A stretch of 64,000 nt of DNA from Mesorhizobium sp. 131-2-1 (lineage in GTDB: Bacteria > Pseudomonadota > Alphaproteobacteria > Rhizobiales > Rhizobiaceae): assembly GCF_016756535.1 (NCBI RefSeq), contig NZ_AP023247.1, forward strand, positions 2,170,501-2,234,500. Direction: 5' to 3'. The notes below the pieces were generated by a model, which had not been told where the DNA came from, did not search any database, and saw only the letters and a list, made by a program, of their open reading frames with translations. How positions within the stretch are numbered: the stretch's first letter is position 1; each line of letters opens with the position of its first letter. The translations under genes and the position numbers were made by a program. Of the stretch, positions 1 to 64,000 are shown piece after piece.

Positions 1-7
1 CGCAATT

Positions 8-36
8 TTGCATGGTCCGGACTTCGCGCCTAGACT
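8..36 (+). promoter_or_regulatory. Predicted sigma70-type promoter
   Basis: A TTGCAT -35 element (8-13) is followed by a 17-base spacer and a TAGACT -10 element (31-36). Transcription would start near position 43, ahead of the strong ribosome binding site and ATG of the secreted-protein gene at 80. The call rests only on consensus and spacing. Confidence 0.4.
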
Positions 37-79
37 AGCATAAGTTGCGTCAGCGTCTTGCGGTGCGAGGAGGGATCAC

Positions 80-1162
80 ATGACGTCGAGGATGGTGGTG
101 GCCATTGCTGCGGGTGCTGCGTTGTTCCGCGTCGGCGCGGCGCTTGCCGACGATGCCCCCAAGCTTCCCGAACTCAGCCCCAACGGCGCTGATGCCTGCT
201 TTGGGCGTGTCTACGATGCCGCCCATCTCAAGGCGCATCCGAAGCAGAAGGTGGCGCGGATCTTCTTCTTCTATGGCCACGACCCGGTCAGCCGTCCGAA
301 CGAGGAGCCCATGGCAAACGCCGACACCTCCTACAACGGCTTTCTCACCACCACGGTGCGCGGCGCCAAGAAGCCGGAATGGGCCGCCGGCTGGTGCAAC
401 AAGGAGGATCCGAGCGACAAGGCGAGCGGCATCCGCTGCGGCATGGAATGCGACCGCACGCTTGCTTCACTGAAGGTCGACGACAAAGGGCGGCTGATCG
501 TCTCCAACGTGCAGCCCGATGTCTATCTCGACGCGGGCGCCGAGGAGGATCTCGGCACGGCGCAATACAACAAGCAGGCGCTGGGCAGCGAGGACGACAA
601 TTTCCGCCTGGACCCGATGCCGGCCGCGACCTGCAAGGCGGAGTTCGCGCGCATCGATCCGATCGATCCGGCGCTCGGAGCCCCGCTGCGCGAGCGGCTG
701 AAGCCCGACCAGCCCTTCTGCTACGGCCGCGACTACGACGCCGCGCATCTCGCCTCGCATCCCGACCAGGTGACGCAGTCGATCCGGGTCTTCCGCGGAC
801 CGGTTGAGCTGGCCTCCTTTGCTGCCGGCGGCGACGTGGCCAACTGGCCCGATGGCGCCGACATCGCCGTTTCGGTGACGACCAGGCAAAAGTCGGGCAA
901 GGTCACGCAGACCTATGCCTGCCAGGGCGAGGCCGACCAGTGGCGCTGCTCGGCAAGCTCGAAGATGAGCGACTTTTCCTGCGACATCTCGCAGAAGGAG
1001 ATTTTCCTCAAGCGCGGCGCCAATGGCACCATGATGTTGGCCAACCCCAACAGCGCGCTTGCCATCGTCGACCTCTGTTCGAAGGCAGCTGAGGGCAAGA
1101 CGACGTCCGACGACAAGGTTTATCGGCTGAATCCGATGCCGCAGTCGGCCTGTTCGCCGTAA
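80..1162 (+). CDS. Secreted Cys-rich protein with a tandemly duplicated domain
   Basis: Not a family I recognise. The 360-residue product starts with a signal peptide that ends near ALA-DD (about residues 1-24), so it is probably periplasmic or secreted. The mature part is two copies of one domain. Copy 1 opens with CFGRVYDAAHLKAHP and closes with FRLDPMPAATC. Copy 2 opens with CYGRDYDAAHLASHP and closes with YRLNPMPQSAC. Each copy is about 150 residues and holds several Cys residues, suggesting disulfides. The ATG at 80 is preceded by GAGGAGGG at good spacing, which fixes the start. The gene stands alone: the palindromic repeat disrupted by the IS element begins a few bases after its stop. 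No catalytic motif is visible. Confidence 0.75.
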   Translation: MTSRMVVAIAAGAALFRVGAALADDAPKLPELSPNGADACFGRVYDAAHLKAHPKQKVARIFFFYGHDPVSRPNEEPMANADTSYNGFLTTTVRGAKKPEWAAGWCNKEDPSDKASGIRCGMECDRTLASLKVDDKGRLIVSNVQPDVYLDAGAEEDLGTAQYNKQALGSEDDNFRLDPMPAATCKAEFARIDPIDPALGAPLRERLKPDQPFCYGRDYDAAHLASHPDQVTQSIRVFRGPVELASFAAGGDVANWPDGADIAVSVTTRQKSGKVTQTYACQGEADQWRCSASSKMSDFSCDISQKEIFLKRGANGTMMLANPNSALAIVDLCSKAAEGKTTSDDKVYRLNPMPQSACSP

Positions 1163-1168
1163 CCAGCG

Positions 1169-1226
1169 CTTCGTCATTCTATGGCGGAGCAAGGAGCGAA
1201 GCGACGCGGCGCAGACCGTAGAATCC
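1169..1226. repeat. Left arm of a long palindromic intergenic repeat
   Basis: This 58-base stretch is, with a few mismatches, the reverse complement of 2412-2469: both ends read CTTCGTCATTCTA going inward and share the GCGGAGCA.GGAGCGAAGC core. Together with 2340-2469 it forms one hairpin-type intergenic element that an IS110 insertion has split. Elements of this look are scattered between genes in rhizobial genomes. Confidence 0.75.
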
Positions 1227-2339
1227 TGTGTGTTTGCTCAGTCCTATGGTTGAAGTGGGAAGGAGGCCGAGAGGATCCTGGTCGTCCCTTCGAGGACAGG
1301 CCGCGGCATGGCTCGGTCCCTTCCCACCAATGAACCATCAACCTGAACAGTTGCACGGGGCTGTCTTCAGCAGACCCCGCACCACAGGAAGAGGCATGGC
1401 CATGATAGTGCAGAACTATGTCGGCTGCGACATCTCCAAAGCGAGGCTCGACTTCTTTGATGAGGCAAGCGGCCGCTACCAGCGGATCGCCAACCAGGCT
1501 GAAGCGATAGAAGCCTATGTGGCAGGCCTTTGCGCTGGTCGTGACTTCGTTGTCATGGAGGCGACCGGGGTCCATGACCGGCTGCTGCGCCATGCGCTGG
1601 GCAAGGCCGGCATTGCGTTCTCGCGGCACAATCCGGCGCACACCCACCACTACGCGAAGTCGGCGACCCAGCGCGCCAAGACCGATCGTCTCGATGCCCG
1701 GATGCTGAGCAGCTACGGTCGTCGCTACCAGCCTGCGGCCGAGGCGGCACCTTGCGAGAAAGGCGAACGCCTTCAGTCGCTTGCCCGCCACCGCGACCAT
1801 CTTGTTGAGATCCGGGCAAGGTTGAAGAGATATCTCAGCGAGGCCTTCGATGAGGACGTCATAACCGAGACTGAAAGTCTGATCGCCGACTTCGACACAC
1901 GCATCGATGCACTCGAAAGCCGGATTGCCAAAGCCATTCGCGAAGCCGAGGACACCGCTCTCGACTACACGCTGATGGTCTCTGTACCAGGCGTCTCCAC
2001 CATCACCGCGCTTTCGCTGCTGGCCCACATGCCCGAGCTCGGCCGGCGCTCGCCCAAGTCGATCGCGGCACTTGCAGGCCTTGCCCCGCTCGACAACGAG
2101 AGCGGCAAGGCCAAGCGCAAGAGCAAGATCAGCGGTGGCCGCCCGCGCGTGCGCCGCGCCCTCTACATGGCGGCGCTGGGCGCCATCCGCGCCAACGATC
2201 GCTTCAGAACTTTCTACACTGCGCTCGCCGCGCGCTCCGGATCGAAGAAACTTGCCATCGTCGCTGTCGCAAGGAAGCTCCTAGTCACTCTCAATGCCAT
2301 CATTCGAGACAAAACGGCCTTCGCATGAACACAGTTGCC
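1227..2339 (+). mobile_element. IS110-family insertion sequence inserted in a palindromic repeat
   Basis: The boundaries are deduced from the host repeat. The left arm reads through ...GTAGAATCC and stops at 1226. The continuation expected for the intact palindrome (ATGCCGTGAC...) resumes at 2340. What lies between is about 1.1 kb with a single transposase gene and about 170 bases of non-coding left end. No obvious terminal inverted repeats are seen, as expected for IS110 elements. The CC just before 2340 matches the CC at 1225-1226, so a 2-base target duplication is possible. The transposase frame is intact, so the copy may be active or recent. Confidence 0.75.
1396..2328 (+). CDS. IS110-family DEDD transposase
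   Basis: This 310-residue protein has the two-part architecture of IS110 transposases. The N-terminal RuvC-like DEDD domain opens with YVGCDISKARLDFF (first Asp) and includes VMEATG and a KTDRLDAR segment (later acidic residues). The C-terminal part with SVPGVSTITALSLLA and LAGLAPLD followed by GGRPRVRRALYMAAL is the transposase_20/helix-hairpin-helix-like region with the conserved Ser-containing loop. The open frame extends upstream to 1228, but the ATG at 1396 (or 1402) is the natural start, just after AGGAAGAGG. It encodes the recombinase that moves the element. No disabling mutation is visible. Confidence 0.88.
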   Translation: MAMIVQNYVGCDISKARLDFFDEASGRYQRIANQAEAIEAYVAGLCAGRDFVVMEATGVHDRLLRHALGKAGIAFSRHNPAHTHHYAKSATQRAKTDRLDARMLSSYGRRYQPAAEAAPCEKGERLQSLARHRDHLVEIRARLKRYLSEAFDEDVITETESLIADFDTRIDALESRIAKAIREAEDTALDYTLMVSVPGVSTITALSLLAHMPELGRRSPKSIAALAGLAPLDNESGKAKRKSKISGGRPRVRRALYMAALGAIRANDRFRTFYTALAARSGSKKLAIVAVARKLLVTLNAIIRDKTAFA

Positions 2340-2469
2340 ATGCCGTGACTTCGAAGCGTTGCGGCGGTGCAGAATTCTGCTCCGTTGCATTCCTTGGCGA
2401 AGGTAACGGCATGGATTCTAGGGTCTTCGCGACGGAGCTTCGCTCCTGCTCCGCCCTAGAATGACGAAG
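2340..2469. repeat. Right part of the IS-split palindromic repeat
   Basis: This part holds the inner loop section, bounded by CATGCCGT and ACGGCATG, then the right outer arm (2412-2469), which pairs with 1169-1226. Removing the IS110 insertion would rebuild an intergenic element of about 188 bases with nested inverted repeats. Nothing else is visible up to the next gene end at 2516. Confidence 0.7.
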
Positions 2470-2515
2470 TTGGAAGGCTTCGTCGAAACTTCCAAGGCTG
2501 CGATATGAAATCGCC

Positions 2516-3463
2516 TTACGCGAAAGGCACCGCCGTGGTGCCTTTCGGCAGCTTCGCCTCGTCGTCCGGCTCGACATGGATGGTGACGCGGACCGAGGGG
2601 ATTTCGGCCTTCAGCGCGTCCTCGATGCGGTCGCAGATGACATGGCTGTCGCCCACCGTCATATCGGCGTCGACGACCATGTGGAATTCGATGAAGGTGG
2701 CGCGGCCGGCGATGCGCGTCTTGAGGTCGTGGACCTCCAGCGCGCCCTTCGAATTGGCCGAGATGATGTCGCGGATGCGCATATGCTCCTGCGTATCCAC
2801 GGCACGGTCCATGAGGCCGCTCAGCGATTCTCCGGTGAGCTTCCAGCCCTGGTAGAGAATGTTCAGGGCCACGAGAAGCGCAAGCAGCGGGTCGAGGATG
2901 TGCCAGCCGGTCATCACCGCGGCAACAAGGCCGACGATGACGCCGACCGAGGTCAGCACGTCGGTCATGATGTGCTGACCGTCGGCGACCAATGCCGGCG
3001 ATCGTTCGGCGCGGCCGTTGCGGATCAGCACCAAGGCCCATGCGGCGTTGACCACAGCAGCGCCGCCGTTGATCATCAAGCCCTGCCAGGGCTGTTCGAT
3101 CGACGCCGGGTTCTGCAGCGACTGCCACACCTTGGCGATGATCAGCATGGCCGCCACGACGATCAGCACGCCCTCGAGCACCGCGGAAAAATATTCGGCC
3201 TTGTGATGACCGAACGGATGGTCGCTGTCGGCTGGTTTATGGCTGATGCGGATCGCCCACAGAGCGGCGGTCGCGGTGATGACGTTGACGATCGATTCCA
3301 GCGCGTCGGAGTAGAGGGCAACGGAGCCGGTGATATGCCAGGCGACAAACTTCAGCCCCATCACCAGGAAGGCGATGACGATCGACCAGAAGGCAAGGCT
3401 GGCGACCTTGCGCTTGGCTGCGGCTTTTGCCGCGGCCGCCGTCATGTCTTCCGTTGCGGCCAT
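2516..3463 (-). CDS. Cation diffusion facilitator (CDF) metal efflux protein
   Basis: This inner-membrane antiporter of 315 residues exports divalent metal ions such as Zn, Fe or Mn in exchange for protons. It has about six membrane segments in residues 20-215, the CDF metal-site signature SDALESIVNVITA in TM2 with the following HPFGHHKAEYFSAV, and HIMTDVLTSVGVIVG in TM5. A cytoplasmic C-terminal domain (about 220-305) contains VHDLKTRIAGRATFIEFHMVVD and HVEPDDE. The ATG at 3463 is only five bases after the trpE(G) stop, so the two genes are probably co-transcribed. The link between tryptophan synthesis and metal efflux is not obvious. The metal specificity cannot be read from sequence. An open frame continues upstream inside trpE(G), but that part is a shadow. 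Confidence 0.85.
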   Translation of the reverse strand: MAATEDMTAAAAKAAAKRKVASLAFWSIVIAFLVMGLKFVAWHITGSVALYSDALESIVNVITATAALWAIRISHKPADSDHPFGHHKAEYFSAVLEGVLIVVAAMLIIAKVWQSLQNPASIEQPWQGLMINGGAAVVNAAWALVLIRNGRAERSPALVADGQHIMTDVLTSVGVIVGLVAAVMTGWHILDPLLALLVALNILYQGWKLTGESLSGLMDRAVDTQEHMRIRDIISANSKGALEVHDLKTRIAGRATFIEFHMVVDADMTVGDSHVICDRIEDALKAEIPSVRVTIHVEPDDEAKLPKGTTAVPFA

Positions 3464-3468
3464 CGCTG

Positions 3469-5658
3469 CTAGGCTGCCTTTTCCTTGGCCTTGCGCGGCA
3501 GGTGCGCGACGATGTTCTCGATGATGCGCATGCCGGCATTGTGGCCGAGCGTCATGATCGATTCCGGATGGAACTGCACGGCGGCGATCGGCTCCTTGCG
3601 GTGCTCGAAAGCCATGATGATGCCGTCCTCGGTCTCGGCGGTGACCAGGAAATCGTCGGGCAGGCGCACCGGATCGGCAAAGATCGAGTGATAGCGGCCG
3701 ACCGTCACTTCCTTGGGCAGGCCGGAGAAGATGACGCCCGGCTTGGAGACGCGGATGCGCGACGGCTTGCCGTGCATCGGAATGTGCAACTGCCGGAGCT
3801 CGCCGCCATAGGCTTCGGCCAGGGCCTGCAAGCCGAGGCAGACGCCGAAGATCGGCAGGTCGCGGGCTCTGGCCTTCTTGATCGTCGCGGCGCAATCAAA
3901 GTCCTTCGGCGTGCCGGGTCCGGGCGAGAGCACGACGAGGTCCGGCTTCAGCCGCTCGAAGACCTCTTCCGGCACCGGCGTGCGCACGGTGGAGACATTG
4001 GCGCCGGTCTGGCGGAAATAGTTGGCCAGCGTGTGGACGAAGGAGTCCTCGTGGTCGACCAGCAGGATGTTGATGCCGTCGCCGACGCGCGCGGCGGTGC
4101 GTTCGGCACCGGCCGCATTGCCGGTCTTGGCGTCGCGGATGGCGGAGAGCATGGCGGATGCCTTCAGTTCGGTTTCGGCTTCTTCTTCCTCGGGGACGCT
4201 GTCGAAGAGCAGGGTGGCGCCGGCGCGCACCTCGGCGATGCCGTCCTTGATGCGGATGGTGCGCAGCGTCAGCCCGGTGTTCATGTCGCCGTTGAAGTTG
4301 ACCATGCCGATCGCCCCGCCGTACCAGGCGCGCGGGCTCTTCTCGTTCTGCTCGATGAAGCGCATGGCCCAGAGCTTCGGCGCGCCGGTGACGGTGACCG
4401 CCCAGGCATGCGACAGGAAGGCGTCGAAGGCATCCATGCCTTCGCGCAGCCGTCCCTCGATGTGGTCGACGGTGTGGATCAGCCGCGAATACATCTCGAT
4501 CTGGCGGCGGCCGATGACGCGCACCGAGCCCGGATCGCAAACACGCGACTTGTCGTTGCGGTCGACGTCCGAGCACATGGTGAGCTCGGATTCGTCCTTC
4601 TTCGAGTTGAGCAGCTTCAGGATCTGCTCGGAGTCTGAAATGGCGTCGTCGCCGCGCTTGATCGTGCCGGAGATCGGGCAGGTCTCGACGCGGCGGCCGT
4701 TGACGCGCACGAACATCTCCGGCGAGGCGCCGATCAGATACTCGCCTTCGCCGAGGTTGATGAAGAAGGAATAGGGCGAGGGGTTGATCGCCTTCAGCTT
4801 GCGCGAGATCTCGGAAGGCTCGGTTTCGCAACGTTCGTAGAACATCTGGCCGGGCACGACCTCGAACAGGTCGCCGCGCTTGAAGCTTTCCATCGCCCGG
4901 CGCACCAGGTTGGCATATTCGCCGGGCTCATGGTCGCCGCGCGGCGGGATGCGGTCGGCGGTCCCGAACGGCTCGACGGCGGCGTCGCGCGGCAAACCCT
5001 CTGTCGAGAAACCCTCGCCGGAATAGTCGTAGCGGTCGGTCCAGGCCTTGGTCGAATAGTGGTCGACGACCAGGATCTCGTCAGGCAGGAACAGCACCAG
5101 ATCGCGCTGGCTCTCCCTGCGCTCGAGCTTGTAGTCGACCGGGTCGAACTGGAAGGCGAGGTCGTAGCCGAAGGCGCCGTAGAGGCCGAGATTGGCGTCT
5201 TCCTCGGTCTTGAACAAAGCGGTGATGGCGCGCAGCACCGTGAACACCGAAGGCACGCGGCTGCGCTCTTCTTCGGTGAAGACGCGGCCGGGCTTGGCAA
5301 CCTCGAGGCGGATGAGCTTTTTCGACGTCTCGACGATGGAGACCTCGGCAAGACCGTTCAACGCCTTGCCGATCACCGGCAAAAGCACTTCGCCGCGCCC
5401 GTTCAGCGCCTCGATGCGCATGGCGCGGCCGCGCGCGGAGATCACCAGCGGCGGATCGATGATGGCGGTGTCCCAGCGCGTGTAGCGGCCCGGATACTCG
5501 TAGTTCGAGGAAAACACGGCGCCGCGGCGGGAATTCAGCCCGTCGACATAGGCGTCGATGGCGCCTTCATAAGGCTGCTCGTGGCGCTCGCGGGTGATCG
5601 CGACGCCACCTGCCGTGACGAAGCGCTCGGCCCCGTTGTCCAGAACTCTTGTCGTCAT
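3469..5658 (-). CDS. trpE(G): Anthranilate synthase, fused TrpE-TrpG
   Basis: Converts chorismate and glutamine to anthranilate, the first step of tryptophan synthesis, in the cytoplasm. The 729-residue protein fuses component I (about residues 1-510; FRRGD-like [47 protein letters not shown]) to a class-I glutamine amidotransferase (about 535-729; LSPGPGTP, catalytic Cys in [10 protein letters not shown], His and Glu in VQFHPES). This fused form and its length match the rhizobial enzyme. I chose the ATG at 5658 because GGAGAC lies six bases upstream; the ATG at 5670 has no such site. Upstream lie a Trp-rich leader peptide and a terminator hairpin, so expression is controlled by attenuation. 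A CDF transporter follows after five bases. Confidence 0.97.
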
Positions 5659-5721
5659 TGCCGTCTCCATCAGCGTCTTGCTATTTCAGCTTCTTGGGGC
5701 AACGGACCCGGGGATGGCTTC

Positions 5722-5759
5722 AAAAAACAAATGGCCGCCCGGACATTCCGTTGCGGCCA
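5722..5759 (-). terminator. trp attenuator: intrinsic terminator between trpL and trpE(G)
   Basis: On the minus strand the seven-base arms TGGCCGC and GCGGCCA (5759-5753 and 5738-5732) enclose a 14-base loop and are followed by ATTTGTTTTTT. It lies about 40 bases after the leader-peptide stop and 63 bases before the trpE(G) start, the standard place for a transcription attenuator. When the ribosome moves through the Trp codons without stalling, this hairpin should stop transcription. Confidence 0.9.
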
Positions 5760-5798
5760 CCCTCTCTTTTCACGCGCACGCGTTCGAACAGGCCGCTG

Positions 5799-5843
5799 TC
5801 AGCGAGCCCACCACCAAATGGTCTTGTTCGAGCGCATGTTCAT
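5799..5843 (-). CDS. trpL: trp operon leader peptide with three Trp codons
   Basis: A 14-residue peptide, MNMRSNKTIWWWAR, encoded just upstream of the attenuator. Three consecutive TGG codons let ribosomes sense charged tRNA-Trp. Stalling there favours the antiterminator and transcription of trpE(G). The sequence ends like the Sinorhizobium meliloti leader, which also has WWWAR. The predicted -10 box ends seven bases before the ATG, so the transcript would begin at or next to the start codon and trpL would be translated leaderless, as I recall for S. meliloti. An internal ATG (5837) is an alternative start. In S. meliloti both the short RNA and the peptide have been reported to act in trans; whether this holds here is inference. 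Confidence 0.93.
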   Translation of the reverse strand: MNMRSNKTIWWWAR

Positions 5844-5850
5844 GGCGATT

Positions 5851-5879
5851 CCCATAGCGGCGATTGATCTGATCGGCAA
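5851..5879 (-). promoter_or_regulatory. Predicted trp promoter
   Basis: Reading the minus strand, TTGCCG (5879-5874), a 17-base spacer and TATGGG (5856-5851) form a sigma70-like promoter. It places the transcription start at about 5843, the A of the trpL ATG. Spacing and position fit well; the boxes are moderate matches. Confidence 0.6.
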
Positions 5880-5914
5880 GCGGATTCCACGCAGGTGGTA
5901 AAGCCGAAGGCTCT

Positions 5915-6970
5915 CTAGTCCTCCAGCGTTCCCGAGCGCGCATCGTCGCTCCTTTTGTCGCCGACCAGCTTCAGGAGATCCTCGCCGGCGCGGATGATAC
6001 GGCGCGAGCGCCGGGTCAGGATGAGGCCGGCCTGTGGCGCGAACACTTCCGTGCGGCCGCCGGCTTCACCCGGCGCATGGACGATTGTCGCAAGCCGCGC
6101 CCCCTTGGCGACGCGGTCGCCGGGCTTCACGTCGTAGAGGATCGCGCCGCCTTTCGGCGCCGGCATCATGTCGATGTTCTCCAGCGGCGCCACGGTGCCG
6201 GCGAAGGTGCCGGGCGCGGCCATGGCGGGATCGGCGACGGCGCCGCGCGCCACCAGCAGCCGGTAGAGCCCCTCGGCATCGGAAACGGCCAACGCGCCGT
6301 CGACGTCGAGTATGCCGCGATATTCGACCGTGGTGGCAACGCGCCGGTCGAAACGCGCCACATCCGCCGGGACATTCTGATAGGGCATGATCGAGGCGCC
6401 CTCGAACGTGCCGGTGGCATCTTCGCTCCACAGCAGCACCGCATCGACACCCATGGCGGCCGCGCAATCGGCCATCGCCGGCCACAGGCTGGTGTGGATG
6501 TAGAGGTAGGGCAGGCCCTCGTCGTCGCAATGCAGGTCGAGCACGATGTCGTGGCCGAGCGATAGCTGCAGCAGCCTGGCCTTCAGTCGCTGGTCGGGCG
6601 TGCCGAGCCCGGTATCGGGCAAGAGCGAGGGGTCGGGCGCTGCAAGCAGCGGGAAGGCGCGGTTGAAGTTGGTGCGGGTGCCGAGATGGAAACGGCCCTG
6701 ATGCTCGCCGAAATGGTATTGGGCGCGGCCGATCGGGTTGGCCCAGGGCACGATGGTGATGGCGCCGCTGATGCGGCCCTCGGCCTCGGCCCTGGCGAGC
6801 ATCGGCATCAGCGCGTCGATGGCGACCACGCCCGGCAGCTCGCCGGCATGGAGCGCCGCCTGCAGATAGGCCGAAGGCGCCGCCCTGTCGGTCCCCGCAA
6901 AGCGGATCACCGGAAATTCGTAGGAAATGCCCTCGCCGTCGCCGGCGATGCGCTCGATCGTCTTCTGCAT
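5915..6970 (-). CDS. M14 / succinylglutamate desuccinylase-aspartoacylase family zinc hydrolase
   Basis: A 351-residue protein of the AstE/AspA branch of zinc carboxypeptidase-fold hydrolases, which cut amide bonds of N-acyl amino acids or related small substrates. Zinc-binding HAGE is at about residues 42-45 (LHAGELPG) and the later His is in LDLHCDDEG. The substrate Arg/Asn motif appears as TRTNFNRAFP. A C-terminal beta domain of biotinyl/lipoyl-like shape (LYDVKPGDRVAKGARLATIV) is common in this subgroup. GGAG sits just before the ATG at 6970, so the longer open frame is rejected. It lies downstream of an FAD reductase on the same strand with a gap of about 100 bases. The true substrate is unknown. 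Confidence 0.8.
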   Translation of the reverse strand: MQKTIERIAGDGEGISYEFPVIRFAGTDRAAPSAYLQAALHAGELPGVVAIDALMPMLARAEAEGRISGAITIVPWANPIGRAQYHFGEHQGRFHLGTRTNFNRAFPLLAAPDPSLLPDTGLGTPDQRLKARLLQLSLGHDIVLDLHCDDEGLPYLYIHTSLWPAMADCAAAMGVDAVLLWSEDATGTFEGASIMPYQNVPADVARFDRRVATTVEYRGILDVDGALAVSDAEGLYRLLVARGAVADPAMAAPGTFAGTVAPLENIDMMPAPKGGAILYDVKPGDRVAKGARLATIVHAPGEAGGRTEVFAPQAGLILTRRSRRIIRAGEDLLKLVGDKRSDDARSGTLED

Positions 6971-7070
6971 GGAGGCCTCCAGGAAAGGCCGAACACATGC
7001 ACTTTTGCGATGGCGCTGTCGATTGGTCCAGGCCGAGGCGCTATGGGCGCAAACCACGCCGACGGCGGCC

Positions 7071-8450
7071 CTAGGCCAGCGGCTTGAGCTCCTGGGCGAT
7101 GGTCGGCAGAAGCTCGGAAACGTTGGGGTGGATGTGCATGGCACGCGCCAGCGTCGATATCGGCGCCTTGGCATACATCAGGTCGAGCACCGAGTGGATC
7201 ACCTCGTCACCGCCCGGACCGAGTACCGAGCAGCCGAGGATTTCGCCGGTGTCGGCGTCGGCGAGGATTTTCATGAAGCCTTGCGTCTCGCCCTTTTCGA
7301 CGGCGCGGCCGACACGGGTCATCGGTCGCTGGCCGACCAATGCGCGGCGGCCGGACTTCTTCACGGCCGTCTCGGTCATGCCGCAGCGGCCGAGCGGCGG
7401 ATCGATGTAGAGCGCGTAGGCCTCGATGCGGTCGCTGACCTTGCGCGGATCGTTGTCGAGCAGGTTGGCGGCGACGATCTCGAAGTCGTTGTAGGACGTA
7501 TGGGTGAAGGCGCCCTTGCCGTTGCAGTCGCCCATCGCCCAGATGCCGGGAACGCTGGTGCGCAACTGGTCGTCGACGACGATGAAGCCGCGCCTGTCGA
7601 CTTCGACGCCAGCCTTGTCGAGGCCGAGATCGTCGGTATTGGGGTTACGGCCGAGCGCCAGCAGCACATGCGAGCCGACCGCCGGCGGCTGGCCGGCGGA
7701 AAAGGTGACGGCGATGTCGCCGCCGCCCTGTTTTGCAAAACCTATGTCGTCTGCGCCGAGATGGACGGTGATACCCTCGTTTTGCAGGATCGATAGGATG
7801 GCGGCCGAGACGTCATCGTCCTCGCGGCCGGTCAGCCGAGGCGCCTTCTCTATGACAGTCACTTCCGAGCCGAAGCGACGGAACATCTGCGCGAATTCGA
7901 GCGAGATGTAGCTGCCGCCGACGACGATCAGATGGCCGGGCAGCACGTCGAGATCCATCATCGAGGAATTGGTGAGGTAGGGCACCTCGTTGACGCCGGG
8001 CAGGTCGGGAACGGCAGCGCGGCCGCCCGTATTGAGGAAGATCTTCGGCGCGGTCAGCAGTTCGTCGCCGACACGCACGGTGTTGGCGGACTCGAAGCGC
8101 GCATGGCCGCGGTAGAGCGTGCATTTCTCCATGCCCGCGATCCAGGTTTCCAGCCCTGTGCGGGAAGCGCCCGACACCTTGTCCTTGCGCGCCTTGATCG
8201 CTTTGTAGTCAACGCCGACCGAACCGGAAAGGGTCACGCCGTAGTCGGCGGCGCGGCGGGCGAGATGGGCGGCGTAGGCGCTCGCCACCATCGTCTTGGT
8301 CGGGATGCAGCCGGTGTTGACGCAGGTGCCGCCGACCAGTTTGCGCTCGACCAGCGCCACGCTCATGCCGGCCGCGTTCAGCCGGCCGGCGAGCGGAGTG
8401 CCTGCCTGTCCGGCGCCGATGATGATGGCGTCGAAAGCTTTCGCCGTCAT
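7071..8450 (-). CDS. FAD-dependent pyridine nucleotide-disulfide oxidoreductase (mercuric/lipoamide reductase-like)
   Basis: A 459-residue class-I flavoprotein disulfide reductase. FAD-binding GAGQAGTPLAGRL is at the N-terminus, the redox-active pair is in GGTCVNTGCIPTK (about residues 41-53), and the NAD(P)-binding GGSYISLEFAQMF is near residue 180. A second FAD motif is in GIWAMGDCNGKGAFTH, and the C-terminal dimerisation domain carries MHIHPNVSELLPTI with the catalytic His-Glu pair. Lack of an N-terminal HMA domain or C-terminal Cys pair argues against a true mercuric reductase. No lipoamide-using complex is encoded nearby. Its start codon overlaps the stop of the upstream membrane-protein gene (ATGA), so the two are translationally coupled. 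Substrate unknown. Confidence 0.88.
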   Translation of the reverse strand: MTAKAFDAIIIGAGQAGTPLAGRLNAAGMSVALVERKLVGGTCVNTGCIPTKTMVASAYAAHLARRAADYGVTLSGSVGVDYKAIKARKDKVSGASRTGLETWIAGMEKCTLYRGHARFESANTVRVGDELLTAPKIFLNTGGRAAVPDLPGVNEVPYLTNSSMMDLDVLPGHLIVVGGSYISLEFAQMFRRFGSEVTVIEKAPRLTGREDDDVSAAILSILQNEGITVHLGADDIGFAKQGGGDIAVTFSAGQPPAVGSHVLLALGRNPNTDDLGLDKAGVEVDRRGFIVVDDQLRTSVPGIWAMGDCNGKGAFTHTSYNDFEIVAANLLDNDPRKVSDRIEAYALYIDPPLGRCGMTETAVKKSGRRALVGQRPMTRVGRAVEKGETQGFMKILADADTGEILGCSVLGPGGDEVIHSVLDLMYAKAPISTLARAMHIHPNVSELLPTIAQELKPLA

Positions 8451-8908
8451 GCCACGGCCGCCACGATCAGCAGGCCGCCGATGATCGCCACGGCGTCCTC
8501 GATGAAGGCGGCGGGCGGGTCCTTGCCGAAAGCGACCGCCAGCCGGCCGCGGAACTCGGCGCCGCCGAGCGTGCCGATCACAGCGCCGATGGCGCCGGCG
8601 ATCAGGCCGCCGATGGTGGCGCCGCTGCTCGCGCCGAGCACCGCGCCGCAAAAGGCGCCGATGACGATGCGGGCGCCGAACTGCTGCGGCACCTTGCGGC
8701 TCGGCGTCGACGGCAACTGGTCGCTGACCAACTCGGCGAGCCCCAGGATGGTGGAGATGCCGACGGCGATCCAGTGGCCCATGAAGCTGGCCCAGGTGCC
8801 GGCGACCGGCAGCCAGCCGAGCCAGGCACCCCAAGCGGTGACGGCAAGTGCCGTTCCTGCGCGGAGCCCGGCAACGACCCCGATCAGCAAAGCAAGCAGA
8901 TAAAGCAT
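8447..8908 (-). CDS. DUF4126-like small membrane protein
   Basis: 153 residues with several hydrophobic, Gly/Ala-rich segments (MLYLLALLIGVVAGLRAG at the N-terminus; GASSGATIGGLIAGAIGAVIGTLGGAEFRG in the middle; a C-terminal hydrophobic helix with IIGGLLIVAAVA). The layout and the LRAGTALAVTAWGAWLGW segment resemble DUF4126 proteins. AGGGGG precedes the ATG at 8908. Its last bases overlap the start of the disulfide reductase, suggesting a shared role, perhaps a membrane partner. Function unknown; the family name is from memory. Confidence 0.7.
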   Translation of the reverse strand: MLYLLALLIGVVAGLRAGTALAVTAWGAWLGWLPVAGTWASFMGHWIAVGISTILGLAELVSDQLPSTPSRKVPQQFGARIVIGAFCGAVLGASSGATIGGLIAGAIGAVIGTLGGAEFRGRLAVAFGKDPPAAFIEDAVAIIGGLLIVAAVA

Positions 8909-9039
8909 GATTGACCCCCTCGATATCAGGACCTCGCACAGTCCGGCGCGAGCAAGCTAGCATAGGCGGTACATTTGGCCAGCCGGCTTTCGCCCAACAA
9001 AGGATTGTGCTTTGGCAGTAGTTCGATGGAGATGCAGCC

Positions 9040-9597
9040 ATGACGGCAAGTGAACGCATGAAGATGGCGGCGGGCGAGTGGTACACTTGCCTCGATGCGG
9101 AACTGGAAGCGCTGCGCATTGCCGCGCGCGATGCGGTGTTCGAACACAACAGCCTGCCGCCCCGGCAGCGCGGCGATATCGGGCCGGCCTTGCGGTCATT
9201 GTTGGGAGGCGCGGGCGAGGGGGCGCGCATCGAAGCGCAGTTCCATTGCGCCTACGGGTTCAACCTCTTTCTCGGCGATGGCGCCTTCCTCAACGCCGGC
9301 TGCACCATCCTCGACACGGCGCCGGTCCGCATCGGCAAGGGAACGCTGCTCGGTCCCAATGTGCAGATCTATTGCGCCGAGCACCACCGGGAAGCCCCAG
9401 GGCGGCAGGCTGGCCTGGAGATCGCAAGGCCGGTCGCGATCGGCGACAATGCCTGGATTGGCGGCAGCGCGATCATCCTTGGCGGCGTCACGATCGGCGA
9501 GGGCGCCATCGTCGGCGCCGGCGCGGTGGTGACGCGCGACGTGGCCGCGAACACGACGGTCGTCGGCAACCCGGCGCGGGCGATCGCGAAGCGCTGA
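9040..9597 (+). CDS. Maltose O-acetyltransferase/NodL-like sugar acetyltransferase
   Basis: A 185-residue left-handed beta-helix acetyltransferase that transfers acetyl from acetyl-CoA to a sugar hydroxyl. The N-terminal Maa cap (MKMAAGEWYTCLDAELEALR...) is followed by hexapeptide repeats (IGKGTLLGPNVQIY, IGDNAWIGGSAIILGGVTIGEGAIVGAGAVVTRDV) and the closing VVGNPARAI. The catalytic His is in YCAEHHRE. The family includes maltose acetyltransferase and NodL, which acetylates Nod factors, but no other nod genes are nearby, so a housekeeping sugar acetyltransferase is likelier. It converges with the AraC-type regulator gene. Confidence 0.87.
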   Translation: MTASERMKMAAGEWYTCLDAELEALRIAARDAVFEHNSLPPRQRGDIGPALRSLLGGAGEGARIEAQFHCAYGFNLFLGDGAFLNAGCTILDTAPVRIGKGTLLGPNVQIYCAEHHREAPGRQAGLEIARPVAIGDNAWIGGSAIILGGVTIGEGAIVGAGAVVTRDVAANTTVVGNPARAIAKR

Positions 9598-9615
9598 ACG
9601 ACCAGAGAGAGCTAT

Positions 9616-10608
9616 CTACAGCAATGGCGAGTAAGTCATCCGGTCCGGCGGAACATTCCTCGAGAATTCGCGCCTGTATTGCATCGGCGAGGTCTTGAGC
9701 CGCGCCGAAAAATGCTGGCGCAGCGACGTGGCGCTGCCGAAGCCGGCCTCGAAGGCCACCGCTTCCATCGATTTCTCCGTTCCCTCCAGCAGCCTTTGCG
9801 CCAGCGCCACACGCTGATCGGCCAGCCAGTCGCCGAAGCTTGCGCCGATCGATTTCTGGAAGCGTCGCGTGAAGGTGCGCCGGGTGAGCCCGGCCGCATC
9901 GGCGACGCTGTCGAGGCTGTGCGCCTCGCCGAGTGTCGCCCGCACCTTGTCGAGGGCCTGCGCGAACCGGTCGGCGGTCGGGGTCGGCGCCACGGGGCGT
10001 TCGATGAACTGCGCCTGACCGCCTTGCCGATGCGGCGACAGCACGACATGCCGGGCGAGCCGCAACGCTGCCTCCGCGCCATAGCGGGCACGCACGATAT
10101 GCAGGCAGCAATCGAGTCCTGCGGCGACGCCGGCCGATGTGACGATGTCGCCATCGTCGACATAGAGCACGTCGGCATCGACGGCGATGTCGGGATGAAG
10201 TGCCTGCAGCCTCTCCGTATAGGCCCAATGCGTGGCCGCCTTTCGTCCGCCGAGCAGTCCCGCGGCGGCGATGGCGAAGGTGCCGAGACATAGCCCGACG
10301 ACCAGCGCGCCGCGGCGGTGGGCGCGGACCAGCGCCTCCCTCATCGGCTCCGCAAGCGGAGCGTCGAGATCCTTCCAACTCGGGATGATGACGATATCGG
10401 CGTCGTCCAGCGCGGAAAGGCCGTGAGGCACGGCGATGCTCAACCCGGCGTCGGTCTGGATCGGTCCCCGTTCGATGGCGCAGACGCGGAAGTCGAAGCG
10501 CGGCAAGCCTAGCCTTGTGCGGTCCGTGCCGAATACCAGGCAAGGCACGGAGAGGTGGAACGGGCTGATGCCGTCGAAGGCGATGACGGCGACGATCGGA
10601 TCGGCCAT
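9616..10608 (-). CDS. GlxA-type AraC-family transcriptional regulator
   Basis: 330 residues. An N-terminal DJ-1/PfpI-like domain (about 1-185; VVGLCLGTFAIAAAGLLGGRKAATHW has the nucleophile-elbow Cys) is followed by a C-terminal AraC DNA-binding domain (about 225-320; two HTH units, with GLTRRTFTRRFQKSIGASFGDWL and AVAFEAGFGSATSLRQHF). Such proteins usually sense a small metabolite and activate a neighbouring gene. GGAG six bases before the ATG at 10608 sets the start; an upstream ATG at 10626 lacks one. It is divergent from an isochorismatase-like gene with an inverted repeat between them, which makes that gene its likely target. The ligand is unknown. Confidence 0.88.
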   Translation of the reverse strand: MADPIVAVIAFDGISPFHLSVPCLVFGTDRTRLGLPRFDFRVCAIERGPIQTDAGLSIAVPHGLSALDDADIVIIPSWKDLDAPLAEPMREALVRAHRRGALVVGLCLGTFAIAAAGLLGGRKAATHWAYTERLQALHPDIAVDADVLYVDDGDIVTSAGVAAGLDCCLHIVRARYGAEAALRLARHVVLSPHRQGGQAQFIERPVAPTPTADRFAQALDKVRATLGEAHSLDSVADAAGLTRRTFTRRFQKSIGASFGDWLADQRVALAQRLLEGTEKSMEAVAFEAGFGSATSLRQHFSARLKTSPMQYRREFSRNVPPDRMTYSPLL

Positions 10609-10634
10609 GGGATCTCCGAGGGACACAGCTGGAT

Positions 10635-10669
10635 TGTCCCAATTCTTTCGAACGATGTCAATCGGGACA
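10635..10669. promoter_or_regulatory. Inverted repeat, candidate operator of the GlxA-type regulator
   Basis: The half-sites TGTCCCAAT (10635-10643) and ATCGGGACA (10661-10669) are inverted with one mismatch and a 17-base gap. The centre-to-centre distance places both on nearly the same face of the helix. The element sits in the divergent gap between the regulator and the isochorismatase-like gene, a typical place for an AraC-type operator. Confidence 0.5.
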
Positions 10670-10731
10670 CTTTTGGCACGCCGGAGCCTGGCCTAGGCTC
10701 CTTGCATCAACCCGGTCGAAAGGAGATCGCC

Positions 10732-11379
10732 ATGTCCGCACCAGCCAATACCGCCCAGCCGCGCCGCGCGCTTGTCGTCATCGACGTCCAGAACGACTAT
10801 GACGGCGGCAACCTCGCCATCCAGCATCCGCCGTTCCGCGACAGCGTCGTCAATGTGGCGCGCGCCATGGACGCGGCGGCGGAAGCCGGCGTCAAGGTCG
10901 TGGTCATCAAGCAGATGGCTCCCGAGACCTCGCCGATCTTCGCCAAGGGCAGCCATGGCGGCGAGCTGCATCCCGAGATCGCCAGGCGAAACCGCGACCA
11001 CTATGTCGAGAAGCTGCTGCCCAGCGCCTTCGCAGGCACCGACCTTGAGGCGTGGCTGCGCGCCAACGCCATCGATACGATCGCCGTCGCCGGCTACATG
11101 ACGCACAATTGCGATCTGTCGACCATCATCCACGCCGTGCATATGGGCTTTTCGGTCGAGTTCCTCGCCGACGCCAGCGGCTCGGTGCCCTACGCCAACA
11201 GCGCCGGCTATGCCTCGGCCGAAGACATCCATCGCGTCGTCACCATCATCCTGCAGTCGCGCTTCGCGGCGGTGCTGAAGACCGCCGAATGGGTCGACTG
11301 CCTGAAGACCGGCGCCCTGCCGGAACGCGACACGATCTTTGCCTCGAACCAGCGCGCGCTGGCGCGCAATGCCGCGTAG
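10732..11379 (+). CDS. Isochorismatase-family cysteine hydrolase
   Basis: 215 residues with the alpha/beta fold of isochorismatase-like amidases. The catalytic triad can be read: Asp in LVVIDVQNDY, Lys in YVEKLLPSAFAGTDLE, Cys in GYMTHNC. Such enzymes hydrolyse amides such as nicotinamide or N-carbamoyl compounds, or isochorismate; the exact substrate is not evident. AAAGGAG precedes the ATG at 10732. The longer open frame runs back through the regulator gene and is rejected. It is probably controlled by the divergent GlxA-type regulator. A strong terminator follows. Confidence 0.85.
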   Translation: MSAPANTAQPRRALVVIDVQNDYDGGNLAIQHPPFRDSVVNVARAMDAAAEAGVKVVVIKQMAPETSPIFAKGSHGGELHPEIARRNRDHYVEKLLPSAFAGTDLEAWLRANAIDTIAVAGYMTHNCDLSTIIHAVHMGFSVEFLADASGSVPYANSAGYASAEDIHRVVTIILQSRFAAVLKTAEWVDCLKTGALPERDTIFASNQRALARNAA

Positions 11380-11401
11380 TCGGGCTCAAATCCGCAAATG
11401 A

Positions 11402-11436
11402 AAAGGGCGCCGCGAGAGCGGCGCCCTTTGGTTTTT
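11402..11436 (+). terminator. Intrinsic terminator after the isochorismatase-like gene
   Basis: A perfect 12-base stem (AAAGGGCGCCGC with GCGGCGCCCTTT), a GAGA loop and a following GGTTTTT. It lies between convergent genes. On the minus strand the stem is followed by TTTTCATTT, so it may also stop transcription from the fhs side. Confidence 0.9.
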
Positions 11437-11453
11437 CGCAACCGAAAGAATGC

Positions 11454-13133
11454 CTAGAACAGGCCTTCGATCTGGCCGGCCTCGTTGAGGAAGATCTTTT
11501 CCGAGGACGGCGCCTTGGGCAGGCCGGGCATGGTCATGACCTCGCCGCAGATGATGACGACGAAGCCGGCGCCGGCCGAGAGCCTGACCTCGCGCACCGG
11601 CACGGTGTGGCCGGTCGGCGCGCCGCGCAGGTTCGGATCGGTCGAGAAGGAATACTGGGTCTTGGCCATGCAGACCGGCAGGTTGCCGTAGCCGGCCTGC
11701 TCCCAGGCATGCAGTTGGTCGCGGATCGACTTGTCGGCGATCGCCTCGTCGCCGCGGTAGATGCGCTTGACGATGGTGTTGACCTTCTCGAACAGCGGCA
11801 TCTCGTCGGGATAGAGCGGCGAGAACTGCGAGGCGCCGGATTCGGCGATCTCGACGATCTTCTTGGCCAGGTCCTCGATGCCGGCAGAGCCCTGGGCCCA
11901 GTGCTTGCACAGGATCGCCTCGGCGCCCTGCGCCTTGACGAAGTCCTTCATCGCCTGGATCTCGGTCTCGGTATCGGTGGTGAAGTGGTTGATCGCCACC
12001 ACTGCCGGCACGCCGAATTGCTTCACGTTCTCGATGTGGCGGCCGAGATTGAGGCAGCCCTTCCTGACCGCCTCGATATTCTCCTTACCGAGGTCTTCCT
12101 TCTTGACGCCGCCGTTCATCTTCATGGCGCGCACGGTGGCGACGATGACGGCCGCGGCCGGCTTGAGGCCCGCCTTGCGGCACTTGATGTCGAAGAATTT
12201 TTCCGCACCGAGGTCGGCGCCGAAGCCGGCCTCGGTGACGACATAGTCGGCGAGCTTGAGCGCCGTGGTGGTGGCGACCACCGAGTTGCAGCCATGCGCG
12301 ATGTTGGCGAACGGGCCGCCGTGGACGAAGGCCGGGTTGTTCTCCAGCGTCTGCACCAGGTTGGGCTGCATGGCGTCCTTCAACAGCACCGCCATGGCGC
12401 CGTCGGCCTTGAGGTCGCGGGCATAGACCGGCGACTTGTCGCGGCGGTAGGCGACGATGATGTCGCCGAGGCGCTTCTCGAGGTCCTTGAGGTCGGTGGC
12501 GAGGCACAGGATCGCCATGACTTCCGAGGCGACGGTGATGTCGAAGCCGGCCTCGCGCGGGAAACCGTTGGCGACGCCGCCGAGCGAGCAGATCATCTCG
12601 CGCAGCGCGCGGTCGTTCATGTCCATGACCCGGCGCCACACGACGCGGCGGATATCGATGCCGAGCTCGTTGCCCCAGTAGATGTGGTTGTCGATCAGTG
12701 CCGAGAGCAGATTGTGCGCGGTGGTAATGGCGTGGAAGTCGCCGGTGAAGTGGAGGTTCATGTCTTCCATCGGCACGACCTGCGCGTAGCCGCCACCGGC
12801 CGCACCGCCCTTGACGCCGAAATTCGGGCCGAGCGAGGCTTCGCGGATGCAGACGATCGCCTTCTTGCCGATGCGGTTGAGGCCATCGCCCAGGCCCACG
12901 GTCGTCGTGGTCTTGCCTTCGCCGGCGGGCGTCGGGTTGATGGCGGTGACGAGGATCAGCTTGCCGTCCTTGTTGCCCTTCACGGACTTGATGAACTCGG
13001 CCGAGACCTTGGCCTTGTCGTGGCCGTAGGGCAGCAGGTGCTCGCTCGGAATGCCGATCTTGGCGCCGATCTCCTGGATCTGTTTCTTCTTGGCGGCGCG
13101 CGCGATCTCGATGTCGGACTTCACTTCGGCCAT
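11454..13133 (-). CDS. fhs: Formate-tetrahydrofolate ligase
   Basis: A 559-residue cytoplasmic enzyme of one-carbon metabolism, making 10-formyl-tetrahydrofolate from formate, ATP and tetrahydrofolate. Full family length. The P-loop-like [18 protein letters not shown] is at about residues 66-83, followed by [25 protein letters not shown] and the conserved [19 protein letters not shown] segment ([21 protein letters not shown]). C-terminal [15 protein letters not shown] and MTMPGLPK are also typical. AGAGGAAAG precedes the ATG. It is likely monocistronic, with a predicted promoter at 13220-13248. Confidence 0.97.
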
Positions 13134-13219
13134 GACGGCTTTCCTCTGGATTGGTCGGTGGAGGGGACGGGTTTGATCAACTGTGCATGTTCGAGACGCC
13201 GCGCGGACGCAAGGGCATG

Positions 13220-13248
13220 TTCTAACCCTGTCGCTGCCACGGCGTCAA
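13220..13248 (-). promoter_or_regulatory. Predicted fhs promoter
   Basis: On the minus strand TTGACG (13248-13243), a 17-base spacer and TTAGAA (13225-13220) make a good sigma70-like match. It leaves a leader of about 80 bases before the fhs ATG. I looked for a ZTP (pfl) riboswitch core in the leader and did not recognise one. The rest of the gap (13249-13451) shows nothing supportable. Confidence 0.5.
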
Positions 13249-13451
13249 CTTTCATGCAACTATGTTTCCTGCGAAGAAAGAGTGTTCCTGCTGCCGGGCC
13301 TCTTCCGGTCGGTTGTTTCGAGCCCGGTCGTTGCGCCGTATAGAAGCCAGAGCGGATGCCGCGCCGCCGTCTCAAAACAGCCGCGCAATGCACGGAATGC
13401 GACAGCGACGACGGCGCAAATCCGCCAGCGCCCCCCGGGGCAGGGATGCGG

Positions 13452-14576
13452 TTACTGCGTCAGCACGTTGCTGATCTCGACCATGTTCGAGCGCACCCTG
13501 AGGACATAGAAACCCATGGTGGTCAGGTGCGTCGGCAGCAGCCAGCCGTCCTCGCGGCCATTGGCGATGATGAAGGGCTGGATGCGCAGCGCCGAGACAA
13601 ATTGCGAATCCATCGTGTCCCACAGGTTCTGCAGGTGCTTTTCCTTGATCACGTCGTCGAAGTCGGCCTGGGCGCCCTTCATCAGCCCGTAATAGCCATA
13701 GAGCTGGCCATAGGCGAACCAGAAGCGGTCGTCGGCGCGGGTATCGAACCAGCCAGCGTTGTGGTTTTCCGCGCGCTCCTTGAGGATGGCCGAGGTCGAG
13801 CCGATGTCGGACGAGATGCGGTCGACATACTGCTTCAGATTGTCGGCGCGCGCATCGAACGTCGCCTGGCAGGTGGCCAGCCTTGCGTTGAAGGAGCGCA
13901 GCTTGCGCACGGCGTCGCGATAGTAGCTCGGCGTCGGCGTCTTGGGGCCGAACGGGTTGAGGCCGAAATACCAGGTCTCCTCGTCGAACTGCAAATTGCC
14001 GCGCGCATCCTGGAGATCGGCATCGATCTGTGAGGTCGTGCGCACGCGGCCCAGATTGTCGGCAAGCTCGGTCGCCGTACGCCTCACCGCCTGGTTGATG
14101 CCGCGCTGGAACGAGGCCTTGTTGTCCATCCACGGCGTATGGTCCCAGTCGATGCCGAACAGGCCGAGCTTGTAGAGGATCATCGACGAGATCCAGGCAT
14201 TCTGGTTGACATTGAAGTCGGTAAGGTCGGCTGCCACCTGGGCGATCGCCGAGTTGCCGCAGGTCTTGGCGGTATCGGTGCCGGCGCCGGCGGAGACTTG
14301 CTCGCCCGCTGAAATGCCACGCTTCTCGAATGTATATTTGTCGACGTAGTTGGGGTCAAAATTGGTCCACCACTGGGTGGCGTAGAAGAAATTGGCATAA
14401 AGGCCGGCCAGCACCAGCAAGGCCAGGCCGACCACCGCTTTCAGGATCCAGCCGCGCTGGGTGTACCAGCGACCGGCCCACATGAACGGCCACAGGATGA
14501 TGCCGACGAGGAGACCGATGCCGCGGCCGATCCACTGGAAAATCCGGGTGAAGAAGTTCACGATCGGATCAAGCAT
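13452..14576 (-). CDS. DUF2333-like membrane-anchored protein, last gene of the AAA+ operon
   Basis: 374 residues. After a short amphipathic start with repeated hydrophobic stretches, one clear membrane segment lies at about 46-66 (ILKAVVGLALLVLAGLYANFF), so most of the protein faces one side of the inner membrane, probably the periplasm. The rest is mainly helical with many aromatic residues (WYFGLNPFGPKTPTPSYYRDAV, WFDTRADDRFWFAYGQLYGYYGLMKG). The overall pattern resembles DUF2333 proteins. The ATG at 14576 begins 14 bases after the stop of the preceding gene, with AGGGG upstream. The only member of this operon with a clear membrane anchor. Function unknown. Confidence 0.75.
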   Translation of the reverse strand: MLDPIVNFFTRIFQWIGRGIGLLVGIILWPFMWAGRWYTQRGWILKAVVGLALLVLAGLYANFFYATQWWTNFDPNYVDKYTFEKRGISAGEQVSAGAGTDTAKTCGNSAIAQVAADLTDFNVNQNAWISSMILYKLGLFGIDWDHTPWMDNKASFQRGINQAVRRTATELADNLGRVRTTSQIDADLQDARGNLQFDEETWYFGLNPFGPKTPTPSYYRDAVRKLRSFNARLATCQATFDARADNLKQYVDRISSDIGSTSAILKERAENHNAGWFDTRADDRFWFAYGQLYGYYGLMKGAQADFDDVIKEKHLQNLWDTMDSQFVSALRIQPFIIANGREDGWLLPTHLTTMGFYVLRVRSNMVEISNVLTQ

Positions 14577-14590
14577 GGCTGTGTCACCCC

Positions 14591-15889
14591 TCAATCAGTC
14601 AAGCCGTAGAGGCGCGTGCGAAACGCCGCCTTGTCTTTCAAATATGTGGTTTTCAGAACGTCCACAACATGCGATCGCCAGGCGTCGCTGAAGCCGTCAT
14701 AGTCTCTGTAGAAGCCGGGCTTGTTGAAGACGTAACGCGAGACGAAGTCCTGCGGCACGAAGTCGGAGATCAGCTGGTTGGTCAGCCAGGCGTCCGGATG
14801 ATCGGGCTTGGCGCGGATCACCAGGAAACGCTGCTGCGGGAACACGTCCTCGATCTTGAGATGGCCATACTGGGCGATCTCGCGCTTGGCGGCGTTGAGG
14901 AAGGGGAAATTGCCGTCCTTGGTGATCAGGTCGGTGTGGCCGTGGATCCAGGTCTGCAGCCAAACCTTGTCGACGTCGGTCAAATTGCGGTTAGGCTCGG
15001 TGTCGCGGATCAGCGCGCGCACCACCATTTCGGCGCGATGCTCGAGATAGCCGGAGGACTCGATCCAGGAGGCGCGGGGCAACTCGATGCGGCCGGTCGC
15101 GGCGAGGAATTTGAACACCTTGTCGGCGTCCCTGATCGATAGGTAGCTCACCTGCCACGGCCGCGAGCGGCGGAAGCCGGGCGCAGCCGGGTCACTGATC
15201 ACCGTCGTCATGTCGGGATCGACGAAGACGTAGAGGCCGCCGAAATGGCTGGTCCAGTAGGCGTTGTGGCGGAAGATCACCTGGTCCGGCACCAGCGCAT
15301 TCTCGCGGATGTCGCCGCAGACCTTGGCGAGCTCCACCATGCGCTGCAGCATGGCATTGTCGCGCCAGGCGTCGGGCTCCTGCTTGAGCCGGTCGACCAG
15401 CTTGCCGAGCTCGGCCGCCTTGCCCAGCACATCTTCGGCCGACAGCACCTTGAACTCGACCTGGTTGATCGACAGCAGGTCCTCGATGTCGTTGACCTGG
15501 GGAACGGAGTCCTCGATCTCGCCGTAGATCACGTCCTTGATGGTCAGCGCGTCGATGGCGCGCTGGTTCTTGGACATGAACTCGAACATCAGCTGCGAGG
15601 TGTTGGAGAAGGCGGTGTGGACCACCGGCAGGTCGATCTGCGACGGGGTCAGGATGATGAAGCGGCGGTTGACCTCATTGGGGTCGAGATAGTCGTAGTC
15701 GCCGCATTCGTCGGCGACCTCGGGCGAGAAGCCGGTGCGGTCGATCTGGAAGCTCGTCAGCTTGGTGGGACTGAGGCCGAAGGCGACGAGCGCCTTGTTG
15801 TAGCGCTGGATGAGATGCGGCTCGTCGACCGTGAGCAGCCTGCCGTAGATCAGCTCGTTGTCACGCAGAAGGTCGGGTTTCTTGGCCAT
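14591..15889 (-). CDS. Uncharacterised 432-residue protein of the AAA+ operon
   Basis: I do not recognise the family with certainty; it looks like a conserved DUF of Hyphomicrobiales. No signal peptide, no membrane segment and no nucleotide-binding motif. It begins MAKKPDLLRDNELIYGRLL and contains a possibly beta-rich segment (RRFIILTPSQIDLPVVHTAF, GGLYVFVDPDMTTVI) and a helical middle. The C-terminus is rich in aromatic and charged residues. The ATG at 15889 is chosen; the extra upstream open frame runs through the palindromic repeats and is spurious. It lies between the ATPase gene and the membrane-anchored gene, so a soluble partner or adaptor is the reasonable guess. Confidence 0.75.
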   Translation of the reverse strand: MAKKPDLLRDNELIYGRLLTVDEPHLIQRYNKALVAFGLSPTKLTSFQIDRTGFSPEVADECGDYDYLDPNEVNRRFIILTPSQIDLPVVHTAFSNTSQLMFEFMSKNQRAIDALTIKDVIYGEIEDSVPQVNDIEDLLSINQVEFKVLSAEDVLGKAAELGKLVDRLKQEPDAWRDNAMLQRMVELAKVCGDIRENALVPDQVIFRHNAYWTSHFGGLYVFVDPDMTTVISDPAAPGFRRSRPWQVSYLSIRDADKVFKFLAATGRIELPRASWIESSGYLEHRAEMVVRALIRDTEPNRNLTDVDKVWLQTWIHGHTDLITKDGNFPFLNAAKREIAQYGHLKIEDVFPQQRFLVIRAKPDHPDAWLTNQLISDFVPQDFVSRYVFNKPGFYRDYDGFSDAWRSHVVDVLKTTYLKDKAAFRTRLYGLTD

Positions 15890-15893
15890 TATT

Positions 15894-16092
15894 CCTTCTC
15901 CCCGTTCACGGGGAGAAGGTGCCCGAAGGGCTGATGAGGGGCGCGACCTCTCCTTCTCCCCTTGTGGGAGAAGGTGGATCGGCGCGAAGCGCCGAGACGG
16001 TTGAGGGGTGGGTGACGGAGTGCCGTCGGCGCCAAGCTGGAACATCCCTCATCCGTCGCCTTCGGCGACACCTTCTCCCACAAGGGGAGAAG
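15894..16092. repeat. Cluster of rhizobial palindromic repeats inside the operon
   Basis: Three related palindromes fill the gap between two operon genes. A perfect hairpin with arms CCTTCTCCCCG and CGGGGAGAAGG spans 15894-15919. A second copy starting CCTTCTCCCCTTGTGGGAG begins near 15952, and an inverted copy ends at 16092. Copies two and three form a long inverted pair. The same CTTCTCCCCTT motif recurs at 41954. They could fold in the mRNA and affect relative expression of the genes either side. Confidence 0.85.
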
Positions 16093-16108
16093 GGGGCGTC
16101 GGCGTGCT

Positions 16109-18019
16109 TTACGCATTCCATAGCCCCTTCTTCTTCATCTCCTCGATTTCGCGCACGGCGCGGTCGCGCAGCCGGGTGTCGCGGATCATCTTGGTCACCG
16201 CGGCGTCGTCGGACTTGTCGGAGTAGCGGAATTCCGAGTCGGCGTAGCGGTTGATCTCCTGCATGACCATGTCCATCGAGAACGGTCCGCGCAGTTCCTC
16301 GATCATCGCCTTCTTGTCGTCGTAGCCCTTGTGCATGAAGGCTTCGGGCTTCTCGAACCATTCGTCCGGCAGCTCGATGTCCATGGCGCGCATCTTGATG
16401 GCGTCGGTGACGTTCTTGATGGCGCGGCCGGTGAAGCGCGGCTCGGCATCCTTGATCATGTGCAGGTAGGTGCCGATATCGGCCATCGATTTCGGCGTGC
16501 CGTTCTCCTTCATGTAGCGCTCGTAGACCTTGATCAGGCCGTCTTCCTGCGGCTTCTCGTGCTCCTCATAGGCCTCGGTCACGGCGCGCTGGATTTCCTG
16601 CGCCGCATAGAGCTTGTGGTCGCCGAGCGGAATCTTGTGGTTCTTGCCGGCGAGCAGCACGAAGATGTCGATGTAGTCGTCGCGGCTCTGCGGCCCGTCG
16701 ACCAGCCAGCGGGCGCCGGCGCGCTGGCGCAGCGCGTCGTCGACGTTTTCCGGATAGTTGGAGAACATGCCGAAGGCGCAGTTGCCGCGCACCACCGTGC
16801 CGGCGCCGGCAAAGGCGTCCATCAGGACGCCGGTGATCTCCTGCTGGCCGGCCGATGCCCGATCGTCGGAGCGCCGCGCCGCCACCTGGTCGATGTCGTC
16901 GATGGTGCCGAAGCCGATGACGCGCGGATTGAGCACGTTGTTGATGAACTGGCGGCAGTTCTGGCCGGATTTGCCCTGGTAGGACGAGATCTGGTCGACA
17001 CCGAAATTCTCGTAGGCGAAGGGATAGCTGGCGACCTGGCAATAGTCGTTGACGAGGCCGGCGATCATCTGGATCAACGTCGTCTTGCCGGTGCCCGGCG
17101 CGCCGTCGCCGATGAAGGTGAACAGGAAGCCGCCGAGTTCGACGAAGGGGTTCAGCTCGCGCTCGAAATCATAGGCCATCAGCATCTTGGCGAGCCTGAC
17201 CGACTGGAATTTGGCGATGTGGTTGCCGACGACCTCTTCAGGCTTCTTGAAGGTCATCACCAGCGGTTTCGAGCGCTTGCCGGGCGCGACATCGAAGCCG
17301 TCGAGGGTGAAATCGTCGACATCGATGCGGATATGGGCGTTCTCGAACGGACCGATGCCGTCGAAGCGGCCTTTTCGCGCCAGGAGGCCGTCGATGGCGA
17401 CGCGGGCGAAGGCGCGCGCCCGCGTCGTCAGGTCGGCGTCGTCCTTGGAACCGGCGATCGCCTTGTCGAGGCCGGCGATGATTGATTTGACCGCGTCCTG
17501 CTGGGTGTCGAACAGGAAGTCGGGCTCAGCGATGTCATTGGGCGCCTCGCCGTCGCTGTCGATCAGCTGGAACAGGTAGGAAGCCAGGCTGAAGGCGGAG
17601 ATGTAAGCCGAGGCCGACAAGAGTTTCTTGAAGGTCGCGGCTTCGTCACCTTCGAGCGGTGCGCGGGCGTTTTTCGCCTGCAGGCTTTCAAGATCCGAGC
17701 CTTCGGCGAAGACATCCGAGATGGCGAGCGCGATCGCCAGGCCGCGCCGGGCGCGGAACAGAAGCGTGTGCTGCGGAATGGTGAGCAGCTGGTCGTCGGG
17801 GTGGACGGCGGCGACCGTCTTCGACAGCTCGACCTCGCGCGTGCGGCGCACCGAACCGACCGAGACCGTCGAGACGAAGCGGCGATTGGTGCCGGCGAGC
17901 GCTGTGCCGGATTCGCGTGACGGGTCCTCCAGCACGACGATGCGGGTGATGAAGCTCTGCGCCGTGGCGCGGTGCTTTTCGATCGCGGCTTCCGAAATCG
18001 TGGTCAGGCCGGTGTCCAT
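16109..18019 (-). CDS. AAA+ ATPase of an uncharacterised operon
   Basis: A 636-residue protein with a large N-terminal region (about 1-290) unlike any domain I can name, then a AAA+ module. Walker A is GAPGTGKTT (306-314). A Walker-B-like VIGFGTIDDIDQVA (367-380) has a DD.D arrangement and is followed by an Arg-rich AARRSDDRASAGQQEIT and a sensor-like FGMFSNYPENVDDALRQRAGARW. The order resembles MoxR/RavA-type or other remodelling AAA+ ATPases, but the N-terminus differs. The C-terminal 100 residues are helical and highly charged. The ATG at 18019 follows the preceding gene by 24 bases. Likely an oligomeric ATP-driven remodeller acting on its operon partners (inference). Confidence 0.82.
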   Translation of the reverse strand: MDTGLTTISEAAIEKHRATAQSFITRIVVLEDPSRESGTALAGTNRRFVSTVSVGSVRRTREVELSKTVAAVHPDDQLLTIPQHTLLFRARRGLAIALAISDVFAEGSDLESLQAKNARAPLEGDEAATFKKLLSASAYISAFSLASYLFQLIDSDGEAPNDIAEPDFLFDTQQDAVKSIIAGLDKAIAGSKDDADLTTRARAFARVAIDGLLARKGRFDGIGPFENAHIRIDVDDFTLDGFDVAPGKRSKPLVMTFKKPEEVVGNHIAKFQSVRLAKMLMAYDFERELNPFVELGGFLFTFIGDGAPGTGKTTLIQMIAGLVNDYCQVASYPFAYENFGVDQISSYQGKSGQNCRQFINNVLNPRVIGFGTIDDIDQVAARRSDDRASAGQQEITGVLMDAFAGAGTVVRGNCAFGMFSNYPENVDDALRQRAGARWLVDGPQSRDDYIDIFVLLAGKNHKIPLGDHKLYAAQEIQRAVTEAYEEHEKPQEDGLIKVYERYMKENGTPKSMADIGTYLHMIKDAEPRFTGRAIKNVTDAIKMRAMDIELPDEWFEKPEAFMHKGYDDKKAMIEELRGPFSMDMVMQEINRYADSEFRYSDKSDDAAVTKMIRDTRLRDRAVREIEEMKKKGLWNA

Positions 18020-18043
18020 GAAGGATGCTCCGCGGTTTGACGG

Positions 18044-19189
18044 TCAGACGTCGCTGATGACCTGTCCGTTGGACAGGATGTGGACCTTGTAGCCGGAAAA
18101 GATCTTTTGCGCCTCGCCGGCGGCATAGAGCGCTTGATAGGCCTCGTGCGGGATCAGCGCATGGTTCTCGTAGCTCGACACGCCCTGGCGCGCGGCTTCC
18201 AGATCGTCCGTGTTGATGAAGAATTCCTGCGTCGTCTTCTCGCTCGAAAACAGGCCCTTGCGGCCGGGTTTCTCGGACTTCGAAAACACTTCCTGGATCG
18301 TCCAGGTGAGCAGCCAGGCGTTTTCCGGCTTGCGCACCTTGGCCAGCACTTCCGTCACCGTCGAATTGTTGTCGGTGATCCCCGCCGAGTAGAAGGGGCC
18401 GAGCACGACGCGCCGGAGCTGCTTGGGATGCAGCGGCTCGAAATCCTTGTCGAGATTGACCGCGATGGTCGCCGGCGACAGCGTGTAGGCGGAATTCTTC
18501 TCGGTGAAATCGTCGAAGCGGTGGGCGAGCTCGGGGTTGAGCAGGCCGTCGACCGGCAACGGGATGTCGACCTTCTCATTGAGCTTGCCGTTGGCATCGA
18601 CCAGCTGGCGCACCATGCTCTCCGAGGAGTCCTCCACCGTCACCATGTAGATCAACGGCAGGTTGGCGCTGCCGTCGAAGCAGGCCCAGTGGACCAGGTA
18701 ATAGGGCCGAAAGGTCTTGGGGTTGACCGAGACCTTTGCCGTCTGCGCCAGCGTGAACGGGCCGAAGGTCTGCTCGCTCCTGACGTCCTCCAGATAAAGC
18801 CGCTCGGCCATCGACTTCTGCAGCGCCTCGGGGAACTCTTTGTGGCGCAGGATGAAGTCGGCCATCTCCTCGCGCAGTTCGCCGGCCTGCGGGATGTTGG
18901 CCAGCCGGCTCTCTGCCTGGCGACGGTCGTTTTCGAGTTCCAGCAGGTTCTGGAACACCGGATAGCCGCTGTCGGCGCGCGAGATGCGGAACGTCTCCAT
19001 GAAGCCGAGCCGGTTGCGCCAGCAGGCAAAGGATTTGTCGAGCCGGGCGATGTACTCGGCGACGATCCTGGCGACGATGCCATGCCGGTAGAGCGGCGAG
19101 CGATCGTCGCGCATAAACACTTCCAGCCCGCTCAGTGCCGCCGTGATGGCGGAAAAATAGCGCGCCGCCGCTTCATTTTCGGGGGTCAT
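18044..19189 (-). CDS. Uncharacterised 381-residue protein of the AAA+ operon
   Basis: Not recognised. Soluble, no signal peptide. The first 190 residues look mainly helical (ARYFSAITAALSGLEVFM, RIVAEYIARLDKSFACW). The second half looks mixed (PYYLVHWACFDGSANLPLIYMVTVEDSS; LRRVVLGPFYSAGITDNNSTVTEVL; ENAWLLTWTIQEVFSKSE). The ATG at 19189 sits 33 bases after the stop of the coiled-coil gene. The longer open frame starts inside that gap and adds only 11 residues with no better ribosome site. It is encoded between the coiled-coil protein and the ATPase and is presumably part of the same complex. Confidence 0.75.
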   Translation of the reverse strand: MTPENEAAARYFSAITAALSGLEVFMRDDRSPLYRHGIVARIVAEYIARLDKSFACWRNRLGFMETFRISRADSGYPVFQNLLELENDRRQAESRLANIPQAGELREEMADFILRHKEFPEALQKSMAERLYLEDVRSEQTFGPFTLAQTAKVSVNPKTFRPYYLVHWACFDGSANLPLIYMVTVEDSSESMVRQLVDANGKLNEKVDIPLPVDGLLNPELAHRFDDFTEKNSAYTLSPATIAVNLDKDFEPLHPKQLRRVVLGPFYSAGITDNNSTVTEVLAKVRKPENAWLLTWTIQEVFSKSEKPGRKGLFSSEKTTQEFFINTDDLEAARQGVSSYENHALIPHEAYQALYAAGEAQKIFSGYKVHILSNGQVISDV

Positions 19190-19222
19190 GGGACTGCCTT
19201 GGAGACGAAAGCCTGCCGCCAA

Positions 19223-20311
19223 CTATTGCTGCACGTAGTTGGCGGAATTGTGCTTCTTCATCACCTCGTCGAAGCGGCGCGCGAAGGCATCGTCGGCGAG
19301 CTTCTTGCGGCGCTGGATGTCGGCCGAGGCCACCATGTTCTTCTCGTGCATTTCGAGCAGGTCGCCAATGTGCTTCTGCGACGCGGCGCCAATGCCGGCC
19401 ATGGTTTCCTCGGCGGTGTTGTCGACCTGGCTGCCCAGCGTGTTGATCTTATGGGCGACGTCCTGCTGGGCGGCGGTCTTCAGCGAGTCTTCCAAGGCCT
19501 TGTAAAGGACGATGCGCTGCTCGGTGTCGATGGTCAGCTTGTTGATCAACGTCGACTGCGCCGCGATTTGGTTGTTGAGCGAATCGACGAAGGTCTGGAA
19601 CATCGAGGTGTAGCGCTCCAGCGTCTGGCTTTCGGCCAGCAATTCCTGCTCCTTGGCCTGCTTCTCATTGTATTCCGTGGCCATTTTCGAGCGCTCGCCC
19701 TCAAGCTGCGTGCGCTCCTTCTGGCTGGTCGAGGCAGCGATCTTGTTCTCGATATCGAGCAGCATCGGGTTGAGCTCCTCGATGCGCTTCTGCACCGCCT
19801 CGAGGTTGGACATGGTGGTCTTACGGCGCTCGATCACCTGCGACAGGCTGGCCTCGGAGGTCTTGTAGCGATGGTCGAGCACTTCCTTCTGCGCCTTGAG
19901 GATGCCGACGATGGTGTCGGACTTGGCCAACAGTTCCTGCAGGTTGCCCGCCAGCGACATGTTGCGAACGCGGTCGGTGCGCATGCGCTGCTTGCGCTGG
20001 GCCGAGAAGACGCCGACGAAGTTCTCCCAGCCGGTGTAGTTCTTCATGCTCTCGAATTCGGCGCCGAAGACGTTGGTGGCGTCCTCCAGGCCGATGATCA
20101 GGTCGGCGATGTTGCCCTCCATGACCTTCTGCTGCTTGAGCACATCCTCGATGCGGGCGTTTTCGATGTCGAAATTGGCGTCGCCGATCTTCTTGTCGGC
20201 CTGGGCGAGCGTGTCGAGCACCGTTCCGGACTGCTCGATCTTCGTGCGCATGTCCTGAACGACCTGCTTGGTCTTGGCAATCTCGGCATCGAAATTCTGC
20301 AATGTCGCCAT
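19223..20311 (-). CDS. Long coiled-coil protein, first gene of the AAA+ operon
   Basis: 362 residues, nearly all predictable as alpha helix with heptad patterns. Examples are EIAKTKQVVQDMRTKIEQ at the N-terminus, then SLSQVIERRKTTMSNLEA, KRIEELNPMLLDIENKIA and QTLERYTSMFQTFVDSLN. No signal peptide or membrane segment. The general shape recalls TelA/KlaA-type toxic-anion-resistance proteins, but I cannot establish homology. GGGAGG precedes the ATG at 20311; the open frame extends far upstream through the cytochrome gene and is a shadow there. As the first gene it likely provides a filament or scaffold that the downstream AAA+ ATPase acts on (inference). Confidence 0.78.
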   Translation of the reverse strand: MATLQNFDAEIAKTKQVVQDMRTKIEQSGTVLDTLAQADKKIGDANFDIENARIEDVLKQQKVMEGNIADLIIGLEDATNVFGAEFESMKNYTGWENFVGVFSAQRKQRMRTDRVRNMSLAGNLQELLAKSDTIVGILKAQKEVLDHRYKTSEASLSQVIERRKTTMSNLEAVQKRIEELNPMLLDIENKIAASTSQKERTQLEGERSKMATEYNEKQAKEQELLAESQTLERYTSMFQTFVDSLNNQIAAQSTLINKLTIDTEQRIVLYKALEDSLKTAAQQDVAHKINTLGSQVDNTAEETMAGIGAASQKHIGDLLEMHEKNMVASADIQRRKKLADDAFARRFDEVMKKHNSANYVQQ

Positions 20312-20619
20312 AGGGGCCTCCCGCATCGGCATCGGTTTCGTGTCGGCGCGAATATATGTGGAGCATCCGGGGATTGAAAGACGCAAGACAAGAGGCGCCG
20401 CGAAAACAAAAGGTTTCGTTTCTGCCTTGAAAGACAATCGAACCATGCGCATGGCGAGACTAGCAGCCGGCCGGCGCATTTTTCTTGCAGTTCGACTTTC
20501 ACGCGGGCGGGTCACTGGCGAAGCATTCGCTTCCCGCCGGAAGTGTCGTCTTGATATTCGGCAAACAATTGCGGTGGCCCCCCGGCGGCGGCGGCCGGAC
20601 GGAGACCTGCTGCGGGAGC
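20312..20619. other. Intergenic region upstream of the AAA+ operon
   Basis: About 300 bases between the cytochrome c stop and the coiled-coil start. On the minus strand a TATATT hexamer (near 20352) could be a -10 box for the operon, but the matching -35 region (TTTCAA) is poor. No terminator with a T-run was found for the cytochrome gene. No gene was recognised. Confidence 0.3.
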
Positions 20620-21003
20620 TCAGGGCTTGGGGTCGGCCTTCAGATAGGCAATGACGTTGGCGATGTCGGCGTCGTTGGTCAGACCGCTGAAGCCCATCTT
20701 GTTGCCGGGCACCTTCAGCTTGGGCGCGCGCAGGTAGAGCGCAAGATTGGCCTCGTCCCAGACCAGGCCGCCGGCGCCGGCATCCTTCATGGCCTGCGAA
20801 TAGTTGAAATTCGCGGCCGTGCCGGCGGTGCGGCCGACGACGCCCAGAAGATGCGGACCGACCTTGTCGTGATCGGTCGTCGCGTCGTGGCAGGCCATGC
20901 AGCGGTTGAAGACCTTCTTGCCAAGCGCGGCGTCTCCTGCGGCGTGAGCGGCGCCGATGCCGGCGAAGACAAGGATAGCGGCAGACGAAATGGCTCGAAG
21001 CAT
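20620..21003 (-). CDS. Class I cytochrome c, small soluble
   Basis: 127 residues with an N-terminal Sec signal peptide (cut near AHA-AG, residues 19-22) and one haem site CMACH. A distal Met ligand is in GNKMGFSGL, followed by a C-terminal helix (DADIANVIAYLKA). It is therefore a periplasmic mono-haem electron carrier of the cytochrome c2/c550 type. CCAGGAG precedes the ATG at 21003; the longer frame adds an unlikely 13 residues before the signal peptide. Electron partners cannot be identified here; the bc1 complex genes lie more than 40 kb away in this window. Confidence 0.88.
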   Translation of the reverse strand: MLRAISSAAILVFAGIGAAHAAGDAALGKKVFNRCMACHDATTDHDKVGPHLLGVVGRTAGTAANFNYSQAMKDAGAGGLVWDEANLALYLRAPKLKVPGNKMGFSGLTNDADIANVIAYLKADPKP

Positions 21004-21088
21004 GGCGGACTCCTGGCTGAAGGCACCCTGAATAGGACCCATGCCTTAACAAACGCCGCACATGATGGCGGGATTGCGGAAACGGCGC

Positions 21089-22273
21089 TCAGTCCGGCCG
21101 ACGCGCCATCAGATCCGCGGCGGCTTGCAGGATTTCGCGGCCGATCGCGGCCGAAGAATGCCTTTCGCGCACGAAGGCCCGGCCAGCAGCGGCCATTTCG
21201 GCGGCTGCCTCGGGCCGAGCGGCGAGAGCCAGGATCTTTGCGGCCAGTTCGCCGGCGTCGCGGGCGGCAAGAAAATGCCTGCCGGCCTGCAGGCCGAGCC
21301 CCTCGACGGCCTTTTCGGTGGCGCAAACGACCAGCCCCGCCGCCATCGCCTCCAGCGCCTTGATGCGGGTTCCGCCGCCGTAGCGGAGCGGGATCGGGGC
21401 GTAGCCGGCGGAGGCGAGCAGGTCGGGCAGCCTCTCAGGGTTTTCGACAAGGCGAAGGTCGTGTTCCGCGCATACCCGGCGCACGAGATCGTCCGGGGTC
21501 TTGCCGGCAATGGTGATCGACCAGTCGTGGCCCGACGCCGCGAGGCGTGGCGCCATCCTGCGGCCGATCTGCTTTACGGCGTCGATGTTGGGGAAGTAGC
21601 CGAGATGGCCGACGAAGCAAAGGCGGAGCGCCTCATAGCGACGGCTTGTTACCGGCAAGGAAAGCACGCTTTCATCGGGGATCGGGTTGGCGATCACCCT
21701 GACGTCGCCTGCCGGGCCTAGCGCCGACAGCAGCGCCCGGTCGATCTGCGAACAGACCCAGACCTGGTCGGCCACCGCTGCCGCATGGCGGTCGGCGTCC
21801 CGCGCCAGCTCGATCCTGCGTCTGTTCTCGCGCAAGTTCCGCAGCCGCTTCAAGACCGGCAGCCCGGTAATGCCGTCCGCCACTGTCTTGGAATCGATGT
21901 CGTGCAGATCGATGACGACGCGCGCGCCATGTCGTGGCGCCAGGTCAAGCAGTTGTGCCAGCACGATGTTCTCGATCACCACCAGATCGGGTGCGAAGGC
22001 TCGCCAGAGCGCGCTGGCTTCGGCCAGTTCGTCGGCCGGCATTATGCGCATGGTCGGATGTGGCCTGTGACTTTGCCAGGTGCCGTTGCGGCGCGCCGAC
22101 TCGATGACGAGGTGCTTGACATTGGGGAGCGAGGTTTGGGTCGGCGAGCCGGCGAAGCTTACGGTCAGTACCTCGCCGAGCGCCGAGAGCGCCCGCGCAT
22201 TGGCGGCGCTCCTGATCTCGCCGCCGGACAGCGGCGGAAACGGACAAGTGAGCGTGAACTGTAGGATTTTCAT
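21089..22273 (-). CDS. Family 4-type glycosyltransferase (GT-B fold)
   Basis: 394 residues with two Rossmann-like domains. The N-terminal acceptor domain includes FTLTCPFPPLSGGEIRSAANARALSAL. The C-terminal donor domain includes VGHLGYFPNIDAVKQI and ends with the GT4 signature region (IPLRYGGGTRIKALEAMAAGLVVCATEKAVEGL) containing the conserved Glu. Such enzymes add sugars to polysaccharides or lipids at the cytoplasmic face. The ATG at 22273 (MKILQF) is preferred over the short upstream extension. It stands alone, between cytochrome c and thymidine kinase; acceptor unknown. Confidence 0.83.
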   Translation of the reverse strand: MKILQFTLTCPFPPLSGGEIRSAANARALSALGEVLTVSFAGSPTQTSLPNVKHLVIESARRNGTWQSHRPHPTMRIMPADELAEASALWRAFAPDLVVIENIVLAQLLDLAPRHGARVVIDLHDIDSKTVADGITGLPVLKRLRNLRENRRRIELARDADRHAAAVADQVWVCSQIDRALLSALGPAGDVRVIANPIPDESVLSLPVTSRRYEALRLCFVGHLGYFPNIDAVKQIGRRMAPRLAASGHDWSITIAGKTPDDLVRRVCAEHDLRLVENPERLPDLLASAGYAPIPLRYGGGTRIKALEAMAAGLVVCATEKAVEGLGLQAGRHFLAARDAGELAAKILALAARPEAAAEMAAAGRAFVRERHSSAAIGREILQAAADLMARRPD

Positions 22274-22336
22274 GTTGCCCCCGCGCACGATAGTAGTCTG
22301 AGCTGCATGAGGCCGGAATAGCGCAAGTCGGCCGGG

Positions 22337-22948
22337 TCAGGCCCTGGTGAAGCCGATGAAGTCGTCGGGCGTGGCGCGGCCCATTTCCTCTTCCCAGTGG
22401 CGCCGGCAAAGCGAGACATAGACGTCCTTGCCGATCGCGACCTGCTCGCCCTGCCTGGCCACCTTGCCGTCGGGACCCAGCCGCACGACCATCGTCGCCT
22501 TGCGGCCGCAGCGGCAGATGGTGCGCACTTCGCGCAGATCGTCGGCGATCGCCAGCAAGGCGCGCGAGCCGGAAAACAGCTTGCCCTGGAAATCGGTGCG
22601 CAGGCCGTAGCACATGACCGGGATGTTCAGCCGGTCGGCGATACGGGCCAGTTGCCAGACCTGTTCCTCCTCGAGGAACTGCGCCTCGTCGACGAAAATG
22701 CAATGAACCGTGGTGTGCTCATGGTGCTCGGCGACCCGGGCGAAGAGGTCGTCGCCATCGCGGAACATCTCGGCCTCGGCCTCGAGGCCAATGCGTGACG
22801 AGATCAGGCCGCCGTCGCCTTTGCGATAGTGGCCGGCGACGAACAGCATCGTCGTCATGCCGCGCTCGCGATAATTGTAGGACGCCTGCAAGAGCATCGT
22901 CGTCTTGCCGGCATTCATCGTCGCGTAGTTGAAGTAAAGCTTGGCCAT
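22337..22948 (-). CDS. tdk: Thymidine kinase, type II
   Basis: 203 residues; phosphorylates thymidine with ATP in the salvage pathway. P-loop MNAGKTT (residues 12-18), the FVDEAQFL Walker-B/catalytic segment, the DFQGKLFSGSRALLAIAD lasso region, and zinc-binding Cys residues in ICRCGRKATM plus LCRRHW. Usual length for the family. The ATG at 22948 is the only plausible start. Confidence 0.96.
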   Translation of the reverse strand: MAKLYFNYATMNAGKTTMLLQASYNYRERGMTTMLFVAGHYRKGDGGLISSRIGLEAEAEMFRDGDDLFARVAEHHEHTTVHCIFVDEAQFLEEEQVWQLARIADRLNIPVMCYGLRTDFQGKLFSGSRALLAIADDLREVRTICRCGRKATMVVRLGPDGKVARQGEQVAIGKDVYVSLCRRHWEEEMGRATPDDFIGFTRA

Positions 22949-22956
22949 GCCGCCCT

Positions 22957-23104
22957 TTAAGGTGTGTCGGTATTCAGGTGATGCCGGCCTGCAAACGACG
23001 GCTTTCTGCGCTTCCGGTGCTCACGGACCCAAATGTCCGCTGCGCTCCGGTTCTCGAAACCACCGTTTTCGGCTCGGCCTGACCTGAATCTCGGGACACC
23101 TTAA
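22957..23104. repeat. Long imperfect inverted repeat between tdk and choX
   Basis: The outer arms TTAAGGTGT (22957-22965) and ACACCTTAA (23096-23104) pair. So do ATTCAGGT (22972-22979) and ACCTGAAT (23082-23089), with further pairing towards the centre, where CGGACCCAAATGTCCG is itself nearly palindromic. It looks like a mobile palindromic element of the kind scattered in rhizobial genomes. It may also act as a transcription barrier between the divergent genes. The remainder of the gap to 23331 has no recognisable gene. Confidence 0.65.
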
Positions 23105-23331
23105 GCCGACTTGTCGCGGCGCGGGGAGGGGGCGCCCGCGCATTCCCCTGAAAAAGCCGCCGGCCATCAAAAAAGCGGCAGCCGTGTCGCTGATCGGCCA
23201 GTGCGCGCCGTTGATCGTGATTGCCTTAGTGCTTGAAACCGCTTCAGAATGGTGTTTGGCTGACGAAACCAAGGCGGAGACACAAACCGTAACTTCGCCG
23301 TGCCAAAAAGAATTGCAATGGGAGAATATCT

Positions 23332-24267
23332 ATGTCGCGTATGAATTCCTTCGTCGCCGGGCTCGGCCTGGCGGCTTTCCTGTCCACCACCGCTGCCTTT
23401 GCCGGCGATCCTGAAAGCTGCAAGGCAGTGCGCCTTTCCGATGTCGGCTGGACCGACATCCAGGCCACGACCGGCGTCGCTTCGGTGCTGCTCACCGCGC
23501 TCGGCTACGAGCCGCAGACGATCCAGCTGTCGGTCCCGGTCACCATGGCGTCGCTGAAGAACAAGGACCTCGATGTCTTCCTCGGCAACTGGATGCCGTC
23601 GATGACCAACGACATCAAGGACTACACCGCCGACGGCTCGGTCGAGACGATCAGCACCAACCTGACCGGAGCCGGCTACGGCATCGTCGTGCCGACCTAT
23701 GTGGCGGACGCCGGCGTCAAGACGCTGACCGATCTCGGCAAGTTCAAGGACAAGTTCAACGCCAAGATCTACGGCATCGAGGCCGGCAATGACGGCAACC
23801 GCATCATCCTCGACATGATCAAGAACCCGAAGGACAATCTCGAAGGCTTCGAACTGGTCGAGTCCTCGGAGGCCGGCATGCTGACGCAGGCCGAGCAGTC
23901 GATGAAGAACAATGAGTGGATCGCCTTCCTCGGCTGGACGCCGCATCCGGTGATGGGCGCCATGAAGATCACCTATCTCGACGGCATGGGCGACAGCGGC
24001 TTCGGCGCCGCCACCGTCTTTACCAACGTGCGCAAGGGCTACACCACCGAATGCCCGAATGCCGGCAAGTTCATCGCCAACCTGAAGTTCAACCTGGACA
24101 TGGAAGGCGAGATGATGGACGCCATCCTCAAGGGCGGCGATGCCAACACGGTCGCGACCGACTGGCTGAAGAAGCATCCGGACGCCATCGCGCCCTGGAT
24201 CGCCGGCGTCACCACCTTCGACGGCGGCGACGCGGCCGCCGCGATCAAGACCGCGCTCGGGAGCTGA
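23332..24267 (+). CDS. choX: Choline/betaine ABC transporter substrate-binding protein
   Basis: 311 residues with a signal peptide (cut near AFA-GD, about residue 24); periplasmic binding protein of the OpuAC type. Aromatic residues that form the cation-pi box of ChoX-like proteins are visible in DVGWTDI, FLGNWMP, GAGYGIVVPTY and LGWTPHPV, which supports a quaternary amine ligand such as choline. GGGAG precedes the ATG. It is followed by an intrinsic terminator and then the permease and ATPase genes, the choXWV order known from Sinorhizobium. Choline versus other betaines is inferred from overall similarity. Confidence 0.92.
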   Translation: MSRMNSFVAGLGLAAFLSTTAAFAGDPESCKAVRLSDVGWTDIQATTGVASVLLTALGYEPQTIQLSVPVTMASLKNKDLDVFLGNWMPSMTNDIKDYTADGSVETISTNLTGAGYGIVVPTYVADAGVKTLTDLGKFKDKFNAKIYGIEAGNDGNRIILDMIKNPKDNLEGFELVESSEAGMLTQAEQSMKNNEWIAFLGWTPHPVMGAMKITYLDGMGDSGFGAATVFTNVRKGYTTECPNAGKFIANLKFNLDMEGEMMDAILKGGDANTVATDWLKKHPDAIAPWIAGVTTFDGGDAAAAIKTALGS

Positions 24268-24298
24268 GCCGGCTTTGGGTTCGGCATGACCGATCAAG

Positions 24299-24332
24299 AA
24301 GGGCAGCCATCTGGAAAAGGCTGCCCTTTTTC
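24299..24332 (+). terminator. Intrinsic terminator between choX and choW
   Basis: Ten-base arms AAGGGCAGCC and GGCTGCCCTT with a 10-base loop and a T-run. It lies inside the apparent operon, so it probably lowers permease and ATPase expression relative to the abundant binding protein and protects the choX mRNA end. Confidence 0.85.
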
Positions 24333-24387
24333 ATATGCTGTGGGACAATGACCGTCCGACAAGGACGGCGAAGGCCGAGAGGGGCAG

Positions 24388-25242
24388 ATGGATCCGATTT
24401 CGAAATTTCTGGTCGCCTACAAGATTCCCATAGGTCCCTGGGGAAAAGCCTTCTTCGGCTTCCTCACCGACAATTTCGACACCGTCTTCAGGGCCTTCTC
24501 CAACGGCCTCAATTTCCTGCTCGACGGGCTGGTCGATATCCTGCTGATCCTGCCGCCTGTGCTGCTGGCGCTGGTCATCGCGGGCATCGCCTGGCTCCTG
24601 CAGCGCTCGCGGCCGCTGGCCATTGCCGTCTTCATCGGCCTGATCTTCATCATCAACCAGAATCTGTGGAAGCAGACGGTGCAGACGCTGGTGCTGGTGG
24701 TTGCAGCCGCCGCCATGGCGATGGCCATCGGCGTGCCGCTCGGCATCTGGGCCGCGCACAAGCCGAAGGTCTACCGCATCATGCTGCCGGTGCTGGACCT
24801 GATGCAGACGCTGCCGACCTTCGTCTACCTGATCCCGGTGCTCACCCTGTTCGGCCTCGGCAACGCGCCCGGCCTGATCGTCACCATCATCTTCGTCATC
24901 CCGACCGCGGTCCGCCTCACCCATCTCGGCGTCGTCTCGGTGCCTAAGGCGATCATCGAGGCCGGCGAGGCGTTCGGCGCCACCAAGAGCCAGCTTCTGT
25001 GGAAGGTCGAGCTGCCCTCGGCGCTGCCCACCATCATGGCGGGGCTGACGCAGTCGATCATGCTGTCGCTGTCGATGGTGGTGTTCGCCGCGCTGATCGG
25101 CGCCGGCGGCCTCGGCACGGAAATCAACCGCGCGCTCGGCTCGCGCCGCATCGATCTCGGGCTTGAAGCCGGCCTCGCCATCGTCGTGCTGGCCATCGTG
25201 CTCGACCGGATGACGCGTATCGGTGTTGGAGGCAAGAAATGA
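24388..25242 (+). CDS. choW: Choline ABC transporter permease
   Basis: 284 residues, about six membrane segments between residues 40 and 275, with the ABC permease EAA loop seen as IEAGEAFGATKSQLLWKVELPSALP. Inner-membrane channel for choline taken from the periplasmic binding protein. Its stop overlaps the start of the ATPase gene by four bases (ATGA), so the two are translated in coupling. Confidence 0.93.
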   Translation: MDPISKFLVAYKIPIGPWGKAFFGFLTDNFDTVFRAFSNGLNFLLDGLVDILLILPPVLLALVIAGIAWLLQRSRPLAIAVFIGLIFIINQNLWKQTVQTLVLVVAAAAMAMAIGVPLGIWAAHKPKVYRIMLPVLDLMQTLPTFVYLIPVLTLFGLGNAPGLIVTIIFVIPTAVRLTHLGVVSVPKAIIEAGEAFGATKSQLLWKVELPSALPTIMAGLTQSIMLSLSMVVFAALIGAGGLGTEINRALGSRRIDLGLEAGLAIVVLAIVLDRMTRIGVGGKK

Positions 25243-26420
25243 CCGTCGCCGTTGATTTCAAGAATGTCGATATCGTCTTCGGCGCCGACCAGGCTGGTTC
25301 GCTGGCATTGATCGACGGCGGTGCGACCCGCGCGGAGATCCTCGAAAAGACCGGCAATGTGCTGGGCTGCGCCGGCGCCAGCCTCACCGTGCATGAGGGC
25401 GAGATCTCCGTGCTGATGGGCCTGTCGGGCTCCGGCAAGTCGACCCTGCTCCGAGCCGTCAACCGGCTCAACGTGGTGTCGCGCGGACAGGTCCTGGTCA
25501 AGGACGGCGACCGCACGGTCGACGTCGTCACTTGCGACGAGGCAACGCTTCGGCGCTTGCGCCAGAAGCAGGTGGCGATGGTGTTCCAGCAATTCGGCCT
25601 CCTGCCGTGGCGGACGGTGGAGGAGAATGTCGGTTTCGGCCTCGAACTCGCCGGCGTGCCGGAAGCCGAGCGCAAGGAGCGGGTGAAGAAGCAGCTGGAG
25701 CTCGTCCATCTCGACCAGTGGTCGAAGAAGTACGCGCACGAGCTCTCCGGCGGCATGCAGCAGCGCGTCGGCCTGGCCCGCGCCTTCGCCACCGAGGCGC
25801 CGATCCTGTTGATGGACGAGCCGTTCTCAGCGCTAGACCCGCTGATCCGCACCAAGCTGCAGGACGAATTGCTGCAGCTGCAGGCGGAGCTGAAGAAGAC
25901 CATCATCTTCGTCAGCCACGACCTCGAGGAGGCGCTCAAGATCGGCAGCCACATCACCATCATGGAAGGCGGGCGCATCGTGCAGACCGGTGCGCCGGAA
26001 GACATCGTGCTCCGGCCCGCCAACGACTATGTCCGTGACTTCATCGCCAATGTGAATCCGCTGTCGGTGCTGACGGCCTGGAACGTCATGCGCGACCGCC
26101 GCGACCTCGAACATGGCGAGGATGGCTGGGTGTGGCTCGACCGGCGCAAGACGACGCGCTTCAAGATCGACGATCACGGGCTGGTGGCGGCCGCCGAACG
26201 CGACGGCAAGCCGGCGGTGTGGGTTTCCTGCGCCGATGTGGAGCGGCAACCGGAGGAGACCGCGCAAGTGTTCTGGGCGACGCCTGGCACCTCGCTGAAG
26301 ACGGTGATGCTGGCCATGCACCGCTCGCAGACGGCGCCGGTGGCGCTGTTCGACGAGCAGTCGCGCTTCGTCGGCGCGATCGGCATCCGCGACGTTCTGA
26401 GCGCCGTGCTGCGGCGCTAG
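25239..26420 (+). CDS. choV: Choline ABC transporter ATP-binding protein
   Basis: 393 residues of the ProV/OpuAA type. Walker A GLSGSGKST (near residue 62), Q-loop VFQQFGLLPW, signature LSGGMQQRVGLARA, Walker B ILLMDEPFSALD and switch VSHDLEE are all intact. A C-terminal extension of about 120 residues (from about 275) resembles the CBS-type regulatory part of this family; the last part includes DVLSAVL. It powers uptake through the permease encoded just upstream. Last gene of the operon. Confidence 0.93.
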   Translation: MTVAVDFKNVDIVFGADQAGSLALIDGGATRAEILEKTGNVLGCAGASLTVHEGEISVLMGLSGSGKSTLLRAVNRLNVVSRGQVLVKDGDRTVDVVTCDEATLRRLRQKQVAMVFQQFGLLPWRTVEENVGFGLELAGVPEAERKERVKKQLELVHLDQWSKKYAHELSGGMQQRVGLARAFATEAPILLMDEPFSALDPLIRTKLQDELLQLQAELKKTIIFVSHDLEEALKIGSHITIMEGGRIVQTGAPEDIVLRPANDYVRDFIANVNPLSVLTAWNVMRDRRDLEHGEDGWVWLDRRKTTRFKIDDHGLVAAAERDGKPAVWVSCADVERQPEETAQVFWATPGTSLKTVMLAMHRSQTAPVALFDEQSRFVGAIGIRDVLSAVLRR

Positions 26421-26594
26421 GCTTGTAGCCGTCAGAAGCCGTCCTCGGCCCGGCCCGGCTGCAAAAGCGGTCCGAGCATGCAGTGTTGCCAATTGTCTAT
26501 ACTCGCGGGGCAGGGCACAGCCCATGCCCCGCGCAACCTTGCCTTTCGCCCGTGGCGAGCGCAGAATCCAGCTTCCGCAGGCGCAGGGGACGGC

Positions 26595-28649
26595 ATGACA
26601 TCCACGCCGCGCAAGGGGACCTGGTCCGTTGTAGCCGCCGCGGCTTTCGCAGCGATGCTGTTTGGCGCTGGCGTCGCCTTTTCCCAGAGTTTCACCGTCG
26701 GCAACGGCCAGACCGCCGGCCAGCAGACGATGAACAATGCCCGCGACACCGGATCTGTCGCCACCGGTGGAACGATCCAGACGTTCAACGCCGGCGAGAA
26801 CGCGGTGCAGATGCTTGGTTCCGGCCAGCGCCTGACCAACGCGGGCAGGATCGGAACGTTTGGCGGCAACGCCTGGGATGTGAATTCGCAGGGAGACGAC
26901 GCGACCATCATCAACAACGGTCTCTTTCTCGCGGTGGGCGATGCGTCGATCGGCATCGTGTCCGCGGGCAGCAATGCCAATATCGTCAACAACGGCTCGA
27001 TCGAGGCCGTCGGCAACAACGCCACATTCGGCATCATCAGCGATGGTTCCGGTGCCAAAGTGGACAACCGAGGTTTCATCGGGGTTTCCGGTACTGCGTC
27101 GGTAGCCATTATCGGCGACAAATCCGACCTGACCGTTTCGAACAGCGGCGCCATCGAAGCCGAAGGTTTCGCTGCCTCGGGCATCCTATGGGGAAGCGTC
27201 GGTCCCTTGAATGATGGGCTGCGACTGACCAATTCCGGTTCGATCACGGTTTCCGGAGATGCATCCACCGCTATTGGCGCCGGGGGCAATGACATCGCCA
27301 TCACCAATACCGGCGATGTCTACGCGTCGGGAACCTCCTCGACGGGCATCCTCACGCTGTTCGGCAACGCGGCGATCACCAATTCCGGCTCGGTGATCGT
27401 CAGCGGGGCGAATTCCGTCAGCATCGCGGCAACTGGCCCGAGTTCTGTCATCACCAATTCAGGACGCGTCTTCAACGACCAGAGCGCAGCGATCTTTTTC
27501 GGCTCGTCCGACGCGACGCTCAACTTGTTGGGGGGCACAGCCATCCAGGGACCTATCGTTTTCAGCGGTTCCGGAAACACGGTGAGCTTCGGGCCGGGGT
27601 TGAACGCGGTCATGTCCTTTTCGGGAAGCGGGCTTCCGCAGACCATCCTGACCGGCGGCCGGCCCTTCGTCGCCAGTGGCGGCACGATAGCGGTTGTCGA
27701 CATCACCGGGTTTGCCAGCAGCGCGCCGCTGGTCGAAGACCTTGTCGACGGCATAGGAAGCGTCGCCGAAGCTCGGATGTTCGCCCCGCAAGCCGACATG
27801 CTTGCGCCGCGCAACGGTCCAGACGCGTGGCTCGCCACCTTTGGCGGGATCCGCTCGCAAGCCGGCTCCGGTCCATTCGCCGGCTTCAGCCAAGCGCTGG
27901 GCGGCGTGGTCGCCGGGGCCGAAAGACACTCGGGCGACGGCTTTCTGGGCGGCGTGTTCGTTGGAGGCGCCGCTGGATCGACCGAGGTCGACGACGATGC
28001 GCAGGAGGTCACGCATCGCAGCGTATTTGCTGGTGCCTATCTCGACTATGACGGAGGCGCGCATTTTGCGGGGGTGACTTTCATTGCCGGTGTGCTCGAT
28101 GAACTGAGTCGCCGCCGCGTCGCGAACAACCTGGTGCTCGGTGGCGTCGAGACAGCGCGCGCCGACTTCAACGGCATCTTCGTCAGCCCGGCGGTTACGT
28201 TCGGCACGCGGCTGCCGGTCGCGGCCGGCACACTGATCCCGAGCATGAGGCTGCGTTATACGGGTCTCTTCGTAGACGATTACACTGAGACCGGTTCCGA
28301 CGACGATCTGGCGGTCTCACGGCGCGACGTCCATTTGTTCGAGATGCGCGGCCAACTCGCGCTGGCCCTCGCGCCAGTCAGGAAGCAGGGCCAGACCTGG
28401 CAAACCACCCTTCGCGCCGGGATCGACGCCTTGGCGCAAAACAGCGAGGACGTATCGGCGACGCTGCTTGGCCAGGACATCTCTTTCGCCGCCGGTGGCC
28501 GAAAGACGGTGCTGCGCGGCTTTGCCGGCGCGGACCTCACGGCTGATGTGGGCGCCGGCATGACGCTCGATGCGGGTTTTGAGGCGGGTTACGGGAGCGA
28601 CAATGCCTTCACCGTGCGGGGGCAGGCGCGCCTGAGCAAGGCTTTTTGA
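26595..28649 (+). CDS. Autotransporter (type Va) with Asn/Gly/Ser-rich repeat passenger
   Basis: 684 residues. A signal peptide (about 1-32, ending GVAFSQ) precedes a passenger with many degenerate repeats of the form ITNSG.I.VSG.AS..I (from about 90 to 300), the pattern of a right-handed beta helix. The last 260 or so residues form a beta-barrel translocator (DAWLATFGGIRSQAGSG onward) and the protein ends in Phe (RLSKAF), as outer-membrane barrels do. It is probably displayed on the cell surface. AGGGGACGG precedes the ATG at 26595; the in-frame extension upstream lacks a ribosome site. No protease or esterase motif was found, so adhesion is only a guess. Confidence 0.87.
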   Translation: MTSTPRKGTWSVVAAAAFAAMLFGAGVAFSQSFTVGNGQTAGQQTMNNARDTGSVATGGTIQTFNAGENAVQMLGSGQRLTNAGRIGTFGGNAWDVNSQGDDATIINNGLFLAVGDASIGIVSAGSNANIVNNGSIEAVGNNATFGIISDGSGAKVDNRGFIGVSGTASVAIIGDKSDLTVSNSGAIEAEGFAASGILWGSVGPLNDGLRLTNSGSITVSGDASTAIGAGGNDIAITNTGDVYASGTSSTGILTLFGNAAITNSGSVIVSGANSVSIAATGPSSVITNSGRVFNDQSAAIFFGSSDATLNLLGGTAIQGPIVFSGSGNTVSFGPGLNAVMSFSGSGLPQTILTGGRPFVASGGTIAVVDITGFASSAPLVEDLVDGIGSVAEARMFAPQADMLAPRNGPDAWLATFGGIRSQAGSGPFAGFSQALGGVVAGAERHSGDGFLGGVFVGGAAGSTEVDDDAQEVTHRSVFAGAYLDYDGGAHFAGVTFIAGVLDELSRRRVANNLVLGGVETARADFNGIFVSPAVTFGTRLPVAAGTLIPSMRLRYTGLFVDDYTETGSDDDLAVSRRDVHLFEMRGQLALALAPVRKQGQTWQTTLRAGIDALAQNSEDVSATLLGQDISFAAGGRKTVLRGFAGADLTADVGAGMTLDAGFEAGYGSDNAFTVRGQARLSKAF

Positions 28650-28722
28650 GAGACGCTCGACAGATCCCAGTGGCATTTGCCGGGGCCGTCATGGACCGTG
28701 TAGGCCTCCCGGAGGAGGCGCA

Positions 28723-29013
28723 GTGAGGCGGATCTGGAATTGGCTGTCCCGACCAGGAGCCGCGCAAATCGCGCTTGGCTTGCTGCTGGTGATCGCGATG
28801 CGGTCGATCCTCGAATTCTTCAGGATCGGCGGCGGAGTCGGCGTGCAGCTTAGCGGCGAGCAGATCTTCTATATCGAAGGGGCGCTTGCCGCCGTTGCTG
28901 CCGGGCTGCCAGTTCTTGTCCTGCATGCCATCGGCTGGCATCGCTGGGCGACCCTATTCGCTGTGGCGGCAATCGTTGCCCTGCTGGCATGGAAGATCGT
29001 GGCGCTCTATTGA
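28723..29013 (+). CDS. Small membrane protein, about three membrane segments
   Basis: 96 residues with hydrophobic stretches at about 14-32, 48-66 and 74-92 (PGAAQIALGLLLVIAMRSIL, EGALAAVAAGLPVLVLHAI, LFAVAAIVALLAWKIVAL). It starts with GTG at 28723, directly after GGAGGAGG, which decides the start. Family and function not recognised; it sits between the autotransporter and the persulfide-dioxygenase-like gene. Confidence 0.65.
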   Translation: MRRIWNWLSRPGAAQIALGLLLVIAMRSILEFFRIGGGVGVQLSGEQIFYIEGALAAVAAGLPVLVLHAIGWHRWATLFAVAAIVALLAWKIVALY

Positions 29014-29136
29014 AGGCCAGCGAGCGGCGGCACTATCCGCTTGGCCGCAAGGCACCGAAATCCTAGACTGCGCATCAGGCTCGCGGATCATTGCGCCCGC
29101 GAAAGGCCAGCGAAATGCAGCGGGGTACGTCGTAGC

Positions 29137-30174
29137 ATGATCTTCCGACAACTCTTCGATTCGGTTTCGGGGACCTACTCCTATCTGCTGGCCAGCCGCC
29201 GGGGAGGCGAGGCACTGATCATCGATCCGGTGCTGGAGAAGGTCGAACGCTATCTCCAACTGGTCAACGAACTCGACCTCAAGCTGGTCAAGGCGGTGGA
29301 CACGCACCTCCACGCGGACCACATCACCGGCCTCGGCGCGCTGCGCGACAAGACGCATTGCGTGACCGTGATGGGCGAGCAGACCAAGGCCGATGTGGTG
29401 TCGATGCGGCTCGCCGACGGCGACAAGCTCGCCATAGAGGGGCTGGCGCTCGACGTCATCTATACGCCCGGCCACACCGACGATTCCTACAGCTTCATCC
29501 TGCCGGACCGGGTGTTCACCGGCGACACGCTGCTCATCCGCGGCACCGGCCGCACCGACTTCCAGAACGGCGATCCGCGCCAGCAATATGAATCGATCTT
29601 CGGTCGCCTGCTCAAGCTGCCCAACGAGACGCTGATCTATCCGGCGCATGACTACAAGGGCGAGACGGTATCGACCATCGGCGAGGAGAAGGCGTTCAAC
29701 CCGCGCCTGCAGGTGAAGTCGGTGGATGAGTATGTCGAGATCATGAACAATCTGAAGCTCGCCAATCCGAAGATGATGGACGTTGCCGTGCCGGCCAACA
29801 TGAAGGTCGGGCTGCACCAGGATGACATTGCCGGACGCGGCTGGGCCGTCAGCGCGGAGGCGGCGCTGGCGCTCGTCGGACGGCCGGACGTGGCGTTGAT
29901 CGACTTGCGCGAGAGCGGCGAGCGAGAACGGCACGGCGTCATCCCTGGCGCCATCCATCTGCCCTATCCCAGGCTGCAGGAGAACATCGCCGCCGGCGGC
30001 ATGCTCAATGAGCTTGCCAGGTCGACCAGCAAGCGGCTCCTGTTCTACTGCGCCTTCGGCGAGCGTTCGGCGATGGCGGTTCAGGCCGCCCAGGACGCCG
30101 GCATCGCCAGCGCGCGCCACATCCATGGCGGCATCGACGCCTGGAAGAAGGCGAACGGACCGCTTGTGCGGTAG
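29137..30174 (+). CDS. Persulfide dioxygenase-rhodanese fusion (ETHE1-like, Blh type)
   Basis: 345 residues. The N-terminal metallo-beta-lactamase domain (about 1-235) has the ETHE1-type iron ligands: THLHADHITG, the His in YTPGHTDDSYSF, the Asp in FTGDTLLI, and the His in YPAHDYKGE. The C-terminal rhodanese domain (about 245-345) has an active-site Cys in LFYCAFGERSAMA. Such fusions oxidise glutathione persulfide to sulfite and move sulfane sulfur to acceptors, so they detoxify hydrogen sulfide. The ATG at 29137 is chosen because the MBL domain begins at once (MIFRQLFDSVSGTYSYLL); the ribosome site is weak. No BigR-type regulator is adjacent. Confidence 0.9.
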   Translation: MIFRQLFDSVSGTYSYLLASRRGGEALIIDPVLEKVERYLQLVNELDLKLVKAVDTHLHADHITGLGALRDKTHCVTVMGEQTKADVVSMRLADGDKLAIEGLALDVIYTPGHTDDSYSFILPDRVFTGDTLLIRGTGRTDFQNGDPRQQYESIFGRLLKLPNETLIYPAHDYKGETVSTIGEEKAFNPRLQVKSVDEYVEIMNNLKLANPKMMDVAVPANMKVGLHQDDIAGRGWAVSAEAALALVGRPDVALIDLRESGERERHGVIPGAIHLPYPRLQENIAAGGMLNELARSTSKRLLFYCAFGERSAMAVQAAQDAGIASARHIHGGIDAWKKANGPLVR

Positions 30175-30202
30175 GTTCCGCGCGGACCGAATTTCAAAAA
30201 GA

Positions 30203-32287
30203 TCAATTCAGGCCGATGCGCTTGGCGCCCTGCCGGAACAGGGCCTCGGCGTCCCGGTCGAAGCGGAAGGTGGCGATGAAATCGTCGGCGCGGTAGTCCG
30301 GCAGCGTCTTGCGGATGGCGGCGGCGAAAGTTCGTGCCTCGTCCGGCCGGCCGGCCAGCGCCAGGCAATGCGCGGCGATCGCCAGGATGATGATGTGGGC
30401 GTTCGGGCGGGCCGCCGCCTTCAGCGCCCATTCCGAAGCCTCGTCGAACTCTCCGAGGCGGGCATGGGCCATGGCACGTGCGCCCATCATGCCGAACAGC
30501 AATGGGTCGAAGGGGCTGAGATGGCGCGAGTGATCGGACGAGCCGATCGCCGAGCGCGGATCGCCTGATTGCGAGTGCACGAAGGACAGCGCGTAGTGGC
30601 CGAGCGCGAAGTTGGGGCTGAGGTCGACGGCCCGTTCCAGCTCGAGCAGGGAGCCGTCGCGCTCGCCGCGTAGCCACAGCGCCCGGCCCATGGCCCAGTG
30701 CGCGGCCGGATTGTGATCGTCGACCAGCAGGCTTTGCCCGGCGCTCTCGAAGGCAAGAGCCGTTTCCCGGTCGCGATCGCCCCAGCGCTGGAAGGCGTTC
30801 TGCCAGTGGGTGAAGGAGAGGCCGGCATAGGCGCGGGCAAAGGTCGGGTCCTGCTTCAGCGCGATGTCGAAGAACTGCTGGGCCAGCTCGTTCTCGGCCC
30901 GGGTGAAGCGGTACATGTGCCAGAGGCCGCGATGATAGGCCTCCCAGGCGTTGAGCGAATTGGGCGCCTTCAGCATCGCGCGGTTGCGCTCGACCGTGGT
31001 GACCTCGGCGGCGATGGAGGAAACGATGCTGTTGCCGATGTCATCGAGCACGACGAAAACGTCGTCCGGCCTATGTTCGAACGTCTCGGCCCAGACGATC
31101 CTTGCCGTGCGCACCTCGACCAGCTCGACCGCGACGATGATCCTGCCCGACAGGTTGCGGACAGAGCCGGTTGCGACGTAGTCGACATTCAGCCGGCGCC
31201 CGGCATCCTCGGGCGAGATGTCCTTTTCCGCCAGCGCAAAAACCGAGCCGCGGGCGATGACGAAGAAATCCCTGAGCTTGGCGAGGCGGGTGATGATGTC
31301 GTGGGTCAAGCCATCGGCCAGCCCGCCGCGAAAATCCGAGGTGCCGGCGTGCTCGACGAACGGCATGACTGCGAGTGAGGCGCGGCGTGTCGCCGATGTC
31401 TCCGGCTCGACTGGAAGGACCGGCGGCTGGGGCGCCGCGGACGCCGGCGCGGATCGCGAGGATTGCGCCGCGCCGGACTGACGGGCTCTTATCTCCTGCC
31501 ATGCCTCGCGCAGGGGGGTAAAATCGAGGTCCTCAGACTCGAAGAGCTGCGCGGCGGCGGTGAGATGCTCCTCGCAGGCGCCGATCTGGCCGCGCTGCGC
31601 GCGGTTTTCCAGCAGGGCCAGATGGGCGCGGCTGTCGAAGGGGGCGAGCTCCAGCCATTTGTCGATATAAGCGCACGCCTCGTCGGACTCCGCCGGGAGC
31701 AGGCCGATGAGATGCTCCAGAACGGCGACATGGCATGACCTGAAACGGCGGCGCTGTGCCGTCAGCCAGCTGTTGAAATGCGGGCTGCGGTCGAGCTCGA
31801 GCCCGTCGAGGAAATCGCCGGCGAAAAGGTGCGAAAGCGTCCTGAGCCGCTCGAGGCCGAGCGTCTCGATGCCCTCCGCCACCGCCGCGGCAGCTTCCAC
31901 GGCATCGACGGAGACATTGGCAAGACGAAGCGCGACCGTGTCGCCTTCGGTCTCGATCCTGTGCAGGCCCGGCTCGTCGAGCGCGCCGCGCAGCTTGCTG
32001 AGGCACCAGCGAAGCTCGCCGCGCGGATCGTTCGGCACATCCCATAAGAGCTCGCACAGGCGGCCGCGTCCGACCGGGCGCGGTGCCAACGCCAGATAGG
32101 CAAGCAAGGCACGCAGCTTGCGCGAGGACGGCAACGTCACGGGAAGGCCATCGCGTGAAATCGCCAGCTGCCCGAGCAATCGTACGGACAGGCCAACGGC
32201 CGCCCCGTTCAGGCTGGCCCGGGCGGACTCAACGCGCGTTTCCACGCTCTCTCCCACGCTCTCTCCCACGCTGACCAAGCTGTCCAT
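30203..32287 (-). CDS. SARP-like regulator with TolB-like and TPR domains (first copy)
   Basis: 694 residues. An OmpR-type winged-helix region (about 35-110; RLLGQLAISRDGLPVTL, LRALLAYLAL) is followed by a bacterial transcriptional activation domain rich in helices (about 115-265). Next comes a TolB/FlgO-like alpha/beta domain (about 310-430; LAVMPFVEHAG, GLADGLTHDIITRLAKLRDFFVIARGSV, VDYVATGSVRNLSGRIIVAVELV). A C-terminal TPR array (about 450-690) completes it. Adenylate-cyclase-associated and SARP-type regulators share this design. It has the same architecture as the gene at 35120-37144. It is divergent from the cysteine-synthase-like gene and so likely controls it. A short in-frame tandem repeat codes for VGES-VGES near the start. 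Confidence 0.82.
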   Translation of the reverse strand: MDSLVSVGESVGESVETRVESARASLNGAAVGLSVRLLGQLAISRDGLPVTLPSSRKLRALLAYLALAPRPVGRGRLCELLWDVPNDPRGELRWCLSKLRGALDEPGLHRIETEGDTVALRLANVSVDAVEAAAAVAEGIETLGLERLRTLSHLFAGDFLDGLELDRSPHFNSWLTAQRRRFRSCHVAVLEHLIGLLPAESDEACAYIDKWLELAPFDSRAHLALLENRAQRGQIGACEEHLTAAAQLFESEDLDFTPLREAWQEIRARQSGAAQSSRSAPASAAPQPPVLPVEPETSATRRASLAVMPFVEHAGTSDFRGGLADGLTHDIITRLAKLRDFFVIARGSVFALAEKDISPEDAGRRLNVDYVATGSVRNLSGRIIVAVELVEVRTARIVWAETFEHRPDDVFVVLDDIGNSIVSSIAAEVTTVERNRAMLKAPNSLNAWEAYHRGLWHMYRFTRAENELAQQFFDIALKQDPTFARAYAGLSFTHWQNAFQRWGDRDRETALAFESAGQSLLVDDHNPAAHWAMGRALWLRGERDGSLLELERAVDLSPNFALGHYALSFVHSQSGDPRSAIGSSDHSRHLSPFDPLLFGMMGARAMAHARLGEFDEASEWALKAAARPNAHIIILAIAAHCLALAGRPDEARTFAAAIRKTLPDYRADDFIATFRFDRDAEALFRQGAKRIGLN
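32243..32272. repeat. 12-base tandem repeat, 2.5 copies, in the regulator N-terminus
   Basis: The unit CACGCTCTCTCC is repeated exactly twice, plus CACGCT. It lies in the first codons of the SARP-like regulator and encodes VGES twice. Because the unit is a multiple of three, copy-number change would alter length but not frame. Confidence 0.85.
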
Positions 32288-32411
32288 GTTCTATCACCAA
32301 ACCTGACAGGGCGCAGCCGGCAGCGAATTTCCATGCCGGACAGAGCCTTTGCCGAACCATCGGCACGTCAACTTAGCGCGGCAAGGTCTCGAAACCTCGC
32401 CGCCGAGCCCT

Positions 32412-32426
32412 CCGGTTTGTAACCGG
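32412..32426. promoter_or_regulatory. Perfect short palindrome upstream of the cysteine-synthase-like gene
   Basis: CCGGTT, TGT, AACCGG lies 28 bases before the ATG at 32454 in the gap divergent from the SARP-like regulator. It could be an operator or a small mRNA hairpin next to the ribosome site. The short length makes chance possible. Confidence 0.35.
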
Positions 32427-32453
32427 ATCGTGAGGATCAAGAGGAGACCAGAC

Positions 32454-33539
32454 ATGTTGCAGCAGTTGAAGATCAGGACCACCGCCGGACGCGGCCGTTT
32501 GTTCGACAGCATTCTCGACACGGTCGGCGATACGCCGGTCATCCGCATCAACAATCTCGGCCCGGGTCATGCGACGATCTATGTGAAGGCCGAGTTCTTC
32601 AACCCGGGCGCGTCGGTCAAGGACCGGCTGGCGCTCAACATCATCGAGGAAGGCGAGCGCAGCGGGGCGCTGAAGCCGGGCCAAACCGTGGTCGAGGCGA
32701 CCAGCGGCAATACCGGCATCGGGCTCGCCATGGTCTGCGCGCAGAAGGGCTATCCGCTGGTGGTGACGATGGCCGACAGTTTTTCCATCGAACGCCGCAA
32801 GCTGATGCGCATGCTGGGCGCCAAGGTGGTGCTGACGCCGCGCGCCCAGAAGGGGTTCGGCATGTACAAGAAGGCCGTCGAGCTCGCCGAGGCCAATGGC
32901 TGGTTCCTGGCCCGCCAGTTCGAGACCGAAGCCAACGCCGCCATCCATGAGGCGACGACGGCGCGCGAGATCATCAACGATTTCGCCGGCTCGCGGCTCG
33001 ACTACCTGGTGACCGGCTACGGCACCGGCGGCACGGTGGCCGGCGTCGGCCGAGTGCTGCGCAGGGAGCGGCCGGATGTCAGGATCGTGCTCGCCGAGCC
33101 CGCCAACGCCCAGCTGATCGGCAGCGGCAAGGCGCAGCAGCGCGGTGCCGGCGGCGCGCCAGCCGCGAGCCATCCGGCCTTCGAGCCGCATCCGATCCAG
33201 GGCTGGACGCCGGATTTCATCCCCAACGTGCTGCAGGAGGCGGTCGACAAGCACTATTACGACGAGGTGATGCCGATCGCCGGCCCGGAAGGCATCAAAT
33301 GGGCGAAGGCGCTGGCGCAGCAGGAGGGGATATTCACCGGCATTTCCGGTGGCGCCACCTTCGCGGTGGCGCGCCAGATCGCAGGCACGGCTCCGGCCGG
33401 CTCGGTGATCCTGTGCATGCTGCCCGATACCGGCGAGCGCTACATGTCGACGCCACTCTTCGACGGAATCGAGGCCGAGATGGACGCCGACGAGATGGCG
33501 CTGTCGCGTTCGACGCCGAGCTGCCAGTTCGACGCCTAA
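32454..33539 (+). CDS. Cysteine synthase-like PLP enzyme (beta-substituting)
   Basis: 361 residues of fold-type II PLP enzymes. The PLP Lys is in ASVKDR (K56), the substrate loop is TSGNTGIGLA (from residue 83), and the phosphate loop is GTGGTVAGVG; all needed residues are present. The standard reaction is O-acetylserine plus sulfide to cysteine, but relatives use other nucleophiles, and the extra segment QRGAGGAPAASHPAFEPH and long C-terminal tail are unusual. GAGGAG lies ahead of the ATG at 32454. It forms a pair with the PLP decarboxylase gene downstream and is flanked by two large regulators, so a dedicated pathway making a modified amine is possible (inference). Confidence 0.87.
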   Translation: MLQQLKIRTTAGRGRLFDSILDTVGDTPVIRINNLGPGHATIYVKAEFFNPGASVKDRLALNIIEEGERSGALKPGQTVVEATSGNTGIGLAMVCAQKGYPLVVTMADSFSIERRKLMRMLGAKVVLTPRAQKGFGMYKKAVELAEANGWFLARQFETEANAAIHEATTAREIINDFAGSRLDYLVTGYGTGGTVAGVGRVLRRERPDVRIVLAEPANAQLIGSGKAQQRGAGGAPAASHPAFEPHPIQGWTPDFIPNVLQEAVDKHYYDEVMPIAGPEGIKWAKALAQQEGIFTGISGGATFAVARQIAGTAPAGSVILCMLPDTGERYMSTPLFDGIEAEMDADEMALSRSTPSCQFDA

Positions 33540-33550
33540 AGACAGAAACC

Positions 33551-33581
33551 TGGCGCCGCCGTCCTTCCGGTGGCGGCGCCA
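33551..33581 (+). other. Intercistronic hairpin without T-run
   Basis: Ten-base perfect arms TGGCGCCGCC and GGCGGCGCCA with an 11-base loop lie between the cysteine-synthase-like stop and the decarboxylase start. No T-run follows, so it is likelier an mRNA processing or stability element than a terminator. Confidence 0.6.
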
Positions 33582-33607
33582 CAAGTTCAGATTCCGGAGA
33601 AAATCAC

Positions 33608-35077
33608 ATGGACACCCTGGGGGAGGCGTCAACAACCGCGGCCGTGGACGAAACGCTCGATCCGCCTGACTGGGCGGATGTGCAGGCCCTGTCGCACCGC
33701 ATCATGGACGACGCCATGGGCTATTTGCGTGATGTCCGCGAGCGCCCGGTATGGCAGGAGATGCCGGCCGAGGTGCGGGCCTTCTTCACGGCGCCGCTGC
33801 CGCGCTCACCGTCGCCGCTCGCCGACGTCTACGGCGATGTCTCCCGCAATGTCATGGCCTATCCGATGGGCAACGTCCATCCGCGCTTCTGGGCCTGGTA
33901 CATGGGGTCCAGCAACTTCACCGGCGCGCTCGGCGATTTCCTGGCGGCGATCCAGGGTTCCAATCTCGGCGGCGGCAACCATGCCGCCGGGCTGATGGAC
34001 AGCCAGGTGGTCAACTGGTGCAAGGAGATGCTGGGCTTCCCGGCTTCCGCCAGCGGCACGCTGGTCAGCGGCGGCTCGATGGCCAACATCATCGGTCTCA
34101 CCGTGGCGCGCAACACCAAGGCCGGCATCGACGTGCGCGAGCATGGCGTTGCCGCCATCCCCAGGCCGCTGCGTTTCTACGCCTCGGACCAGGTCCATTC
34201 CTGCCATCGCAAGGCGATGGAAGCGCTCGGCCTCGGCAACCGCGCGCTGCGCCGCATCCCGACCGATGCCGGCTTGCGGATCGACATCGCGGCGCTGCGG
34301 ACGGCGATCTCAGAGGATCGCGCTGCCGGTTTCAAACCCGCCTGCGTCATCGGCACGGCGGGCACGGTCAACACCGGAGCGATCGACGATCTGCAGGCGC
34401 TCGCGGCGCTGGCGGCGGAGGAAGACCTCTGGTTCCACGTCGATGGCTGCATCGGCGCGCTGATCGCCATTGCGACCGGGAACGCCTCGCTCGTTGCCGG
34501 CATCGAGCAGGCGCATTCGATCGCGCTCGACCCGCACAAATGGCTGCATGCGCCGTTCGAGGCCGGTTGCGCGCTGGTTCGCGACGCCGAGGCGCACCGC
34601 GGCACCTTCGCCGTCACGCCGGAGTATCTGGAATCGGCGCCGCGCGGCCTCGCTTCCGGGCAATGGCTGCATGACTACGGCCTGCAGACGTCGCGCGGTT
34701 TCCGCGCCCTCAAGGTGTGGATGGCGCTGAAGCAGCATGGCGTCGAGAAATTCGGCCGCCTGATCGACCAGAACATCGCTCAAGGCCGCTATCTCGCCGG
34801 TCTGATCGCGGCCGAGCCGGCGCTCGAACTGACCGCGCCGGTCACCATCAACATCGTCTGCTTCCGCCATCGCGGCGGCGGCCTGTCCGGCGAGCGGCTG
34901 AAGGCGCTCAACACCGAGATCATGCTGCGGCTGCAGGAAGAGGGCATCGCCGTCCTCTCCGACACCACGGTGCATGGCCAGCATTGTCTGAGGGTGGCGA
35001 TAACCAATCACCGGACGCGGCGCGAGGACCTTGAGATGCTGGTGCGCGAAACGCTTCGCATTGGAAAAAACATCTAA
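33608..35077 (+). CDS. PLP-dependent group II amino acid decarboxylase
   Basis: 489 residues of the aromatic-L-amino-acid/glutamate decarboxylase family. The PLP Lys is K311 in LDPHKWLH. Other family motifs are HPRFWAWYMGSS, TSGGS-like LVSGGSMANI, and WFHVDGCIGAL with the PLP-binding Asp. It would decarboxylate an amino acid to an amine; the substrate (aromatic, cysteine-derived or other) cannot be read. GGAG precedes the ATG at 33608. The pairing with the preceding cysteine-synthase-like gene suggests they act in sequence (inference). It converges with the second SARP-like regulator gene. Confidence 0.88.
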   Translation: MDTLGEASTTAAVDETLDPPDWADVQALSHRIMDDAMGYLRDVRERPVWQEMPAEVRAFFTAPLPRSPSPLADVYGDVSRNVMAYPMGNVHPRFWAWYMGSSNFTGALGDFLAAIQGSNLGGGNHAAGLMDSQVVNWCKEMLGFPASASGTLVSGGSMANIIGLTVARNTKAGIDVREHGVAAIPRPLRFYASDQVHSCHRKAMEALGLGNRALRRIPTDAGLRIDIAALRTAISEDRAAGFKPACVIGTAGTVNTGAIDDLQALAALAAEEDLWFHVDGCIGALIAIATGNASLVAGIEQAHSIALDPHKWLHAPFEAGCALVRDAEAHRGTFAVTPEYLESAPRGLASGQWLHDYGLQTSRGFRALKVWMALKQHGVEKFGRLIDQNIAQGRYLAGLIAAEPALELTAPVTINIVCFRHRGGGLSGERLKALNTEIMLRLQEEGIAVLSDTTVHGQHCLRVAITNHRTRREDLEMLVRETLRIGKNI

Positions 35078-35119
35078 GCTGCAGCGTCGCCGGATCGTAC
35101 AGTGCGCGGCCAGGATGTG

Positions 35120-37144
35120 TCATTCGGGCAGGCCGGCCAGCCGCAGCGCCTCGACATATCTGCCGAAATAGTCCGGTCTGATCAACCCCACGCGATGCTT
35201 GAGGCTGGAAAGCGTCAGTTCGGGATCGAGCAGCAGCGAGCGCGCGATATGCTTGCTTGCGGCATCCAACCTGCCGGCCATGGCATTGCTGGCGGCCGCG
35301 ACGCGCAGGCCAGTGAGATAATATGGCTGCGCGCGGGAAGCCGCCTCGGCAATTGGCCAGGCGGCTTCGTTGCGGCCGGCCACGAAATGGGCGAATGCGG
35401 TGAAGCACTGCATGAAGAAGCTCAGCGGATCGAGCGGGCTTAGCCGACTTGCCCGCGACAGATGCTCGATGGCGATGTCCGGATCGTCGTGGCAGGCCTT
35501 GAGGCAGCCGCTGGCGCTCCAGGCGGCCGCGCAGTTCGGGTTCAGCACGAGCGCACGGTCGACCAGTGCCGAGCCGGCCTCATAGTCACCGATGACATAG
35601 CCCAGCGCCAGGCCGCTGAAGGCCAGCGCCACCGCGTCGTCCTGGCCGGCAATGGCGACGTTGCCGGCCAGCCGGGAGACCTCGGCGGCCTCCTGCTGCG
35701 GGTCAGTCATCCAGCCATTCGCCATCCGCCAGAAATAGCACCAGGCGGCAGCGCCTTGCGCGGCGGCAAAATCGGGGTCGAGCTCGATGGCCTTGTAGAA
35801 TTGCGGCAGTGCCTCCTCCAGTCCCTCCCGCGTCCAGCGGTAAAGGCTAGCCATGCCGCGCAGATAGTGATCGTAGGCGTCGAGACTTTCAGTGGGTTTG
35901 CGCTTGGCGCGCGCCATCTCGGCCTGTTCGAGCCTGGGCGAGATTGCACCAATGACGCTGGAGGCAACGAGGTCCTGCAGTTCGAACACCTCCGAAACGC
36001 TGCCTTCGAAGCGGTCGGCCCAGAGATTCACTCCCGACGCCGCCTCGATGAGTTGGCCGGCCACGCGCAGCCGGCTGCCGGCCTTGCGGACGCTGCCCTC
36101 CAGCACGTAGCGCACACCGAGCTCCCGCGCTACGCGCGTGACGTCGACCGCGTGGCCCTTGTAGGCGAAGGCGGAGTTCCGCGCGATCACGAACAGCCAG
36201 TTCACATGCGATAGCGCCGTCGTGATCTCCTCGACCACGCCGTCGGTGAAATATTCCTGCTCAGCGTCGCCGCTCATGTTCTGGAACGGCAGGACCGCGA
36301 TCGACGGCCTTTCCGGCACCGAAACGGTAGGACGGGGCGGCTCCGCCTTCGCGTCCAGGCGGGATGGTTCCACCTCGGGCGGGCCGCCGTCGGCTGTCGG
36401 CTCCTTCAGGCGCTCCATGCTCGGCGCTTCGATGCGTTCGACCAGCGCCCGCGTCGCTTCTTCGGGTTCGACGCCGAGCTCGCGCTTCAGTGCTTCCTTG
36501 CAAGCCAGGAACTGGCGGAAGGCATCGTTGGTCTTGCCACGGCGCTGGAAGATGCGGATCAGGGCGCGATGGGCCTGCTCGGCGCATGGGTCGAGGCTCA
36601 CCAGCCGTTCGGCCAGGGTTTCACAGGCCTGTTCCTCGCGCGAACCCAGCTCCGGCAGGAGGCTCAGCCGCTCGGCCAGGTCCAGCGCCTTGCGGGTGTA
36701 GTTCGCCCGAAACGGCGCAAGCCATTCGTCGATCTCGTGCGGGAATGACAGCCCGTCGAGCAGGTCGCCTCGGTAGAAGTCGGCCGCTGCCGCGAGGCTC
36801 TCACCGTCATCGGCCTGGATCTTCCGGTCGAAAATCCAGATGTCGGCTTCATCGGCATTCGCCGCCAGCCAGATGGTGTCGGCATTGCCTTCGATGCGAA
36901 TGGTCTCGTCGCCGGTCGACGGAAACAGCCGCCTGATGTCGACCAGGGCCTGGCGCAGGCTATTTCGTGCCTGCTGCTCGCCGCTGCCGGCCCACAGCAT
37001 CGCCGCCACCCGCTCGCGGCGAAGGCCCTTGGGGCCAGCCAAAACGAGCGCGGCAAAGAGCAGCGACGTCTTGCGCGTCGCGAAATGCAAAGGCTGCCCG
37101 CCTGTAGAGGCAACCTCGATGTCGCCAAGCAATCGGATATGCAC
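35120..37144 (-). CDS. SARP-like regulator with TolB-like and TPR domains (second copy)
   Basis: 674 residues with the same domain order as the regulator at 30203-32287. Winged helix at about 1-95 (MHIRLLGDIEVAS...KTSLLFAALVLAGPKGLRRE) and activation domain at about 97-240 (FRQFLACKEALKRELGVEPEEAT is the typical BTAD end). TolB-like domain at about 275-400 (SIAVLPFQNMSGDAEQEYFTDGVVEEITTALSHV, VRYVLEGSVRKAGSRLRVAGQLI) and TPR-like repeats to the end. The start codon is GTG at 37144, behind a G-rich stretch. It is probably a transcription factor reading a small signal or protein partner through its C-terminal half. Its likely targets are the two PLP-enzyme genes it helps to bracket. Confidence 0.82.
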   Translation of the reverse strand: MHIRLLGDIEVASTGGQPLHFATRKTSLLFAALVLAGPKGLRRERVAAMLWAGSGEQQARNSLRQALVDIRRLFPSTGDETIRIEGNADTIWLAANADEADIWIFDRKIQADDGESLAAAADFYRGDLLDGLSFPHEIDEWLAPFRANYTRKALDLAERLSLLPELGSREEQACETLAERLVSLDPCAEQAHRALIRIFQRRGKTNDAFRQFLACKEALKRELGVEPEEATRALVERIEAPSMERLKEPTADGGPPEVEPSRLDAKAEPPRPTVSVPERPSIAVLPFQNMSGDAEQEYFTDGVVEEITTALSHVNWLFVIARNSAFAYKGHAVDVTRVARELGVRYVLEGSVRKAGSRLRVAGQLIEAASGVNLWADRFEGSVSEVFELQDLVASSVIGAISPRLEQAEMARAKRKPTESLDAYDHYLRGMASLYRWTREGLEEALPQFYKAIELDPDFAAAQGAAAWCYFWRMANGWMTDPQQEAAEVSRLAGNVAIAGQDDAVALAFSGLALGYVIGDYEAGSALVDRALVLNPNCAAAWSASGCLKACHDDPDIAIEHLSRASRLSPLDPLSFFMQCFTAFAHFVAGRNEAAWPIAEAASRAQPYYLTGLRVAAASNAMAGRLDAASKHIARSLLLDPELTLSSLKHRVGLIRPDYFGRYVEALRLAGLPE

Positions 37145-37315
37145 CCCGACCCCCCGAGAAACAGCCTCGGATAGAATATCACGTCCAGCGGTCGACTTAA
37201 CGACGATTTAGCGCTGCCATCCGCGGTTTTTCCCGCGGTTTCACGCCTGCATGAACGTTGGCAAAGCGCGCCGGCGGGACATTGCCCTCGTGAGTTCCAA
37301 AGAGGGAGAACTACA

Positions 37316-37552
37316 ATGACCTACATCAGCCTCAGGACCATCCAGCCGACCTCCCGTTTTGCCGGCACGCTCGCCACTCGTGTCGCAACCGTCTTCGCCG
37401 GGCTTCGGCGCCGGTATCAGGATGCCATGCAGCGCAGGGCTTTGGCCGGTCTGTCGATGTCTGAACTGAAGGACTTCGGCTATCCGGCCGATGAAGCACC
37501 CGCCGATGTCGCGGCCCGCGGCCGCATCGCCGGGCGCAATCCGCTGCGGTGA
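37316..37552 (+). CDS. DUF1127 small protein
   Basis: 78 residues ending with the DUF1127 pattern: an Arg-rich helix (LRRRYQDAMQRRALAGLSMSELKDFGY). These short basic proteins are common in alphaproteobacteria; some bind RNA or take part in phosphate and carbon regulation. GAGGGAGAA precedes the ATG at 37316. Stand-alone. Confidence 0.85.
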   Translation: MTYISLRTIQPTSRFAGTLATRVATVFAGLRRRYQDAMQRRALAGLSMSELKDFGYPADEAPADVAARGRIAGRNPLR

Positions 37553-37595
37553 CCCTTGCCTAGGCGCACTTCTGGAATTGCCTTGCAGTCTCCTA

Positions 37596-37976
37596 TCATC
37601 CCGCGCCGCCGGGAAGCGACGCGCCAGGCAGATAAAGCATGACCGGCCGGATCTCGTAGACGGCGGTGGGATTGACACGCTTCAGGTCGCGCGCCGTGGC
37701 AATCGCCTCGTCCCGGTCGGCGCAATCGAGGACATAAAGCCCCAGCAATTGCTCCTTCGTCTCGGCAAAGGGACCGTCGATCACCATGCCGTCACCTGGA
37801 CCGCGCAGCGTGACGGCGTCGGCAGTCGCTCCCAGCCTTGCCGCCGGCCCAAGCTTGCCCTCGCGGGTCAGCCTGGCGTTGATCTCGAGCAGATCGTCCA
37901 TCAGCGCCGCATCCTCTTCGGGTGTCCAGGACTGGACGGTTTGTTCGACGTGGTAGGCGAGGATGGCATAGAACAT
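37596..37976 (-). CDS. YciI/DGPF-domain protein
   Basis: 126 residues of the YCII-related dimeric alpha/beta barrel fold. The DGPF-type motif appears as IDGPFAETKEQLLGLYVLDC and is preceded by GDGMV; the C-terminal EIRPVM is typical. Often found next to ECF sigma factors, but none is seen here. The ATG at 37976 starts the domain directly (MFYAILAYH). Another ATG at 37994 is possible. Role unknown. Confidence 0.8.
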   Translation of the reverse strand: MFYAILAYHVEQTVQSWTPEEDAALMDDLLEINARLTREGKLGPAARLGATADAVTLRGPGDGMVIDGPFAETKEQLLGLYVLDCADRDEAIATARDLKRVNPTAVYEIRPVMLYLPGASLPGGAG

Positions 37977-38071
37977 GGGCGCGATTTTCCTCATGACGGA
38001 GCGGGCCGCACTATCACAAGGATGGCGTGACTGATCCAGTCCCGCCGCCGATCTGGCCGCCGCCTGCTGAC

Positions 38072-39481
38072 TCAAGCTGCCAGCGGCAAGCGCAGCTCCG
38101 TCAGCAGGCCGCCTTCGGGATGGTTGGAAAGGCTGATTTCGCCACCGGCGGCGCGGGCGATGTTACGGGCAATGGTCAGGCCGAGGCCAAGCCCGCCGGT
38201 CTGGCGGTTGCGCGACTGCTCGATGCGGACAAACGAGCCGAACACCGCGTCGAGCTGGGCCTGCGGGATGCCCGGGCCCTCGTCGCGGATGAAGAGCGTG
38301 ACCGTGTGCTCTGACCGCTGCAGGCTGAGATGCGCCTTCTTGCCATAGGTCACGGCGTTCTGGACGAGATTGGTGACGCAGCGCTTCAGCGCCACCGGAC
38401 GGGCAATGCAGATCATGCCGCGCGGCCGCGTGTCGTCATGATCGAACGAGACCTCCTCGAAGCCGTCGGCGATCGCTTCCACCAGCGACCAGAAATCGAT
38501 GCGCTCGGCCTTCTCCTCGGTCACTTCGAACTTGGCGAAGTCGATGACGGAGCTTGCGATGCTCTCGATGTCGGCAAGGTCGTGGGCGAGCGCTTCGCGC
38601 GCCGGCGACTTGCGCAGCAATTCGAGGCGCAGCCGCATCCTGGTCAGCGGCGTGCGCAGATCGTGCGCCAGGGCCGCCGCAAGATGCTCGCGGTCCTCGA
38701 CATAGTCGCGCAGCCTGCTCTGCATGGCGTTGATCGCCTTGGCGGCGGCGCGGATCTCGCGGCTGCCGGTCTCGGCGATCGGCGGGCTCTTCAGGTCGTT
38801 GCCGATCCGCTTCACCGCGGTTTCCATCATCCGGTAGGGCGCGGTCAGCCGGCGCAGCGACCAGATCGACATCGCGACAACCAGCCCGGCAATCAGCGAA
38901 TAGAGCGGAAGGCTGTCGAAGCTGAGGATCGGCCCCACCGGGGTGATCGGTTCGGTGAAATTCAGCCATTGGCCGTCGGCGAAGCGCAGCGACGCCGTCA
39001 GCTTGTCGCTCTGGGCGAAATCCGCCGCCAGCACCAGAAGGTCGCGCTCGACCTGGCCGACGTCCTTGTTGGGAACCATGCCGCCGGGAGCGTCGGCTTC
39101 CTGCGTTGCCGGATCGCGCCTTACGCGCGCGTCGGTGATGCCGAACTTCGACAGGCGGCCGACAAGGATGTCCTCCAGCTCAGCGAGCTCGTCATCGCCG
39201 GCGATCGAGGAGGTGACGGCGGGCGTATCCGAAACGGTGAGCGCATAGGTGGCGTTGAACAGGCCGGACGCGGTCGCCTTGCGTTCCTCGGGGGTGGCGT
39301 CATGCATCAGCTGCACCAGCGAGAAGGCGCGGTCGTTCAGCCGGTAGAGATCGACCACGTCGTTGGCGGCGGCGCGGTCGCGCGAGACGATGTAGAGCGT
39401 CGCGACCTGGCTGATCAGCAGGCCGGCGATGACGATGAGCAGCACCCAGACAGGCAAAGTCTGCGGCAGGAAGCGTCTCAT
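38072..39481 (-). CDS. Sensor histidine kinase
   Basis: 469 residues. Membrane segment at about 10-30, periplasmic sensor about 31-190, second membrane segment about 191-208, HAMP about 209-262. The phospho-acceptor His is H273 in ALAHDLRTPL, and the HATPase domain has NLVQNAVTYG, DEGPGIP and GGLGLGLTIARNI. It phosphorylates the response regulator encoded just upstream; the start codon overlaps the regulator stop (ATGA). The signal is not evident. Confidence 0.93.
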   Translation of the reverse strand: MRRFLPQTLPVWVLLIVIAGLLISQVATLYIVSRDRAAANDVVDLYRLNDRAFSLVQLMHDATPEERKATASGLFNATYALTVSDTPAVTSSIAGDDELAELEDILVGRLSKFGITDARVRRDPATQEADAPGGMVPNKDVGQVERDLLVLAADFAQSDKLTASLRFADGQWLNFTEPITPVGPILSFDSLPLYSLIAGLVVAMSIWSLRRLTAPYRMMETAVKRIGNDLKSPPIAETGSREIRAAAKAINAMQSRLRDYVEDREHLAAALAHDLRTPLTRMRLRLELLRKSPAREALAHDLADIESIASSVIDFAKFEVTEEKAERIDFWSLVEAIADGFEEVSFDHDDTRPRGMICIARPVALKRCVTNLVQNAVTYGKKAHLSLQRSEHTVTLFIRDEGPGIPQAQLDAVFGSFVRIEQSRNRQTGGLGLGLTIARNIARAAGGEISLSNHPEGGLLTELRLPLAA

Positions 39482-40194
39482 TCGGTGGTCGTCTCGGGCA
39501 GGAACTGGTAGCCGCCGCTGCGCACGGTGAGGATCAGTTTGGGCGTCTTGGGGTCGTCTTCCATCTTGCGCCGCAGCCTGCTGACCAGAATGTCGACGCT
39601 GCGGTCGAAGCTGTAGCCGGTGTCGCCGCCCGACAGCTCGATCAGCTGGTCGCGGGTCAGCACACGCTGGGCGCTCTTGACGAAGGTCTGCAGGAGGTTG
39701 AATTCGGCCATGGTCAGTTCGACCCTGACGTCGCCGGGCGCCGTCAGCCGGCGGCGCGAGCAGTCCATCGTCCAGCCGGCGAAATGATAGACCTGCTTGG
39801 CGGCCGGCCGGCGCGGCTCGGCGGAACCGTTGCGCCTCAGCACCGCGCGGATGCGGGCGAGCAGCTCGCGCGGATCGAACGGCTTCGGCACATAGTCGTC
39901 GGCGCCCATCTCCAGCCCAACGACCCGGTCGGTCGTCTCGGTGACCGCCGTCAGCATGATTATCGGCGTCGTGTAGTTGGCGCGGAGCTCGCGGCAGAGC
40001 TCCAGCCCGCTCTTTCCCGGCAGCATTACGTCAAGCACGATGAGGTCGACCTGCGAGCGGCGCAGGATCGCCTCCATCTCGGTGCCGTCGGCGGCGACCG
40101 TGGTGCGCAGCCCGCGCTTCTGGAAGAACTCCTGAAGCAGGTCGCGTATGCCCTTGTCGTCGTCGACGATCAGTATGTGTGCGTCGGATTTCAC
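39478..40194 (-). CDS. OmpR-family response regulator
   Basis: 238 residues. The receiver domain has acidic DDD near the start and phospho-acceptor D55 in LIVLDVMLPG, with Lys in VPKPFDP. A winged-helix DNA-binding domain (about 135-235) ends with VSRLRRKMEDDPKTPKLILTVRSGGYQF. I chose the GTG at 40194, where the domain begins at once and AGGG precedes; the longer frame has no better start. Operon with the sensor kinase. Targets unknown. Confidence 0.92.
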   Translation of the reverse strand: MKSDAHILIVDDDKGIRDLLQEFFQKRGLRTTVAADGTEMEAILRRSQVDLIVLDVMLPGKSGLELCRELRANYTTPIIMLTAVTETTDRVVGLEMGADDYVPKPFDPRELLARIRAVLRRNGSAEPRRPAAKQVYHFAGWTMDCSRRRLTAPGDVRVELTMAEFNLLQTFVKSAQRVLTRDQLIELSGGDTGYSFDRSVDILVSRLRRKMEDDPKTPKLILTVRSGGYQFLPETTTE

Positions 40195-40431
40195 GGGAAC
40201 CCTGTGATTCTGGTGGCCTGCGGTTAGTGTGACACCACCCACACGATAGAATTCCGGCCATATCTTGGCCAGTGGCGACGATCGTTCGCCAGGCTGGATT
40301 CACCAGAAACAATCCAGAAACAAAATTCTACAGTCGGGAAAAACTCCTGAAAAATTTCAAAGGCATAACTGGTGTCGTGGCGGTCAGGTCAACGCCTGCG
40401 ACGCTAGTCTCCGGAGTAACGGACAAGACCA

Positions 40432-40734
40432 ATGCAGAGGTTCACGATCAGCTTGATGGGTGCGTTGCTTAGCATTTCGCTCGTCACGGCAGCGGTTGGA
40501 GCCTCCAACGCAAAGGTTACGCCGATAACCCGGGCCGAGCGGTGCAGCGATCTCAGCCATCAAGTCGACGAAGCCCTCGAAACCCATGCCGCGGCAACGC
40601 AGGTCACCGCGGCGAAGGCACTTCAGAGAAAGGGAAACCGGTTCTGCGCCAACAAGAAGCAGGCGCAGGGAATCCGGATGCTCGCGAACGCTTTGAAGCT
40701 GCTTGGAGTGACACCGATCGACCCGGTTCAGTGA
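40432..40734 (+). CDS. Small exported protein
   Basis: 100 residues with a signal peptide (cut near VGA-SN, residue 24). The mature part has two Cys residues (in RCSDLSHQVDEALE and NRFCANKKQA), which could form a disulfide, and looks helical. Not recognised. It is divergent from the response regulator gene, so it could be a target of that system. Followed by another small exported protein. Confidence 0.65.
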   Translation: MQRFTISLMGALLSISLVTAAVGASNAKVTPITRAERCSDLSHQVDEALETHAAATQVTAAKALQRKGNRFCANKKQAQGIRMLANALKLLGVTPIDPVQ

Positions 40735-40774
40735 CGCTCAAATTCCGACCCGCATGAAAAAAGGAAGTGAAGCC

Positions 40775-41020
40775 ATGAAAAAGTCCCTCCTCTCCGCCCT
40801 CGGCCTCGGCATTGCTCTGGCCTTCTCGATGCCGGCTCTCGGCAACGCCGCCGCGACCACGACCGCTGCTCCGGCTGCTTCGACGACGACCGCTCCGGCG
40901 GCCGCCGCGCCGGCCAAGGCTGCTCCGAAGAAGGTTGCCGCCAAGAAGGTCTGCAAGGTGACCAAGACGCACAAGTGCCCGGTGAAGAAGGCCAAGAAGG
41001 CTCCGGCGAAGAAGTCCTGA
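40775..41020 (+). CDS. Small exported Ala/Pro/Lys-rich basic protein
   Basis: 81 residues. Signal peptide to about residue 25 (ALGNAAA), then a low-complexity Thr/Ala/Pro segment followed by a strongly basic tail (KKVAAKKVCKVTKTHKCPVKKAKKAPAKKS) with two Cys. AGGAAGTG precedes the ATG at 40775, which is preferred over the one at 40754. The basic tail could bind nucleic acid or cell-envelope polymers; no family is recognised. Confidence 0.65.
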   Translation: MKKSLLSALGLGIALAFSMPALGNAAATTTAAPAASTTTAPAAAAPAKAAPKKVAAKKVCKVTKTHKCPVKKAKKAPAKKS

Positions 41021-41045
41021 TCCGCAAGCCTGTTTCTTGCAAATC

Positions 41046-41082
41046 AAGGCCGCTTCAGCCGGGCATCGGCTGGGGCGGCCTT
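41046..41082 (+). terminator. Probable terminator hairpin after the basic-protein gene
   Basis: The arms AAGGCCGC and GCGGCCTT, plus inner pairing of AGCC with GGCT, make a stable hairpin 26 bases after the stop. Only a TT follows, so termination would be weak or Rho-assisted. Confidence 0.45.
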
Positions 41083-41201
41083 GGCTCGACTGGCGCCGCC
41101 GGGCCGGCAACACGATCGCATCCGGCCCGGTGCGCTGAAACTGGTCTCACAAACAATGATCCTTAACCTGGTCGCAATGCCGACCCAGTAGGACAATCCG
41201 C

Positions 41202-41516
41202 ATGAAGAAGCGGCTTTCGTCCATTATGCGTTCAATGGCGCTTGGCGGCCTGGTCGTCACCGGCCTGGCCAGGGTGCTGATCCTGTTCACCGCGAGCCCG
41301 GTGCCGGACCCGGCCAGCGGGCGAACCGAGCCTTCGCTGTTCGCGCCCGAGATCTCCGCCAACTGGGATTACATCACGCCGCTGCAGACCTGGCTGCTGA
41401 TCGTGCTGACGGGTACGACCCTGATTGCCGCCGCAGCCTGGGCGGTCGCCGCGTTCATGGAACGCCGGGCCGACAGTCCGTCCGCTGGCCGCATCGCCGG
41501 CCGCCACGGCCGTTGA
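41202..41516 (+). CDS. Small two-segment membrane protein
   Basis: 104 residues with hydrophobic stretches at about 12-30 and 63-86 (TWLLIVLTGTTLIAAAAWAVAAF), charged ends and no Cys. AGGA lies upstream of the ATG. Composition matches the neighbours. Not recognised. Confidence 0.6.
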   Translation: MKKRLSSIMRSMALGGLVVTGLARVLILFTASPVPDPASGRTEPSLFAPEISANWDYITPLQTWLLIVLTGTTLIAAAAWAVAAFMERRADSPSAGRIAGRHGR

Positions 41517-41631
41517 ACGGCGCACGACAGTTCCCACATAGATTCGTGAACGGCCGCGCCGTCGCCAGAAATGGACGGTCACGCTCGCGCATGACAGAGT
41601 AAGTACCTTCCTCGCAGTCGCCGGGTTTCCG

Positions 41632-41937
41632 ATGCCAGAAACCGTCACCAAGCCACGCACCAGGACGAAGCCGCAGACCGAGCGGCCAAAGCTCTACAAG
41701 GTCATCCTGATCAACGATGATTTCACGCCGCGCGAATTCGTGGTGACGGTGCTCAAGGCCGTGTTCAAGCTGAGCGAGGATCAGGCGCAACGGGTGATGA
41801 TCACCGCGCACCGGCGCGGCGTCTGCGTCGTCGCCGTCTTCACCAAGGATGTCGCGGAAACCAAGGCGACGCGGGCCACCGATCCCGGCAAGGCAAAGGG
41901 CTATCCGTTGCTGTTTACCACGGAGCCGGAGGAGTAG
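41632..41937 (+). CDS. clpS: ATP-dependent Clp protease adaptor ClpS
   Basis: 101 residues. Delivers N-degron proteins to ClpAP. The binding-pocket motif NDDFTPREFVVTVL and the MITAHRRGVCVVAVFTKDVAETKA segment with conserved His are present. No clpA is beside it. Alphaproteobacteria often carry two ClpS proteins, one next to clpA; this stand-alone copy may be the second (ClpS2), which is inference. Confidence 0.92.
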   Translation: MPETVTKPRTRTKPQTERPKLYKVILINDDFTPREFVVTVLKAVFKLSEDQAQRVMITAHRRGVCVVAVFTKDVAETKATRATDPGKAKGYPLLFTTEPEE

Positions 41938-41953
41938 GGCAGGCGGACCTTTG

Positions 41954-41975
41954 CCTTCTCCCCTTACAAGGGGAG
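41954..41975. repeat. Single palindromic repeat unit
   Basis: CTCCCCTT, AC, AAGGGGAG (41958-41975) is a perfect hairpin of the same type as the cluster at 15894-16092. It lies between the convergent clpS gene and the MoxR operon end and may act as a weak terminator. Confidence 0.75.
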
Positions 41976-41986
41976 AGGTAGAGGCG

Positions 41987-44074
41987 CTACCGCCCCTCGC
42001 GATACCACATCGAGCCCATCGCCAGCAGCAGCATGCCAAGGCCGAGGAAGCCGCCGAACAGCGGCACGCGCGAGACGGCCTTGAGCACGCTGTCGTCGGT
42101 GGTGCGCAGGCCGATCCAGTCGGCGCCGGACGCGGCGCCTGAGGAGCGGACCGGAACGATCGAGGGCAGCGCCACGCCACCAGTGAGGCCACCCAGAGCG
42201 GATGAGGCAGCGAGCCGGCGCACGCTGCCGCCGGTCGCCTCGACCGGCGCCTTCAGCCGGTCCTCTGTGGAGATGACATCGGCGAATTCCGGCGCGTTGA
42301 TCGGCCCGACATGGGCAAGCGCTGTGAGGTCGCCATTGCCGACCTGGTAGAGGCCGATCTCCTTTGTCTCGACACTGCCGAGGAAGATGCCGGGCTCGGA
42401 TTTCTCGAGCTTGACGATCAGCGCCTTGCCTGACGGCGTGATGACCTGCGCCGGGCCGGGGTCGTCGCTCATCGTCTGGCGGCGGATTTCCAGCACCATG
42501 CCGCGTCCGTCGGCGGTCAGCCGTTCCTCCTCGAGTTCCGGCTCTTTCATCAGCCAGTGGGCGATGCGACGATAGAGCTGGACATGCGGGCCGCCGCCCT
42601 CGAAGCCGCGCGCCCACAGCCAGCCCTGGTCGGAGAGCAGCATGCCGACGCGGCCTTCACCCTTGCGGTCGAGCAGGAGCAGCGGCAAATTGTCGGCGCC
42701 CTTCATCACCACCTCGCCCTCGGGGTTCTTGACGCCGATGGTGCGGAACCAGCGGCTCCAGTGCGGCGGCTCGGTATTGGAGCCGTCGAGCCCGCGCGTC
42801 ACCGGATGGCGCTGGCCGAGGTCGGTGAGGCGCGGATAGAAGGCCTTGTCGACGACCTCGCCGTTCGGCATCGCCGGCAGCGCCGACATCAGCGGCGTGC
42901 GGGCGATCGAGCTTTCGCCGGCATATTCCGGACCGGCGGCGATCAGCAGCGCGCCGCCCTTTTCGACATATTCGGAGATGTAGTCGTAATAGAGGATCGG
43001 CAGCACGTCGCGGTGCTGGTAGCGGTCGAAGATAATCAGGTCGAAATCCTTGATCTTCTCGACGAACAGCTCGCGCGTCGGGAAGGCAATCAGCGACAAT
43101 TCGTTGATCGGCGTGCCGTCCTGCTTCTCCGGCGGACGCAGAATGGTGAAATGGACGAGGTCGACCGACGCGTCCGACTTCAACAGGTTGCGCCAGGTCC
43201 GCTCGCCCGCATGCGGCTCGCCGGAAACGAGCAGGACGCGCAGATTCTCGCGGATGCCGTCGACCAGGGCGATGGCGCGGTTGTTGGCGTCGGTCAGTTC
43301 GTCCGGCTCGTGATCGATGGCGAGCTCGACGATGTTGCGGCCGGCATTGGGAATGGTGACCTGCAACGGCATCGTCTGGCCGATCGTGGCGCGCTCGACG
43401 GACACCTGCTCGCCGTTGATCAAAACGCGGACATCGACCTGGCCGGACTGATCGCCGGTGGCGATGACACGGTAGGTCATATCAAGCGGCTTGCCGACGA
43501 GGCCGAAGCGCGGCGCGTTCTCGAAGCGTATGCGGCGGTCCTTCTCGTGGTCGTTGCCGGTGATGAGCGCGTGCAGCGGCGCATTGAAGTCGGCCGCGCC
43601 GGCGGGCGCGTCATGCACCTCGCCGTCGGTGATCATGACGGCGCCGCCGATGCGCGATGGCGGTACGTCGCGGAAGGCGCCTTCGAGCGCGCTGAACAGC
43701 CTGGTGTCAGTGCGCTCCTCGGCGGCATCGGACTTGCCGGCCTCGACCACGCGCACGTCGAACTGCTTGAAGCGGGCAAGGCGCTGCTGCAGCCCGGCGA
43801 GCGCTTCATCGGTCTGTTTGGTGCGTTCGCCGATGTCCTGGCTCTGGCTGCGGTCGACGATGATGGCGACGACGCTCTTCAGCGCGTCGCGCTCCTCGTC
43901 GAGGAACACCGGGTTGAGCAGGGCGGCGCCGAGTGCCAGCAGGGCGGTGAAACGCAGGACCGAGCCGCGCTGGCGGAACCACAGGCCGGCCAGCGCCAGT
44001 AACGCCAACGGCGCCAGCACGGCGGCAAGCCACGGCCAGGACAGAAGCGGTTCGAAGGAGATCGACCAGTTCAT
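41987..44074 (-). CDS. Large membrane protein of the MoxR operon (VWA-like, glutamine-amidotransferase-like)
   Basis: 695 residues. Two N-terminal membrane segments (about 12-30 and 37-57) precede a VWA-like domain whose MIDAS start is altered (AIIVDRSQSQDI). Later comes a segment with ALLIAAGPEYAGE, as in the class-I amidotransferase-like parts of BatA-associated proteins, and a C-terminal membrane segment (near 670-688). Most of the protein would be periplasmic. It starts three bases after the stop of the preceding gene. Last gene of the moxR set; probably works with those products in a membrane complex. Confidence 0.8.
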   Translation of the reverse strand: MNWSISFEPLLSWPWLAAVLAPLALLALAGLWFRQRGSVLRFTALLALGAALLNPVFLDEERDALKSVVAIIVDRSQSQDIGERTKQTDEALAGLQQRLARFKQFDVRVVEAGKSDAAEERTDTRLFSALEGAFRDVPPSRIGGAVMITDGEVHDAPAGAADFNAPLHALITGNDHEKDRRIRFENAPRFGLVGKPLDMTYRVIATGDQSGQVDVRVLINGEQVSVERATIGQTMPLQVTIPNAGRNIVELAIDHEPDELTDANNRAIALVDGIRENLRVLLVSGEPHAGERTWRNLLKSDASVDLVHFTILRPPEKQDGTPINELSLIAFPTRELFVEKIKDFDLIIFDRYQHRDVLPILYYDYISEYVEKGGALLIAAGPEYAGESSIARTPLMSALPAMPNGEVVDKAFYPRLTDLGQRHPVTRGLDGSNTEPPHWSRWFRTIGVKNPEGEVVMKGADNLPLLLLDRKGEGRVGMLLSDQGWLWARGFEGGGPHVQLYRRIAHWLMKEPELEEERLTADGRGMVLEIRRQTMSDDPGPAQVITPSGKALIVKLEKSEPGIFLGSVETKEIGLYQVGNGDLTALAHVGPINAPEFADVISTEDRLKAPVEATGGSVRRLAASSALGGLTGGVALPSIVPVRSSGAASGADWIGLRTTDDSVLKAVSRVPLFGGFLGLGMLLLAMGSMWYREGR

Positions 44075-44077
44075 GGC

Positions 44078-46897
44078 TTACTGCCCCAGCCGTTCGAGCA
44101 GGACAGGCACATGCACCTGGTCGGATTTGTAGTTGCCGGTCAGCATGTACATCATGATGTTGACGCCGGCGCGCAGCGCATAGATCCGCTGCATCGGGTC
44201 CGCCGGCACGGTCGGCAGCAAGGGGTCGCCGTTCTCGTCGACCGCCCAGGCGCCAGCGAAGTCATTGGCGGTGATCAGGATCGGCGAAACGCCGTCGCCG
44301 ACGCGCACCGGACGGTTCTCGGCGTTGCTGGCGTCGAGCGAGGCCTCGACCCAGAGCGGGCTGCCGTTGAACCGCCCGGGGAACTCCGGAAGGATGAAGA
44401 AGGATTTGGTCAGCACATGGTCCGACGGCACTGGCTCCAGCGGCGGCACGTTGAGATTGCCGAGGATGTCGCGCAGCCGCTCCGTCGCCGGGCTGGTCGA
44501 ATTCGCGCCGATGCCGTTGGCGAACTGGTCGCGGGTGTCGAACAGCACCGTGCCGCCCTGCTGCATGTAGGCGTCGATGCGGGCGATCGACGCTTCGCTC
44601 GGCATCGGGGCGGCGGGGTCGATCGGCCAGTAGATCAGCGGGTAGAAGGACAATTCGTCCTTGGCGATGTCCACGCCGGCCGGCGCGCCTGGTTCCAGCG
44701 CGGTCTTCTCGATCAGGAAGCGGGTCAGGCCCTCCAGCCCTGCGCGGCTGATCGAATCGACGCCAGGCTCGCCGGTCAGCACATAAGCGATGCGGGTTTT
44801 CGAGATGTCCTCGATCGCCTGCGTGTCGCCGGGCCTGGCGTCGTCGGCGCGGGCGCGATCGGCATGGCCGGCCAGCGCACCTAGCCCGATAAGCAAGGCA
44901 GCCGCCGTTGTCGCGGCGGCGCGACGCGGCCGGCGCGACAGCAAGCCGCCCATCCAGAACACCGCCAGCGTATCGAGCACCATAAGCACCAGTGCCGCGG
45001 CGACGAGGGCCCCCTTCAGATTGCGCGATTCGTCGAAGGCGTACTGGATGGTGGTCACCGGCAGCGAGACGTTGGGCCTGGCCAGCGGTGCAAAGGTGCT
45101 GGCAGTATCGAGCAGATTGTGGGCGAACACACCAGTCTCGGAGCCGTAGAGGCCCGGCGGGTTTTCGATCGTCACCGGCAGCGGACCGGGGCCCGGCACC
45201 AGCGGACGTGCGTCCGGCGTCGGCGGCACCAGCGTGCCGTCGGCGGCGATCATGCGATAGGGCGCGAGCGAGGTGGCGGCGGCTTCGGCATTGGCGACCG
45301 CGGCGCCCTGGTTGCGCGACAGTTGCACGATGCGCCTCAGCATCTCGACGAAACTGCCGGAGATCGGCAGGTTCGACCAGGTCGCCTCGGGCGTGACGTG
45401 GAACAGCACCAGCGTGCCCTTGCCCTTCTTCAGCCCGGTCACCAGCGGCGTGCCGTCGGCCAGTGTCGCCCAGGTACGCTCAACGATGTCGGGCGTCGGT
45501 TCGGCCAGAACCTGCCGGGTGACAGTCACCTCGGCCGGCGGCGCAAGATCGGCGAAGGGGCCGTTCTTCGGGAATTCGGTGACCGGCTGTGGCGTCGTCC
45601 AAGACAGCGCGCCACCCAGCGCGCGTTCGCCGGTGCGCAGCCTGACCGGTAGCAAGTCGTCGTCATTGCCGGCGGCGGCCAGCCGCGAGCCGGCGAAACG
45701 CACCAGCGTGCCGCCCTTGTCGACCCAGTCGACCAGCTTTGGCCGGACCTGCTCGGGGATGGTGCCGACATCGGCCATGACGATCATCGCCGGCTTCTGG
45801 GCAAGCAATTGCGGGATGGCGTCGGCAAGGTCGACGCTCGACGGCTCGACCAGGTCGGCGAAGGGCTGCAGCGCACGACGGATGTAGTAGAGCGGCGACA
45901 GGAGCGGCTGCGCCTGGTCGGCCTCGGACTGCGACAACAGTCCGACGCGGCGGCGCTTGGAGCTTTCGTCGAGCACGCGCACGGCGCCGGCCTGATGCTC
46001 GCCATCGAGCGCGATCGAGGCGAAGTCGTTGCGCAGTTCGAACGGCACGGCCATGGTGCCGATGGCCGTGGACTCGCCCGGCGAGAAGGTCAGCGTCGCA
46101 TCGGCGATGCGGCGGCCCTTGTCGTCGAAGGCGCCGGCGGTGACCTGCGCGGGCGCCGGATCGCCCGGCGCGCGGATGGCGGTCAGCGCGAAACCGTCGA
46201 CCTGGTTGTCGGCGCCGGTCAGGCCGGTCAGCGAAATCCGGTCGGAGGTGGCCCAGACCAGGCGTGTGGCGTTCCTCGACAAAAGCGTGTTGAAGGCGGC
46301 TTCGTCGCCTTGTGCGGCGAGCCCGTCGGCGAGCACGGCGACACTGGCGCCGGGATGGCTCTCCAGGCTTGCCGCGACGCGGGCATAGACGGCGGGGCGG
46401 TCGGTCGGGATCGGCCGCGGTTTGGCCGCGCGGAGCCGGTCGAGCGCCGTGGCGGCATCGAAGGGGCCGATTTCGGCATTGGGCTTCTCGGCGGTGAAGG
46501 CGATGATGACCGGCACGCCGTTCGAGCCGGCGTCGGCAATCAGCCGTTCGGCGGTGGCGACGCGCTTGCCCCAGTCGGCGGCACTTGCCCAGTCATTGTC
46601 GACGACCAGCGCCAGGGCCGAACCCTCGGCGGGCAGCTTTTCGCGCGGGTTGAAAACCGGTTCGGCAAGCGCCGCGACGACAAGGGCAGCCATCAGCAAC
46701 CTCAGCAGCGTCAGCCACCATGGACTCTGCTGCGGCGTCTCCTCGCGCGTCAGGACGCGGGCGAGGATCTTCAGTGGCGGGAACACTTCCATCTGCGGCT
46801 TGGGCGGGGTGAGCCGCAACAGCCACCAGATCACCGGCAGCGCCAGCAGGCCCCAGAGCACCATGGGCGCGCCGAAGGAAAGCGGCAGCCAGCTCAT
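44078..46897 (-). CDS. BatA-N/DUF4159 membrane protein of the MoxR operon
   Basis: 939 residues. The N-terminal BatA-type membrane hairpin (MVLWGLLALPVIWWLLRLTPPKP, then a second segment about 60-78) precedes a VWA-like region (ALALVVDNDWASA). A middle amidotransferase-like part (GTLVRFAGSRLAAAGNDDD) and further membrane segments near 640-660 and 675-695 follow. The C-terminal DUF4159 domain has RIAYVLTGEPGVDSISRAGLEGL, LIYWPIDP and GGTVLFDTRDQF. Start and DUF58 stop overlap (ATGA). Such proteins occur with MoxR ATPases and are thought to help mature or assemble envelope complexes. Confidence 0.85.
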   Translation of the reverse strand: MSWLPLSFGAPMVLWGLLALPVIWWLLRLTPPKPQMEVFPPLKILARVLTREETPQQSPWWLTLLRLLMAALVVAALAEPVFNPREKLPAEGSALALVVDNDWASAADWGKRVATAERLIADAGSNGVPVIIAFTAEKPNAEIGPFDAATALDRLRAAKPRPIPTDRPAVYARVAASLESHPGASVAVLADGLAAQGDEAAFNTLLSRNATRLVWATSDRISLTGLTGADNQVDGFALTAIRAPGDPAPAQVTAGAFDDKGRRIADATLTFSPGESTAIGTMAVPFELRNDFASIALDGEHQAGAVRVLDESSKRRRVGLLSQSEADQAQPLLSPLYYIRRALQPFADLVEPSSVDLADAIPQLLAQKPAMIVMADVGTIPEQVRPKLVDWVDKGGTLVRFAGSRLAAAGNDDDLLPVRLRTGERALGGALSWTTPQPVTEFPKNGPFADLAPPAEVTVTRQVLAEPTPDIVERTWATLADGTPLVTGLKKGKGTLVLFHVTPEATWSNLPISGSFVEMLRRIVQLSRNQGAAVANAEAAATSLAPYRMIAADGTLVPPTPDARPLVPGPGPLPVTIENPPGLYGSETGVFAHNLLDTASTFAPLARPNVSLPVTTIQYAFDESRNLKGALVAAALVLMVLDTLAVFWMGGLLSRRPRRAAATTAAALLIGLGALAGHADRARADDARPGDTQAIEDISKTRIAYVLTGEPGVDSISRAGLEGLTRFLIEKTALEPGAPAGVDIAKDELSFYPLIYWPIDPAAPMPSEASIARIDAYMQQGGTVLFDTRDQFANGIGANSTSPATERLRDILGNLNVPPLEPVPSDHVLTKSFFILPEFPGRFNGSPLWVEASLDASNAENRPVRVGDGVSPILITANDFAGAWAVDENGDPLLPTVPADPMQRIYALRAGVNIMMYMLTGNYKSDQVHVPVLLERLGQ

Positions 46898-47862
46898 GCA
46901 CTGACCTTTCCGACGTGGTTACCGGCGGCAGTCAACCCGGTATGACCGCCGATGGCGGTCAACCTTGCATGACCGCCATCGGCGGTCATCGCCATATGGA
47001 TGCGTACCAGCGCCTCCGAGGCGAGGCGGTCGGTGTGGTTGACGGTAAAGCTCCAGCCCAGCCGCCTGCACCAGCCGGCCAGTTCCTGGCGTCGGGCGTT
47101 GTAAAGTAGGCGGTACTCATCTGCGAACATCTCGGCGCGGCCGGCGGTCAGCTTGTCGCCGGTCTCGGGATCGGTGAACTCGGTGCGCCCGGCATAGGGG
47201 AAGGTTTCCTCGGCCGGATCGGCGACCTCGATCAGATGGGCGCGCACGCCGTGGCGGGCGAGCACGTCGAGCCAGGCCATGGTCTCCTCGACCGGGTCGA
47301 GGAAGTCGCTGACGAGGACGACGTCGGAAAAGCGGCGGATGCCGGAGAGGTCGGGCTTGGCCGGCAGCGCGCCGGCATGGCCGAGCTGGGCCGCAATGCG
47401 CTCGGCGCCGTTGCGGGCGGTGAACGGATCGGTGAGGCCCGGCCAGGCGATGCGTTCGCCGCTGCGCGACAGAAGCTCGGCCATGGCCAGCGCCAGGACG
47501 AGCGCCCGCGATTCCTTGGAAACAGTGGCGCCGGCCGATTTGTACAGCATCGATGGGGAGGGATCGGCCCACAGCCACACCGTATGGGCCGCCTCCCATT
47601 CACGGTCGCGCACATAGGTGTGGTCGTCGCGGGCCGAGCGGCGCCAGTCGATGCGCGAGGAATCGCCTTCGACATAGGGTCGGAACTGCCAGAAGTTCTC
47701 GCCGATGCCGCGCTTGCGGCGGCCATGCCAGCCGGCGATCACGGTGTTGACGATGCGCCGCGCCTCGACCAGCAGGTCCGGCACCAGCGAGGCCCGCAGC
47801 CGGCCACGGGCGAGCGCATCGCGCGTCGCAACCGGTGCCTGGACCTCGCCAATTCGTGCCAT
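46894..47862 (-). CDS. DUF58 protein of the MoxR operon, with a repeat tail
   Basis: 322 residues. The DUF58 core motif is FRPYVEGDSSRIDWRRSARDDHTYVRDRE; a VWA-like fold follows (TVWLWADPSPSML, VVLVSDFLDP). The last about 35 residues are unlike the family: three tandem nine-residue units, TADGGHARL, TAIGGHTGL and TAAGNHVGK. It starts one base into the moxR stop (TAATG) and its stop overlaps the next start. Soluble partner of the MoxR ATPase. Confidence 0.88.
   Translation of the reverse strand: MARIGEVQAPVATRDALARGRLRASLVPDLLVEARRIVNTVIAGWHGRRKRGIGENFWQFRPYVEGDSSRIDWRRSARDDHTYVRDREWEAAHTVWLWADPSPSMLYKSAGATVSKESRALVLALAMAELLSRSGERIAWPGLTDPFTARNGAERIAAQLGHAGALPAKPDLSGIRRFSDVVLVSDFLDPVEETMAWLDVLARHGVRAHLIEVADPAEETFPYAGRTEFTDPETGDKLTAGRAEMFADEYRLLYNARRQELAGWCRRLGWSFTVNHTDRLASEALVRIHMAMTADGGHARLTAIGGHTGLTAAGNHVGKVSA
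46923..46988. repeat. 27-base tandem repeat with two small hairpins in the DUF58 tail
   Basis: Imperfect tandem units of about 27 bases. Two tight palindromes lie within: TGACCGCC-GAT-GGCGGTCA (46943-46961) and TGACCGCC-ATC-GGCGGTCA (46970-46988), separated by eight bases. They lie at the 3-prime end of the DUF58 gene just before the start of the next gene, so they could fold in the mRNA and affect coupling. Confidence 0.8.
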
Positions 47863-48866
47863 TAGATGCCTTTTGCCAGTTTCGCCACCACGTCACGCAC
47901 AGACGTGCCCTCGGCGCGGGCGGCGAAGGTCAGCGCCATGCGATGTTGCAGCACCGGCTCGGCGAGCGCCCTGATATCGTCAACCGACGGCGCCAGACGT
48001 CCATCATAGAGCGCGCGGGCTCGGGCGCAAAGCGTCAGTGCCTGGCTGGCGCGCGGTCCAGGACCCCAGGCGACGAGCTTGTCGGTTTCGGCATGGCCCT
48101 GGCCGGGGCGGGCCGAACGCACCAGCTTGAGGATCGCCTCGACCACGCTTTCCGGCACCGGCATGCGCCGGATCAGCGTCTGGATCTCCTTCAGCCGTGC
48201 CGGCTGCATGACATTCTGAGCCTTGGCGTCCTCGACGCCAGTGGTTTCGAGGAGGATGCGGCGCTCGGCCTCGATTTCCGGATAGAGGATGTCGACCTGC
48301 ATCAGGAAGCGGTCGAGCTGCGCCTCGGGCAGGGGATAGGTGCCTTCCTGCTCCAGCGGGTTCTGCGTCGCCAGCACGTGGAAGGGCGAGGGCAGGTCGT
48401 GGCGCACGCCGGCGATGGTGACGTGGTATTCCTGCATCGCCTGCAGCAGCGCCGACTGGGTGCGCGGCGAGGCACGGTTGATCTCGTCGGCCATCAGCAA
48501 CTGGGCGAAGATCGGGCCGGAGATGAAGCGGAAGGAGCGCTTGCCGAACTCGTCCTGCTCCATCACCTCGGAGCCGAGGATGTCGGAAGGCATCAGGTCG
48601 GGGGTGAACTGGACGCGGCGGGAATCGAGGCCGAGCACGACGCCCAAGGTCTCGACCAGCTTGGTCTTGGCGAGGCCCGGCACACCGACCAGCAGCGCAT
48701 GGCCGCCGGCAAGCAGCGCCACAAGCGTGCGCTCGACGACCGCATCCTGGCCGAAGATGACGCGGCCGACGCCGTCGCGGACTTTTGAGATGTCCGCCAG
48801 CGCCTTCTCGGCCTCGGCGATCATGTCCTTTTCGCTGATCGGGCTTTCCTTGATCATCACGCTCAT
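47862..48866 (-). CDS. moxR: MoxR-family AAA+ ATPase
   Basis: 334 residues. Walker A is GVPGLAKTK (about 61-69), a MoxR-type variant. Walker B is LLMADEINRASPRTQSALLQAM. Sensor 1 is VLATQNPLEQEGTYPLPEAQLDRFLM. A C-terminal helical lid (about 225-330) follows. It is a MoxR-proper-type chaperone ATPase, expected to remodel VWA proteins encoded downstream. First gene of a four-gene overlapping operon; divergent from DUF1285. Confidence 0.94.
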   Translation of the reverse strand: MSVMIKESPISEKDMIAEAEKALADISKVRDGVGRVIFGQDAVVERTLVALLAGGHALLVGVPGLAKTKLVETLGVVLGLDSRRVQFTPDLMPSDILGSEVMEQDEFGKRSFRFISGPIFAQLLMADEINRASPRTQSALLQAMQEYHVTIAGVRHDLPSPFHVLATQNPLEQEGTYPLPEAQLDRFLMQVDILYPEIEAERRILLETTGVEDAKAQNVMQPARLKEIQTLIRRMPVPESVVEAILKLVRSARPGQGHAETDKLVAWGPGPRASQALTLCARARALYDGRLAPSVDDIRALAEPVLQHRMALTFAARAEGTSVRDVVAKLAKGI

Positions 48867-49011
48867 GCCGTTTCGATCCTTGTGCTGGAAACACCGGCTT
48901 GCACTGTCTGTGCCGCAGAATGCCGCGATTCGGCCTCGCCTGGCGCCTGCATTTGAACTTAAATCACAGACTTAGGCTGACAAGCGGAACAACAGTGACT
49001 ATTTCGTGACC

Positions 49012-49641
49012 ATGACGGAGCTCACAGAACATCGTGAACAGGGCCTGACCAGCGCCACCGAGGCGCGCGGGCTGGAGGCGCTGATCTCGCGGGCGACACG
49101 CGCCGGCAAGGGGCCGGCGCCGGTGGAGCGCTGGAATCCGGACTTCTGCGGAGATCTCGACATGGAGATCAGGGCCGACGGCACCTGGTTCTACCTTGGC
49201 ACGCCGATCGGGCGCACGCCGCTGGTGCAGCTTTTCTCCACCGTGCTGCGCAAGGATGAAGACGGCAGGACCTATCTGGTGACGCCGGTGGAAAGGGTGG
49301 GAATCCGCGTCGTCGACGCGCCCTTCGTCGCCGTCGAGATGGATGTGTCCGGCGCCGGCGACGATCAGGTCATCACCTTCCGCACCAATGTCGGCGACCT
49401 CGTCGAGGCCGGTCCCGGCCATGCGCTGCGCTTCGTCGATGAGGAGGCTACCGGCGGGCTGAAGCCTTATGTGCTGGTGCGGGGACGGCTGGAGGCGCTG
49501 GTGGCGCGGCCGGTGATGTACGAGCTGGTCGAGCATGGCGAGGAGATCGACATCGACGGCAGGATGATGTTTGCCGTGCGCTCCAGGGGCGAGATTTATC
49601 CGATCATGCCCGCCGAGAAGCTGAAACGGCTGAGCGCGTGA
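49012..49641 (+). CDS. DUF1285 protein
   Basis: 209 residues; beta-rich DUF1285 fold (PVERWNPDFCGDLDMEIRADGTWFYLGTPIGR near the start, LVTPVERVGIRVVDAPFVAVEMDV in the middle). Function unknown in the family. I chose the ATG at 49012; a GTG at 49006 is in frame and possible. Its stop overlaps the start of the NUDIX gene by one base, and the order DUF1285, NUDIX, CCA enzyme is common in alphaproteobacteria (recalled). Confidence 0.87.
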   Translation: MTELTEHREQGLTSATEARGLEALISRATRAGKGPAPVERWNPDFCGDLDMEIRADGTWFYLGTPIGRTPLVQLFSTVLRKDEDGRTYLVTPVERVGIRVVDAPFVAVEMDVSGAGDDQVITFRTNVGDLVEAGPGHALRFVDEEATGGLKPYVLVRGRLEALVARPVMYELVEHGEEIDIDGRMMFAVRSRGEIYPIMPAEKLKRLSA

Positions 49642-50273
49642 TGGACCAGGTGACGCCGGCGCCGTTCTCGACCGTGGATTTTCGCCAGCGCGTCGCCGCC
49701 CAGGCAGACGCCCACGCCGGCGACGATTATGGCGATCATCGCTTCAACCCCGGCCATCCCAGGCTGAAGCACGCAACGCCGTTGCGCGATGCCGCCGTGC
49801 TGATCCCTGTGGTCGATCATGGCGCGGACGCGACGGTGTTGCTCACCAAGCGGGCGGAGAAGCTGCGCAGCCATTCCGGACAGGTGGCTTTTCCCGGCGG
49901 AACGATCGATCCAACCGATCCCAATCCGGAAGCGGCAGCGTTGCGCGAGACGTTCGAGGAGATCGGCCTCGACCGCGATCATGTCGAGATCATCGGCCGC
50001 ATGCCCGACTATGTTGCCGGCAGCGGCTATCGCATCGCGCCGGTGCTGGCGGTCGTGCGGCCAGGCTTTACGCTCTCGCTCAATGCCGACGAGGTCGACG
50101 CTGCCTTCGAGGTGCCGCTCTCCTTCCTGATGGACCCGGCCAACCACGCCAGGGACAGCCGCATGTGGAACGACCTCGAATGGTTCTTCTATGAGATGCC
50201 TTATGGCGGCCAGCGCATCTGGGGCGTCACTGCCGGCATCATCCGCACCCTCTATGAAAGGCTCTATGCTTGA
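49641..50273 (+). CDS. NUDIX hydrolase, CoA pyrophosphatase type (NudL-like)
   Basis: 210 residues. The Nudix box can be read as GGTIDPTDPNPEAAALRETFEEIG, and the upstream KRAEKLRSHSGQVAFPG matches the UPF0035/CoA pyrophosphatase signature. It would cut CoA or acyl-CoA to phosphopantetheine and ADP. The start overlaps the DUF1285 stop (TGATG) and its stop overlaps the TTG start of the CCA enzyme. Confidence 0.9.
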   Translation: MDQVTPAPFSTVDFRQRVAAQADAHAGDDYGDHRFNPGHPRLKHATPLRDAAVLIPVVDHGADATVLLTKRAEKLRSHSGQVAFPGGTIDPTDPNPEAAALRETFEEIGLDRDHVEIIGRMPDYVAGSGYRIAPVLAVVRPGFTLSLNADEVDAAFEVPLSFLMDPANHARDSRMWNDLEWFFYEMPYGGQRIWGVTAGIIRTLYERLYA

Positions 50274-51538
50274 GTGCTCCGGTATCGCTCGCGGGCAGGG
50301 CCGACTGGCTCAATGAAAAGCACCTGCAACGCCTGCTGGCCGCCCTGGCCAAAGGCGGCGAAGAGGTGCGCGTCGCGGGCGGTGCCGTTCGCAACACGCT
50401 GCTTGGCCAGCCGGTTGCCGACATCGATATCGCCACGACAACACTGCCCGAGGAAACCGTCCGCCGGGCCGAGGCAGCCGGCTTCAAGACGGTGCCGACC
50501 GGCATCGAGCATGGCACCGTCACTGCGATCGCCGGCGGCAAGGCCTATGAGGTTACCACGCTGCGCGCCGATATCGAGACCGACGGCCGGCGAGCCAAGG
50601 TGTCGTTCGGGCGCGACTGGAAGCTTGATGCCGAGCGGCGCGATTTCACCATCAACGCGCTCTACGCCGAGGCCGATGGAAGCGTCGTCGATCTGGTCGG
50701 CGGCGTCGCCGACATCGCTGCGCGCCGGCTGCGCTTCATCGGCGACGCGGAAGCGCGCATCCGCGAGGACTATCTGCGCATCCTGCGCTTCTTCCGCTTC
50801 TTCGCCTGGTATGGCGACGGCCGGCCCGATGCCGAGGGGCTGAAGGCCTGCGCGCGGTTGAAGGATGGGCTCGGCCAGCTTTCGGCCGAGCGCGTCTGGT
50901 CGGAATTGAAGAAGCTGCTGGCGGCGCCCGATCCCTCGCGCGCCTTGCTGTGGATGCGCCAGGCCGGCGTGCTGACCAGCGTGCTGCCGGAAAGCGAGAA
51001 ATGGGGCATCGACGCCATCCATGGCCTCGTCCGGACCGAGAAGGACCTGGGCTGGACAGCCGACCCGCTGCTGAGGCTGGAAGCCATCGTGCCGCCTGAC
51101 GCGGCGCGGCTGAAGACGCTTGCCGAGAGGCTGAAATTCTCCACCGTCGAGGCGGACCGGCTCAAGCATTGGGCGCTGACGACGGCGCCCCAATCCAAGG
51201 CGACCGAAGGCGAGTTGGCGAAAAGACTCTATCTTGGCGACCGAAACGGCATCGCCGACCGGCTGCGGCTTGCGCTGGCTTCCGCGCGAGCGCGGGCGGC
51301 TGATGACAACCAGGCGCTGATCGATGCCGGCGGCTTCTCGCGCCTGCTTGCCTTCGCGTTGAAATGGGAAAAGCCGGTTTTCCCGATCAAGGGCGCCGAT
51401 CTCACCGAACTCGGCGCGTCGCCCGGACCGAAACTCGGCGCGATTCTGAAAAATCTTGAGAAGGAATGGATCGGGTCCGGCTTTACCCTTGATCGCGACG
51501 CGCTGATCAAGCGCGCCGCAAAGGCACTCGAAGCCTAG
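50270..51538 (+). CDS. cca: CCA tRNA nucleotidyltransferase / poly(A) polymerase family
   Basis: 422 residues. The class-II nucleotidyltransferase motif GGAVRNTLLGQPVADIDIATT carries the two metal-binding Asp residues. RRDFTINALYAEADGSVVDLVGGV is the conserved second block, and EDYLRILRFFRFFAWYG is the RRxxR-type nucleotide-selection region. It adds or repairs the CCA end of tRNA; a poly(A) polymerase role is less likely given length and motifs. The start is TTG at 50270, overlapping the NUDIX stop (TTGA); no in-frame ATG is near. Confidence 0.93.
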   Translation: MSAPVSLAGRADWLNEKHLQRLLAALAKGGEEVRVAGGAVRNTLLGQPVADIDIATTTLPEETVRRAEAAGFKTVPTGIEHGTVTAIAGGKAYEVTTLRADIETDGRRAKVSFGRDWKLDAERRDFTINALYAEADGSVVDLVGGVADIAARRLRFIGDAEARIREDYLRILRFFRFFAWYGDGRPDAEGLKACARLKDGLGQLSAERVWSELKKLLAAPDPSRALLWMRQAGVLTSVLPESEKWGIDAIHGLVRTEKDLGWTADPLLRLEAIVPPDAARLKTLAERLKFSTVEADRLKHWALTTAPQSKATEGELAKRLYLGDRNGIADRLRLALASARARAADDNQALIDAGGFSRLLAFALKWEKPVFPIKGADLTELGASPGPKLGAILKNLEKEWIGSGFTLDRDALIKRAAKALEA

Positions 51539-51556
51539 ATCGCAATTCGATCCGGC

Positions 51557-52606
51557 TTACCTGATCGAAGCGGGAGCCAGCGCGCGTGAAAGGCTGGCTT
51601 CGCCCTTGCCATAGACGGCAGCATTGTAGTTGACCAGCGTGTCGGTGCGAGCCGTGTTGAGCAACTGGTTCGTGATCTGTGTCGGCGTTGCCGTGGTGAA
51701 TTTGCTGCCCACGATCGCGGCGTAGCCGGAAATGATCGGCGCCGCGAAGGAGGTGCCGTAGAGGCCGGTCTTGCTGCCCTCCACGCCAACCACCAGGAAG
51801 TGGCTCTGCACGAGCGGGTTGAAGCCGGCGTAGTTGGAGTACGAGGCAAGCTGGGCCTTGCTGGACGTCGTACCGTTGGTGGAGAGCGCGCCGACGAAGA
51901 TCGCTGAGGCTTTGCCAACCAGCGCCAGGTCGAGATAATCCTGCTGGCCATTCTTGATGCCACCGACGGCGACCGCATCGTTGCCAGCCGCCTTCGAGAC
52001 GACGGCCGACCCCCTGGTGGCATAGGAGATGATCGAGGCTTCCTCAGGAGCCCAGCCGATCTGACTGACGCTGTAGCCCGACCTGGCGTACATGCCGTAG
52101 CTCAGATTGAGCACGTTGAGGCCCGGCGCCAGGGTGACGGCTGAACCCGTCGAGAAGTCCTTCGACCTGATGGTTGCCAGGGGCGCGACCAGGCTGGCCT
52201 CCTGGCGGGTCCATTCGCCGTGACGCTGGGTTTGCACCCCGAGGCCGAAATTGCCGGAGAAGCGCGACGAGCTGCTGAAGTCGTCAACGATGGTGATCGT
52301 GACGCCCTTGCCCTTGTAGCCCGCGGCCCATGCAACGCCGACATCGGGGGTCATCCAGCTCTGCACTGCCTGCGTCGCCGGCGCGGCCGGGATCGTGGCG
52401 CTCACACATATGGAGCCGCCGCCATGGCAGAGCGCGGCCGTCTCGTCGGCGTCGAGGGCTTCCTGCGCCGATGCGATCGGCGCCGAGAGGATGGCGAGCG
52501 CGGCGGCGAGGCCGAATTTCCAGTGGTTGGCTGACATGTTCTTACTCCAGTCAAACAGGAACCAGGACGGACGATTGCGAGCTTCGAGGCGGGTTGGCTT
52601 GCTCAT
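51557..52606 (-). CDS. Exported subtilisin-like (S8) serine protease
   Basis: 349 residues from the ATG at 52606. The signal peptide core (FGLAAALAILSAPIASAQ) ends near residue 48. The catalytic triad is present: Asp in TITIVDDFS (D108 or D109), His in QRHGEW (H129), and Ser in GTSFAAP (S286), with the oxyanion Asn in AAGND (N209). The His motif is not the usual HGTHVAG, so this is a divergent branch. The upstream gene ends 14 bases before, and GGAGG precedes this start; a second start at 52537 also has GGAG and gives a plain signal peptide. It pairs with a small exported protein, a possible substrate, inhibitor or outer-membrane partner. Confidence 0.82.
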   Translation of the reverse strand: MSKPTRLEARNRPSWFLFDWSKNMSANHWKFGLAAALAILSAPIASAQEALDADETAALCHGGGSICVSATIPAAPATQAVQSWMTPDVGVAWAAGYKGKGVTITIVDDFSSSSRFSGNFGLGVQTQRHGEWTRQEASLVAPLATIRSKDFSTGSAVTLAPGLNVLNLSYGMYARSGYSVSQIGWAPEEASIISYATRGSAVVSKAAGNDAVAVGGIKNGQQDYLDLALVGKASAIFVGALSTNGTTSSKAQLASYSNYAGFNPLVQSHFLVVGVEGSKTGLYGTSFAAPIISGYAAIVGSKFTTATPTQITNQLLNTARTDTLVNYNAAVYGKGEASLSRALAPASIR

Positions 52607-52620
52607 GTCAGCCTCCAGGC

Positions 52621-53199
52621 TCAGAAAGTAACACGGTAGTTCAGCCAGAGACGCATGGTCTCCGGTTTAGCGTTAACCAGATATTTCAGGGTTTGCTCAG
52701 GTGCCATCTCGGTGGCCGCGAGCCGGCAGTTGACACTGTAGGTGCCCAAATCCCCATAGTCGGCCACGCATGGCTTTTCGTTGAGGTTCCCACCGATCGT
52801 CGAGGTCAGCGAGAAGGACAGGGTGCTGCTCGCAGTCGGATGCGTCTGCGTCAGGAAGCCCAGCTTGAAGCTGGGTGCGATGCTGTACTTCTCGGCTTTT
52901 TCTCCGGTGCCGAACCCCCACAGAATACCGGTGTTCTCCGTCAACTGAGTGAGAAAGTCGACGTGGAGATCGACCCAGCTGGCGTGATACCACTGATTGA
53001 ACGAAACCCAGGATCCGCTCTGCAACTCATAGCCGCCGTCGCCGAGGCTCCTGGCACGGTCGCTGAGCGGCGACCCCTGGTGCATGTCGATCAGTGAAGT
53101 CGTAAACTCCTGGGCGGTCGCGGAAGACGCGCCGAGGAAGGCCGACAGCAGCAGTGCCATCGCGCGGTAACTGCGCCGATTACCGGACCTTTCGCGCAT
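52621..53199 (-). CDS. Exported beta-rich protein, possible small outer-membrane barrel
   Basis: 192 residues. Signal peptide to about residue 30 (LLLSAFLGASSATAQ). The mature part alternates polar and hydrophobic residues (WVSFNQWYHASWVDLHVDFLTQL, SIAPSFKLGFLTQT, SSTLSFSLTSTIGG) and ends in Phe (MRLWLNYRVTF). Both features fit an outer-membrane beta barrel of about eight strands. Two Cys residues lie about 13 apart. The ATG at 53199 is chosen. It is co-transcribed ahead of the subtilisin-like gene. Family not recognised. Confidence 0.7.
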   Translation of the reverse strand: MRERSGNRRSYRAMALLLSAFLGASSATAQEFTTSLIDMHQGSPLSDRARSLGDGGYELQSGSWVSFNQWYHASWVDLHVDFLTQLTENTGILWGFGTGEKAEKYSIAPSFKLGFLTQTHPTASSTLSFSLTSTIGGNLNEKPCVADYGDLGTYSVNCRLAATEMAPEQTLKYLVNAKPETMRLWLNYRVTF

Positions 53200-53474
53200 G
53201 CGCGAAAACCTCGCCCCACCGTTTCCGGACCAGCGCCTGACGGCGACGGGCTTTTTTTGCGGCCCCTGTACCCGGTTCATTGGCCCGACAATGGCACGAC
53301 TAGCGTTACCATCGGGTTATCCAAGCAGGTGCGAATATAAGTATTTGATTGAAATATTTGCGCTGTCCGACAGCCGTGGCCGGCAGGCGGAGCGGGATGC
53401 TTTCGGATGCGGCATCCCGCTTGCTCCGGCCGTCGGCCGGGTGCGCGAACCGTGATCCGGTCCGCCGGAAGGTT

Positions 53475-53660
53475 TTACGCCGCGTCGCGGACCTTCTGGA
53501 TTCGCGAGCGGATCGCCTCGATCATGGTCTCGCGAATGGTCGTTTCGCCATGCGTCTCGCGCATATGCTCGACGGCGCGGCGCATCACTTCGGCCTCTTC
53601 TTCGGCGCGTGTATGCCAGTCACAGCCGGGCACGAGCGATCCGCAGTGGAATTCCTTCAT
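53475..53660 (-). CDS. DUF1059 small protein
   Basis: 61 residues. Begins MKEFHCGSLVPGCDWHTRAEEE, the DUF1059 pattern. Two Cys (6 and 13) and two His (16 and a later one in EHMRETHGE) could make a zinc site. AGGAGGAAAGG precedes the ATG at 53660; the longer upstream frame is not needed. Function unknown. Confidence 0.82.
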   Translation of the reverse strand: MKEFHCGSLVPGCDWHTRAEEEAEVMRRAVEHMRETHGETTIRETMIEAIRSRIQKVRDAA

Positions 53661-53869
53661 CGGATTTTCCTTTCCTCCTCGGAGCGCCGACGAACATCCA
53701 TGCTCCGGCGCTCCCATGTGTGCACAACCTCGGCCGAAAACCGTGGGCTTTCGGGTCGCACACCAGCGAGCAATCATAACACGGTTCCCTGGTTTTGGTT
53801 GCATGGAGCACCGCGCGGCGCTCGGGCGCCGCCAAACGTACCTTGGCGATTCCGATCGCGGCAGAGCCG

Positions 53870-53897
53870 AAAAGGGCGGAGCAGCGCTGCTCCGCCC
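53870..53897 (-). terminator. Intrinsic terminator after the DUF1344 gene
   Basis: A perfect palindrome GGGCGGAGCAGC / GCTGCTCCGCCC (53874-53897) followed on the minus strand by TTTT. It lies 58 bases beyond the DUF1344 stop. Confidence 0.8.
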
Positions 53898-53955
53898 CTC
53901 TTACGCCATCCGGAGCAAGGCCGGACTTACCCGCCTAGCTCCAGCGAGCGGGCCG

Positions 53956-54216
53956 TCACTTCATGATCTTGACTGCCTCGGCAATCTTGTTCTTGCCGCT
54001 CATGTCCCAGGAAACGCGGACCTTCTCGCCAGCCTGCAGGCCAGGATCCTTGAAGGCCTTGGACAGCGTAAAGGTGGATCCGTCATCCAGAACGAGGCTC
54101 ATGGCCGTTCCATCGAAGCTCTTCACCGTACCCGTGGTATGCTTGACCGCCGCGAACGCGGCGCCACCAGAGGCGAGAAGAGCGGCGGTTGCCGCCGTCA
54201 CAATAAGCTTGCGCAT
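53956..54216 (-). CDS. DUF1344 small exported protein
   Basis: 86 residues. Signal peptide to about residue 23 (GGAAFAA), then a small beta-barrel-like domain (GTVKSFDGTAMSLVLDDGSTFTL, KVRVSWDMSGKNKIAEAVKI) typical of DUF1344. AGGAGAAC precedes the ATG at 54216. Role unknown; periplasmic. Confidence 0.83.
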   Translation of the reverse strand: MRKLIVTAATAALLASGGAAFAAVKHTTGTVKSFDGTAMSLVLDDGSTFTLSKAFKDPGLQAGEKVRVSWDMSGKNKIAEAVKIMK

Positions 54217-54464
54217 GGCATGTTCTCCTGGAAAATGCGGGCACCCAGGTTGGCAAGGCACCCCACTCAATCATGGGCCGTCCGGTCACGTCGAGTCGCG
54301 GCTCAGAGGGGGAAGAACCGCCGGCGTTTCCCGACCCGGAAACGACAAATAGCCCTGATTTTTCAAATGCCTATTAGACCAAAAAGATAATCGAGGCGCC
54401 ACATTGCGCGCCCAGATTCGGCGAATGGGACGTCATTACGACTCACGCCCCGCTCACCAATATT

Positions 54465-55379
54465 TTACGGCCATCTGACCTCGGGCGGCAGGCTGGACAG
54501 GATCGAGGCGACATTGCCGCCGGTCTTCAGCCCGAAGATGGTGCCGCGATCGTGAAGCAAGTTGAATTCGACGTAGCGGCCGCGCCGGATGAGTTGTTCG
54601 TCACGGTCGCCGTCGGTCCAGTTGTCGTTGAAATTGCCCCTTACCAGGTGTCCGTAGACGACCAGAAAAGAGCGCCCGACATCCTGGACGAAGTTGAAAT
54701 CGGCGTCCCAACCGCCCTTGCCCTCGGCCGAATGCAGCCAGTCGAAGAAGATGCCGCCGACGCCGCGCGGCTCGTTGCGGTGCGGCAGATAGAAATACTC
54801 GTCGCACCAGGCCTTGAATTTGGCGTAGTCGGCGACGCCGGCGTTCTTCTCGCAGGCGAACTGCATGGCGCGGTGGAAGGCGAGCGTATCCGGGTCGTCC
54901 TGGACACGACGTCGGTCGAGCACCGGCGTCAAGTCGGCGCCGCCACCGAACCACTGGCGCGAGGTGACGACCATGCGGGTATTCATGTGCACGGCCGGCA
55001 CGTTGGGGTTCCACGGATGCGCGATCAGCGAAATGCCGCTTGCCCAGAAGCTTGGATCCTCCTCGGCGCCCGGCATCTGCTTCCTGAATTCCGGTGAGAA
55101 CTCGCCGTAGACGGTCGAGGTGTGGACGCCGACCTTCTCGAAGACGCGGCCATACATCATCGACATGGTGCCGCCGCCGCCCTTGCCCTCGTCGCGCTCC
55201 CAGGGAGTCTGCTCGAAATGGCCAGGCGACCATGAAACCAGCGGGCCGGTCAGATCCTGCTCGACCTGTTCGAAGGCGGCACAGATGCGCTCGCGCAACG
55301 CTTCGAACCACAGGCGGGCCTTCATCTTCTTCTGCTCGATGTCGGCCGGCAGGCCCACCGGTATTTCAGGTCGTTCCAA
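54465..55379 (-). CDS. hemF: Oxygen-dependent coproporphyrinogen III oxidase
   Basis: 304 residues. Catalyses oxidative decarboxylation of coproporphyrinogen III to protoporphyrinogen IX in haem synthesis. Family motifs are [44 protein letters not shown] and [35 protein letters not shown]. The start read here is TTG at 55379 with GGAG eight bases upstream; an ATG at 55325 would give a shorter N-terminus without a good ribosome site. Stand-alone. Confidence 0.95.
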
Positions 55380-55493
55380 AATCAGGTCTCCAGTCGCGGA
55401 CGATAAAGGACTCGTCTTTTCCGGGCGCGATCCCTAATCTCTTGGGGGCAAGGGTCAAGTCCCCGTCCAACCATGGTGCAAGGAGTTTCCTTC

Positions 55494-55751
55494 GTGCGCA
55501 CCCCGGCAAGACCGCCGCTGGATGGCTTGAAGAAAAGGCTCGACCGTTCGCGCGCCGAGCGCGAGCGCATGCCGCGCGACGGTTTCCTGCGCGAAACCTT
55601 CGTCCTGCCGCGCTCCGATGCGCGGCTGAAAGCCAAGGAATGGTTCGAGCGCTTTCCCAAGCAGGCCTACTGGACCGAGATCGAAAGCTGGTTCGAGCGG
55701 CCGGGCGACGTCATCGAATTCACGATCAGGCGGCTGCCGGCGGCGGACTGA
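55494..55751 (+). CDS. Small hypothetical protein, 85 residues
   Basis: Basic N-terminus (PLDGLKKRLDRSRAERERMPRDGF), then KEWFERFPKQAYWTEIESWFE and an ending FTIRRLPAAD. No signal peptide or membrane segment. GTG at 55494 follows AAGGAG by eight bases and is preferred to the ATG at 55473. It is divergent from hemF. Family not recognised. Confidence 0.6.
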   Translation: MRTPARPPLDGLKKRLDRSRAERERMPRDGFLRETFVLPRSDARLKAKEWFERFPKQAYWTEIESWFERPGDVIEFTIRRLPAAD

Positions 55752-55774
55752 GAGCGGCGGCCCCAGAGGGATGA

Positions 55775-56218
55775 TCAGGGCGCTATCAGCCTGCGCGCGC
55801 CGGTGCCCTCCCGCGCCAGCCGGTCTTCCTTGTTCCTGAGCGGGCATTTGTCGATCGACATGCAGCCGCAGCCGATGCAGTCGGTCAGGCCGTCGCGCAG
55901 CTTCTTCAACTGGTTGATTTTGTGGTCGAGACCGTCGCGCCAGGCCGTAGAAAGCAGGTTCCAATCCTCGCGCGTCGGCGTGCGGCCCTCGGGCAGGGAT
56001 TGCAGCGCCGTGGCGATCTCGGCCAGCGAGATGCCGACTTCCTGGGCGACGCGGATGATCGCCACGCGCCGCAGCACGTCGCGGCCATAGCGCCGCTGGT
56101 TACCCGCCGTGCGGTGGCTGCGGATCAGTCCGCGCGCCTCGTAGAAATGCAGCGCCGATACCGCCACGCCGCTGCGCATTGCCACCTGGCCGACCGTAAG
56201 TTCCGTTGCTGGAGCCAT
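55775..56218 (-). CDS. soxR: Redox-sensing regulator SoxR
   Basis: 147 residues. MerR-type HTH at about 8-75 ([45 protein letters not shown]), a dimerisation helix, and the [2Fe-2S] ligands C114, C117, C119 and C125 ([12 protein letters not shown]). It is activated by redox-cycling compounds or superoxide. The ATG at 56218 follows a SoxR-type operator by about 15 bases, so it may control itself or an oppositely directed transcript. Confidence 0.94.
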
Positions 56219-56232
56219 GTCCCACTTTCCGC

Positions 56233-56263
56233 TTGACCTCAAGTAAGGTTGAGCTTGTAGCGA
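56233..56263 (+). promoter_or_regulatory. SoxR box with a 19-base-spaced promoter
   Basis: CCTCAAGTAAGGTTGAGC (56237-56254) matches the known SoxR site (CCTCAAGTTAACTTGAGG). It lies between a TTGACC -35 (56233-56238) and a TAGCGA -10-like hexamer (56258-56263) with a 19-base spacer, the layout of SoxR-activated promoters, reading rightwards. The -10 match is weak. SoxR bound here would sit just upstream of its own gene. Confidence 0.7.
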
Positions 56264-56369
56264 AGAAATCCTGATCGGGCAAATGCAGGAGAAGGCGATG
56301 TGCGCCTGGACGAGACTGACTGGAGAAGCCGTCGCCGTCGGCGATGGCAGGGATGGCGGAATGCGGATC

Positions 56370-56828
56370 CTATCCGAGCTGGCGGATCGCTTCGCCCGCG
56401 ATCATGGCGACGGACAGCGCGACATTGATGCTGCGCGCGCCCGGCCGCATCGGGATGGTCAGTCGCGCATCCGCCGCATGATGGACCGCATCCGGCACGC
56501 CTGCGGATTCGCGGCCGAACAGGAGAATATCGCCGTCGGCGAAGGCAAAGTCCGTATAGGCGGAAGCGGCTTTGGTGGTCAGCAGCACCAGCCGCCGCGC
56601 GTTGGCCGCGCGCCAGTCCTCGAAGGCGTTCCAGTCGACATGCCGGGTCAGATCGGCCATTTCGACGTAATCCATGCCGGCGCGTTTCAGCGCCCGGTCG
56701 GAGAGCGGAAAGCCGGCCGGCTCGATGATGTCGACGCCAAGGCCGAGGCAAGCGGCGAAGCGCAGGATTGTCCCGGTGTTGCCGGCGATGTCAGGCTGGT
56801 AGAGCGCGATGCGGAGACGGTCGTTCAT
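56370..56828 (-). CDS. trmL: tRNA (cytidine/uridine-34-2'-O)-methyltransferase
   Basis: 152 residues, SPOUT fold. [23 protein letters not shown] is the N-terminal signature; [15 protein letters not shown] and [27 protein letters not shown] form the SAM knot. It methylates the wobble position of certain leucine tRNAs. Usual length. No partner gene is adjacent; soxR follows on the same strand with the SoxR box in the gap. Confidence 0.93.
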
Positions 56829-57112
56829 TTCCGCGCCCTTCTAATAAGTGGCAGAACAGCCACACGGATTTCCAAGTTTCGGAGATTGCTGGACTGGCGG
56901 GTGGTCATTTCCTGCGAAGTCGAGTATACGCCTCTCATTGTCAACCCGAACCGATGGAGGGGGTATTCATGATGACCATGCACATCCAGCACCCCTCCTG
57001 GGGCCTAATGCGCCCGACGGCGGTTTCGGTTCGACGATTCTCCTGACTCTCTAAGACTTGATCGCACCGATTCCCGCCGAACCCAGTTTTCGGTTTTCGA
57101 AGGAATCCTGCG

Positions 57113-57682
57113 ATGTTTTTCAAACGCCCAAAGAGGCCCGACGCCCCACCTGACCGTGTCCGGACCGACGCCTTTCGTCGCGTCCTGACCGACACAATGC
57201 GCGCCTCCGGTCGAATGCCGGAGGTCGAGCTTGTGTCACCCTTTTTATCGCATTTGCACATGGAGGATGGACCGATGTTCGATCCCTACAAGATACCGGG
57301 CTCAAGAAGCCTGCACGAGCGCAAGATGGCGACCTGGGCGCTGCTGATCGGCGAGACTTACTCGTCGGCGGTGCACGCCCAGACGCGCCGGCGTCCGCAT
57401 CGCGGCATGCTGCCGGATGTCGATTTTTCGTGCGCGGTGCCCGATCCCAGCCGGCCTTCGCTGGTGCGCCGCATCATCAGGCTGGTCCGGCCCGGCACGA
57501 AAGGCCGGGCAGGCGCCAGTTTTTCATCAGGAAAGTCTGGGGCGTCAGGATCGTCGGCCGAGCCTGTCGGCGAAAAGCCTTCGACACCCTATATTGCGCG
57601 AAGCAGGACCGATGGCCCGGGTGATTCCGGGCCATCGGTCCCTGACGCTGTGCGGACTGGGGACTTCTCCCGTGCCGCGTGA
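57113..57682 (+). CDS. Hypothetical protein with a low-complexity tail
   Basis: 189 residues, family not recognised. A basic N-terminus (MFFKRPKRPDAPPDRVRTDAFRR) precedes MFDPYKIPGSRSLHERKMATWALLIGETYSSAVHAQTRRR. The C-terminal third is a Ser/Gly/Pro-rich tail. AAGGAATCC precedes the ATG at 57113. An inner ATG at 57275 also has a strong GGAGG and could be the true start. The tail is coded over a 15-base-pair perfect hairpin, so part of it may be non-coding in function. It sits just before the ABC transporter pair. Confidence 0.5.
   Translation: MFFKRPKRPDAPPDRVRTDAFRRVLTDTMRASGRMPEVELVSPFLSHLHMEDGPMFDPYKIPGSRSLHERKMATWALLIGETYSSAVHAQTRRRPHRGMLPDVDFSCAVPDPSRPSLVRRIIRLVRPGTKGRAGASFSSGKSGASGSSAEPVGEKPSTPYIARSRTDGPGDSGPSVPDAVRTGDFSRAA
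57606..57641. other. Very strong hairpin (15-base arms) upstream of the ABC pair
   Basis: GGACCGATGGCCCGG and CCGGGCCATCGGTCC flank a six-base loop. The stem is perfect and lies inside the last part of the preceding open frame, 57 bases before the ABC transporter start. No T-run follows; it may be an mRNA structure or a partial terminator. Confidence 0.7.
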
Positions 57683-57697
57683 GCGGCAAACAGATTT

Positions 57698-59605
57698 ATG
57701 AGCATCACAATGTTTAGCTGGTTTGAAAAAAGGCTCGATCCGTTCCCCGCGGCGGAACCGGTCGAGCCACCGAAGACGCTGGTGGCCTTTTGCGTGCACT
57801 ACACGCGCGGCGCTTGGCCCTACATCATCCTGGATGCGATCCTGGTGGCGGCTATTGCCTTTGCCGAAGTGTGGATGTTCGGCTTCCTCGGCCGCATCGT
57901 CGACTGGCTATCGGCGCAGAACCGCGAAACCTTCTTGCAGACCGAGAGCTGGAAGCTCGCCGGCATGGCTTTCATCGTGCTGTTCGCGCTGCCGGGCACG
58001 GTATGGCTGCATTCGCTGCTCAACCAGCAGACGCTGATGGGCAATTACCCGATGCGCATCCGCTGGCAGGTGCATCGCTACCTGTTGAAGCAGTCGATGG
58101 CCTTCTACCAGGACGAGTTCGCCGGCCGCATCGCCACCAAGTTGATGCAGACGGCGCTCGCCGTGCGCGAATGCGTCATCAAGCTGATCGACGTGCTCAA
58201 CTACGTCATCGTCTATTTCATCGGCATGCTGTTCATCGTCGGCTCGGCCGACTGGCGGCTGGCGGCGCCGCTCGCCGCCTGGCTGGTCGGCTACATCGGG
58301 CTGTTGCGCTACTTCATCCCACGGCTCGGCAAGGTCGGCGAGGAGCAGGCCAATGCGCGCTCGACCATGACCGGCCGCGTCGTCGACAGCTACACCAACA
58401 TCCAGACGGTCAAGCTGTTTTCGCACGCCCGCCGCGAGGCGTCCTTCGCCAAGGAGGGCATGGGCAGCTTCCTCGATACCGTCTACCGTTCGATGCGGCT
58501 GGTGACGGTGCTGTACGGCCTGCTCTACATCCTCAATGCGCTGCTCCTGTTCTCGGTCACGGCGCTGTCGCTGTGGCTGTGGCTCGGCCAGGCGGTGACG
58601 ATCGGCGCCGTCGCCGTGGTCATCGGCCTGGTGCTGCGGATGTGGGGCATGTCGCAGTGGATCATGTGGGAGATGTCGGGCCTGTTCGAGAACATCGGCA
58701 CGGTGCAGGACGGCATCCAGTCGATCTCGCTGCCGCGCCTTGTCGAGGACAGGCCGGACGCGAAGGCCATTGCCGTCTCCAGGGGCGAAATCCGCTTCGA
58801 GGACATCCGCTTCCACTATGGCAAGCAGAAGGGCGTCATCGAGAACCTGTCGCTGACCGTGAGGCCGGGCGAGAAGGTCGGCATCGTCGGCCGCTCGGGC
58901 GCCGGCAAGTCGACGCTGGTCAACCTGCTGCTGCGTTTCTACGATTTGGAGAGCGGCAGGATTCTCATCGACGGCCAGGAGATCGCTGCGGTGAAACAGG
59001 ATTCGCTGCGCGCGCAGATCGGCATGGTGACGCAGGACACCTCGCTGCTACACCGCTCGGTGCGCGAGAACATCCTCTACGGGCGGCCGGATGCCACCAA
59101 TGAGATGCTGGTCGAAGCGGCCGGGCGGGCCGAGGCGCTCGACTTCATCGGCGGGCTAATCGACGCCAACGGCCGCACGGGTTTCGACGCCCATGTCGGC
59201 GACCGCGGCGTCAAATTGTCCGGCGGCCAGCGGCAGCGCGTCGCCATTGCCCGCGTCATGCTGAAGGACGCGCCGATCCTCATTCTAGACGAGGCAACGT
59301 CGGCGCTCGATTCGGAGGCCGAGGCGGCGATCCAGGAGAACCTCTACAAGCTTATGCAGGGCAAGACCGTCATCGCGATTGCGCACCGGCTGTCGACCAT
59401 CGCCGCGATGGACCGGCTCGTCGTCATGGACAAGGGCCGGGTCATCGAGGAAGGTTCGCACGAGGATCTCGTCGCCAAGGGCGGGCTCTACGCGCAGCTC
59501 TGGCAACGCCAGTCGGGCGGCTTCCTGCTAGACGAGGCGCCGGCCGAGGCCGCCAACGACGTTGTCGCCAACGACATCGGGGCCAAGGGTCAAGCTGCAG
59601 AATGA
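57698..59605 (+). CDS. ABC exporter half-transporter, first of two
   Basis: 635 residues: six membrane segments (about 40-330), then an ATPase domain. Walker A GRSGAGKST (near 405), Q-loop VTQDTSLLH, signature LSGGQRQRVAIARV, Walker B ILILDEATSALDSE, switch AHRLSTI. MsbA-like exporter type. Followed by a second half-transporter gene after 10 bases; the two may form a heterodimer. Substrate unknown. Confidence 0.92.
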   Translation: MSITMFSWFEKRLDPFPAAEPVEPPKTLVAFCVHYTRGAWPYIILDAILVAAIAFAEVWMFGFLGRIVDWLSAQNRETFLQTESWKLAGMAFIVLFALPGTVWLHSLLNQQTLMGNYPMRIRWQVHRYLLKQSMAFYQDEFAGRIATKLMQTALAVRECVIKLIDVLNYVIVYFIGMLFIVGSADWRLAAPLAAWLVGYIGLLRYFIPRLGKVGEEQANARSTMTGRVVDSYTNIQTVKLFSHARREASFAKEGMGSFLDTVYRSMRLVTVLYGLLYILNALLLFSVTALSLWLWLGQAVTIGAVAVVIGLVLRMWGMSQWIMWEMSGLFENIGTVQDGIQSISLPRLVEDRPDAKAIAVSRGEIRFEDIRFHYGKQKGVIENLSLTVRPGEKVGIVGRSGAGKSTLVNLLLRFYDLESGRILIDGQEIAAVKQDSLRAQIGMVTQDTSLLHRSVRENILYGRPDATNEMLVEAAGRAEALDFIGGLIDANGRTGFDAHVGDRGVKLSGGQRQRVAIARVMLKDAPILILDEATSALDSEAEAAIQENLYKLMQGKTVIAIAHRLSTIAAMDRLVVMDKGRVIEEGSHEDLVAKGGLYAQLWQRQSGGFLLDEAPAEAANDVVANDIGAKGQAAE

Positions 59606-59615
59606 TGGCCACCGC

Positions 59616-61499
<1,884 letters not shown>

Positions 61500-61507
61500 G
61501 AAGAGGA

Positions 61508-61822
61508 ATGTCGGTTCGGATGCCTTCGAATTTCGGACGAGCGGGCGCGCAGGAGAGCGCGCTCGACCTGCTCGGCCACGAAATCCTCGCCGAGAAGGCG
61601 GCGGCGCTCGGCCGCGCCGGCCAGCGCGTCGAGGAGACGCTGGCGAGACTGCGCGAGAATGGCGGCGATGAGGAAAGGCGGCCCCGGCTGCTCAAGGATG
61701 CCGCCGAGGCCGTTCATGCCTACTTCATCCAGCGCGAGCTCTGCGGGCTGCGCAAGCACGATGCGGTCATCCGCGAATACAATATCCCGAGAGCGGTTCT
61801 GGTCAGGCTCGGCGCGAAATAG
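61508..61822 (+). CDS. Small helical protein, 104 residues
   Basis: Mainly helical and soluble (ALDLLGHEILAEKAAALGRAGQRVEETLARL, AAEAVHAYFIQRELCGLRKHDAVIREYNIP). I think it belongs to a DUF6665-like family of Hyphomicrobiales, but this is uncertain. AGGAAGAGGA precedes the ATG. Nine bases lie between the ABC gene stop and this start, so they are co-transcribed. Confidence 0.65.
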   Translation: MSVRMPSNFGRAGAQESALDLLGHEILAEKAAALGRAGQRVEETLARLRENGGDEERRPRLLKDAAEAVHAYFIQRELCGLRKHDAVIREYNIPRAVLVRLGAK

Positions 61823-61833
61823 GGCCCGACGGT

Positions 61834-62178
61834 CTATTCTAGCCACTCGGTGACGAAGCTGCCGTTCTCGTGGATATCGATTGTCTCCAGCGGACCGGGA
61901 CCGAGATTGGTGAATTTGTGCGGCGTGTTGGGCGGCACGATCAGGATCTGGCCGGTGAATGCCTCGATTTCCTTGTCGCCGATCGTGAACAGGCCATTGC
62001 CCTGGCGGACAATGAATATCTCGCTGTACGGGTGCCGGTGCAGGCGCGGACCGCCGCCGGTGCCGGGCAGATAGTTGAAGATCAGGCAGCTGTTCGAACC
62101 CCAGGCGCCGCATTCGAGCTCGCCTTGCCAACGGTCGGGCATCCTGGCCCATTTGTCGCGGTCGATGACATGCGCCAT
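61834..62178 (-). CDS. Small cupin protein
   Basis: 114 residues of a single beta-barrel cupin. Motif 1 is RLHRHPYSEIFIVRQGNGLFTIGDKE (two His and a Glu metal ligand); motif 2 is PPNTPHKFTNLG. It probably binds a metal ion; enzymatic role or ligand not evident. The ATG at 62178 starts the domain directly; the upstream extension is spurious. Confidence 0.82.
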   Translation of the reverse strand: MAHVIDRDKWARMPDRWQGELECGAWGSNSCLIFNYLPGTGGGPRLHRHPYSEIFIVRQGNGLFTIGDKEIEAFTGQILIVPPNTPHKFTNLGPGPLETIDIHENGSFVTEWLE

Positions 62179-62491
62179 CACGGCAGGATAAACCGAGCCG
62201 GCGCCCGCTGTCGAGGCAAAGGCGCAGTGTCGGTTTGCCGTTGTTTTTCCGCTTGTTTCCCGGTCCTTGGTGATCCTTTGGCACGGCATCGTCCAGCCCC
62301 GGATTTTACCCCCGCGACAATCTGACCTTGTGCCTTCACCCGACTGGACAAAAACAGGCTTCACGCATAAACCGAACTCCAAATGCCGGAGGAATTCGCT
62401 AGCCTGTTCGCCATGCGCTGTCGGGCCGGCGCGATTGAGCGGGGACAAGGCTCGGCCGCCGGCACGGAAGAGGCGAAAGGATCAGGCACCC
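62179..62491. other. Intergenic region between the cupin and petA genes
   Basis: Divergent gap of 313 bases that must hold the promoter of the pet operon. I could not single out a convincing -35/-10 pair. No gene or strong repeat was seen; open frames here run on from neighbours and lack ribosome sites. Confidence 0.3.
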
Positions 62492-63052
62492 GTGAGCGCA
62501 ACCGAAACCCACGATCCCAACCGTCGTGATTTCCTCTATGTCGCCACCGGCATGGCCGCCGTGGTCGGCGCGGGGGCTGTCGCATGGCCGTTCATCGATC
62601 AGATGCGCCCCGACGCCTCGACGCTGGCGCTGGCCTCGGTCGAAGTGGACGTCTCCTCGCTGACGCCGGGCTCGTCGCTGATCGTCAAGTGGCGCGGCAA
62701 GCCGGTCGTGGTGCGCAACCGCACCGAGCAGGAGATGAAGGACGGCGAGGCCGTCAATCTCGCCGACCTGAAGGACCCGATCGCCCGCAACGCCAATCTG
62801 CCGGCCGACGCGCCGGCTACCGACGCCAACCGCACGACGCCCGGCAAGGAAGCCTGGATGGTCATGGTTCAGGTCTGTACCCATCTCGGCTGCATCCCGC
62901 TTGGCCAGGAAGGCGATTTCGGCGGCTGGTTCTGCCCGTGCCACGGCTCGGTGTACGACACCGCCGGCCGCATACGCAAAGGCCCGGCGCCCGAGAACAT
63001 GGCGGTGCCGGTATTCAAGTTCATTTCCGATACCAAGATCCTTATCGGTTGA
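62492..63052 (+). CDS. petA: Ubiquinol-cytochrome c reductase iron-sulfur (Rieske) subunit
   Basis: 186 residues. An N-terminal Tat-like anchor ([25 protein letters not shown]) precedes the Rieske domain with cluster ligands C129, H131 (CTHLGC) and C148, H151 (CPCHGS); C134 and C150 make the disulfide. Part of the cytochrome bc1 complex. The GTG at 62492 follows GAAAGGATC. petB follows after 16 bases. Confidence 0.96.
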
Positions 63053-63068
63053 GGCAGGGGATATTTCG

Positions 63069-64000
63069 ATGAGCGAGGGACACTCGACCTATACGCCCAA
63101 GACCGGTATCGGACGCTGGTTCGACGCCCGCATGCCGCTGCCCAGGCTGGTCTATGACAGCTTCGTCGCCTATCCGGTGCCGCGCAACCTCAACTACATG
63201 TGGACGTTCGGCGGCATCCTGTCGATCATGCTGGCGTCGCAGATCCTGACCGGCATCGTCCTGGCGATGCACTACACGTCCGACACCACTCTCGCCTTCG
63301 ATTCGGTCGAGAAGATCATGCGCGACGTGAATTCGGGCTGGCTGCTGCGCTATCTCCATTCCAACGGCGCCTCGTTCTTTTTCGTCGCCGTCTATATCCA
63401 CATCTTCCGCGGCCTCTATTACGGCTCCTACAAGGCGCCGCGCGAGTTGCTGTGGATCCTCGGCTGCATCATCTACCTGCTGATGATGGCGACCGGCTTC
63501 ATGGGCTACGTGCTGCCGTGGGGGCAGATGAGCTTCTGGGGCGCCACCGTCATCACCGGATTCTTCAGCGCCATTCCGCTGGTCGGCAGCTGGATCCAGG
63601 AACTGCTGCTCGGTGGCTTTGCCGTCGACAATCCGACGCTGAACCGCTTCTTCGCGCTGCACTACCTGCTGCCGTTCATGATTGCCGGCGTCGTGGTGCT
63701 GCATATCTGGGCGCTGCATGTCGTCGGCCAATCGAACCCGACCGGCATCGAGGTCAAGTCGAAGACCGACACGGTCGCCTTCACGCCCTATGCGACCATC
63801 AAGGACGCGTTCGGCATGCTCGTGTTCCTGTTCGTCTTCGCCTATTTCGTCTTCTACCTGCCGAATTTTCTCGGCCACCCGGACAACTACACGGTGGCCA
63901 ACCCGCTGAAGACGCCCGCCCATATCGTGCCGGAATGGTACTTCCTGCCGTTCTATGCGATCCTGCGCGCCATCACCTTCAACATCGGGCCGATCAACTC
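63069..64000 (+). CDS. petB: Cytochrome b subunit of the bc1 complex, 3-prime end beyond the window
   Basis: At least 310 residues are visible in one open frame without a stop, so the gene is cut by the window edge. Haem ligands (His pairs in [24 protein letters not shown] and [21 protein letters not shown]), [17 protein letters not shown] and the [14 protein letters not shown] motif of the Qo site are clear. Inner-membrane subunit that oxidises ubiquinol. Starts at ATG 63069. Confidence 0.95.

Follow-up and report, generated by a model that had tools for sequence, protein, structure and literature searches.

A four-gene AAA ATPase module kept across bacterial classes, with a swappable fifth gene for a membrane protein, in Mesorhizobium sp. 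131-2-1

Description

Four genes of Mesorhizobium sp. 131-2-1, here called A, B, C and D, keep one order across bacterial classes, and our strongest claim is that their products make up one functional unit. We tentatively read this unit, with somewhat less than an even chance of being right, as the core of one AAA+ remodelling machine for which a fifth product, E, would be a swappable inner-membrane anchor. In the window (the whole 64,000-nucleotide stretch of DNA that was analysed), genes A to E are all on the minus strand and span 13452-20311, and an ORF check returned the place, order and lengths that a preliminary description had given them. Gene A (19223..20311, minus strand; 362 aa, all-helical) is followed after 30 bp by gene B (start at 19192 or 19189, end at 18044, minus strand; 382 or 381 aa, helical plus alpha/beta) and after a further 24 bp by gene C (16109..18019, minus strand; 636 aa, a classical-type AAA+ ATPase, PF00004 at 9.2e-11). 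A gap of 219 bp (15890..16108, unstranded), which holds palindromic repeats and forms a slot that is empty in the window and occupied in many other strains, separates C from gene D (14591..15889, minus strand; 432 aa, DUF6638, PF20343 at 1.6e-70), and 14 bp separate D from gene E (13452..14576, minus strand; 374 aa, a membrane-anchored DUF2333 protein, PF10095 at 8.4e-23). No promoter-like site was found on the operon strand by a sigma-70-type scan, which says little in this group. Neither A nor B matches a Pfam family above cut-off, no credible PDB sequence relatives were found for A, B, D or E, and in NCBIfam, PADLOC and PHROGs the AAA domain of C gave the sole match among A-E beyond chance level, the best being phrog_3757 (no annotated function) at 6.1e-7. 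A Mesorhizobium amorphae protein shares 97% identity with C.

C was found in 36/36 other same-genus genomes examined (G312 holds only a 39-residue piece), in 4/24 other genomes of the order, in 26/398 genomes drawn from the phylum and in 1/274 genomes of the class of G389 (Gammaproteobacteria by inference), the one being G389 itself. A scan of genome contigs confirmed at least 570 relatives; the best 80 of 570 serve as the named loci, which therefore lean to close kin. Genes A-B-C-D-E are ordered on one strand in 76/80 named loci, the remaining 4 being truncated at contig ends, and because of this collinearity and the presence of C in 36/36 genus and 4/24 order genomes, chance is excluded for the A-E block. 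A-B-C-D are collinear too in nine further and twelve more loci. They also stand in order on both Vibrio megaplasmids inspected (four have a C match), with profile E-values of 1e-82 to 1e-207 and 39% identity for C. Synteny, which the preliminary description had proposed to follow across Hyphomicrobiales, thus extends well beyond that group. Separability of the genes, which the same description had named as refuting a joint complex, was seen for E, and A-D were never apart in the 101 loci, found through C or D, where the contig allowed a judgement. When 289 genomes of the class were searched for DUF6638 by itself, six matches came up, the own one included; five were above cut-off with C beside D each time, and the sixth was a sub-threshold fragment with stops. 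The locus counts include one double (L139 and L077 are a single place, and their tree rows are identical). The genes that surround A-D differ across bacterial classes while the order of A-D stays; in rhizobia these neighbours are housekeeping-like.

The ATPase C scores 42.7 bits against Pfam AAA (PF00004; cut-off 21.2), and its N-terminal ~290 residues are covered by no listed Pfam match, which bears out the first description of it as an AAA+ ATPase with an unfamiliar N-terminus of that length. Across 16 aligned sequences, including two near-identical Vibrio copies, G306, P308-T313, Y347-Q-G-K-S351, D374-D375, N421, R431, R433, R437 and R532 are invariant. The names that such positions have in AAA proteins (Walker, sensor, arginine finger, pore loop) presumably apply in these alignments: on the minus strand, Walker A (G306-T314) lies at 17078..17104, the presumed pore loop 1 (YQGKS, residues 347-351) at 16967..16981 and the end of Walker B (I373-D374-D375) at 16895..16903. 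HMMER alignments place YQGKS opposite the corresponding segments in Afg2, i-AAA and Rpt2. An aromatic pore loop 1 and a Walker B catalytic glutamate are features of classical AAA ATPases, and most AAA proteins carry this E. With the classical AAA ATPases (i-AAA/FtsH, Afg2, Rpt, katanin) C has in common Walker A, the aromatic pore-loop position, N421, arginines 431-437 and R532; it differs from them in its ~290-residue N-terminus without family match, a long C-terminal extension and DD for DE. Its Walker B ends in DD in 16/16 sequences, whereas aligned PDB relatives have DE (4/5) or DQ (1/5), and because D375 replaces the catalytic glutamate throughout, C is called AAA-type by fold and its ATPase activity is predicted. 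The best PDB sequence match of C reaches only 27.1 bits. A phage origin of C was rejected, as a search at E 1e-5 through 50,697 phage records gave zero matches.

D matches DUF6638 (PF20343) at 238.6 bits against a cut-off of 27 over residues 15-429, nearly its full length, and E matches DUF2333 (PF10095) at 81.3 bits against a cut-off of 22. Both lie above curated cut-offs, and the family names assign no function. No literature was found on DUF6638; DUF2333 is called conserved yet uncharacterised in the accessible parts of its literature, and those on DUF1523 hold passing mentions or table rows with no function given. No A-D machine is described in the literature found on DUF6638, DUF2333, DUF1523 and mixed terms. 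Residues 10-37 and 39-68 of E form two hydrophobic stretches (windows above 1.3), which together with the Pfam match agree with the initial reading of E as a membrane-anchored DUF2333-like protein; the 19-residue hydropathy of A-D never exceeds 1.22.

The gene after D encodes DUF2333 in 83 of 103 loci, a same-strand DUF1523 protein in 14/103, both in 0/103 and neither in 6/103, four of these six being cut at contig ends and two being the Vibrio records. The 14 DUF1523 loci, all more distant and with A-B-C-D in order upstream, come from a second family of the class (11), a third family (1), the own order (1) and G389 (1), and two that were scanned gave Pfam E-values of 6.5e-68 and 2e-44. Kinship of E and DUF1523 was rejected (hhalign 0.8%). 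Because the fifth gene is DUF2333 or DUF1523, never both, and the two are without profile similarity, the anchor is taken as swappable, and because DUF1523 replaces DUF2333 in 14 loci and the Vibrio pair has neither, the core is A-B-C-D. The membrane-linked machine that was initially suggested remains the best fit to the evidence, with the correction that its membrane protein is exchangeable. DUF2333 also occurs in 50/185 genomes of another class, where C is found in 1/274, that genome being without DUF2333. A DUF2333-pspA linkage noticed in one genome was discarded, the two being close together in 1/46 DUF2333 genomes searched (of 50).

The AF2 model of A is all-helical and of low confidence (mean pLDDT 64.4), its confident part, at about residues 150-230, being the tip of a long helical hairpin. 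Sequence character and this model suggest that A may be a coiled coil; the filament role at first proposed for it finds no filament-forming family to which A could be assigned. A is 33-44% identical across distant loci. Alpha-pore-forming proteins top its structural rows, level with unrelated helical proteins (poor model). Alpha-pore-forming proteins of the Ahl/Smh/Yax type have a hydrophobic membrane-insertion segment, and A has none of this type (19-residue hydropathy maximum 0.91). Kinship of A with TelA (PF05816, Ter systems) was rejected at an hhalign probability of 0.4%; the own genome gave no TelA match, and 9/17 genomes searched have one elsewhere. The model of B is confident (pLDDT 90.9), with a helical part at residues 3-138 and an alpha/beta part at ~145-379. 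Residues ~156-343 may hold a T-fold-like domain, weak matches to the T-fold superfamily making up, by our count, 42 of the 50 listed structural rows for this segment. The T-fold superfamily groups urate oxidase, dihydroneopterin aldolase, GTP cyclohydrolase and QueF, and its features are a purine/pterin anchor residue and a tunnel-forming oligomer. Kinship of B and D was tried and rejected (0.7%).

A recognised same-strand gene occupies 44/99 C-D gaps (loci with C and D, one double). Of these gaps, 31 encode DUF559/Vsr-like proteins (one together with a Phd gene), 5 Phd-PIN, 3 small membrane proteins and 2 HEPN-like proteins, and AbiJ_NTD4, DUF3825 and a cold-shock-domain ATPase occur once each. 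Similarity to any of ten seed proteins, two of them membrane proteins, defined this cargo; among the eight other seeds, which were scanned with Pfam, seven score above cut-off and the HEPN-like one below (DUF4145). The C-D gaps of three more loci hold genes on the opposite strand, L083 and L095 having PLD-like genes and L105 one for a HicB-like antitoxin; L095 has a same-strand 264-residue ORF in addition, and an IS element also occupies the slot. The B-C gap holds Fic in 7/99 loci and a membrane-protein-like ORF in 2/99 (one at 22% identity), and the A-B gap holds DUF559 in 1/99, five other A-B gaps exceeding 380 bp and containing nothing but unassigned ORFs; cargo in the D-E gap was found in 0/83. 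One Fic label, in L144, is a 24-residue artefact beside DUF3825. The HEPN-like pair has the R-x4-H motif, and the catalytic motif of Fic is complete in 6/7 Fic genes. According to the accessible part of one source, a Vsr-like DUF559 protein of Caulobacter leads to an SOS response in part of the cells without the methylase ScmA (PMC12907096); that of another counts DUF4145 and AbiJ as HEPN families and has the AbiJ-NTD4 domain fused to AbiJ (PMC3710099).

Among the 80 named loci, 50 seed matches fall in the intergenic DNA of the operon (54.1 kb) against 0 in the flanks (1081 kb), a contrast inflated because the seeds were chosen from the slot. Same-strand cargo in 44/47 occupied gaps would also be expected if antisense genes within an operon were selected against. 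Of the five DUF559 genes in the own genome, none lies at this operon. On a 97-row FastTree tree (the window and 96 loci; 23/93 inner branches weak), at least 30 changes of C-D content, 20 of DUF559 presence and 6 of Fic presence were counted, gains and losses being indistinguishable. In L030, the row nearest to the window, the DUF559 gene lies between 54-bp inverted repeats (98%), to which the empty slot of the window retains a 51-bp match. The slot may reflect function (defence or stress effectors) or mere insertion tolerance.

The frequent and often altered cargo of the C-D gap, Fic in the B-C gap, the bare D-E gap and the patchy distribution outside Mesorhizobium would suit a conflict or stress system, in which ABCD would sense or handle an insult (DNA damage, phage), with the C-D and B-C inserts as exchangeable effectors. 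We consider this unlikely, since about half of the C-D gaps are without cargo, which is thus dispensable, and the operon is present in 37/37 genus genomes, own included, with housekeeping-like neighbours in rhizobia. PADLOC matches are also weak and confined to the AAA domain of C: none of its component sets was matched, C giving TRIP13 (2.1e-4) and IetA (3.9e-4) as its best and A, B, D and E zero up to E 1. The opposite-strand inserts (two PLD-like, one HicB-like) and the IS element are as in a neutral hotspot, and this points to a reading that we rate no higher, namely co-regulated genes without a common complex beside a slot that is a neutral insertion hotspot; against it stands the constant order of A-D across bacterial classes with varying flanking genes.

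An AAA ring with a helical protein at the membrane also recalls Vps4/ESCRT-III and PspA/Vipp1, to which A is likened by idea. PspA is assigned to the ESCRT-III superfamily in the accessible part of PMC8281802. That C and A are themselves such a membrane-remodelling pair, with C taking apart a membrane polymer of A, is in our judgement very improbable. The profile of A scores 41.7% over 64 columns against the PspA/ESCRT-III profile, below usual trust; reversed controls for this comparison give 0.9-1.1%, and the profile of A set against its own reverse by itself reaches 21.6%. PspA and Snf7 are not among the 25 listed of 27 Pfam families for 26 A members, PspA is not among the 50 structural rows listed for A (poor model), and a Shrub row ranks below unrelated helical proteins and below the trust level for helical models. 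C, moreover, has no match to the MIT domain in Pfam.

Of the possible mechanisms, a remodelling machine is the most parsimonious, given that the operon combines the pore-loop motif of C with a helical protein and a membrane partner; its substrate, contacts and ATP hydrolysis are inferred. C would form a ring and thread or pull a substrate via its pore loop, and helical A would be the strongest candidate for a polymer or substrate. B and D could act as adaptors, the T-fold-like part of B perhaps as a sensor or oligomer former, and E or DUF1523 would put the assembly at the envelope. It is a long shot that ABCD is a new class of AAA machine, with a purine/pterin-type sensor in B, exchangeable anchors and an effector slot that repeatedly recruits toxins and nucleases, and that it serves as a modular platform for stress or defence which resembles no catalogued system.

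That four proteins of an AAA module stay together across bacterial classes while their membrane partner is swapped between unrelated families is good evidence for a machine. It gives three DUF families, DUF6638, DUF2333 and DUF1523, a context together, and the recurrent toxin and nuclease genes inside the operon provide a hypothesis that is directly testable in Mesorhizobium.

Across the 99 loci compared, toxin- and nuclease-like genes are repeatedly present in the gap between the genes for the AAA+ ATPase (C) and the DUF6638 protein (D) (15890-16108 in the window, with no inserted gene), and Fic genes recur in the gap between the soluble-protein gene (B) and C. Separately, a PLD-like gene (loci L083 and L095) and a HicB-like antitoxin gene (L105) lie in the C-D gap on the strand opposite to the operon, and L074 carries a Fic-family gene without the usual catalytic motif in its B-C gap. 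Four related loci (L143, L144, L146 and L147) have long gaps between A, the helical-protein gene, and B, with small ORFs of no assigned family, some membrane-like.

Among plasmid records named S. meliloti, C was matched only in Sinorhizobium meliloti Ak57 (pSymB), which has a complete A-E block, with fhs and a thymidine kinase gene nearby; the C-D gap of this block holds a gene with an endonuclease domain together with an IS4-like transposase. Judged by eye, the genes flanking the window operon (11454-13133 and 22337-22948) resemble formate-tetrahydrofolate ligase and thymidine kinase genes, the same types as the annotated neighbours in Ak57.

In L030, the window's nearest tree row, 54-bp inverted palindromic repeats bound a DUF559 gene in the C-D gap, and the window retains a single 51-bp match to these repeats (15892-15942) without the gene. 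This arrangement suggests that the DUF559 gene and its repeats form a mobile or excisable cassette.
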